A stretch of 29,821 nt of DNA from a virus. The position numbers were made by a program, and so were the translations under genes. Under the pieces are notes generated by a model that ran no database searches, was not told the DNA's origin, and was given only the letters and a program-made list of their open reading frames with translations. Shown here piece by piece: positions 1-29,821 of the stretch (positions are counted from its first letter, which is position 1; each line of letters begins with the position of its first letter). Location: IMG/VR virus record IMGVR_UViG_3300022209_000011, positions 1 through 29,821 of that record. One strand, written 5' to 3'.

Positions 1-49
1 CCACAGAAAAGTTAAAGTCACAGTCTCCGAAGTCACAGAAGCACAGAAT

Positions 50-481
50 ATGAAACAGCGAGGCAGAAAATCCGCAGCGCAATTGGCCACGGTTTCAGAA
101 ATCGGCGCGCGGCGCCCGGCGCCGCCGGATCGGCTCTGCAAAAAGGGTCAATCAATCTGGCGCGAGGTCACGACCAGCAAGCCCGAAGACTGGTTCGATG
201 ATTCCAACTTGCCGCTACTCGAAGAGTTCTGCCGCATCAAAGTGTCGCTCGATCTGTTGAACGAAATCATTGCCAAGGTCGAGGCGCAACTGGTCGAGAC
301 CGCCACGCTGCCCGAAGGCTACGCGCAGCTGGCCACAACGGTCGACAAAAAGCAGGGCCGCCTGGTTACGCTGGCCTGCAAGATGCGGCTAACGCAGCAG
401 GCCAAGTACGACGCACAAACGGCGCTCAGCCGGCAGAAGCGAGCCCCAGCCAAAGTGGCCGAGAAGTTATGGCAGGGCTAG
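50..481 (+). CDS. terS: Terminase small subunit, P27-like
   Basis: Likely the DNA-recognition subunit of the packaging motor, which binds phage DNA and hands it to the large subunit. The 143-residue product opens with a basic MKQRGRKSAA stretch, followed by an Arg/Pro-rich linker (about residues 20-30) and helical text through the rest, which fits P27-type small terminases (commonly 120-180 aa). It lies 10 bp before the large terminase gene, the standard arrangement, and the HNH gene at the opposite window edge would lie just upstream on a circle. The ATG start is the first in frame; the upstream ribosome site is weak (GAAGCACAG). The call rests on position and overall pattern rather than a catalytic motif. 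Confidence 0.85.
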   Translation: MKQRGRKSAAQLATVSEIGARRPAPPDRLCKKGQSIWREVTTSKPEDWFDDSNLPLLEEFCRIKVSLDLLNEIIAKVEAQLVETATLPEGYAQLATTVDKKQGRLVTLACKMRLTQQAKYDAQTALSRQKRAPAKVAEKLWQG

Positions 482-491
482 ATATGGCGGC

Positions 492-2006
492 ATGGCACGC
501 CGCAAGCTAACGCGCGGCCAGCGCAACATACGGTGGATCGAGACCTATTGCCGAATCCCTGAAGGCAGGGACGTCGGCCAGCCGGTCAGGCTCAGACCCT
601 GGCAGAAGCGTCTCCTGCGGAAGATTTACGACTCACCGACCCGGCGCGCGATCATCAGCTTCGGGCGAAAGAACGCCAAAACGACGCTTTCGGCGTTCCT
701 GACGCTCCTGCACTTATGCGGTCCCGAATATAAGCGCAACTCCCAGCTATACAGCTCGGCACTATCTAGGGACCAGGCGGCAATCTTGTTTCAACTGTGC
801 GCGAAGATTGTCCGTATGTCGCCCGAAATCAGCGCCGCTGTCGGGGTCAGGGACACCGCAAAGCAGCTCTACTGCAACGAGCTCGGCACGCTCTACCGCG
901 CGCTCTCGGCCGACGCCTCGACCAACTTCGGCTTATCGCCCGTTTTCGTGGTGCACGATGAGTTAGGCCAGGTTCACGGCCCGCGATCGGGCCTGTACGA
1001 AGCGCTCGAGACCGCCGCCGGCGCGCAAGAAGACCCGCTATCGATCATCATATCGACCCAGGCGCCGACCGATAATGACTTGCTATCGATCCTGATCGAC
1101 GATGCAGCCAGCGAGGCCGATCCGCGCACTAAGCTGTTTCTCTTCACGGCCAGCGAAGACCTGAAGCCGTTCTCGGTGAAAGCGATGCGCGCGGCGAATC
1201 CGGCCTACGGAGACTTTCTTAATGCCGATGAGGTCAAAGACCAGGCGGCATCGGCCAAGCGAATGCCGGCCCGCGAAGCCGCCTATCGGAACCTGATCTT
1301 AAATCAGCGGATCAACCAACTATCGCCATTCATTGCTAAGGGCGTTTGGCAGGCTTGCGGCGCCTCCCCGCGCGAGTCTGCTTTCCAGGCCGGACAAGTT
1401 CGGATCGGCCTGGACTTATCCGCGCGCAACGACTTGACCGCCTTGGTCTATACGGCCGTTGAAGAGGGGATCAGGCACGTGCGCGCGGAGTTTTTTGTAC
1501 CGCTTGAGGGCATCCACGACAGAGCGCAGCGTGACCGGGTGCCCTACGACTTGTGGCATGAGCAAGGCTTTTTGACCGCCACGCCGGGCGCGTCGGTCGA
1601 CTACGAGTTTGTGGCGAGGCGCTTGGCCGAGATTGCCGATGAATACGACGTCGAGGCGGTGAACTTCGATCGATGGCGTATTGACGTCTTGAAGAAAGAG
1701 CTCGAGCGCATCGGCGTCGAGCTGCCGCTGATTCCGCACGGCCAAGGCTTCCGCGATATGAGCCCGGCGCTGGATTCTTTAGAGGCTGAGCTGTTAAATG
1801 GTAAGATTGCGCACGGCATGAATCCGGTGCTTACGATGTGCGCAGCCAATTCTGTTATTGACTCAGACCCAGCAGGCAATCGGAAGCTGAACAAAGCGAA
1901 AAGCACCGGGCGCATTGATGGTATGGTCGCGCTGGCGATGTGCATGGGCGTCACGTCAGCCGAGGCTTCCGGTTACTGGCCAGATCAAGGGGTAGTTGCG
2001 TTATGA
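492..2006 (+). CDS. terL: Terminase large subunit (packaging ATPase/nuclease)
   Basis: The motor that cuts concatemeric DNA and pumps it into the prohead. The 504-residue protein has both expected domains. The N-terminal ATPase shows a Walker A-like GRKNAKT (58-64), a Walker B VFVVHDE (151-157) and a coupling motif STQAP (188-192). The C-terminal RNase H-fold nuclease shows the acidic residues expected for metal binding: D308 in IGLDLSARND, D393 in NFDRWRID and D476 in GRIDGMVAL. Length is normal for the Terminase_1 (HK97/phiC31-type) family. The stop overlaps the portal start by four bases (ATGA), so the two are probably translationally coupled. Confidence 0.97.
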   Translation: MARRKLTRGQRNIRWIETYCRIPEGRDVGQPVRLRPWQKRLLRKIYDSPTRRAIISFGRKNAKTTLSAFLTLLHLCGPEYKRNSQLYSSALSRDQAAILFQLCAKIVRMSPEISAAVGVRDTAKQLYCNELGTLYRALSADASTNFGLSPVFVVHDELGQVHGPRSGLYEALETAAGAQEDPLSIIISTQAPTDNDLLSILIDDAASEADPRTKLFLFTASEDLKPFSVKAMRAANPAYGDFLNADEVKDQAASAKRMPAREAAYRNLILNQRINQLSPFIAKGVWQACGASPRESAFQAGQVRIGLDLSARNDLTALVYTAVEEGIRHVRAEFFVPLEGIHDRAQRDRVPYDLWHEQGFLTATPGASVDYEFVARRLAEIADEYDVEAVNFDRWRIDVLKKELERIGVELPLIPHGQGFRDMSPALDSLEAELLNGKIAHGMNPVLTMCAANSVIDSDPAGNRKLNKAKSTGRIDGMVALAMCMGVTSAEASGYWPDQGVVAL

Positions 2007-3340
2007 GATGGCCTTGGCAGAAAGCAGACCGGGAGATTCAGACACAAGCAGGCGTCGAGTGGGCCGCCGAGATGAAGCTCACACTGAATCAATGGCTCGA
2101 GCAAATGGCGAGCCAGAATCAATCGATCTCTGGCATATCGGTCGACCCCACCAACGCGCTGCGCTGCACCGCTGTTTATGGCGTCGTGCGGGCCATGACC
2201 AACGCGATCAGTTCCTATCCGGTCTATGTTGAAAAGCAGACCGAGGCCGCCGGGCGCATCAAGCGGGAACGGGTCGGCGACCACGCGCTGGTGCCGCGGC
2301 TTCGACGGCCAAACGCCGTGCACACTCGCGCGGAGTTCTTTTCACTGGCCATCAAGCACGTGGTGCTATACGGCGACTTCTTTGCGCTCAAGGGCGAGGG
2401 GCGCACCGGCCCGATCAAGTACCTGCGACCCGTCGAGAATCCCGACGCGGTAACAGTCGCTGAGGTCGACTGGGGCACGGGCGTCACGTACAAGATCAAC
2501 CAAGCCGGCGCCGATCAACGGATGGTCAAGCAAGATCGGGTGCTTCACTTCACCAATGGCATCCTCGCTGACGATTGCGTCACCGGGATCAGCCCGGTCT
2601 CGAAGCTCAAAGAGGCGATTGCCATATCGATCGCGGCCGAAGAGCTGTTATCCAAGCTCTACGGCAACAACGACGTGCCGCCGTACGCAATCACCACCGA
2701 CACCGGATTCCAAAGCAAAGAAGCCTACGACCTATGGCGGGAGTCTTTCGCCGAGATGCGAGCCAAAGCCCGGGAGTCAGGGACCGGCGCGCTGCTCATG
2801 CCGCCCGGGGTCAAGGTGCAAGAGCTGTCATTCAAGCCGGTTGACGTCATGCTGGTGGACGTCATCAAGCAGAAGGCGCGCGAGATATTCGCCGGCTTCG
2901 GCGTTCCGCCGCATAAGGTGGCCGACCTTGAGCGCGCGACCTTCAGCAATATTGAAGAGCTCGACCTGGAGTTCGTGCGGGACACCATGGAGCCACATAC
3001 CACGCGATTTAGCGAGTCGATGGCGCGCGACCTGCTGACCGATGCAGACGTCCGATCCGGGCACCGGGTCGTGTTCGATCTGGAGCACGCGACCGAGGGC
3101 AAATTCTCAGAACGGCTCGAGGCTTATTCGAAGGGCTTCAACGTCGGCGTTTACTCGCCTAATGACATTCGGGCCAAACTAGGCGAAAATCCGCGGGAAG
3201 GCGGCGACGACTACTATTCACCGCTCAATATGGGGTCAAGTAATGACGTACCAGGCGACGATACAGGCGCGGGAGATAGCGACACGGATGCGGGCGCGGA
3301 ACCTGCAATCGAGTCCAATCCATTCAGCGCGGTTCAGTAA
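2003..3340 (+). CDS. Portal protein, HK97 family
   Basis: Forms the dodecameric ring at one capsid vertex through which DNA enters and leaves. The 445-residue product starts at the ATG overlapping the terL stop; an in-frame ATG 63 bases further upstream is unlikely because it lies inside terL. It shows the HK97-portal pattern: an early conserved ALRCTAVYGVVRAM helix, a LKEAIAISIAAEELLSKLYG helix in the middle, and the FGVPPHKVADLERATFSNIE segment that marks this family. The last 40 residues are Gly/Asp-rich and look disordered. Followed immediately by a small ORF and the protease, as usual for this head type. Confidence 0.96.
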   Translation: MRWPWQKADREIQTQAGVEWAAEMKLTLNQWLEQMASQNQSISGISVDPTNALRCTAVYGVVRAMTNAISSYPVYVEKQTEAAGRIKRERVGDHALVPRLRRPNAVHTRAEFFSLAIKHVVLYGDFFALKGEGRTGPIKYLRPVENPDAVTVAEVDWGTGVTYKINQAGADQRMVKQDRVLHFTNGILADDCVTGISPVSKLKEAIAISIAAEELLSKLYGNNDVPPYAITTDTGFQSKEAYDLWRESFAEMRAKARESGTGALLMPPGVKVQELSFKPVDVMLVDVIKQKAREIFAGFGVPPHKVADLERATFSNIEELDLEFVRDTMEPHTTRFSESMARDLLTDADVRSGHRVVFDLEHATEGKFSERLEAYSKGFNVGVYSPNDIRAKLGENPREGGDDYYSPLNMGSSNDVPGDDTGAGDSDTDAGAEPAIESNPFSAVQ

Positions 3341-3557
3341 GTCAGAAAGCCCCAGCTATATCAACGGCGGCGAAGGCTGGACCGAAGCCAGCGCGCGGGC
3401 CTTTCTTGATGACCACCAGATCGAGCCCGGCCGCGTCACGATCGACGGTGACTCAATCCGGGTCCGAGCGAAGAGCGCCGGCGAACACCTGAAGAATCCC
3501 GTCGCCTCGAGCGATGGCGTGCCGCTGGGCGTGGTCGTGATTCGATGCACAAACTAA
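3288..3557 (+). CDS. Small head-module protein of unknown function
   Basis: An 89-residue ORF between portal and protease, read in a frame different from both. It overlaps the portal end by about 50 bases and the protease start by 13. The start is uncertain: ATG at 3288 is used here and an in-frame ATG at 3243 would lengthen it by 15 residues. The part that does not overlap the portal (GGEGWTEASARAFLDDHQIE onward, then a basic segment ending VVIRCTN) has normal coding composition. No domain is recognised. A similarly placed small ORF occurs in other HK97-type head operons, which favours a real gene. Confidence 0.6.
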   Translation: MRARNLQSSPIHSARFSKSESPSYINGGEGWTEASARAFLDDHQIEPGRVTIDGDSIRVRAKSAGEHLKNPVASSDGVPLGVVVIRCTN

Positions 3558-4186
3558 GCGTCGATTGTCGCCTTGAAATAAAGGCGATCACCGACGAAGG
3601 GGCCATCGAAGGCCACGCCGCCGTATTCGGCAACATCGATCACGGCCTGGACCGGATCGAGCGCGGCGCATTCAAGGAATGGATTAAGACGGCGCCGGGC
3701 GCGATTCCGATGCTATGGCAGCACCGGCCCGATGAGCCGATCGGCGTATGGGATTCGATGAGCGAAGACCGCAAAGGGCTTTACTTAAAAGGCTCGATCA
3801 ATCAAGACGTGCAGCGCGGCCGCGAGGCTCGAAGCCTGGCCGCTCAGGGCGCCGTGACGGGGCTCTCAATCGGCTACTTTCCGAAAGAGTTCCGATATGA
3901 AGATGACGTCAGAGTATTGGAAAAGCTCGACGTCATCGAGACCAGCTTGGCGACCTTTCCCATGAATGAAGAGGCGCGCGTAACTAGCGTTAAACACCTT
4001 GAGCGCGCCGACTTAGAGCGATACCTCAGAGAAGACTGGAACCTTAGCCGAAAGGCTGCCCGGGCTTTCTTGCATCGAGGTATCGACGGACTGAGAGACG
4101 TTATTGGCTCCTGGGACCCAGGCGACGGCGATGAGCCGTCAGTTCTCTCTGATTTTGAAAACCTACTCAGTCAAATCAGGAACTAA
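3545..4186 (+). CDS. Prohead maturation protease (U35, HK97 gp4-like)
   Basis: Serine protease that trims the capsid protein's scaffold-like N-terminus during head maturation. The 213-residue protein carries the family signature GHAAVFGNID near residue 23, the catalytic-region histidine in MLWQHRPDEPIG (H60) and the catalytic serine in GAVTGLSIGY (S108). The distal LATFPMNEEARV segment is also typical of the Peptidase_U35/HK97 prohead protease family. It lies two bases before the capsid gene, whose N-terminal region is the expected substrate. The last 60 residues are an extra helical tail of unknown role. Confidence 0.95.
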   Translation: MHKLSVDCRLEIKAITDEGAIEGHAAVFGNIDHGLDRIERGAFKEWIKTAPGAIPMLWQHRPDEPIGVWDSMSEDRKGLYLKGSINQDVQRGREARSLAAQGAVTGLSIGYFPKEFRYEDDVRVLEKLDVIETSLATFPMNEEARVTSVKHLERADLERYLREDWNLSRKAARAFLHRGIDGLRDVIGSWDPGDGDEPSVLSDFENLLSQIRN

Positions 4187-4188
4187 CC

Positions 4189-5478
4189 ATGTCAGAACGC
4201 AATAACGACTATGCCCAATTGAAAGAGGCCATGCACGAAGTGGGCGCGGCCTTCGAAGAGTTCAAGACCGAAAACGACGCGATGCTCGAGAAGAAAGCAG
4301 ACGGCAAGGCCGTTGCCGAGCAGTTGGCAAAGATTGAGCGCATCGATGCGGCGCTTGAAGAGGCCGACAAAAAGCACCGCGCGGCTATCAATACGATCGA
4401 GGCCGACCGCGCCCGCATCGAAGACCTGGAAGCCCGCATTGCGACGGGGCTCCGGTCAGGCGATCAGGGTGCGAAAGAGGCGCACTTAGAGAGCTTTGTC
4501 GCGTACTTGCAGAATCCGCGCGCCAATGCGCTCGATAAGCTGTACACGAATGAAACCAAGTACCGGGCCACACTGCCGCAGACCAAGCAGATCAACCTGG
4601 CGTCAGCTGCTGCCGGTGAAGCTCTGGTGCCGGAAATCATCGTCGATGAGATTGAGAAAATGGAGAAGAAAAACTCTCCGATTCGCAATCTGATACCGGT
4701 CCGGACGGTGGGGTCGACCGACTTTAAGCAAACCGTCGATATCGGCGGGGCGGCTTCAGGGTGGCTGGCAGAGACCGGCACGCGCACGGTGACGGCCAAC
4801 TCGACGCTGCGAGTTCGGACGCCGACCTGGGGTGAGCTCTACGCGCGACCGCAGGCCAGCGAGTGGTCCATGATGGACATTCCCGGCGCCATGGCATGGA
4901 TTGCCGAAATGGTCGCCGATGAGTTCATTTCGGCTGAAGGCATTGCAGTCCTAACCGGCAACGGCACCAACAAGCCCACGGGTATCCTGAACACGGCACC
5001 ACTGACCACCGATGACTGGGCGAGCCCGCTACGCTCGGCCGAGGCCATCGAGGACATTGTGGCGCCGTCGCCAGACGATATCAGCGAGCACGTCTTGATG
5101 CTGATCTATGCGCTGAACGGCAAATATCGCAACGGGTCGAAGTTCGCCATGAACAGCGTCACGCTGGGCGAAGTGCGACGGGCGAAGGACTCCAACGGCC
5201 AGTATCTATGGCAGCCATCTTTCCAAAGCGGCGAGCCATCCATGATCGCGGGTTACGGCTTCGAAGTGCTAGAAGATATGGACAATACCGGCCTAAGCCC
5301 GGTGGGCCATCCGATCCTATTCGGTAACTGGTCTCGGGCTTACCTGTTGGCGCAACGCTCTGACGTCATGCTCCTGGTCGACCCGTATACGACCATTGGC
5401 TTAGTGTCTTATTGGTTCCGCCGCCGCGAGGGTGGCATCATTCTCAACAATGATGCACTCAAGGCAGCAACCCGCTAG
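4189..5478 (+). CDS. Major capsid protein, HK97 fold
   Basis: The shell protein. About residues 1-105 are charged, heptad-like helix (LAKIERIDAALEEADKKHRA), matching the delta domain that acts as a built-in scaffold and is removed by the protease. The mature part begins around residue 110-120 and contains a typical phage capsid run: GEALVPEIIVDEI, then IPVRTVGSTDFKQTVD, GWLAETGTRT and a final SYWFRRREGGIILNNDALKA. The 429-residue length equals a typical delta-domain plus HK97-fold protein. No separate scaffold or decoration gene follows directly; the next genes are the glycan cassette. Confidence 0.95.
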   Translation: MSERNNDYAQLKEAMHEVGAAFEEFKTENDAMLEKKADGKAVAEQLAKIERIDAALEEADKKHRAAINTIEADRARIEDLEARIATGLRSGDQGAKEAHLESFVAYLQNPRANALDKLYTNETKYRATLPQTKQINLASAAAGEALVPEIIVDEIEKMEKKNSPIRNLIPVRTVGSTDFKQTVDIGGAASGWLAETGTRTVTANSTLRVRTPTWGELYARPQASEWSMMDIPGAMAWIAEMVADEFISAEGIAVLTGNGTNKPTGILNTAPLTTDDWASPLRSAEAIEDIVAPSPDDISEHVLMLIYALNGKYRNGSKFAMNSVTLGEVRRAKDSNGQYLWQPSFQSGEPSMIAGYGFEVLEDMDNTGLSPVGHPILFGNWSRAYLLAQRSDVMLLVDPYTTIGLVSYWFRRREGGIILNNDALKAATR

Positions 5479-5647
5479 GCGTCTCAGGCTGACGAAAAGG
5501 TGGCGGTCCAGTCGATGGGCCGCCACTCTTGAGCCCGGTGACTATGTCGTCGGTGAGACCATTAACAAATATGATGCCTTCCGCGCGATCCGTTCAGGCG
5601 CTGCGAAATGGGTGGCCCATCAACAGCCAGAAACCAAGCTGGCCTGA
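5432..5647 (+). CDS. Small ORF overlapping capsid end, unknown
   Basis: A 71-residue ORF that starts inside the capsid gene (ATG 5432, or 5450/5453). The final 40 residues (LEPGDYVVGETINKYDAF, then AIRSGAAKWV) look like genuine protein. The first 30 residues are Arg/Trp/Ser-rich and look like out-of-frame reading of capsid DNA. Either the true start is non-canonical near 5500-5530 or a one-base change near 5530 separates the body from a start in the neighbouring frame. There, GTG at 5500 opens a short reading that stops at 5532. No function is proposed. Confidence 0.4.
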   Translation: MASFSTMMHSRQQPARRLRLTKRWRSSRWAATLEPGDYVVGETINKYDAFRAIRSGAAKWVAHQQPETKLA

Positions 5648-6221
5648 CTGGACCGGGCAGACCGCGATCTGCATGGCAAACGGACCCAGCTTGACGCTGG
5701 CCGACGTCACCGCGGCATTTAACTCAGGGCATCCGGCTATTGCGATCAATCACGTGGCGCCGAAGTGGGCGCCGTGGTGCGATATATGGTACGCGGCCGA
5801 TCAGAAGTTTTGGGCGCTGTGCCACTCGCCGCACGTCGGCGGCTTGCGGGTCTCGGCCGATCCTGGCCCGGTCACCAACGGCTGGGCGCACCTTCAGCTG
5901 CAAGTGCACGGCGATCCTGAGAATGAGACTTTCGAAGTGGGGAAGTCAACGCACGGCCAGCATTCCGGCTATCAGGCGCTGGTCATGGCCATTGCGCTCG
6001 GCGCCAGCCGGGTGCTATTGCTTGGATATGACTGTAAGCCCCAGCAAGGCAAGACCCATGCAATCGAGAAGCCGCTGGCGCACCAGCCGAGCGCGCCGCG
6101 TGAGCGCTGGCCCGATATGTACAGACGGCTCCCAGTTCCTGCAGGCGTCGAGGTCGTGAACTGTACGGCGGGCTCTGCAATTCGAGCGTTTCCAGTGTGC
6201 GCCATAGTCGACGCGCTATGA
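5571..6221 (+). CDS. DUF115/MptE-like Rossmann protein, putative glycan enzyme
   Basis: First gene of the cassette inserted between capsid and connector. Numbered from ATG 5571 (216 aa), it has a first-strand motif ICMANGPSL (33-41), followed by AIAINHV, a CDIWYAAD segment (70-77) and a later strand GASRVLLLGYD (144-153). This order resembles the Rossmann-type family that includes DUF115/MptE-like proteins and CST-type sialyltransferases; phage homologues usually sit beside sugar-related genes. Inference: it handles a nucleotide-linked substrate, perhaps a nucleotide sugar. The start is unclear (TTG 5529, ATG 5544, 5571 or 5574); none has a good ribosome site. It ends in an ATGA overlap with the sulfotransferase gene. 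Confidence 0.7.
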   Translation: MMPSARSVQALRNGWPINSQKPSWPDWTGQTAICMANGPSLTLADVTAAFNSGHPAIAINHVAPKWAPWCDIWYAADQKFWALCHSPHVGGLRVSADPGPVTNGWAHLQLQVHGDPENETFEVGKSTHGQHSGYQALVMAIALGASRVLLLGYDCKPQQGKTHAIEKPLAHQPSAPRERWPDMYRRLPVPAGVEVVNCTAGSAIRAFPVCAIVDAL

Positions 6222-6829
6222 CCGCAGACCTACCACAAGAGCAACTCATGGCGCCGGATGGCTCTTATGTGCTTTGGCTGGTCCCTAAATGCGCGTCGAC
6301 CACAATGCAGCGCGTCTTTCGCGAAAGTCACCGCGTGACGCCGATATCGCAAATACCTGTAAAGTGTAAGCGGATAGCCATAGTGCGCCAGCCGTTACGC
6401 CGGCTGGTGTCGACCTATCTGGACAAGATTCTCGGCCAGCGCAATTCGGGGTCTATCAGCATCAACCGAAGCGATGGGGATAAAGCCATTCCTGGGATCG
6501 AGCCCGGTATGGACTTCGATTCATTTTGCGAGGTCGTGCTTGAACATCCGAAATCAAATCGCCACTGGATCGCACAAGCCGATTGGATAGCCAGCGACGG
6601 CCGCGAGGCTGATTATCTGGTGGCGTTTGAGCAGTTGCCCGCGGCTTGGGATTCTTTGGCGTTCCTGGGCGTGCCGGCATGGCCTGCGGAGCGCCACGGC
6701 GTCACGGGATTCAAGGGCAACCCGGACAGCCTTTATTCAGCCGACCTGAAGCGACGGCTGACCGAGCTGTATGCACGCGACCTTGAACTATGCAAATCTG
6801 CGCTCTTACCACTAGAAAACGAAAGGTAA
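6218..6829 (+). CDS. PAPS-dependent sulfotransferase (Sulfotransfer_2-like)
   Basis: Predicted to move sulfate from PAPS to a carbohydrate hydroxyl or amine in the cytoplasm. The 203-residue protein shows both cofactor motifs of the family. The 5'-phosphosulfate loop is VPKCASTT (22-29; the usual form is PKCGST or PKVAST), and the 3'-phosphate motif is IVRQPLRRLVSTY (55-67; the usual form is RDPxxRxxSxY). The product is short for a carbohydrate sulfotransferase (often 250-300 aa), so it may be a minimal core. It overlaps the previous gene by four bases and precedes the methyltransferase by five, so it is part of one operon. Sulfotransferases are rare in phages of this size. The acceptor is unknown. 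Confidence 0.85.
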   Translation: MTADLPQEQLMAPDGSYVLWLVPKCASTTMQRVFRESHRVTPISQIPVKCKRIAIVRQPLRRLVSTYLDKILGQRNSGSISINRSDGDKAIPGIEPGMDFDSFCEVVLEHPKSNRHWIAQADWIASDGREADYLVAFEQLPAAWDSLAFLGVPAWPAERHGVTGFKGNPDSLYSADLKRRLTELYARDLELCKSALLPLENER

Positions 6830-6834
6830 ACAAT

Positions 6835-7392
6835 ATGATTACCGAACAAGACAAATATTCCGAGTGCTATAAGCTCAAGACCTACAAGCTGCAGGGCGCA
6901 CGCCTTCAGCGGGTCATGGTCGACAATGACGGGCTTGAGCCTGGCACGACTTATCTCGATGTAGGCTGCGGCCGCGGCGAGCTGGTGCACGCGGCCCTAC
7001 GGCGAGGCGTCAAGGCCAAAGGGCTTGAGCTGGTGCCGTATCTCTGCGACGGCGAGAAGATCATCAACGGGAACCTGAGCAAGTTGCCGTTCCGCAAAAA
7101 CGAGTTCGATACCGTCAGCTGCTATGACGTTATTGAGCACTTACCGACCGCCGAGGTCGACCAGGCGCTTAGCGAGCTCTTCCGGGTCGCCAAAAAGCGG
7201 CTGATCTTGACCACCAACAACAAGGCGTCGACCTATCAAGGCATGGATTTACACCTGACCCGCAAGCCGCGCGACTGGTGGCAAGCCAAGCTCGAGAAGC
7301 GGGCCGAGTCGGTGAGCTTTTCCGGGTATGGCCGCGATGAGTGGCACTTCGATTGCGTCATCAAGCCCAGTGCGATCAAGCCTAAACAATAA
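6835..7392 (+). CDS. Class I SAM-dependent methyltransferase
   Basis: Predicted small-molecule or glycan methyltransferase. The 185-residue protein (start ATG 6835, behind a GAAAGG ribosome site; an ATG 45 bases upstream lies inside the sulfotransferase gene) has motif I YLDVGCGRGEL (40-50), an acidic motif II GLELVP (63-68) and a motif IV-like CYDVIEHLP (96-104). These are the Methyltransf_11 pattern and not the DPPY/NPPY of DNA adenine methylases or the PC of cytosine-5 enzymes, so DNA is an unlikely substrate. The C-terminal half (YQGMDLHLTRKPRDWW) resembles sugar or lipid methyltransferases encoded beside glycosyltransferases. Confidence 0.85.
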   Translation: MITEQDKYSECYKLKTYKLQGARLQRVMVDNDGLEPGTTYLDVGCGRGELVHAALRRGVKAKGLELVPYLCDGEKIINGNLSKLPFRKNEFDTVSCYDVIEHLPTAEVDQALSELFRVAKKRLILTTNNKASTYQGMDLHLTRKPRDWWQAKLEKRAESVSFSGYGRDEWHFDCVIKPSAIKPKQ

Positions 7393-8098
7393 GCCGCACC
7401 AGGCCGCCGTAGAGAGCGCTTTCGCGGCGGGGCTTGCGGAGCATGGCGAGCGATGGGATGACGGCGCTCCGGTCAGTTGGGGCAGCCTGCGAGGCGTCGA
7501 GCATTACCTGTGCCTGGAAGCTGGCAACCTGACCGGCACGAAGGGCAGCTATATCAATCGGCGCCTGGATTACATCTCCGCATCGTGGAACGGCTACGGC
7601 TACGAAGGGCGGATTCCACCGGTCAAGGCCACGCGCTTCGATCTGCCGCTGGCTGACTGGAAAACCGAGGGCGACTATGTTCTGGTGCTCGGCCAGGTCG
7701 CAGGCGACAGGGTCGTGCCGCCGGAATATAGCAAGCTCTTATTCCGCACCGCGGCCGAGCTTCGGTCGGAGTTCGATCGGGTCATGTATCGGCCGCACCC
7801 GCTGGGCTCGCCCGATCTGCCGCTGGTCAAGGTCATGGGAAGCCTCGAGGATTCGCTGACCCGGGCTTATGGCGCCGTCACGTACAATTCGAACGCGGCG
7901 GTTGAGGCGATACTGGCGGGCGTTCCTGTAATATGCCTTAATCGCAAGTGTGCAGCGTGGCCAGTCAGCGGGCACTATATAGAGCCCTTCAGCCGGCCGG
8001 ATCGATCGCAGTGGCTGGCCGAGTTGACGCACCGCAATTGGAAGCTCAGCGAGATTCGATCAGGCGCAATGTGGGAGTTCTTAAAGGCTTATGAGTAA
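7370..8098 (+). CDS. GT-B-like glycosyltransferase, capsule/KpsS-like fold
   Basis: Last gene of the cassette. The C-terminal half has a YRPHP motif (about residues 140-144 from the GTG start) followed by NSNAAVEAILAGVPVI (173-188). That arrangement, an Arg-Pro-His-Pro strand then an Asn-Ser plus Gly-x-Pro-Val loop, is seen in the nucleotide-sugar half of GT-B enzymes such as UDP-GlcNAc 2-epimerase and Kps-type polysaccharide enzymes. The N-terminal half (LCLEAGNLTG, SASWNGYGYEGR) would be the acceptor half. At about 242 residues it is small for a full GT-B protein. GTG 7370 is used here; ATG 7328 or 7337 would overlap the methyltransferase more. The stop overlaps the connector start by eight bases. 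Confidence 0.65.
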   Translation: MRSSLNNKPHQAAVESAFAAGLAEHGERWDDGAPVSWGSLRGVEHYLCLEAGNLTGTKGSYINRRLDYISASWNGYGYEGRIPPVKATRFDLPLADWKTEGDYVLVLGQVAGDRVVPPEYSKLLFRTAAELRSEFDRVMYRPHPLGSPDLPLVKVMGSLEDSLTRAYGAVTYNSNAAVEAILAGVPVICLNRKCAAWPVSGHYIEPFSRPDRSQWLAELTHRNWKLSEIRSGAMWEFLKAYE

Positions 8099-8654
8099 CG
8101 CACTACTAGCCGCCAGCGAAACGGATGCCGCTCAGGTCGTCACGCTTCGTGAGGCCAAAGCGCACCTGCGGATCACGCTCGACGCTGAAGACGACCGCAC
8201 CATGGTGGAGCTCGACGCCGCGATATCCTGGGCGGCCGACTACATGCGCCGGCCCGTGCGCCGCACGCAATACACACTATCGATGCCGACCTGGGACCGG
8301 CTCCGAAACAATCGCGCGGGAGTGCACCTGCGCGGCTATGTCGCCTCGGTCGATTCGATCGAGTACACCGACTCAGCCGGCACGCTGCAGACCATCGCCA
8401 GCAGCGTGTATGAGGTCAAGACCGGAACGCACCACGCGGAAGTGCGCGAGCTTCCCAACCAGTCATGGCCTGGGCTTAACGAATACATGGAAGCCGTCAA
8501 GGTCACGTATACGGCCGGCTACACGCAGGCCGACGTGCCGTTCCCGATCAAGCAGGCGATTCTGCTCAAGCTCGAGCACATTCACGATGACTCAGCGGCA
8601 GCCCTATCGAGCGCTGAGTCTCTTTGCATGGCGTGGATACTGCCGCCGTGGTAG
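8091..8654 (+). CDS. Head-tail connector, gp6/phiE125 gp8-like
   Basis: Adaptor protein that docks under the portal. The 187-residue product begins with the family-typical VTLREAKAHLRI (residues 17-28), followed by an acidic DAEDDRTMVELDAAISWAAD helix, a beta-rich middle (GYVASVDSIEYTDSAGTLQ) and a VTYTAGY segment before a final helix VPFPIKQAILLKLEHI. This order is that of the gp6-like head-tail connector and phiE125 gp8 family. The C-terminus overlaps the next gene. It resumes the normal head-to-tail gene order after the glycan cassette. Confidence 0.9.
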   Translation: MSNALLAASETDAAQVVTLREAKAHLRITLDAEDDRTMVELDAAISWAADYMRRPVRRTQYTLSMPTWDRLRNNRAGVHLRGYVASVDSIEYTDSAGTLQTIASSVYEVKTGTHHAEVRELPNQSWPGLNEYMEAVKVTYTAGYTQADVPFPIKQAILLKLEHIHDDSAAALSSAESLCMAWILPPW

Positions 8655-8983
8655 CGGAGACGGTTGCACTGTTACGCGAGCGCGTTGACATTGAAAGTGC
8701 GGCGAGCGTGTCAGACGGCGCCGGCGGCCAGACCATTACTTGGTCAGCCGAGCATTCATCGGTCCCGGCCATGGTCCGTCCAGTGAAGGGCCGCGAGGGC
8801 GAATCACTGGGCCGAGAAACGAGCATTCAGACCTATCTAGTCACGGTGCGCCACGGCTACACGGTGACCACCAGGCACCGGCTGCTATGGGGCTCAACTT
8901 ATCTCAATATCCGAAGTGTGGAGAATCGCGACCTGCGCAACCGATTCTTGACGATGGAATGCGAGGTCGGCTTTGGCACGTAG
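8633..8983 (+). CDS. Head-tail adaptor / head closure protein
   Basis: A small beta-barrel protein of the SPP1 gp16 / Phage_H_T_join type that seals the connector after packaging. Features visible are LRERVDIESAASVSDGAGGQ near the N-terminus, a central TYLVTVRHGYTVTTRHRLLW strand pair and the final WGSTYLNIRSVENRDLRNRF segment, a pattern shared by head-tail joining proteins. About 116 residues, normal for the family. GTG 8633 is used as start, with TTG 8624 as an alternative; both overlap the connector end. The next start overlaps its stop. Confidence 0.85.
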   Translation: MDTAAVVAETVALLRERVDIESAASVSDGAGGQTITWSAEHSSVPAMVRPVKGREGESLGRETSIQTYLVTVRHGYTVTTRHRLLWGSTYLNIRSVENRDLRNRFLTMECEVGFGT

Positions 8984-9416
8984 AAAGCAGCGCATCTTCG
9001 GCGCGAGCCGGCTACGGCGGAAGCTGGCCGCTATGCCGGGCGAAATCAATAAAGACCTGAAAGAAGTTATTCAGTACCACAGCCGGGTGTATCTGTCGGC
9101 GCTTCAGGCGGCCACGCCTTACTCGACCGATCTGCCGCTGGTGAGCCGCGGGCGTGCGCGGGGTCACCTGCGCGATGCCTTCGAGATCAAGACGGCCAGG
9201 AATGGCCTGGCGGCGCGGATCGGCCTATTCGGCAAGCGCAATCGATCGTTGTTTTATTACCTGCTGTTCCTTGAGTTCGGCACCAAAAAGACGGCGCGCC
9301 AGGCTTTCGTGTTCCCGACTTGGCGCAGCCGGCGACCCGCAGCGCAGCGCGCCGTCAAACGGGCCACGATTGTCGCGCTTCGCCGAGTAGCGGGCCGGAA
9401 GTATTCGGATGGCTGA
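8973..9416 (+). CDS. HK97 gp10-like neck/tail completion protein
   Basis: A 147-residue basic protein of the HK97 gp10 family. It has an N-terminal FGASRLRRKLAAMP helix, a VIQYHSRVYLSALQAATPYS helix, a central GHLRDAFEIKTARNG turn, and the diagnostic FYYLLFLEFGTKKTARQAFV with a trailing FPTWRS. Position between head closure and the DUF3168 tail terminator is exactly as in HK97-like phages. Translation probably starts at TTG 8973, which overlaps the previous gene by 11 bases. Members help connect the head to the tail. Confidence 0.9.
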   Translation: MARRKQRIFGASRLRRKLAAMPGEINKDLKEVIQYHSRVYLSALQAATPYSTDLPLVSRGRARGHLRDAFEIKTARNGLAARIGLFGKRNRSLFYYLLFLEFGTKKTARQAFVFPTWRSRRPAAQRAVKRATIVALRRVAGRKYSDG

Positions 9417-9789
9417 CGGCGGCCTGGCAGTTCAGACGGCCATCTTCGCGGCGCTCGACGCGGCGCTGTCGGTCTCGGTGTACGACCACGTGCCGCAGGA
9501 TGAAGCGGCGCCCTTTGTCTCGATCGGCCAGGACGTGGCCACCATCGAGGAAACGAAGACGCGCTACGGCGTAGAGCACACTGTCGAGGTTAATATATAC
9601 TCAAGTCAGCGAGGCTTGAGCCAAGTCAAGACGATCATGGGCCAAGTGTACGATGCGCTGCACCGGGTCCAGTTGACGGTGACGGGCTTCGACTCTTCGC
9701 CGCCGGTTTATGACTTCAGCGCGTCATTCATCGAGCCGGATGGCTCGCGGGGCGTGATTCGATTTACAGTTAGGACTCAGACGGAGTAA
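9409..9789 (+). CDS. Tail terminator, DUF3168-like
   Basis: A 126-residue protein with the DUF3168 pattern: AVQTAIFAALDAALSVSVYD at the N-terminus, VPQDEAAPFVSIGQDVA, then a THTV-like strand (VEHTVEVNIYSSQRGLSQVK) and a LHRVQLTVTGFDSS segment. The family caps the growing tail tube at the head-proximal end. Seven bases before the tube gene, overlapping the previous gene by eight. Length is close to the usual 120-135 residues. Confidence 0.9.
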   Translation: MADGGLAVQTAIFAALDAALSVSVYDHVPQDEAAPFVSIGQDVATIEETKTRYGVEHTVEVNIYSSQRGLSQVKTIMGQVYDALHRVQLTVTGFDSSPPVYDFSASFIEPDGSRGVIRFTVRTQTE

Positions 9790-9795
9790 AGACAA

Positions 9796-10236
9796 ATGGC
9801 AGAGCAATTAGGCCAAGACTTTAGAGTGTTCAAAGGCGATGGCGCTTCGCCGGAAGTCTTTACCGAGATCGCCGGTCAGCGCGGCCTGACTCGCGACATA
9901 TCCACCAACCTGATCGATCAGTCGAGCAAGAGCGCGGGTCTGTTCGGATTGCAAACGCCGGGCCGGAAACAGATCACCTTTTCGGTGACGGGTGTCCGAG
10001 ACCTGCCGGATGCGTCGGGCCTCGAGGCCGTCTATGCGCAACAAGCCGGCAGCTCTTCGCAAGTGGCGGCGAACTATCGGGTTATGAATACAGGCGTCAG
10101 CCCGAATACCACGGTATTCGAAGCATCAATGTACGTCTCGAACTTCTCGCAGGACGATGACGACCAGGATTCCGGCGGCTACAGCTTCCAGCTGACGCTG
10201 GCCGCGGCGCCTACCACGGATGATCTGACGCCGTAA
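9796..10236 (+). CDS. Major tail tube protein, TP901-1/GTA-like
   Basis: A 146-residue protein predicted to stack in rings to make the tail tube. It has the family's opening QDFRVFKGDG, then FTEIAGQRGLTRDISTNLID, a KQITFSVTGVRDLP strand, and a C-terminal GYSFQLTLAAA. This matches the TP901-1 major tail protein family used by GTAs and many siphophages. Preceded by AAAGAC six bases before ATG. It is followed by the tail assembly chaperone, whose start overlaps the stop by one base (TAATG). Confidence 0.9.
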   Translation: MAEQLGQDFRVFKGDGASPEVFTEIAGQRGLTRDISTNLIDQSSKSAGLFGLQTPGRKQITFSVTGVRDLPDASGLEAVYAQQAGSSSQVAANYRVMNTGVSPNTTVFEASMYVSNFSQDDDDQDSGGYSFQLTLAAAPTTDDLTP

Positions 10237-10622
10237 TGACGGCCGCGAATCCTGAGCGCGGCGAGGTCGAGATCGAGCTTGGCGGAAAAGCCTATCCGAT
10301 GCGCCCATCCTATCGGGCGCTGAAAGAGATCGAGGCCACCACGGGCCGGCCGATCATGGGCTTATTGCTGGACGGCCGCGAGGGCGGCTTTAGGGTCTCT
10401 GACCTGGCCGCCGTGGTCACCGCCGGCATTCAAGAGGCGGGCCGCAGCCGCAACGACTCCATGCTGAAGGGTGTCAATGTCGAAAAGATCGGCGAGCTGA
10501 TCTATGAACAGGGGCTTTATGAAGCTGCCGGCCCGGTGGTCGAGTTCCTAATCAACGCCTGCGAGGGGGGAGCGAAGCCGGCGACCGGCAAAAAAAAAGC
10601 GGAGCCAAGCGGGAAGGCATAG
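10236..10622 (+). CDS. Tail assembly chaperone, short form (GTA TAC-like)
   Basis: The 128-residue product opens GEVEIELGGKAYPMRPSYRA and continues LKEIEATTGRPIMGLLLDG, the pattern of the GTA-type tail assembly chaperone family. These proteins bind the tape measure and keep it soluble while the tube polymerises. The gene ends with a run of nine A residues at 10590-10598, read AAA AAA AAA in frame, followed by AEPSGKA and a stop. Slippage there would give the long form described in the next entry, as in lambda G/GT. Ribosomes that do not slip make this form. Confidence 0.85.
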   Translation: MTAANPERGEVEIELGGKAYPMRPSYRALKEIEATTGRPIMGLLLDGREGGFRVSDLAAVVTAGIQEAGRSRNDSMLKGVNVEKIGELIYEQGLYEAAGPVVEFLINACEGGAKPATGKKKAEPSGKA

Positions 10623-10756
10623 AATATAGGCGGTTAATGGGGATCGCTGGCGCGGCTTTCCACTGGTCGCCCGATGAGTTTTGGAGCTGCACGCCGCATG
10701 AGTTCGCCGCAACGGTCGAGGGTTGGGAAGAGGTAAACGGTAGTGGCGACACTTGA
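10598..10756 (+). CDS. Frameshifted extension of tail assembly chaperone
   Basis: In the -1 frame from the A run, an uninterrupted reading of 52 codons continues to TGA at 10754-10756. It encodes GAAFHWSPDEFWSCTPHEF, a segment like the C-terminal TAC_T part of GTA-family chaperones, whose hallmark is a W-S-P-D/E-x-F-W pattern. It has no convincing independent start; ATG 10637 would give a 39-residue fragment. A -1 slip on A-AAA-AAA at 10592-10598 would yield one 173-residue protein. It overlaps the tape measure start by 14 bases. Seen: open frame and slippery run. Inference: programmed slippage. Confidence 0.75.
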   Translation, partial: SGAKREGIEYRRLMGIAGAAFHWSPDEFWSCTPHEFAATVEGWEEVNGSGDT

Positions 10757-12395
10757 CGAATTAGTCGTAAGAATCGACGCTTCGACCGAGCTGCTACGGC
10801 GCGAGCTCAAGAAAGGCGAGCAGGGCGTGGACAAGTTCCGCCGCACCAACGACCGCCACTTGAACCGAATCAATCAGCGATACAGCGCGCTTGGCTCTAC
10901 CATCAAGCGCGCAATGGCCGGCTTCGTGGCCGCGCTTAGCGTTAGGGCGCTGACCCAGTTCGCCCGATCGGCGATTGCCGCCGGCGACAACATTGCCAAA
11001 GCCTCAGCCACCGCCGGCATTGCCGCGGAAAATCTGCAAGAGCTCCGCTTTGCCTTTAGCCAGCTCGCCGGCACCACAGACAAAGAGGTCGACGAATCGA
11101 TCCGTCGATTCAATCGCCGGCTCGGCCTGGCCATTCAGGGCATGGGCGAGGCCAAGGCCACTTTCGAATTGATGGGCGTAGGCTTTCGGGACGGCTCCGA
11201 CAACATCCGGCAGACCGACGACGTACTGAACGAAGTGCTCGGCAAGCTCGCCGCGATTGAAAGCGACTCGGTTCGGGCCGCCCGGGCGTCACAGGTCTTT
11301 GGCGAGGATGCAGGACCGAGGCTCGCGGCCGCGCTCGGCCAGGGTATCGACGCCATGCAGGCGCTGCGCGATGAAGTGCCGGGCGTAATCAGCAACGAAA
11401 ACGTAAAGATCGCGGAACAGCTTACCGATCAATTCGACGTCATGGCGCGAACCGTGGGCGGGCGGCTGACTAATTCATTTATCGAAGCGGCCGCGAAGCT
11501 CGGCGACCTGCTGGGCCTTATCGAGCTCGACCCGGAAACGCAAAAGCTCTTACAGATTCGCGACCAGCGTCAGCTGATATCGAACCTGGAAACGGCCGAC
11601 GCGCTGGGGTCGCTGGGCGGAAATATCATCCTGTTGGAACGAGCTCGGGAACAACTCGCCGCGTATCAGCGTGAGCTAAGGGCGATTCAGCTGGTGACGC
11701 CATTTGGCGAAAGGGCAACGCGCAATAGGGCCGCCGGCGGCGGCAGCGGCGACGCCAGGGCCAATCAGCTTGCGGCCTTCGGTGACTTCTCGGGCAACTT
11801 TATGTCAGAGATGGGCGCGCTCGAAGCCGAGGAAACGGCCAGACTAAAGGCTCGCCAGGACGCGCATATCGAAATGGTGAATAGGCTATTCGATGAGCTC
11901 GACTTAAAGACGGAAGAGTCGACAGAGAAGCTAACCGGCAAATGGGAGACCATCGGGCAGTCGATGAACTTCTCGATTCGAAACGCCATGAGCAATGCTT
12001 TTCTCGGCATCGAGCAGGACTTCGGCGATACGATCCGGCGCATGATTGCCGACTGGGTGGCACAGCAAGCCCTTATCGGCATTGCCAGCAGCTTCACCGG
12101 CGGTGGCGGCTTTGCGAATTTTATGCAGGGTGTAGCGGGCGCGCGCGCACACGGCGGCCCAGTGAGCGGCGGCCGGTCCTATCTGGTGGGCGAGCGCGGC
12201 CCGGAAATCTTCACGCCGAATATGAGTGGCCAGATTGCAGCCAACGGGTCCGGTGGTGGGGTCAGCATCGTTAATCAGATCGACGCACGCGGCGCCGACC
12301 CATCCACTATGTCGCGGCTGCAGGTCGCTTTAGACCAGCGGGATCGTCAGCTGATCGCGCAGGTCGCCGATATGCGCAGCAGGGGCCAGATATGA
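10743..12395 (+). CDS. Tail tape measure protein
   Basis: Sets tail length and is ejected with the DNA. The 550-residue protein begins with GTG and has long helical stretches (ELLRRELKKGEQGVDKFRRT), a small hydrophobic run (MAGFVAALSVRALTQFA, about 59-75), an AAGDNIAKASATAGIAAENL segment typical of tape measures, and the C-terminal signature ARAHGGPVSGGRSYLVGERG followed by PEIFTP. At roughly 1.5 angstrom per residue it predicts a tail of around 80 nm, short for a siphovirus. Its C-terminus overlaps the distal tail gene by four bases. Confidence 0.95.
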   Translation: MATLDELVVRIDASTELLRRELKKGEQGVDKFRRTNDRHLNRINQRYSALGSTIKRAMAGFVAALSVRALTQFARSAIAAGDNIAKASATAGIAAENLQELRFAFSQLAGTTDKEVDESIRRFNRRLGLAIQGMGEAKATFELMGVGFRDGSDNIRQTDDVLNEVLGKLAAIESDSVRAARASQVFGEDAGPRLAAALGQGIDAMQALRDEVPGVISNENVKIAEQLTDQFDVMARTVGGRLTNSFIEAAAKLGDLLGLIELDPETQKLLQIRDQRQLISNLETADALGSLGGNIILLERAREQLAAYQRELRAIQLVTPFGERATRNRAAGGGSGDARANQLAAFGDFSGNFMSEMGALEAEETARLKARQDAHIEMVNRLFDELDLKTEESTEKLTGKWETIGQSMNFSIRNAMSNAFLGIEQDFGDTIRRMIADWVAQQALIGIASSFTGGGGFANFMQGVAGARAHGGPVSGGRSYLVGERGPEIFTPNMSGQIAANGSGGGVSIVNQIDARGADPSTMSRLQVALDQRDRQLIAQVADMRSRGQI

Positions 12396-13990
12396 GCGTC
12401 ATTCCGTATCCGCACATTGAGCCGAAAGGTGGTGGCGTTTGGGTCACCACGGAATTGATGAGCAATACCGGGCAGTTTGCCAGCGTGTTGACCGGCGCTA
12501 TACAGACGGTGCAGCGGCTGGGGTCTCGCTGGTCTTTTACCGTCAACTACACCGACCTATCGGCCGACGATGCGGCGCGTATCACTCAATTTCTGGCGGC
12601 CTGCGACGGCATGGCCAATCGATTCTATCTGCCAGTGTGGGGCTACACGCTGCGCGGTGCCTGGCCTGGGTCTGAGCTGTTTTCAAATGGCAGTTTTGCA
12701 AGTGGCACCACGTCGTGGACTGTCGACGCCGATGGCACGCTGTCTGCGCCCGATTTGGTGGGCCGGCTAACCCATGATGTCGGCGGCGCGCAATCATCGA
12801 TCGGTCAGAGCGTGACCATTGCACAGGGCGTTCCTTATGCCTTGAGATCGATTATCCATGACGGCCGAGACAGCGCCGGATTGAATCTTGGGGTCTTTGT
12901 CGATGGTGGTGACGTGTCATTCAGTAACTACTCGACGACGGCACGCGGGCTTGTTGCTTCCAGCCTGGTCGGCGATACGGCAGGCGCTAATAGCCAGTTC
13001 CCGCTGGTGTTCCCAACCACGGGCGCCTTCCGTGCCGGCGACTATGCCGAGTGCTCCCTGGCATCGTTTGCGCGCTGCGCATTAGTCGACAACGGGCCTA
13101 ACGCGCTGATCTATTCGGATCAGATCGATAACGCGGCCTGGACGAAAACGCGCGCGACGATCACGGCCAACTCCGACGTTGCGCCAGACGGCACCACGAC
13201 AGCCGACACGCTGGCCGAGGACGGGACCGCTACGCAGACGCACCACGCACAACAGGCCGTCACGATCGATGCCGCTGTCGATACCGATATCTCTTTTTCT
13301 TGTTTCATCAAGGCGGACAATCGGACCTGGGCCGAGTTGATGCTGATCGAGGGCACGGGGTCGACGACCGCGCAGGCTTTCTTTAATTTGTCGGCTGGCA
13401 CGGTGGGCTCGGTCGGAACCGGCGCGAACTGGGCCGATACGCGGGCCTTCATTGCCGACGCCGGGAACGGCTGGTACTACTGCACGTTAGTCGCGCGCAA
13501 GACCAATGCCGCCACGGCGCTGACCGGCAGAATCCTGGCAGCCGAAGCGGACGCCGATGCCATATTCAGCGGGTTGACACAAGACTCGATCTTGCTATGG
13601 CGCGCGACACTGGCCGAGGGGTCGGGCGTACCGACCCGCCCCGTTCAAACGGTCGCCACGGCAGACTCAGACGGCACGGCACAGACCGGCGGGGCGCTTC
13701 ACGTCAAGGGGCTGCCGGTATCGACCGACGCGCTACTGGTTGCGGGCGACTGGGTGCAGATCGGCGACCAGCTCTCGCGGGTCCGGGCGCCGCTCAACTC
13801 CGACGCATCGGGGCTCGGCCATCTGCAGGTCGATCCGTGGGTCCGGGTGTCACCGGCAGACAGCGCGCCAGTCTTTATCACTAACCCGGTCGGTAAATTC
13901 TTGCTGGACTCTTCATCGATCAGTTTTCAAACCAAAGCGGGCTGCCTGACGGACGTCAGCTTCACCTGCATGGAAGACGTCGCCGTATGA
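12392..13990 (+). CDS. Distal tail protein with inserted sugar-binding-like domains
   Basis: The N-terminal 90 residues (LGSRWSFTVNYTDLSADDAA, then RFYLPVWGYTLRGAWPG) and the C-terminal 100 residues (VAGDWVQIGDQLSRVRAPLN, VSPADSAPVF, VGKFLLDSSSISF) together form the usual small tail-tip protein that follows the tape measure. Between them, about residues 95-430, sit two extra beta-rich domains: one opening LFSNGSFASGTTSWTVDADG, typical of carbohydrate-binding-module-like jelly rolls, and one opening ALIYSDQIDNAAWTKTRATI, a common tail-fibre jelly-roll start. So this looks like a distal tail protein that carries its own sugar-binding arms. The 532-residue length fits a host of about 200 plus inserts. 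Confidence 0.75.
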   Translation: MSVIPYPHIEPKGGGVWVTTELMSNTGQFASVLTGAIQTVQRLGSRWSFTVNYTDLSADDAARITQFLAACDGMANRFYLPVWGYTLRGAWPGSELFSNGSFASGTTSWTVDADGTLSAPDLVGRLTHDVGGAQSSIGQSVTIAQGVPYALRSIIHDGRDSAGLNLGVFVDGGDVSFSNYSTTARGLVASSLVGDTAGANSQFPLVFPTTGAFRAGDYAECSLASFARCALVDNGPNALIYSDQIDNAAWTKTRATITANSDVAPDGTTTADTLAEDGTATQTHHAQQAVTIDAAVDTDISFSCFIKADNRTWAELMLIEGTGSTTAQAFFNLSAGTVGSVGTGANWADTRAFIADAGNGWYYCTLVARKTNAATALTGRILAAEADADAIFSGLTQDSILLWRATLAEGSGVPTRPVQTVATADSDGTAQTGGALHVKGLPVSTDALLVAGDWVQIGDQLSRVRAPLNSDASGLGHLQVDPWVRVSPADSAPVFITNPVGKFLLDSSSISFQTKAGCLTDVSFTCMEDVAV

Positions 13991-14646
13991 GCCGCGGCAT
14001 GGCAGCGGCTAACGTAACGGCGTCGGGCCTGGGCCTGGTGCGGCCCGTGACCTTCATCGAGATACAGTTCGACGCGGCCACGCTTTACGTGCACGACCAT
14101 ATTGGTAGTTTCACGTGGAACAGTCAGACGTGGACCGGCTTGGGCGCGCTCGGTGCGGTCTCGCACCTGCAAGAGTCTGACGACCGATCGCCTTATCGGG
14201 TCTCGCTGACGCTGTCAGGCATTGACGCCACCATCATCGATGAAGCGCTGAACCAGGAAATATACGAGCGGCTTGTTATTATTTACATCGGATTCATCGG
14301 TGACGACGGCGCGCTGGTGGCTGACCCGGACGAAAGGATCAGGGGTTATGCCGACAGCATGGAAGTCAGCATCGGCGGCGATACCGATACCGTCAAGCTC
14401 AACATGGAGTCGGAATTGATTCGCGACACCAAAGCCAACGGCCTGCTTTTTTCCGATGAAGACCAACAGACTTTATATGGCGGCGATACCGGCTTCCAGT
14501 TCCTGGCCCAGCTGATCGATGCGCGAATCTGGTGGGGTCCAGGCGGGATCGATGCAACGGCCGGCATTCCGTTGCAGGCGCGCGGCAACTCCGCTTTCGG
14601 GCGGGACTACCAGAATCGGCAGCGCGAGCGGGACGGGCAGGGCTAA
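13987..14646 (+). CDS. Minor tail protein, DUF2163/gpL-like
   Basis: A 219-residue protein predicted to sit in the tail tip. It has a typical N-terminal RPVTFIEIQFDAATLYVHDH, then FTWNSQTWTGLGALGAVSHL, SLTLSGIDATIIDEALNQE, and a later IRGYADSMEVSIGGDTDTVK. The W-x-W-x-G-L-G pattern and the repeated ESELI/VKLN strands are those of DUF2163/gpL-type proteins found between the distal tail gene and a peptidase-like gene. Overlaps both neighbours (ATGA upstream, TAATG downstream). Confidence 0.8.
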   Translation: MSRGMAAANVTASGLGLVRPVTFIEIQFDAATLYVHDHIGSFTWNSQTWTGLGALGAVSHLQESDDRSPYRVSLTLSGIDATIIDEALNQEIYERLVIIYIGFIGDDGALVADPDERIRGYADSMEVSIGGDTDTVKLNMESELIRDTKANGLLFSDEDQQTLYGGDTGFQFLAQLIDARIWWGPGGIDATAGIPLQARGNSAFGRDYQNRQRERDGQG

Positions 14647-15026
14647 TGCTGCCGGCCGGCTTGCTCGATCGATTCCAGTCAGGATTCAAGTATGGGTCGG
14701 TCGACTGCTGTCAGTTCGCCGCCGCCGCTTGGAAGCACTACACCGGCGAAGACTTGGCGCTCGGCTTCAGTTATTCCAGCGAGGCGGAAGCCCTTAAGCT
14801 GATCGAGGCGGCGGGATCAATGGAAGAGCTTTTGACCCGACTGATCGGCGAGCCCCGCGACGATATCCGGCAAGCCCAGGACGGCGACATTGTCTTGAGC
14901 TCGGCGCCCGGTATCGGGCCGATCGTGGGCGTGGCCGATCCGCCGATCTTTTGGGTGCTCGCCAAAAAAGGTATGGCGCCGGTGAACCTGGACAAAGCGA
15001 TTAAGGTCTGGCCGTGCCGGCAGTAG
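14646..15026 (+). CDS. NlpC/P60-like tail peptidase (DUF6950, gpK-like)
   Basis: A 126-residue protein from the ATG that overlaps the previous stop. Near the N-terminus YGSVDCCQFAAAAW (16-29) carries the DCCxFA cysteine motif of NlpC/P60-like and DUF6950 proteins, and GDIVLSSAPGIGPIVGVADP follows in the place of the usual histidine strand. The clear catalytic His of canonical NlpC/P60 is not visible, so activity is uncertain. In lambda-like and GTA-like tails, the gpK-type peptidase between gpL and gpJ helps open the peptidoglycan during infection. Confidence 0.75.
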   Translation: MLPAGLLDRFQSGFKYGSVDCCQFAAAAWKHYTGEDLALGFSYSSEAEALKLIEAAGSMEELLTRLIGEPRDDIRQAQDGDIVLSSAPGIGPIVGVADPPIFWVLAKKGMAPVNLDKAIKVWPCRQ

Positions 15027-17170
15027 CGCCATGGGTCGCCAACCTGGGATGGGCCTATTTCCCGGGCGCCAGCTATGCCGGCGCGCTGGCCATCGGCTCA
15101 ACAATTCTGGCGGTCACGGCCTATAACATTCGAAAAGCCAACGACCTTAAAGACAACAACTTCGGCAAGTCACCGGGCCAGCAGCTGATTGTCCGATCGA
15201 CCACGGCCGCGCGAAATATTGTATACGGCCAGGCCGAAGTGGGCGGGGTCATTACCTACCAGAACACGCGCGGCATCGATAACCAGACGATGGATATGGA
15301 AGTGATTCACACGGGCCATGAAATCGAGGGCTTTGTGGCGTGGCGATTCGACAATCGAGAAGTGCCGATTGCTGACGTCGACGATATCAACGCAAGCCCC
15401 GCCGGCAATGGCGCGGTCAATGCCGATACCAACTCGCACGCCTTCGGCCCGCCTCATTCGACGTCAGTCATGTTCTTGCGCGGCTGGCTCGGCACGGCAA
15501 CTCAAGGCGAAGACAATGCGCTGTCTGGTAATTACTCGGAGATCACCACGACGCACCGGCACCGGAGCTGTGCGCGATCGGTGCTGCGCTTCGACCTGGC
15601 CTTCGGGACTGAGCAAGTCTGGGACGGCGGGATGCCGCGCGCGATCACGGCCGTCATCAAGGGAAAGAAAGTCTATGACCCGCGATTAGATTCGACCTTT
15701 ACGGGCGACTGGGGCACCGGGTCGGGATCGCACCGGGTGGCCACGCCGGGCACCTGGGAGTGGTCCGACAATCCCGCGCTGATATGGGCCGACTATCGGA
15801 TCGACGCCGTGCTGGGGCCGGGCTGGGACTCAGGCCGGATCGATTACAACTCGGTGGCCGAGGCGGCCGACCTTTGCGATGAGCTGGTGGACATTCCGCC
15901 GGCGGGCTCGCCGGCCACTCAAGAGAAGCGCTTCACCTGTAATTGCGTACTTGATACCGGCATGACGCCACGGGAAAGCATCGAGGTCATTCTGGCATCG
16001 ATGGCCGGCAACGAGCGGCAGTTTGGCGGCACGTGGCACGTGTACGCCAGCGCGTATGAGGCGACCAGCTTCACGCTTGATGAGGACGACTTCATCGGCG
16101 CCGTGGAGTTCAGAAAGCAGCCGCTGACGGCTGATCGCTATAACACGGTGCGCGGCTATTACTTTGACCCGGATCGAGAATACAAGCAGAGCCCTTTTCT
16201 GCAGGTTCAAGACTCGACCCTGTTATCGACTCGCGACAGCTCCCGCGAGCTCTTCGCCGAATTGAAACTTCACGCGACCAACAGCGAATATATGGCGCAG
16301 CGCCTGGCCTATCGTCACTTGAACCAGGCCGACAATACCGGCCTGCTGGTTGCGCTGCTGAACTATAAAGCGGCCGATATGCGGGTCGGCAATACTGTCT
16401 CGATCACGCTGGACGAAATCGGCTGGGCGGCGAAGGTGTTCCGGGTCATGCAAATACGCTTTGTGCCGACTCAGGGCTTCGAGGTCACGCTTAAAGAGGA
16501 TTCGAGCGCGGCCTATGCCGACCCGGCCGTCGGCGATTACGCGACCCGCACTGCGGCGGGCGTCGTGGTCTTTCCGGCTATCCGCCGGCCGGAACCAGGC
16601 GCAGGCGTGGCCGGCGATTCCGTGGTGTCCGATCCGTGGTTCATCCGGCGGGCAGCCATCGGCGATGATTACACGGTCTATGACCCGGCCTATTGCTGGA
16701 CATTCACGCAACTGACGCCGGGCGCAGGCGAGCATACCGCTGACATTATTGACACCGGTGGCGTGGTCGGTGGCGTGCTGCAGGTCAGTCTGGATGCCTC
16801 GGCGGCTGCATCTTCCGTACTATTCGGCGTTCCGAATGGGGAGCCGATGTTCTTTGAGGGTGAGCAGTTTCGATTAAATCTAAAAATTCGACGGGTCAGC
16901 GGGTCGCCGACAGCCGGCACTATGGCGATCGGCACCAGCTCGCTGAATGCCGATAAGGTGACGGGCGTGGCGCAGACCTTCGCGTCGATATCGGCGGCCA
17001 CCGTAGCGGCCTGGACGGCCAACGAATGGCAATTCCTCGAGTACACCAACGCGCCAAACGTGAGCGGCCAGACGTCGATCTATGTGGTGCCGAGGGCCAA
17101 CTTCGACTCGAACTTTGACGCGGATACGGAACTCGAAATCGATATGTTCAACCTGACTCGGGTGTCTTAA
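15014..17170 (+). CDS. Tail tip attachment protein, gpJ-like
   Basis: A 718-residue protein that begins with GTG and overlaps the previous gene by 13 bases. The first 570 residues follow the gpJ/Phage-tail_3 type pattern: an N-terminal hydrophobic segment (YAGALAIGSTILAVTAYNIR), then SPGQQLIVRSTTAARNIVYG, YDPRLDSTFTGDWGTGSGSH, NPALIWADYRI, FTCNCVLDTGMTPRESIEVI and MAQRLAYRHLNQADNTGLLV. The final 140 residues (from AYCWTFTQLTPGAGEH) read like a jelly-roll sugar-binding domain (EGEQFRLNLKIRRVSG). It is the central tip of the tail, probably with its own receptor-binding domain. Confidence 0.9.
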   Translation: MPAVAPWVANLGWAYFPGASYAGALAIGSTILAVTAYNIRKANDLKDNNFGKSPGQQLIVRSTTAARNIVYGQAEVGGVITYQNTRGIDNQTMDMEVIHTGHEIEGFVAWRFDNREVPIADVDDINASPAGNGAVNADTNSHAFGPPHSTSVMFLRGWLGTATQGEDNALSGNYSEITTTHRHRSCARSVLRFDLAFGTEQVWDGGMPRAITAVIKGKKVYDPRLDSTFTGDWGTGSGSHRVATPGTWEWSDNPALIWADYRIDAVLGPGWDSGRIDYNSVAEAADLCDELVDIPPAGSPATQEKRFTCNCVLDTGMTPRESIEVILASMAGNERQFGGTWHVYASAYEATSFTLDEDDFIGAVEFRKQPLTADRYNTVRGYYFDPDREYKQSPFLQVQDSTLLSTRDSSRELFAELKLHATNSEYMAQRLAYRHLNQADNTGLLVALLNYKAADMRVGNTVSITLDEIGWAAKVFRVMQIRFVPTQGFEVTLKEDSSAAYADPAVGDYATRTAAGVVVFPAIRRPEPGAGVAGDSVVSDPWFIRRAAIGDDYTVYDPAYCWTFTQLTPGAGEHTADIIDTGGVVGGVLQVSLDASAAASSVLFGVPNGEPMFFEGEQFRLNLKIRRVSGSPTAGTMAIGTSSLNADKVTGVAQTFASISAATVAAWTANEWQFLEYTNAPNVSGQTSIYVVPRANFDSNFDADTELEIDMFNLTRVS

Positions 17171-17559
17171 TGAAAAAAATCGCACTGATCCTAGGGCTTT
17201 TCTGCATTGCACAGACGGCAGCGGCCGACCTAATCAGCGAAGTGGGCGGCGGGTATAAGCTCGCGACGACTTCACTGGTGCTCAAGCCCGGCTGCACTGA
17301 CGTCATTCCGCGCGGCCCGGTGGTCGACGATCCGAAAAGCGAGCACTACCAGCGCGGCACCGCATCTTGCGGCGGCGACAATCCCGTGTTTATCGGCTGG
17401 CCGATCGCGTGGCAGTCCGATCGGTCGGGGCCGTTTAACTATCGCGTGGGCTGGTTCCATATGTCGCACTGGTTCGACGGCGGCGCCGATCGCGAGGCGC
17501 ACATGGATTGCCTTTGTGCAACGGTTACCATCAACTGGTCGAAGCGCAAAAAGAAGTGA
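17170..17559 (+). CDS. Secreted protein of unknown function, after gpJ
   Basis: A 129-residue protein with a clear Sec signal peptide: MKKIALILGLFCIAQTAAAD, with a likely cleavage after AAA or AAD. The mature part has several Cys residues (GCTDVIP, TASCGGDN, DCLCATV) and a closing GWFHMSHWFDGGADREAHMD segment. The spacing of cysteines suggests periplasmic disulfides. It follows the tail tip gene with an ATG in the TAATG overlap and ends in a GTGA overlap with the endolysin. No function is established; the location after gpJ recalls superinfection-exclusion genes such as cor in some lambdoid phages, but no sequence similarity is claimed. Confidence 0.7.
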   Translation: MKKIALILGLFCIAQTAAADLISEVGGGYKLATTSLVLKPGCTDVIPRGPVVDDPKSEHYQRGTASCGGDNPVFIGWPIAWQSDRSGPFNYRVGWFHMSHWFDGGADREAHMDCLCATVTINWSKRKKK

Positions 17560-18005
17560 CGCTCTACGACTTCGCGCAGGTTTTTGTTGGCACCGAAGAG
17601 GTCGCGGGCGATGCCGATAATCCATTTATTCGCTGGTGTCATGCGTCGACGACGATGGGCGAGCAGGCCGACTCGGTGCCGTGGTGCAGTTCATTCCTTA
17701 ATCGACTCTGCTGGATGCTCCGCTTACCGCGATCCAACTCAGCACTAGCCCGGTCCTGGCTGAGCGTGGGCGTGCCGGTCTTGGGGCCGACCGATCAGGC
17801 TCGCGCGGGTTATGACGTCGTAGTCATCAAGCGTGGCGTCGGCGATCAGCCCGGACCGGAGAACATGACCGCACCCGGGCACGTCGGCTTATTTGCTGGG
17901 TTTGAAGGCGGCGACGTCTTGATCCTCGGCGGCAATCAGTCGGATGCTGTTAATATAAAGCGCTTCTCGAGGGGTCGGATATTAGGGATTCGGCGGCTGG
18001 CATGA
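17556..18005 (+). CDS. Endolysin, TIGR02594/NlpC-like
   Basis: A 149-residue protein with GTG start in a four-base overlap. It carries a catalytic-type cysteine in VPWCSSFLNR (C44), a histidine in APGHVGLFAGF (H109) and an asparagine in LGGNQSDAV (N127), a Cys-His-Asn layout that fits NlpC/P60 or TIGR02594-family amidases/endopeptidases. Predicted to cut the peptide crosslinks of peptidoglycan at the end of infection. No signal peptide or membrane anchor is seen, so release depends on the holin. Followed immediately by membrane proteins. Confidence 0.85.
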   Translation: MTLYDFAQVFVGTEEVAGDADNPFIRWCHASTTMGEQADSVPWCSSFLNRLCWMLRLPRSNSALARSWLSVGVPVLGPTDQARAGYDVVVIKRGVGDQPGPENMTAPGHVGLFAGFEGGDVLILGGNQSDAVNIKRFSRGRILGIRRLA

Positions 18006-18118
18006 ATAAGCATGTTGAACGAATGACGGGATCGGTTCTGACGCTGCTGGCGCTGGCCGTCGTGGCTTGGTTTATGTTCGGCTGGGTCATTCCGGTCATT
18101 TTTTCGCCAAGGATGTAG
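18002..18118 (+). CDS. 38-residue one-pass membrane protein, lysis region
   Basis: A very short gene that starts in an ATGA overlap with the endolysin stop. The product begins MNKHVERMTGSVLTLLALAV and continues through a hydrophobic segment of about 20 residues (LTLLALAVVAWFMFGWVIPV) to a short FSPRM end. It ends two bases before the 3TM holin gene. A small transmembrane protein here is probably a lysis accessory or antiholin-type product; sequence alone does not show which. Confidence 0.7.
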   Translation: MNKHVERMTGSVLTLLALAVVAWFMFGWVIPVIFSPRM

Positions 18119-18120
18119 CC

Positions 18121-18516
18121 ATGGGAATACTTCAAAAACTGATCGGTGGCGGCGGCACGCCAGCCATCGGGGCCATCGGTAACGTCATCGGCACGGTATT
18201 CGAGGGCAAGGGCCAGAAGCTGAGCCACGAGGAAATCATGGCCAAGCTGGCCATGAGCCCGACGCTGGCCATGCAGGAAATGTCGAAAATCGAGGCGGGT
18301 CACCGATCCGTGTTTGTGGCGGGCTGGCGCCCAGCGATCGGCTGGGTCTGTGCGTCGGGCCTGCTCTTCTCTTTCGTCATCAATCCCGTGCTGCAATGGG
18401 TCACCAGCAATCCCGGCCCGGAGATGCCGACGGCGATAATGACCACGATGGTCACGACCTTGCTCGGCCTGGGCGGGCTTCGAACCGTCGAAAAGCTGCA
18501 GGGTAAAGCAAAGTAG
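18121..18516 (+). CDS. Holin, 3TM_holin family
   Basis: A 131-residue membrane protein whose ATG is two bases after the previous stop; an in-frame upstream ATG at 18067 is inside the neighbouring gene and is not used. Opens MGILQKLIGGGGTPAIGAIG, then an acidic helix (KLSHEEIMAKLAMSPTLAMQ), SVFVAGWRPAIGWVCASGLL, a NPVLQWVTSN segment and a final MTTMVTTLLGLGGLRTVEK. This WRPAIGW pattern and the hydrophobic segments are diagnostic of Holin_3TM. The holin times host lysis by permeabilising the inner membrane for the endolysin. Confidence 0.9.
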   Translation: MGILQKLIGGGGTPAIGAIGNVIGTVFEGKGQKLSHEEIMAKLAMSPTLAMQEMSKIEAGHRSVFVAGWRPAIGWVCASGLLFSFVINPVLQWVTSNPGPEMPTAIMTTMVTTLLGLGGLRTVEKLQGKAK

Positions 18517-18519
18517 AAC

Positions 18520-18535
18520 TGTCAAGTAGTTGACA
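18520..18535. promoter_or_regulatory. Palindrome TGTCAA-N4-TTGACA in lysis region
   Basis: A perfect 6-bp inverted repeat with a 4-bp spacer (gtag), in the 78-bp gap between the holin gene and the next small membrane protein. The nine-base word ACTGTCAAG that includes the left arm recurs at 24522-24530 in the early divergent control region. No good -10 hexamer sits at 17 bp from the right arm; TATACT occurs 23 bp away. An operator is the likeliest reading; a promoter is weakly supported. Confidence 0.4.
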
Positions 18536-18594
18536 CAAGCGGCAGGGCAGGGCGCGGCTATACTTGGCTCCACGAACAATGGCAAAGGGTCGGC

Positions 18595-18891
18595 ATGGTT
18601 GATGATCGATCGGACTGGCACTTAGATAGGCGGGTCACTGTCGGCCTGATTGGCACGCTGATATTGCAAACGGCGGCGCTCGGAGTATGGGCCGGCACTA
18701 TAACGCTCAGGGTGACCAACCTCGAGGACCGGCAAATCGAACACGTCTCAGAGCCCGCGCATCGGCCGATGGCGACCGAGGTCGCGGCAATGGGCGCGCG
18801 CCAGTCTCTTATACTGTCCCGGCAGGAAATGATTCTAAACGCCATCGAAGAGCTGCGGAGAACCTACCGTGATTCGAATCAGGGTAGGTGA
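18595..18891 (+). CDS. Small membrane protein, lysis region (holin/spanin-like)
   Basis: A 98-residue product with a transmembrane helix at about residues 15-35 (TVGLIGTLILQTAALGVWAG) preceded by DWHLDRRV and followed by a charged, helical C-terminal half (NLEDRQIEHVSEPAHRPMAT, LSRQEMILNAIEELRRTYRD). One helix plus a cytoplasmic or periplasmic coiled-coil is common among small phage proteins next to holin genes, and the W-x-x-D-x-R start is seen in such proteins. Either a second holin or a spanin component; not resolved. Overlaps the following gene. Confidence 0.6.
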   Translation: MVDDRSDWHLDRRVTVGLIGTLILQTAALGVWAGTITLRVTNLEDRQIEHVSEPAHRPMATEVAAMGARQSLILSRQEMILNAIEELRRTYRDSNQGR

Positions 18892-19288
18892 CAATGAGTA
18901 TTCGCTCGCACGAATCGGCGGCGGCGCGGTGGCGATAGTCGCCACACTATCGGCCCTGATTGCCTACGGCGCGAACATCACCGGTATGTTGCCGGCGGTA
19001 GCCTGGAAAACTCAAGCCGGCCACGAAGCGGATATCGCAGACGTCAGAGCCGAGCTTGGCGATCTCGAGATCATGGCGCAGGAAAGCGAGAAGGCCATCA
19101 TCGGCGCGATCGGAAACCTGCGCGATGAATGGAAGTGTGACGAATACAAAGAAGAGCTCGACGTCTTACTGGCCAAGGTCGACGCCGGCACGGCCACGGC
19201 TCAGGATGAAGAGCGGATTCGGATACTACGCCAGAAAATGGGGCCGATCTCAGATGACGGCTTGAATTGCGCCCAGTTTGAGGACTGA
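18869..19288 (+). CDS. Membrane-anchored coiled-coil protein, possible i-spanin
   Basis: A 139-residue product starting with GTG. An N-terminal strand (IRIRVGDNEYSLARIGG) leads to a hydrophobic segment (GGAVAIVATLSALIAYGANI) and a long charged region (ADIADVRAELGDLEIMAQES, then KEELDVLLAKVDAGTATAQD) with two Cys residues (KCDEYKEE, NCAQF). A single membrane anchor with a long coiled-coil tail is compatible with an inner-membrane spanin, the component that bridges to the outer membrane during lysis. No lipoprotein partner with a lipobox is found nearby, so this is tentative. Last gene of the rightward late operon. Confidence 0.55.
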   Translation: MIRIRVGDNEYSLARIGGGAVAIVATLSALIAYGANITGMLPAVAWKTQAGHEADIADVRAELGDLEIMAQESEKAIIGAIGNLRDEWKCDEYKEELDVLLAKVDAGTATAQDEERIRILRQKMGPISDDGLNCAQFED

Positions 19289-19308
19289 CTCTCTACGGCA
19301 GGCCCCTA

Positions 19309-19704
19309 CTATGCTTCGTCTCGAACCTTAACGTGCGGGCACTCTCTCGTATAGCCGCCACCGCAAGTGCAGCCCTCGCATGGCTCTGGCAACCCTTCGG
19401 GAGAAGTTACGCGTTCTTCTAAGGCAGTGGGCAAAATACTCCGCGCCAATTCGTACATAACTTGGACCCCCTCGCCGGGATCGGGCGATCCTTTCTCGCG
19501 ATGCAGCATGCCGATATATTTTCTGGCCCTTCCCATGCTCGATTTCAGCGCCTTAATCTCCTGGCTCTGCTCGTACAGGCCGTCCTGCTGCATGGAGATC
19601 AGGTCTGCGGCTCGTTTGCACAAATCGCCTATAGAATCGCAACTATGTTCTTCAGTTGAAGCCCTAAGCAACTCCACTGTATTCGCTTTGCATGGCTCAG
19701 TCAT
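19309..19704 (-). CDS. Early protein with C-terminal Cys cluster, unknown
   Basis: Last (3'-most) gene of the leftward early operon; 131 residues. The middle is helical (SQEIKALKSSMGRARKYIGM). The C-terminal end holds CEGCTCGGGYTRECPH, four Cys and a His in a compact cluster that could bind zinc. The stop lies 20 bp from the end of the rightward late operon, so the two transcripts converge. Start overlaps the upstream gene by eight bases. No function is assigned. Confidence 0.65.
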   Translation of the reverse strand: MTEPCKANTVELLRASTEEHSCDSIGDLCKRAADLISMQQDGLYEQSQEIKALKSSMGRARKYIGMLHREKGSPDPGEGVQVMYELARSILPTALEERVTSPEGLPEPCEGCTCGGGYTRECPHVKVRDEA

Positions 19705-20086
19705 TGTCTGTTCCTTGTAGTGCTTGCCTTGCTGCCATACCTCGGTCCTTTTCGGCCAGTCCAGCTCGGTGTACGCCCATGCTGGTAATATATTGGCCTG
19801 GTTTCCAATTAGCAGGATCGGAATACCATTCCAAAGCCTCCCTCAACCTATCCCGCTCTGCTTCAACCGAGACTAGTTTGGACGATTGATTAAGCTGTGC
19901 AGCAATGAACTCTGCGTATCGCATCCGTTCAGCGTTATCCGCAAAGTCGCCATGACACTTAATCATTACGTCATGCTGTTGAGCGTTCATCATCTGGCAG
20001 AGTAGCCCGCGATCCTTCAGGGCTGCCAGCGCCGCATCTTCTTCGCCTTCTGCGACTAGCCCGCATAAAAACCTATATTCATCCAT
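19697..20086 (-). CDS. Early protein, Ead/Ea22-like helical pattern
   Basis: A 129-residue product when started at ATG 20086 (behind GCGAGG); a longer reading in the same frame would add 24 residues of poor text. The C-terminal part has RDRLREALEWYSDPANWKPG, a pattern widely seen in phage early proteins of the Ead/Ea22 type, and DNAERMRYAEFIAAQL earlier. Function of such proteins is not known. The gene sits inside the chain of overlapping early genes and overlaps the next one by eight bases. Confidence 0.65.
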   Translation of the reverse strand: MDEYRFLCGLVAEGEEDAALAALKDRGLLCQMMNAQQHDVMIKCHGDFADNAERMRYAEFIAAQLNQSSKLVSVEAERDRLREALEWYSDPANWKPGQYITSMGVHRAGLAEKDRGMAARQALQGTDND

Positions 20087-20219
20087 CGGAATTGCCTCGC
20101 TCAGTCTCGGTTGGTTTTCGCATACGCTTCCGCGCGCACTCGGCGCACAGGTGCCCAAAGTTCAGCCAGCGCAACCAAGAAATAGGCTTTCGACAAGCAA
20201 AACAGACGCTAACGCTCAT
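20079..20219 (-). CDS. 46-residue zinc-ribbon protein
   Basis: A tiny gene from ATG 20219 to TGA 20079. The product contains CFACRKPIS and then CAECARKR, two CxxC pairs about 16 residues apart, i.e. a zinc ribbon. The C-terminal 15 residues are charged and basic (RMRKPTETERG). Overlaps its upstream neighbour's stop by about ten bases and its downstream neighbour's start by eight, as expected for a real operon member. Many small phage early proteins of this type bind host enzymes; no target is inferred here. Confidence 0.65.
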   Translation of the reverse strand: MSVSVCFACRKPISWLRWLNFGHLCAECARKRMRKPTETERGNSDG

Positions 20220-20316
20220 TGACTTCTCTCATCTCTTTTCTAATTCGGTATATCTTCCAATTCAGATAAGCGCGAACCAGATCAAGCACGATTAAAACCC
20301 ACAACGACCCATTCAA
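20209..20316 (-). CDS. 35-residue one-pass membrane protein
   Basis: Read from TTG 20316. A short hydrophobic segment (SLWVLIVLDLVRAYL) is followed by a basic cytoplasmic-type tail (WKIYRIRKEMREVNER), a common plan for small phage membrane proteins. No ATG is available in the frame and no ribosome site is evident, so the start is tentative. It may be translated by coupling to the 27-residue ORF at 20282-20365 that overlaps it. The stop overlaps the zinc-ribbon start. Confidence 0.4.
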   Translation of the reverse strand: MNGSLWVLIVLDLVRAYLNWKIYRIRKEMREVNER

Positions 20317-20365
20317 GGGATACGTCAGGAACGTCAGCTCGCTGTTGTGGGTTTTCGTAGCTCAT
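20282..20365 (-). CDS. 27-residue linking ORF
   Basis: ATG 20365 lies in an ATGA overlap with the stop of the 21-residue ORF before it. The product begins MSYENPQQRADVPDVSLEW and ends VVVGFNRA. Its 3' half overlaps the membrane-protein ORF at 20209-20316 in another frame, and both arms of a 12-bp inverted repeat fall inside it. It may be a real small protein, a leader that couples translation, or the first part of a frameshifted product; the sequence alone does not decide. Confidence 0.3.
   Translation of the reverse strand: MSYENPQQRADVPDVSLEWVVVGFNRA
20294..20355. repeat. 12-bp perfect inverted repeat with 38-bp spacer
   Basis: AAAACCCACAAC at 20294-20305 and its exact reverse complement GTTGTGGGTTTT at 20344-20355. 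On either strand the distal arm ends in TTTT, so it could act as a weak bidirectional terminator, an mRNA structure in the early operon, or a binding site pair. The spacer contains a smaller ACGT...ACGT pairing. It lies in the part of the early block with the weakest coding signal. Confidence 0.6.
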
Positions 20366-20427
20366 CTGCTGATTAGTTCACTGTATTCCGGCGTGTCTAC
20401 AAACTCAGTGTCGATAATGTATTTCAT
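20362..20427 (-). CDS. 21-residue peptide ORF
   Basis: ATG 20427 sits in a four-base overlap with the stop of the Cys-rich gene, with AAAGGAC placed as a ribosome site. The product is MKYIIDTEFVDTPEYSELIS plus R. The good ribosome site and tight coupling favour translation. Its short, acidic content gives no clue to function. It may have an inhibitory or regulatory role, or simply keep ribosomes on the mRNA. Confidence 0.4.
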   Translation of the reverse strand: MKYIIDTEFVDTPEYSELISR

Positions 20428-20675
20428 AAGTGTTTGTCCTTTGAGAGAAATGGATTCGGGTGAAACATCGTGCATCGCTTGTTCTCGATCCCGTCTCTCG
20501 GAATGAGTGTATGCAAGTAGCTGTCAGGCTTGTTGCACTCGTTATAGTTGTTCATCAGGTGAAGCAACCAGACCGTGCAGCCGCCATCATCTGGATTTGG
20601 CGGCCAATGAACGCACCGACTACAGTATTGCTCCTGATAGTCTCGCCCTGATTCGCCGTTCGGAAAATAGCCCAT
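20424..20675 (-). CDS. Cys-rich early protein, unknown
   Basis: An 83-residue product with the N-terminus MGYFPNGESGRDYQEQYCSR followed by CVHW, a GCTVW segment, NNYNECNK and RCTMFHP. The spaced cysteines look like a zinc-binding or disulfide-free metal site. The layout (start YFPNG, EQYCSRCVHW, later C-x-M-F) resembles small phage proteins I have seen in other genomes, without an assigned role. GAGGTAAG precedes the start. Downstream is the 21-residue ORF. Confidence 0.7.
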   Translation of the reverse strand: MGYFPNGESGRDYQEQYCSRCVHWPPNPDDGGCTVWLLHLMNNYNECNKPDSYLHTLIPRDGIENKRCTMFHPNPFLSKDKHL

Positions 20676-20706
20676 AACCGATTCTTACCTCGTCTCGCTC
20701 CCACAC

Positions 20707-20820
20707 TCACTCGGCCTGATCGCCGTATTTCTCCACGGTCAGCTTTGCCGCTGCTGCGCTGGCGTCACCGCACGAAAACCATGCAAGCACTCTGTCCATA
20801 TCTGTTACATGCTTAGTCAT
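20707..20820 (-). CDS. 37-residue PAPS-reductase-like N-terminal fragment
   Basis: Read from ATG 20820 to TGA 20707. Most of the 37-residue product matches the beginning of phage PAPS-reductase-family (PP-loop) proteins: VLAWFSCGDASAAAAKLTVE then KYGDQAE. The usual opening is a hydrophobic strand, S-C-G-A-A-S-A as the nucleotide-binding loop, then a helix and a K/D-rich turn. Here the protein stops after that turn; the expected remaining 150-250 residues are absent and do not continue in any frame downstream. It may be a decayed remnant or a deliberately minimal PP-loop peptide. The tidy start makes a small translated product possible. Confidence 0.55.
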   Translation of the reverse strand: MTKHVTDMDRVLAWFSCGDASAAAAKLTVEKYGDQAE

Positions 20821-20840
20821 TGTTTTCTCGCGTTCTCTCC

Positions 20841-21116
20841 CTAGGAAATTACCCGCAACTTTGGATCACGTCTTTCTGGTCTTTCGTGTAACCACGAATA
20901 GATGTGCTTGTGGTAATACGGATGGTTCATGGCTGTCATCAATGTACTAGTTGACTGGGCTACACACTTTCGCTCACCAATGCCATTTTCAAAAAGGTGG
21001 TAAGTGCAGTCAGCAATCTTTTCGTTGCTTCCTTCGCGGCAGTAATAGGCGTTTTCAGTGCGGATTAGTCTCCATCGGTTGCGGAGCTTTCGTCTGCGCC
21101 ACCATTCTCGTATCAC
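20841..21116 (-). CDS. Basic early protein, unknown
   Basis: A 91-residue, strongly basic N-terminus (MIREWWRRRKLRNRWRLIRT) is followed by a central part with three Cys (YYCREGS, ADCTYH, ERKCVAQ) and a C-terminal HERPERRDPKLRVIS. The high charge suggests nucleic acid or membrane contact; no domain is recognised. Starts in an ATGA overlap with the preceding zinc-finger gene. Twenty bases separate it from the PP-loop fragment. Confidence 0.6.
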   Translation of the reverse strand: MIREWWRRRKLRNRWRLIRTENAYYCREGSNEKIADCTYHLFENGIGERKCVAQSTSTLMTAMNHPYYHKHIYSWLHERPERRDPKLRVIS

Positions 21117-21358
21117 TGGCCCGAATCCTCAGGCAGTGGATTGACTCGCTCAGTCAGTGCCGTATTCACAATCTTGTAGGTCCCTTCCGGGACCATCGCA
21201 GCGGCATCGATGATTCTGGCGATCTCGGCCAGCGACAGGTTGCGAAGGTTGTTTAGTATGTTGCCGCATCGTGCGCAGGCATCATCTTTGCCGACTATTA
21301 GCTTACACGTCTCCCCGCAGAACCGGCATTTGCCTGTGAAAAACGATACGTGACTCAT
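21113..21358 (-). CDS. Zinc-ribbon early protein
   Basis: An 81-residue protein with CRFCGETC near residue 11 and CARCGNIL near residue 28, i.e. a four-Cys zinc ribbon, followed by a helical segment (LSLAEIARIIDAAAMVPEGT). The ribbon would be expected to bind nucleic acid or a host protein. Overlaps its neighbours by four bases on each side (ATGA), so it is part of a tightly coupled unit. Confidence 0.7.
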   Translation of the reverse strand: MSHVSFFTGKCRFCGETCKLIVGKDDACARCGNILNNLRNLSLAEIARIIDAAAMVPEGTYKIVNTALTERVNPLPEDSGQ

Positions 21359-21597
21359 TCGGAACTGCCTTCTCTCGGCAGTGACTTGGCCTTAGCCATA
21401 ACATCAAGCCTGAACTGATCGCATAGTGCAGCCAGTACGTCATCAGACAACTCTGACAGGTGGTACTTCGGAGCCTCTTTGAATCCATCTTGTCGGCGTC
21501 CTGGCGGAACCTCCTGAATTACATAGTTCGGCACTCGGAAAGGCTTGAGGTCTACGGTATTTTTAATCATCGGTACTGTCTCCGCCGGCTCTTTCAT
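21355..21597 (-). CDS. Early protein, unknown
   Basis: An 80-residue product with a hydrophobic-then-charged pattern: NTVDLKPFRVPNYVIQEVPP, a basic GRRQDGFKEAPK, then LSELSDDVLAALCDQFRLDV. Similar short phage proteins exist with the KPFRVPNYV-like stretch, but their role is unknown to me. Four-base overlaps with both neighbours point to coordinated expression. Confidence 0.65.
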   Translation of the reverse strand: MKEPAETVPMIKNTVDLKPFRVPNYVIQEVPPGRRQDGFKEAPKYHLSELSDDVLAALCDQFRLDVMAKAKSLPREGSSE

Positions 21598-21731
21598 TCT
21601 TCATCCCTCGGGCAATACTCAAAGCCAATCGTCGACGGCCGATCGACGACAATGGGAAAGATTGGCAGCTGCGTATAGCCGACCACCACGCCGGTAATCA
21701 GTGACAGCAAGCAGGCAAGGCTAGTTCTCAT
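21594..21731 (-). CDS. 45-residue membrane or secreted peptide
   Basis: From ATG 21731. The start MRTSLACLLSLITGVVVGYT is a signal-peptide-like or membrane-anchor segment with one Cys, then a short exposed part (PIFPIVVDRPSTIGFEYCPR). The stop overlaps the next start by four bases. Five bases separate the start from the stop of the SSB-like gene. Such mini-membrane proteins are common in phage early operons and may act on the host envelope. Confidence 0.55.
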   Translation of the reverse strand: MRTSLACLLSLITGVVVGYTQLPIFPIVVDRPSTIGFEYCPRDEE

Positions 21732-21736
21732 TGCGA

Positions 21737-22174
21737 TCAGAACGGTATGTCATCGTCAAATTCATCCGGCGGGACGGAAGCGGCGGCAGGCGGCGCAACC
21801 GGTGGGGCCGTTGGTGCGGCAGGCGGCGCAACCGGTGGGGCCGTTGGTGCGGCAGGCGCGGCTGCAGCAGACGGCGTCAGCCGCAATCCGCCGACGACCT
21901 TGCCGGCCATCATGACGGTGGCGTCGACCCATAAGGTCACCTGCTGGCCAATCCAATTGCCGGATTCTGTGCCATAAGCACCAGCCAGCAGCTGGCCGTT
22001 GGTCTTATTGAGCGGCAAGCCCTTTTCTTTGCCGGCGAACATAACGACCAAGCGCTGCTGATTGTCGACCTCGACAAGATCGACGGCGCTAATTGTCAGC
22101 ACGGGCCTGGCCTGGCCGATATCGTCTTTTGTGACGAAACTGGATTCGCTTTTAATGTAGTTGGTGACGTCCAT
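21737..22174 (-). CDS. SSB-like protein with acidic tip
   Basis: A 145-residue product. Residues 1-100 are beta-rich (DIGQARPVLTISAVDLVEVD, QRLVVMFAGKEKGLPLN, GQQVTLWVDATVMMAGKVVG, GGLRLT). Residues 101-135 are Ala/Pro-rich and hold an 11-residue tandem duplication. The last residues, DEFDDDIPF, match the acidic, Phe-ended tip that SSB proteins use to recruit replication partners. I infer a phage single-strand binding protein. It is the best candidate for a replication protein in the window. It lies next to a winged-helix gene. Confidence 0.6.
   Translation of the reverse strand: MDVTNYIKSESSFVTKDDIGQARPVLTISAVDLVEVDNQQRLVVMFAGKEKGLPLNKTNGQLLAGAYGTESGNWIGQQVTLWVDATVMMAGKVVGGLRLTPSAAAAPAAPTAPPVAPPAAPTAPPVAPPAAASVPPDEFDDDIPF
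21789..21854. repeat. Exact 33-bp tandem duplication in SSB-like gene
   Basis: Two identical 33-bp copies (21789-21821 and 21822-21854) within the minus-strand gene. They encode the Pro/Ala-rich linker unit APTAPPVAPPA twice and so lengthen the flexible linker between the binding domain and the acidic tip. Identical copies with no third-position changes indicate a recent duplication. Confidence 0.9.
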
Positions 22175-22507
22175 TTATTGATTCACTCCGAATAGGGAAT
22201 GCTGCCGATATCGATATTTTTCAGCCGCCCGCCAGCAGTATTCGGGTCGGCCATAGGGTCCGGGTCTTTGTTCGGCGGTCTTTTCCAGCTCGCCAGCCGC
22301 CGTCAGATTCGATATGGCGCGACGAATCGACGTGAGCGGGGCATTAAGCCAGGTGGCGCTGACGGCCTCTGACGGCGTATAGGAGCGCTCAGGGCTGATC
22401 GCGAAAAGTTCCAGCAATTGCTTTTCCTGGGTGGCGGCCTTGACCGCATACCGGCGAAACTCAGCGCCGACCGAGTCGGTCGTGTTGTGATAGCTAACCA
22501 GTCCCAT
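22175..22507 (-). CDS. Winged-helix DNA-binding protein
   Basis: Started at ATG 22507 behind GAGGAG (an upstream ATG would add 25 unlikely residues), this gives 110 residues. The core EKQLLELFAISPERSYTPSE and LTSIRRAISNLTAAGELEKT has an HTH spacing with a final wing GRPEYCWRAA. Winged-helix proteins of this size in early operons can be transcription regulators or replication initiators; the sequence does not decide. Overlaps the preceding 35-residue gene. Confidence 0.65.
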   Translation of the reverse strand: MGLVSYHNTTDSVGAEFRRYAVKAATQEKQLLELFAISPERSYTPSEAVSATWLNAPLTSIRRAISNLTAAGELEKTAEQRPGPYGRPEYCWRAAEKYRYRQHSLFGVNQ

Positions 22508-22601
22508 CGAACCACTCCTCGAATCCGTCCAGTGTGTTGAAGGCGAGCGCGTATTCGCGCTGCCAGTACGTGTAAAGCGCAATCAGTTCGGCGTCAGACA
22601 T
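22494..22601 (-). CDS. 35-residue early peptide
   Basis: Product starts MSDAELIALYTYWQREYALA and ends EEWFDGTG, rich in aromatic residues. The stop overlaps the winged-helix start, and a GAGGAG inside its 3' end serves as the next ribosome site. The start overlaps the upstream membrane-protein gene by eight bases. No function is inferred. Confidence 0.55.
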   Translation of the reverse strand: MSDAELIALYTYWQREYALAFNTLDGFEEWFDGTG

Positions 22602-22725
22602 AAAACACCAGCACGATCAGCAGACCGAGGCCAGCGCCGAAACAGTCGGCCGTCTTTTCCCACTCGCCCAAGTGGCGAACCAAAAAGGCTTTGACGGCCA
22701 GCTCGAAGTGCGTTTCTGTTGTCAT
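22594..22725 (-). CDS. 43-residue one-pass membrane protein
   Basis: From ATG 22725. Product starts MTTETHFELAVKAFLVRHLG; the hydrophobic C-terminal end (FGAGLGLLIVLVFYV) is one membrane helix. An amphipathic N-terminus with a C-terminal anchor would place it on the inner membrane facing the cytoplasm. Tight overlap with the next gene favours expression. Confidence 0.55.
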   Translation of the reverse strand: MTTETHFELAVKAFLVRHLGEWEKTADCFGAGLGLLIVLVFYV

Positions 22726-22755
22726 TTTGTTTGCTCCATGCCTACGCCAGACCCT

Positions 22756-23097
22756 TTACGGCGATCCGTAGGAATATCCGTCTCCACCAGACTCGCCGTA
22801 GCCGTAGCCGTCGCCGTAGCCGTCGCCGTCGCCGTAGCCGTAGCCGTCGCCGTAGCCGGAGCCGGAGCCGGAGCCGTCGCCGGAGCCGTCGCCGGAGCCG
22901 TAGCCGGAGCCGTAGCCGTCAAGGTCGGCGGCTTTCCTGATCCACTCTCGTTCTTCGTGGGTCTTAGCGAACCGGAGGGCAACAGCAGCCGTTACAGCGG
23001 CAGCAATTCCTTTGCAGCGGCGAATGAAAACGCCGACACCATCAGGACAAGCGCCTGCGCGTACTACGTCATCGGCTGTGATTAAGCGACTACCCAT
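22756..23097 (-). CDS. Protein with Gly/Tyr/Asp dipeptide repeat tail
   Basis: From ATG 23097 the product is 113 residues; ATG 23106 is an alternative. The first 65 residues are ordinary: MGSRLITADDVVRAGACPDG, then FIRRCKGIAAAVTAAVALRF and AKTHEEREWI. The remaining 45 residues are almost only G alternating with Y, S or D. The N-terminal part resembles small phage proteins with ITADDVVRAGAC-type openings and a Gly-rich tail. The tail would be disordered and could promote self-association. Overlaps the DUF6948 gene's end by 16 bases. Confidence 0.65.
   Translation of the reverse strand: MGSRLITADDVVRAGACPDGVGVFIRRCKGIAAAVTAAVALRFAKTHEEREWIRKAADLDGYGSGYGSGDGSGDGSGSGSGYGDGYGYGDGDGYGDGYGYGESGGDGYSYGSP
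22790..22921. repeat. Hexanucleotide-type repeat (GCCGTA/GCCGTC/GCCGGA)
   Basis: Roughly 130 bp of imperfect 6-bp repeats built from GCC followed by GTA, GTC or GGA. On the minus strand these read GGC plus TAC, GAC or TCC, giving Gly-Tyr, Gly-Asp and Gly-Ser. The block is prone to slippage, so its copy number may vary between isolates. It also gives long spurious open readings on the plus strand (Arg/Ser) and in a second minus frame (Thr/Ala). Confidence 0.9.
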
Positions 23098-23351
23098 TTC
23101 TTCCACGCATCGTCAGAGATAGTGAAGATAGCCGTAATGTCTCGCAGCGAATCAATGTCGGCTGGCGCGCTGATTAGGCTACTACTGGTCGGGCCGGTAT
23201 CGCACAATTCGTGCAGACCTTTCGTTGTTCCCCAATAGATCGCCATGCGAGCCTCTTTGAGCGCGATCACTTCAGCGTTCATATTCTGATCGTCAGGAAC
23301 GAGCCCGCCGAATACGCCTCGATGCTTCGTGGTGACTAAAACTGTTATCAC
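23082..23351 (-). CDS. DUF6948-like early protein
   Basis: An 89-residue product that uses GTG as start behind a strong AGGAG. It begins ITVLVTTKHRGVFGGLVPDD, then ALKEARMAIYWGTTKGLHEL, CDTGPTSSSLISAPADI and finally FTISDDAWKKWVVA. That run (VTTKHRGVF, arm with AIYW, ADI, a final W) matches the DUF6948 family of small phage proteins, whose function is not known. Upstream is a short gap of about 70 bp; downstream it overlaps the repeat protein. Confidence 0.75.
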   Translation of the reverse strand: MITVLVTTKHRGVFGGLVPDDQNMNAEVIALKEARMAIYWGTTKGLHELCDTGPTSSSLISAPADIDSLRDITAIFTISDDAWKKWVVA

Positions 23352-23419
23352 ATCTATCTCCTGTTGGTTAATTGCCTGATGTAGTCTCGGACAGTAAATG
23401 GTCTACGCCAGTCAGTGGT

Positions 23420-23686
23420 CTATATCCCCTCGATCAATTTGATCGCTTGCTTTTTTAGTCGTCGTTTCTGGCCCTTGTTGTGAGCCGTGATGATGCTGGC
23501 TGTAAGTCCCGCTAAAACGTCCGGTAATTCGCCCGCATCAATCTCGATGCGTCGAGTCATAACCTCGCCACGGGCCTCTAACTCAGTAAGCCGGGAGTCC
23601 ATTTTCTCCATCAACCTTTCTTTGTTGGCCGCACTGAAGAACTCTTGTCGAAGCTTGCCAACTTCGTCGGCGTCTTCTGGCGTCAT
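23420..23686 (-). CDS. Coiled-coil early protein, unknown
   Basis: An 88-residue, mostly helical product: DEVGKLRQEFFSAANKERLM, then MDSRLTELEARGEVMTRRIE, and a basic tail GQKRRLKKQAIKLI. The heptad-like spacing suggests a coiled coil. Start overlaps the previous gene by four bases (ATGA). The stop is followed by a 68-bp gap before the DUF6948 gene, which contains its ribosome site but no further gene I can support. Confidence 0.6.
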   Translation of the reverse strand: MTPEDADEVGKLRQEFFSAANKERLMEKMDSRLTELEARGEVMTRRIEIDAGELPDVLAGLTASIITAHNKGQKRRLKKQAIKLIEGI

Positions 23687-23943
23687 CTTTCTGCTAAGTC
23701 TTTGTGAAACCCCTGCGCCTGCTCGATCAAATAATCGAAGTAGGGATAAACGGGAATTTCCATTTCTTCTGGGTCGCCAAGGAAGCCTGCGTACCCGTAC
23801 AGCTGGCCGTCAGCGCCGTACCAAACAAGAGCGCCGTCAATGTCGTATTCCTCGCCCGTATTGACGTCAATTTCGTGCGTGAAGCAGGCGTATAGATGGC
23901 CGGGTTTGCATTTTTCTGTATCGGTGATTCGTTGCATTTCCAA
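23683..23943 (-). CDS. Acidic early protein, unknown
   Basis: An 86-residue, acidic and aromatic product (KCKPGHLYACFTHEIDVNTG, ALVWYGADGQLYGYAGF, EEMEIPVYPYFDYL). Acidic proteins of this size in early operons sometimes mimic DNA, but nothing specific shows that here. ATG follows AGGAGATTGGAA, a good ribosome site. Next gene starts inside its stop. Confidence 0.6.
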   Translation of the reverse strand: MEMQRITDTEKCKPGHLYACFTHEIDVNTGEEYDIDGALVWYGADGQLYGYAGFLGDPEEMEIPVYPYFDYLIEQAQGFHKDLAER

Positions 23944-23951
23944 TCTCCTAG

Positions 23952-24017
23952 TTAACTGCTCTGCTTGATCTGTTGCTTGACGTTGACCAACGAGAACCAG
24001 CGCAGTGTTTCGGTCAT
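23952..24017 (-). CDS. 21-residue peptide ORF
   Basis: MTETLRWFSLVNVKQQIKQS plus S, from ATG 24017 (ATGA overlap with the preceding stop) to TAA 23952. Tight coupling is the main evidence for translation. Basic C-terminus. May be a leader peptide or only a coupling element. Confidence 0.35.
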   Translation of the reverse strand: MTETLRWFSLVNVKQQIKQSS

Positions 24018-24217
24018 GTAATAACCCGATAGCTTTTGGCTAGTTGCTGAAGGCTGCGCGGTTGCGACGGGCCGTAAGGCGATCCGCAAGTCAGGCCACG
24101 GACATAGAACGTTTCAACATCGCAATTGTCGTCATCCGGTTCGACGCCATCTATCACGAATTTACGCAGCGTTTTTCTATGCTGGAGCTTCACGCCGATG
24201 GCGAAATGATTGTTCAC
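24014..24217 (-). CDS. Early protein, unknown
   Basis: A 67-residue product: MNNHFAIGVKLQHRKTLRKF, VIDGVEPDDDNCDVETFYVR, then GLTCGSPYGPSQPRS. Mixed charge, two Cys, no recognised domain. Starts in an ATGA overlap with the first gene of the operon and ends in an overlap with the 21-residue ORF. Confidence 0.6.
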   Translation of the reverse strand: MNNHFAIGVKLQHRKTLRKFVIDGVEPDDDNCDVETFYVRGLTCGSPYGPSQPRSLQQLAKSYRVIT

Positions 24218-24471
24218 AGCGAGACAATCCCATCGGCTCGGCCTTCCGACTGACGCTTTGCGGCCTCAGTGAAAAGCGGGGACAACTCGGCACTGGCTCT
24301 GTCCCATGCTGGATTGTCGATACTGGACTGAGAAGCGCAGACGCGCTGCAGGCGCTGAATGGCCGCGCTGAGCTGGGCGTTGGTCATGTTGCTGATGCGG
24401 TCGCGCTCAATCGGCCATGGGTTTGCTTCTTTTAGTGCTGATACGAAATTCCGTTGTTGTTCGGTGGTCAT
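24214..24471 (-). CDS. First gene of the leftward early operon, unknown
   Basis: An 85-residue, largely helical product (EQQRNFVSALKEANPWPIER, NMTNAQLSAAIQRLQRVCAS, SAELSPLFTEAAKRQSEGRA). It directly follows the divergent control region, with a GAAAGAG ribosome site, so it should be the first early product after infection. No domain is recognised. Confidence 0.65.
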   Translation of the reverse strand: MTTEQQRNFVSALKEANPWPIERDRISNMTNAQLSAAIQRLQRVCASQSSIDNPAWDRASAELSPLFTEAAKRQSEGRADGIVSL

Positions 24472-24543
24472 GGTCTCTTTCTACACTTGACGTTGGGATC
24501 AGCTTCCCATAAGCTCGACCCACTGTCAAGGAAATAAATCCGC
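24472..24543. promoter_or_regulatory. Divergent early control region with 45-bp dyad
   Basis: The 72 bp between the leftward operon and the rightward HTH gene. A dyad at 24486-24530 is centred on 24508: CTTGAC pairs with GTCAAG at the edges, four bases (TGGG/CCCA) pair further in, and AGCTT/AAGCT flank the centre. TTGACG (plus, 24487-24492) and TTGACA (minus, 24524-24529) are -35-like boxes. With 17-bp spacing the plus strand has TAAGCT and the minus strand GAAGCT as poor -10 boxes. The two transcripts probably start here and overlap an operator for the adjacent HTH protein. Confidence 0.55.
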
Positions 24544-24744
24544 ATGAACCAGAAAGTTTTCAATCTTCAGAACAGGGTCAATCACCTGCGCGACGTCGGT
24601 TGGACGTGGGCCGATCTAGGCCGCGAATCGGGCATCGAGCAAAGTTACCTGCGGAAGTTCGCAGGCGGCCAGATTCCCGACCCGTCGCTGACGCGATTCG
24701 AAACCATGACCAAGTTGGTGCGCAAGCTGGAGCGGCGACAATGA
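24544..24744 (+). CDS. Small HTH protein, Cro-like candidate
   Basis: A 66-residue protein with a helix-turn-helix core RVNHLRDVGWTWADLGRESG followed by IEQSYLRKFAGGQIPDPS and a closing RFETMTKLVRKLERRQ. The pattern of W-x-x-L-G/A-x-x-S-G-I and S-Y-L-R-K-F is that of Cro/CI-type HTH domains. At 66 residues it holds little beyond the DNA-binding domain. It is encoded right beside the 45-bp dyad, the expected place for a regulator of the divergent promoters. AAGGA lies a little far upstream of ATG. Confidence 0.75.
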   Translation: MNQKVFNLQNRVNHLRDVGWTWADLGRESGIEQSYLRKFAGGQIPDPSLTRFETMTKLVRKLERRQ

Positions 24745-24938
24745 GACCACCAGCCGCAATCAGCCTGTACGCACGGGAAAGCCGCCGGATGGCGCGATTG
24801 GCTCGCACCTATCGCTTTATGCGCAATGATCCGATCTCGGCTCAGATCGCAGCACAGCGCGCCGAGGCGGCCCTTCTTTTGATGCAGATCGAGGTAGCAG
24901 ACCATGCCACAGAGCGCCGAAGACAACGCAATCCGTGA
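24741..24938 (+). CDS. Small basic helical protein
   Basis: A 65-residue product from ATG 24741, in a four-base overlap with the HTH gene. It is Arg-rich and helical (RESRRMARLARTYRFMRND, ISAQIAAQRAEAALLLMQIE, ATERRRQRNP). May bind nucleic acid. The end overlaps the following gene by about 35 bases, which is longer than usual here and leaves the exact extent in doubt. Confidence 0.55.
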   Translation: MRPPAAISLYARESRRMARLARTYRFMRNDPISAQIAAQRAEAALLLMQIEVADHATERRRQRNP

Positions 24939-25146
24939 AGAGCAGCGGGCGCTCGCCGTCCGAAAGGCTTATGAGAACGCACTGACCCGCAAAAAGATCG
25001 TCTGGCTGGCGCTCAAAGCGGGCGTCGATCTTGAATATCTGGCGATGCGCTATAACCTGACCAGCGTCGAGAAGGCCAACGCCGCCGCCGGCCTGGCCGC
25101 CCATCGAGCCGAGAAAGAACGCGACAAGCAACGGGGCAAGGCGTGA
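24904..25146 (+). CDS. Small HTH-like or helical protein
   Basis: An 80-residue product (EEQRALAVRKAYENALTRKK, IVWLALKAGVDLEYLAMRYN, LTSVEKANAAAGLAAHRAEK) with a possible HTH in the GVDLEYLAMRYNLTSVEKAN segment and a strongly basic C-terminus (ERDKQRGKA). Sits in a short rightward control operon. Overlaps the next gene by four bases. Confidence 0.55.
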   Translation: MPQSAEDNAIREEQRALAVRKAYENALTRKKIVWLALKAGVDLEYLAMRYNLTSVEKANAAAGLAAHRAEKERDKQRGKA

Positions 25147-25298
25147 AGCTCGCGCCCATCCAACCGAAGTGCGAGACCTGCCGCCATCCTTTCGAACCGA
25201 CAGCGCCGCACCAGCGCTTCGATAAGCGCGCCTGCCGTCAAAAGGCGTACCGGTCGCGGCTGGCGTTGAAACAAAAAAGCCCCGGTGACGGGGCTTAG
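25143..25298 (+). CDS. 51-residue zinc-ribbon protein
   Basis: From GTG 25143, in a four-base overlap. The product contains CETCRHPFEP and, after a basic RFDKRACRQKAYRSRL, one further Cys; the CxxC-x-x-x-F...K-R-x-C-x-x-x-C/Y pattern is that of small zinc ribbons like those in phage early and transcription-affecting proteins. Three of four ligands are clear; the last is uncertain. Its last codons and stop lie inside the hairpin of a minus-strand terminator. Confidence 0.6.
   Translation: MKLAPIQPKCETCRHPFEPTAPHQRFDKRACRQKAYRSRLALKQKSPGDGA
25271..25296 (-). terminator. Minus-strand intrinsic terminator
   Basis: An 8-bp perfect stem AAGCCCCG/CGGGGCTT (25277-25284 and 25289-25296) with a four-base loop. 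Read on the minus strand the stem is followed by six T. On the plus strand it is followed by AGTTGCG, too T-poor for a strong plus-strand terminator. No annotated minus-strand gene ends here, so it most likely ends a minus-strand non-coding transcript or blocks leftward read-through. Confidence 0.75.
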
Positions 25299-25547
25299 TT
25301 GCGTACGGGCGGTGGTTCCTGTACTTTCCCAAGTGCTGACCTGGAATGGACGTGATTCTACTGGTGTTCTGCCTAGAATCCAACCATCCCAAACCAGCCC
25401 GGACGGGCTAGACCACGGCATCGGTTATTGCGCGGCGACAGCGACCACGGCTGACGGTGGGGCGAATCTACGGGCGGGAGACCCAACCAGTTCAAGCAGT
25501 TTCTGCGGCTGGGCGGGATGGCCGAGTACCCGCAATAAACAATTCTT
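25299..25547 (-). ncRNA. Candidate structured RNA region (C4-antisense-like?)
   Basis: About 250 bp with no convincing ORF on either strand and several potential hairpins: AGCCC/GGGCT around 25396-25409, CCAC/GTGG around 25445-25460, GCAG-TTT-CTGC near 25496-25506, and GCGGG/CCCGC at 25513-25533. On the minus strand it is followed immediately by the intrinsic terminator at 25271-25296, which fits a short RNA of roughly 250 nt. From memory, the 25480-25545 stretch recalls structured RNAs seen in other proteobacterial phages, including the C4 antisense RNA class, but this is not verified. The plus orientation, as a leader for the next gene, is also possible. Confidence 0.4.
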
Positions 25548-25751
25548 ATGGCTGACACAATGAAACCAACCGACCCAAACCAATGCGCTTTCTGCGGGCA
25601 AGCCTTTGTGCTGCGGCCGCCGAATCTGGCGCAATATCACTTCTCAGGCGGGCTCAAGGCTTGGTTATGCTCAGGGTCTGAGCGCTGCCTGACGGGCTTT
25701 CGAAAAAAAAGGGGGCTGCCACCGCTTCGGGCGCGGCAGCCGAGTCGATAA
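25548..25751 (+). CDS. Small zinc-finger protein
   Basis: A 67-residue product (or 63 from the second ATG at 25560). It has CAFCGQAFVL near the N-terminus, LAQYHFSGGLK and AWLCSGSERCLTGF, giving a four-Cys (CxxC...CxxxxxC) site, then a basic tail (FRKKRGLPPLRARQPSR). Likely zinc-binding, perhaps an RNA- or DNA-contacting phage regulator. Most of its 3' end forms the minus-strand terminator at 25703-25741. It lacks an obvious ribosome site, so a leader structure may control it. Confidence 0.6.
   Translation: MADTMKPTDPNQCAFCGQAFVLRPPNLAQYHFSGGLKAWLCSGSERCLTGFRKKRGLPPLRARQPSR
25703..25741 (-). terminator. Second minus-strand intrinsic terminator
   Basis: A 7-bp stem GGCTGCC/GGCAGCC (25714-25720 and 25735-25741) with extra inner pairing around CGCTTCGGGCG. 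On the minus strand it is followed by CCC and eight T, a textbook Rho-independent terminator. It lies wholly inside a plus-strand gene, so codon use there serves two purposes. It would stop leftward transcripts from the right before they reach the putative RNA locus. Confidence 0.75.
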
Positions 25752-25762
25752 CTAAAACAGGA

Positions 25763-25842
25763 GGCGGTAGGGGCCGGCGCAGCGCGCACACAAACTGCTT
25801 AACTTCTCTTGAATAGATGCGTACCGGCCCCGCTATCCGACA
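25763..25842. repeat. GC-rich inverted repeat before the nuclease gene
   Basis: GGGGCCGG at 25770-25777 and CCGGCCCC at 25824-25831 form an 8-bp perfect inverted repeat with a 46-bp spacer. The spacer is AT-richer (ACTGCTTAACTTCTCTTGAA). On the plus strand this folds the leader of the following nuclease gene; on the minus strand it precedes the terminator at 25703-25741. May be a regulatory hairpin or another small RNA; no further evidence. Confidence 0.5.
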
Positions 25843-26178
25843 ATGTCAAAACTCGAACAAGCCCTTATTTTTCAGCTGAAGGCCGTCAAACTGACCTTCG
25901 AGATCGAATACCGATTCCATGAGACCCGGCGCTGGCGCTTTGACGTCGCCTTTCCTGACGACCTGATCGCGATCGAGTGCGAGGGCACGACCTTTTACGG
26001 CAAGAATGCCAACGGATCGATGAAGCTGGGCCGCCATCAAACGGCCATCGGCTTCGAGCGTGACTGCGAAAAGTACAATGCCGCCGCCGAGCTCGGTTGG
26101 CGCGTCTTTCGTTATACCGACAAGCAGATCAAGTCAGGCATCGCCTGGCAGCAGATCGAAAGGCTGGTGAGGAAATAG
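25843..26178 (+). CDS. PD-(D/E)XK nuclease, Vsr/DUF559-like
   Basis: A 111-residue protein with the core WRFDVAFPDDLIAIECEG (31-48): D34 in the second strand and the E45-x-E47 pair in the third, matching the PD-(D/E)XK metal site (here with ExE replacing ExK). This is followed by GRHQTAIGFERDCEKYNAAA (63-82) and GWRVFRYTDKQI (85-96), common to Vsr/DUF559-type and Holliday-junction-resolvase-like single-domain nucleases. Probable role: DNA branch processing before packaging, or DNA degradation. Preceded by the GC-rich inverted repeat. Confidence 0.75.
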   Translation: MSKLEQALIFQLKAVKLTFEIEYRFHETRRWRFDVAFPDDLIAIECEGTTFYGKNANGSMKLGRHQTAIGFERDCEKYNAAAELGWRVFRYTDKQIKSGIAWQQIERLVRK

Positions 26179-26236
26179 GCCACAGCGCTCGGCAATGCGC
26201 TAGAATCAAACCAGCGGCAATTAGAGGACTAGCAAA

Positions 26237-26683
26237 ATGTCATCGATGACTGACGGTTTTGAGAATGTGCTGTGCGATCTGCTGTTCAACAATACGGCCA
26301 TTGCCAACATCGGTGACGCGACCGGATTGCCGGCGACCGCCGTGGCGGGCTCGACGCAGATTGCGCTGGCAACAGTGGCGTTTAACGACGCCGATACGCT
26401 GTTGACCGCCGATGAGGTCGCCTATACCGGCTATGCCAGACCGACGCAGGCGCGCAGCTCGGCCGGCTGGACGGTATCGGGCGCCGTAGCCTCGAACGCG
26501 GCGCTTGAGCAGTTCGGCGAAATGACGGCCGGCGGGCCTGATACCGTGGTGCACGCGGGGCTAGGCTTCATCGCCACCGGCGATATCTTGCGGCTTCACC
26601 AGGATTTAGCGTCCGATCTGGTCATCAATAACGGCGTTAATCCTCAATTCGCTATCGGCGCAATGACCTGGACTTTTGCCTAA
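26237..26683 (+). CDS. Tail fibre-associated structural protein
   Basis: A 148-residue product behind AGAGGAC. It begins MTDGFENVLCDLLFNNTAIA, then IGDATGLPATAVAGSTQIAL, DEVAYTGYARPTQARSSAGW, VSGAVASNAALEQF and a closing NNGVNPQFAIGAMTWTF. This whole sequence pattern is a common structural protein of proteobacterial siphophages, usually next to tail-fibre genes. It starts the right-hand late module. The 58 bp before it contain no other gene; a promoter may lie there but no clear hexamers were found. Confidence 0.8.
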   Translation: MSSMTDGFENVLCDLLFNNTAIANIGDATGLPATAVAGSTQIALATVAFNDADTLLTADEVAYTGYARPTQARSSAGWTVSGAVASNAALEQFGEMTAGGPDTVVHAGLGFIATGDILRLHQDLASDLVINNGVNPQFAIGAMTWTFA

Positions 26684-26976
26684 TGGATATCGCCCGCACT
26701 ATCAAGCGCGGGGCGCTCGGCCTGGTATCTTTCCGGGTCTTGATTCGCGGCACTGACATTGTGCTCGAGATCGATGGGCGCGAAGTGCCTGCATTCAGCC
26801 CGGATAAGGCGCTTGATATCGCCGTCGGGCTCAACTACGCGGCCAAGCGAGTTAAACAGCGTTACAACATGGGCGTCGTGGCTCATGGCATCGCCGACCT
26901 GACCGATGCGGTCGCCGATGAGCGGCAAATACAAAAGAACAGGGACGGCACGGCGAGCTTCGGGGTTAAACGATGA
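26683..26976 (+). CDS. Fibre-module protein, unknown
   Basis: A 97-residue protein that starts in a TAATG overlap. It begins MDIARTIKRGALGLVSFRVL, continues GTDIVLEIDGREVPAFSPDK and ends with charged helix KRVKQRYNMGVVAHGIADLT. No domain is recognised. Its position between two structural genes suggests a role in tail-fibre assembly. Ends in an ATGA overlap. Confidence 0.6.
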   Translation: MDIARTIKRGALGLVSFRVLIRGTDIVLEIDGREVPAFSPDKALDIAVGLNYAAKRVKQRYNMGVVAHGIADLTDAVADERQIQKNRDGTASFGVKR

Positions 26977-27413
26977 TCCGCACGACAATTCCTGCAGCCG
27001 AGGCCGCCTATGTGCGTTTTCGTGAGCTATCGCGCCGGCTTAAAATCTATTCGGAAGGCCGCAATATCTTATTTGCTACTCAAACGGGCCGAGACGCGGT
27101 GCTTTCAACACTGGCCGACCTGAAGGCCTTTCACGACGATATGACAGCGCTCGCCGCAACGCCTGGAGTCGCCAAGTACGCGACCGACTCAACCGACGAC
27201 CCGACATATAACGTAGTGACCGAATATGCCGCCATGCTTTCCGCGCTTGGGTCGTGCATTGCTGAGATTGTTTCGACTTTTCCGACCCAGGGCAACTATG
27301 TCTTAGAACGCCAGATCGACAACCAGGGCAATGTGACGCCGGGGAACTTCAACGCACCATCGCTGGCGCCGCTCCGGGCGCTCTTATCGGCGCTCGAATT
27401 AACGATTGAATAG
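26973..27413 (+). CDS. Fibre-module protein, unknown
   Basis: A 146-residue product with helical stretches (YVRFRELSRRLKIYSEGRNI, LATQTGRDAVLSTLADLKAF is interrupted here by F; the latter reads FATQTGRDAVLSTLADLKAF) and a later VVTEYAAMLSALGSCIAEIV. Possibly an adaptor or assembly chaperone of the fibre. Two bases separate it from the fibre gene. Not recognised otherwise. Confidence 0.6.
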   Translation: MIRTTIPAAEAAYVRFRELSRRLKIYSEGRNILFATQTGRDAVLSTLADLKAFHDDMTALAATPGVAKYATDSTDDPTYNVVTEYAAMLSALGSCIAEIVSTFPTQGNYVLERQIDNQGNVTPGNFNAPSLAPLRALLSALELTIE

Positions 27414-27415
27414 CA

Positions 27416-29095
27416 ATGGCATTTGCAGCCGTTGCCACGACCGCGGGATCGAATCAGGCAGGCTACGGCACTAGCCACTCATTCACGCTCCCGTCGAGCA
27501 TCTCAACCGGCGACCTTTTGATCGTCAAGATTGCGGTAATCCGCAGCAGCAACAGCACGCCGCCAGTTATTACAGGTCCGAGCGGGTGGACGCAGATAAC
27601 AGCAAACGGTGGCGGCAGGCACCAGTCAGAGACGTTTTACAAGGTCGCCACCGGGAGCAATGCCAACTCGTTTAGCACTGACGTCGGCGTGGCGTCGGCT
27701 TGTGTCTGCTTCCGAATCACCGGGGATGATGGCGCCGCTCCCACGGCGACCAACTCGACGGCGACCACGTGCGATCCGCCGTCTCATACGCCAGCCGGAG
27801 GCGCAGACGACATCTTATGGCTGGCCTCAACAAGCATAGGCAGGTCTAACAACTCAACGCCGTCAGTTGATACAGCGCCAAGCGGATACAGCGGGCTTGT
27901 CAATGCAGACGGGCAGCCGAGAACGACCTGCGGCATGGCATACCGCGAAAACAATGCCACCTCGGAAGACCCGGGCGCGTTTTCGTTTACCGATGCGCAA
28001 GCAAGCAGCTCCGAGACAATTTCTGTCTATCCGGCGGCAGCCGGTGGAGACATAACCGCCGCCGGCACCGCCTCGATCACCGGGTCGGCCACGTTAAGCG
28101 CGCTGGGAGCTCTTGCGGCAGCGGGTGCTCTGGCAATTGCGGGTGCTGGCGCATTATCCGGGGCCGGCGCGCTTGATGCCGCTGGGGCAGCATCAATATC
28201 TGGATCGGCCACATTAACGGCCAGCGGAACAGCGACGGCGGCAGGCGCGCTATCGATTGCGGGCGCCGCAGACCTTGATGCGCTTGGTGCGATGGTCGCT
28301 GCGGGCGCGGTAGTCATAACTGGCGCGGCAGACCTACAAGACACGCCGACAAATGACATAACGGCGGCCGGCACCGCCTCGATCACCGGCTCTGCCGATT
28401 TGGACGCGCTCGGCAGCTTAGGTGCTTCGGGCGCGGCATCAATTAGCGGCTCGGCCGACCTGAATGCGGCTGGGCTATTAACGGCGGCTGGTGACGCCTC
28501 GATTGTTGGCGCTGCCGCATTAACGTCAGCCGGCGATATCGATGCCGCGGGCGCGCTATCAATCGTTGGTTCCGCCGATCTGAATGCGTCGGGCACGCTA
28601 GATTCCGCCGGCGCGCTTTCAATCAGCGGTTCGGCTTCTCTGACCGATGCTGGCTCGAGCGATATCACTGCCGCCGGCACCGCCTCGATCACGGGCTCTG
28701 CCACGCTTAACGCGCCGGGAACGCTGGCAGCGACTGGTGCCGCCTCGATAACCGGTTCTGCAGACCTGGACGCTGGCGGTGCGCTATCGGCTACCGGCGC
28801 GCTCTCCATCACGGGGTCGGCCAGCCTCACCGGGTTAGCTGCTAACGACTTGGTTTCTGCCGGTGCCGCCTCGATAACCGGTTCTGCAGACCTGGACGCT
28901 GGCGGTGCGCTATCGGCTACCGGCGCGCTCTCGATCACGGGGTCGGCATCAATCACCGCACTGACGGCCTCAACCGCTTTGCACAAAACGGCATCGATGG
29001 CTGATAGTTATGGCAAGACGGCTACAATGGCTGACAGCAACGGCAAAACGGCTACAATGGCCGATAGCAACGGCAAAATAGGAACGCTCGACTAA
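27416..29095 (+). CDS. Repeat-bearing tail fibre protein
   Basis: A 559-residue protein in three parts. Residues 1-205 are a beta-sandwich of a type common in phage tail fibres (ISTGDLLIVKIAVIRSSNST, GPSGWTQITANGGG, ETFYKVATGSNANSFSTD). Residues 212-523 hold about fifteen 20-residue units of the type AAGAASISGSADLxAxG, grouped in blocks of 5, 5, 3 and 2, each block opening with DITAAGTASITGSA or a variant. Residues 524-559 hold three 10-residue units (KTATMADSNG). The middle is Ala/Gly/Ser/Thr-rich and would form a long beta fibre. No catalytic or chaperone domain is seen. Confidence 0.8.
   Translation: MAFAAVATTAGSNQAGYGTSHSFTLPSSISTGDLLIVKIAVIRSSNSTPPVITGPSGWTQITANGGGRHQSETFYKVATGSNANSFSTDVGVASACVCFRITGDDGAAPTATNSTATTCDPPSHTPAGGADDILWLASTSIGRSNNSTPSVDTAPSGYSGLVNADGQPRTTCGMAYRENNATSEDPGAFSFTDAQASSSETISVYPAAAGGDITAAGTASITGSATLSALGALAAAGALAIAGAGALSGAGALDAAGAASISGSATLTASGTATAAGALSIAGAADLDALGAMVAAGAVVITGAADLQDTPTNDITAAGTASITGSADLDALGSLGASGAASISGSADLNAAGLLTAAGDASIVGAAALTSAGDIDAAGALSIVGSADLNASGTLDSAGALSISGSASLTDAGSSDITAAGTASITGSATLNAPGTLAATGAASITGSADLDAGGALSATGALSITGSASLTGLAANDLVSAGAASITGSADLDAGGALSATGALSITGSASITALTASTALHKTASMADSYGKTATMADSNGKTATMADSNGKIGTLD
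28049..29074 (+). repeat. 60-bp and 30-bp coding repeats in fibre gene
   Basis: A 60-bp (20-codon) unit is repeated about fifteen times. Block starts at 28049, 28355 and 28661 are exactly 306 bp apart (five units plus two codons); the next block starts at 28847. An 86-bp stretch at 28736-28821 recurs at 28862-28947 with one difference, so the most recent duplication is near the 3' end. Three 30-bp units follow at 28985-29014, 29015-29044 and 29045-29074. Confidence 0.9.
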
Positions 29096-29460
29096 TGCCC
29101 GAAATCAGCGCATCAATCAGCCGATCCTATGCCGCCGGCGACGATCTGAGCCTGGTCTTTTCCGTCGTTGACTCTGCTGGTGCCATCGTTGATCTGACCG
29201 GCTTTACTGTGCGCTTCGAGCTCGCCAGGCGCGTCAGCTCAGCCAGCAAGGCCGTATCGACCGAAGTATCGCCCGCAACGGCCACAGCCAGCATTGACGC
29301 CTCAAGCCCAGCAACAGGGCAATTCACGATCACCATAGACAAAGCGATCACAGCAGCCCTGCTCGGCGACTATTACTTCGAGGCCGAAGCGCAGGACGGA
29401 TCGACCGATGAGTCAACCGTTACGCGCGGCTACATGACCTTTGTCGAAACACTGATCTAG
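29095..29460 (+). CDS. BppU-like / Ig-fold baseplate protein
   Basis: A 121-residue, beta-rich product: SYAAGDDLSLVFSVVDSAG, AIVDLTGFTVRFELARR, ATGQFTITIDKAITAALL and GDYYFEAEAQDGST. This strand pattern (D-L-x-x-x-F, D-L-T-G-x-T-V-R-F, G-D-Y-Y-F-E) is that of the N-terminal BppU-like or DUF2479-related domains of phage tails, which often assist receptor-binding proteins. Starts in a TAATG overlap with the fibre gene. Confidence 0.75.
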   Translation: MPEISASISRSYAAGDDLSLVFSVVDSAGAIVDLTGFTVRFELARRVSSASKAVSTEVSPATATASIDASSPATGQFTITIDKAITAALLGDYYFEAEAQDGSTDESTVTRGYMTFVETLI

Positions 29461-29469
29461 TGGTGAAGT

Positions 29470-29769
29470 ATGGCAACGCTCAATCTGTACGGTCATGCGC
29501 GCTGGCGTAGACGCAGAGCTCACCAGCTCAGAGCTGAGCCGCTTTGCGCGTTCTGCACTCGACTCGGCCGCACGGTGCCGGCGACGGTGGCAGACCACGT
29601 CGAGCCGCACCGCGGAGACCTCGACCTATTTTGGAATGGCGCGCTGCAGTCGCTTTGCAAGTTCTGCCATGACTCAGTCAAGAAACGCGCCGAAGATAGC
29701 GGAGCCGAGCTCGGTTGCGACGTCGATGGCACGCCGATCGACCCGTCTCACCACTGGGTGACGGGGTAG
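29470..29769 (+). CDS. HNH endonuclease, terminase-associated
   Basis: A 99-residue protein with a clear HNH zinc fold: LCAFCTRLGR (first Cys pair), VADHVEPHRGD (D-H, the HNH general base region), LFWNGALQSLCKFCHDSVKK (asparagine then second Cys pair and final His). In HK97-type phages a gene like this sits directly before the small terminase and takes part in cos cleavage with the terminase. Joining the window ends would put it about 100 bp before terS, so it supports a circular map. Confidence 0.9.
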   Translation: MATLNLYGHARWRRRRAHQLRAEPLCAFCTRLGRTVPATVADHVEPHRGDLDLFWNGALQSLCKFCHDSVKKRAEDSGAELGCDVDGTPIDPSHHWVTG

Positions 29770-29821
29770 GGCGGGTCAAATAGCTATGATTCTCATTCGC
29801 ACAATGCGCGACGTCTCCACA
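29770..29821. other. Right edge, presumed terminase-proximal junction
   Basis: About 52 bp after the HNH stop, continued on a circle by bases 1-49 before terS, where AAGTCACAG occurs twice (15-23 and 31-39 approximately). This is the expected place for a cos or pac site; no clear cohesive-end dyad is seen. The edges do not show a direct terminal repeat longer than a few bases. Confidence 0.3.

Follow-up and report, generated by a model that had tools for sequence, protein, structure and literature searches.

Four co-directional genes lying between the capsid gene and the head-tail connector gene of a virus genome probably make up a late-expressed virion-glycosylation cassette, through which a head or neck protein would receive CMP-ulosonate sugars that are then O-methylated and sulfated. 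The window analysed was an entire IMG/VR virus record (29,821 bases).

The head operon and its four-gene insert

The late operon of the window is of HK97 type, and its genes run in the order TerS, TerL, portal, an unassigned ORF, protease, capsid, the four cassette genes (g1 to g4), connector Ad1, Hc1, neck and tail. TerL is 60% identical to TerL of Pseudomonas phage PAJU2. The features of the region are as follows.

3243-3557, no strand given: ORF of 104 aa in the portal-protease interval, without family assignment by Pfam or PHROGs
4189-5478, + strand: HK97-type major capsid protein (PF05065, 7.4e-49; TIGR01554, 3e-68); upstream flank and possible acceptor
5497-5530, + strand: GC-rich hairpin directly 3′ of the capsid stop (dG -24.7 kcal/mol, z -4.9), without a T-tract
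5571-6221, + strand: g1, Maf/CstII-like (CMP-nonulosonate transferase superfamily) glycosyltransferase by PHROG_4603, fold and profile; homologue of P1 PmgO and D3 Orf7
6218-6829, + strand: g2, Sulfotransfer_2 sulfotransferase (PF03567, 4.4e-14); most likely start ATG 6218
6835-7392, + strand: g3, class I SAM methyltransferase of a cassette-specific subfamily (PF08241, 3.3e-13); most likely start ATG 6835
7370-8098, + strand: g4, KpsC/WbbB-like (retaining beta-Kdo transferase) glycosyltransferase by fold and profile; start most likely GTG 7370 (or ATG 7328)
8091-8654, + strand: head-tail connector Ad1 (PHROG_442, 2.6e-21); shares 8 bases with the end of g4
8624-8983, + strand: head closure protein Hc1 (PF05521, 2.1e-18); downstream flank

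The cassette genes overlap or nearly touch: the g1 stop and the g2 ATG overlap as ATGA, g2 and g3 are spaced by 5 bases, and the start of g4 overlaps g3 while its end runs into the connector ATG (8091). The initial annotation had described four co-directional, overlapping or closely spaced genes running from capsid to connector; these coordinates were borne out, and both flanks were confirmed with Pfam and PHROGs. The GC content of the cassette equals that of its flanks, so a recent insertion of foreign DNA is not indicated. The four cassette proteins show no hydrophobic segment of membrane type, and a DNA-level search of the 4.2-9.0 kb region against phages returned no matches.

The hairpin is possibly an attenuator or mRNA stabiliser that sets the capsid gene apart from the cassette. 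Strong post-capsid hairpins were found at most of the 17 capsid-g1 junctions checked, not all of them beating the best shuffle, and phage PMG1 has an annotated terminator at the equivalent place.

It had also been claimed that most HK97-type phages have nothing, or a decoration protein, at this site. This holds broadly for close capsid relatives, two of which (L004, L006) carry a single ORF of ~149 aa there, but many phages hold the same cassette. Another capsid relative (L008, 5864-6604) has a different GPSL-type (DUF115-like) protein of 246 aa between capsid and connector.

Elsewhere in the window, TerS (1-481) and an HNH endonuclease (29470-29769), usual neighbours across a cos site, lie at opposite ends, so the record may be near complete; end repeats were looked for and none was found. 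A 559 aa protein of AAGAASITGSADL-like repeats with DUF5649/Fil_haemagg matches (27416-29095) is a possible fibre.

Enzyme families and the predicted donor sugar

g1: The window protein matches PHROG_4603, "alpha-2,3-sialyltransferase" (4.8e-24), and a profile built from 47 family members matches Campylobacter CstII in the PDB (E 1.3e-4). The AF2 model (pLDDT 82.9) gave no match under 0.001 by Foldseek alone; the fold was recovered by VIA, with the best alignment to the Maf flagellin glycosyltransferase 5mu5 (Z 13.9; 179 aligned, 3.7 A) and a further one to CstII 1ro8 (Z 12.6). The fold and a GPS...SG...GxD core are common to g1, Maf and CstII; unlike these, g1 is virus-encoded and, at ~12-14% identity, its likeness to them is known from fold and profile. 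Assignment to PF01973 (MptE-like/DUF115) was rejected at 16.6 bits against a gathering cut-off of 34.6. Among the candidate catalytic residues, GPS, N60, D154 and H163 are conserved. The family motif HWHGxH is degenerate in the window, where H163 is kept and followed by A, I and E, and with part of the motif lost the activity of this g1 is not assured. Named relatives are found in D3, PMG1, PAJU2, S20, P1/P7/SJ46 (pmgO) and Caulobacter jumbo phages.

g2 and g3: The PAPS motifs and the SAM motif I read from the bare sequence both proved sound. g2 scores 53.7 bits against PF03567 (cut-off 22) and carries both PAPS-binding loops (5′ loop PKCAST; 3′ loop VRQPLRRLVS); a search against PDB sequences gave a sole match, weak and irrelevant, and single-protein pattern scans with g2 and with g1 returned none. 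Substrates of the PF03567 family are mainly carbohydrates. g3 scores 50.5 bits against PF08241 (cut-off 21.2), its motif I reads YLDVGCGRGE, and it is 35% identical to the gene that g1 and g4 flank in another viral locus (L142). A PADLOC run gave only a methyltransferase-domain match to mads_2, and the cassette was rejected as a defence system.

g4: Nothing in Pfam scored above threshold for this protein, the "putative glycosyltransferase" family DUF6716 (PF20471) reaching 26.0 against a cut-off of 27; PF05159 (Capsule_synth) was not among the matches listed for the window protein and scored 17.3 against a cut-off of 20 in a related locus (L130). Structure was more informative. With the AF2 model (pLDDT 88.9), Foldseek found WbbB at 1.8e-6, and the 28 PDB matches with E<=0.001 were without exception Kdo transferases (WbbB, KpsC, KrkA); comparison of the fold with Kdo transferases by VIA gave Z 12.9, and a 46-member profile matched KpsC at 2.6e-5. 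D127 (numbered from ATG 7328), in the GD column of the family, aligns with the KpsC residue that is mutated in the D160N and D160C entries, and an Asp equivalent to this nucleophile is present in 31 of the 46 family members. The shared fold and position of the nucleophilic Asp suggest a Kdo transferase of KpsC/WbbB type, for which use of CMP-Kdo is predicted. In contrast to KpsC, WbbB and KrkA, g4 is a smaller, single-domain protein (~250 aa) with 13-18% identity to them; it falls below Pfam thresholds and lies outside any capsule locus.

The enzyme classes originally assigned to the four genes were right, being supported by Pfam and PHROGs for g1 to g3 and by structure and profile for g4; what the first reading had missed was the Maf/CstII-like nature of g1 and the Kdo-transferase-like nature of g4.

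Two side observations concern the g4 family. Contigs L011, L012, L014, L017, L018, L156 and L193 each carry at least three tandem g4-like (Kdo-transferase-like) genes. In contig L189 (8370-8380) an in-frame TAG replaces an otherwise conserved Gln of the g4 motif GQVPGD, and a second in-frame TAG occurs in Hc1 (6613-6921); judged from these codons, the contig may read TAG as Gln. No tRNA was found on the L189 stretch.

Donor and hosts: The donors of Maf, CstII and KpsC/WbbB are in each case CMP-activated ulosonic or nonulosonic acids, and membership of both glycosyltransferases in superfamilies that use CMP-ulosonates gives the strongest indication of the donor here. Nearly all Gram-negative bacteria make CMP-Kdo. 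The named hosts listed for g1-bearing phages are Gram-negative, as dependence on CMP-Kdo predicts, some records being without a host; three "Tetraselmis" g1 records are tailed phages for which the alga is the written host. A terminase search of the same collection returned hundreds of phages of Gram-positive bacteria, so the Gram-negative hosts are not simply an effect of the collection. In bacteria, the g4 family was found in 7 of the 385 genomes belonging to the same class as a Chelativorans genome (G056), against one weak partial match among the 398 that share the phylum of a Lachnospiraceae genome (G058); this is the right direction for a Kdo requirement and too few to lean on.

Recurrence in other viruses

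In counts made with local HMMs on about 200 loci (capsid mapped by PF05065, Hc1 by PF05521; the records include near-duplicates, so that counts are not all independent), 43 of the 77 g4-selected viral loci also held g1, usually with a methyltransferase in between, and g1 was present in none of the 14 capsid- or terminase-selected loci. A methyltransferase of either of two families lay between g1 and g4 in 30 of the 47 loci holding both (window included). In each of the 20 records that combined g1, g4, capsid and Hc1 the genes were co-directional; g1 and g4 lay wholly between capsid and Hc1 in 12 of them and immediately after Hc1 (about 20-540 bases) in the other 8. The connector gene sits within the cassette in L123, L130 and L162, and extra modules, including a polysaccharide pyruvyltransferase and a GT2, occur in L132, L135 and L139. 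Elsewhere the position differs: in CcrSC the cassette genes lie between tail and lysis genes, and in phiNP between lysis genes and terminase. The linkage is also asymmetric, a g4-family partner being absent from the fetched stretch in 79 of 80 g1-selected loci (mostly D3-like); the g1-partner gene of PAJU2 had no Pfam match. Since both gene set and position recur in many unrelated viral contigs, the cassette is more than a chance arrangement.

A search for the same four-gene order, proposed with the initial annotation, thus succeeded for the core (g1, methyltransferase, g4), which recurs beside capsid and Hc1 genes; the sulfotransferase is a rare optional module present in only 3 of 50 related cassette records. 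L159 has it placed exactly between g1 and g4; in L135 it is found just upstream of the connector. Prophage CBW1004C-Prop1 (L213, 5959-6489) has a sulfotransferase family 2 gene within its packaging/head operon, upstream of the gene for a DNA-stabilising protein. Sulfotransfer_3 was found in none of the 50 cassette records; marine phages with sulfotransferases of another Pfam family (PF13469), function unknown, have been described (PMC10580990). No earlier description of such a cassette came up in word searches of the open literature, which is not proof of absence.

Proposed function and known systems

Glycosyltransferase genes are embedded here in a virion structural operon, as in phage-encoded virion glycosylation. 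On the reading that we favour, g1 and g4 would use CMP-activated ulosonic acids (most simply host CMP-Kdo, or else a CMP-nonulosonate) to glycosylate a head or neck protein: g1 would probably attach the first sugar to the protein, in the manner of Maf on flagellin, and g4 would lengthen the chain. The product would then be O-methylated by g3 and sulfated by g2 with host PAPS, so that the particle would carry a strongly acidic glycan on its surface; possible benefits include altered adsorption to polysaccharide, stability or antigenicity. The conserved association with capsid and neck genes strengthens virion decoration, already the preferred hypothesis of the initial annotation; that the capsid bears a sulfated and methylated glycan is still something that we infer.

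The main rival is a change that the enzymes would make, late in infection, to the LPS or capsule of the host surface, for example to prevent superinfection or to keep released virions off debris. The nearest characterised relatives do have glycans of the host surface as their main substrates (capsule and O-antigen for KpsC/WbbB, LOS for CstII), and D3-like phages are known seroconverters, though through other genes. We nevertheless consider a host-surface target distinctly unlikely, as the four genes include no flippase or polyprenyl-sugar transferase, their products have no transmembrane segment, and linkage to capsid and connector genes is seen in 20 of 20 testable records. A seroconversion cassette of gtr type in particular was rejected: it needs both a membrane flippase and a polyprenyl-sugar transferase, neither of which is among the four genes, and no TM-type segment is present.

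A tail or other virion-associated protein might instead be the acceptor, the post-capsid site being merely a place in the late operon where insertions are tolerated. The variable position in CcrSC and phiNP speaks for this, as does the reported modification of both capsid and tail tube in mycobacteriophages (PMC11600133); we regard it as rather unlikely, given that capsid/Hc1 placement predominates and that the connector is interleaved with the cassette in L123, L130 and L162. Phage DNA or a small molecule, in place of a glycoprotein, is a highly improbable target. Glycosyl- and methyltransferases do act on hypermodified DNA in other phages, but the closest folds here belong to CMP-ulosonate transferases whose acceptors are glycans or protein, PF03567 enzymes act mainly on carbohydrates, and no base-hypermodification gene was noticed among the annotated ORFs of the window.

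Beyond the window, modification of a head or neck protein may tentatively be extended, at somewhat less than even confidence, to a modular cassette widespread among the tailed phages that infect Gram-negative bacteria: an acidic head or neck glycan would be built from host CMP-Kdo, or a related CMP-ulosonate, by Maf-like and KpsC-like transferases and completed by an interchangeable set of finishing enzymes (methyltransferases of two families, sulfotransferase, pyruvyltransferase, GT2), with a sulfated virion glycan in the window phage. If this is true, virion glycan decoration would be common among phages of Gram-negative bacteria and would bear on particle charge, polysaccharide adsorption, stability and antibody recognition; sulfation, as a modification of phage virions, would be unusual. 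The scattered labels "alpha-2,3-sialyltransferase" and "putative morphogenetic" (P1 pmgO, D3 orf7) would become one testable system with a predicted donor chemistry, in two standard laboratory phages.

Among known regions, P1 pmgO-pmgP-ppp-pmgQ and the orf7 region of D3, PMG1 and PAJU2 are related by homology: PmgO and Orf7 are g1 homologues encoded in a late or head operon, the operon of the Pseudomonas phages D3, PMG1 and PAJU2 being equivalent to that of the window, and a methyltransferase gene lies nearby in PMG1 and PAJU2. They differ from the window in that no g4-family gene was detected and that PAJU2 and PMG1 have no sulfotransferase. P1 does not need pmgO, pmgP or pmgQ to form plaques (PMC10695390), and 24 of 29 single-gene knockouts were without plaque defect (PMC9024508); the role of these three genes is therefore at most conditional, which fits decoration rather than an assembly function.

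In architecture the cassette resembles gp35-38 of mycobacteriophage Corndog and relatives, in which several glycosyltransferases and an O-methyltransferase likewise lie within the virion structural operon. Corndog encodes an O-methyltransferase and three glycosyltransferases there, its capsid was hard to identify by MS, and modification of the capsid was proposed in 2015 (PMC4351075); in 2023 mycobacteriophage enzymes were reported to modify capsid and tail tube (Freeman et al., cited in PMC11600133). The Corndog genes, likened here by architecture, occupy the portal-protease site, come without mention of a sulfotransferase and belong to phages of actinobacterial hosts. By this analogy, the cassette may be a differently built version of the known mycobacteriophage virion glycosylation in phages of Gram-negative bacteria, and it differs from the Corndog type in its junction, in the enzyme families identified here and in its sulfotransferase.
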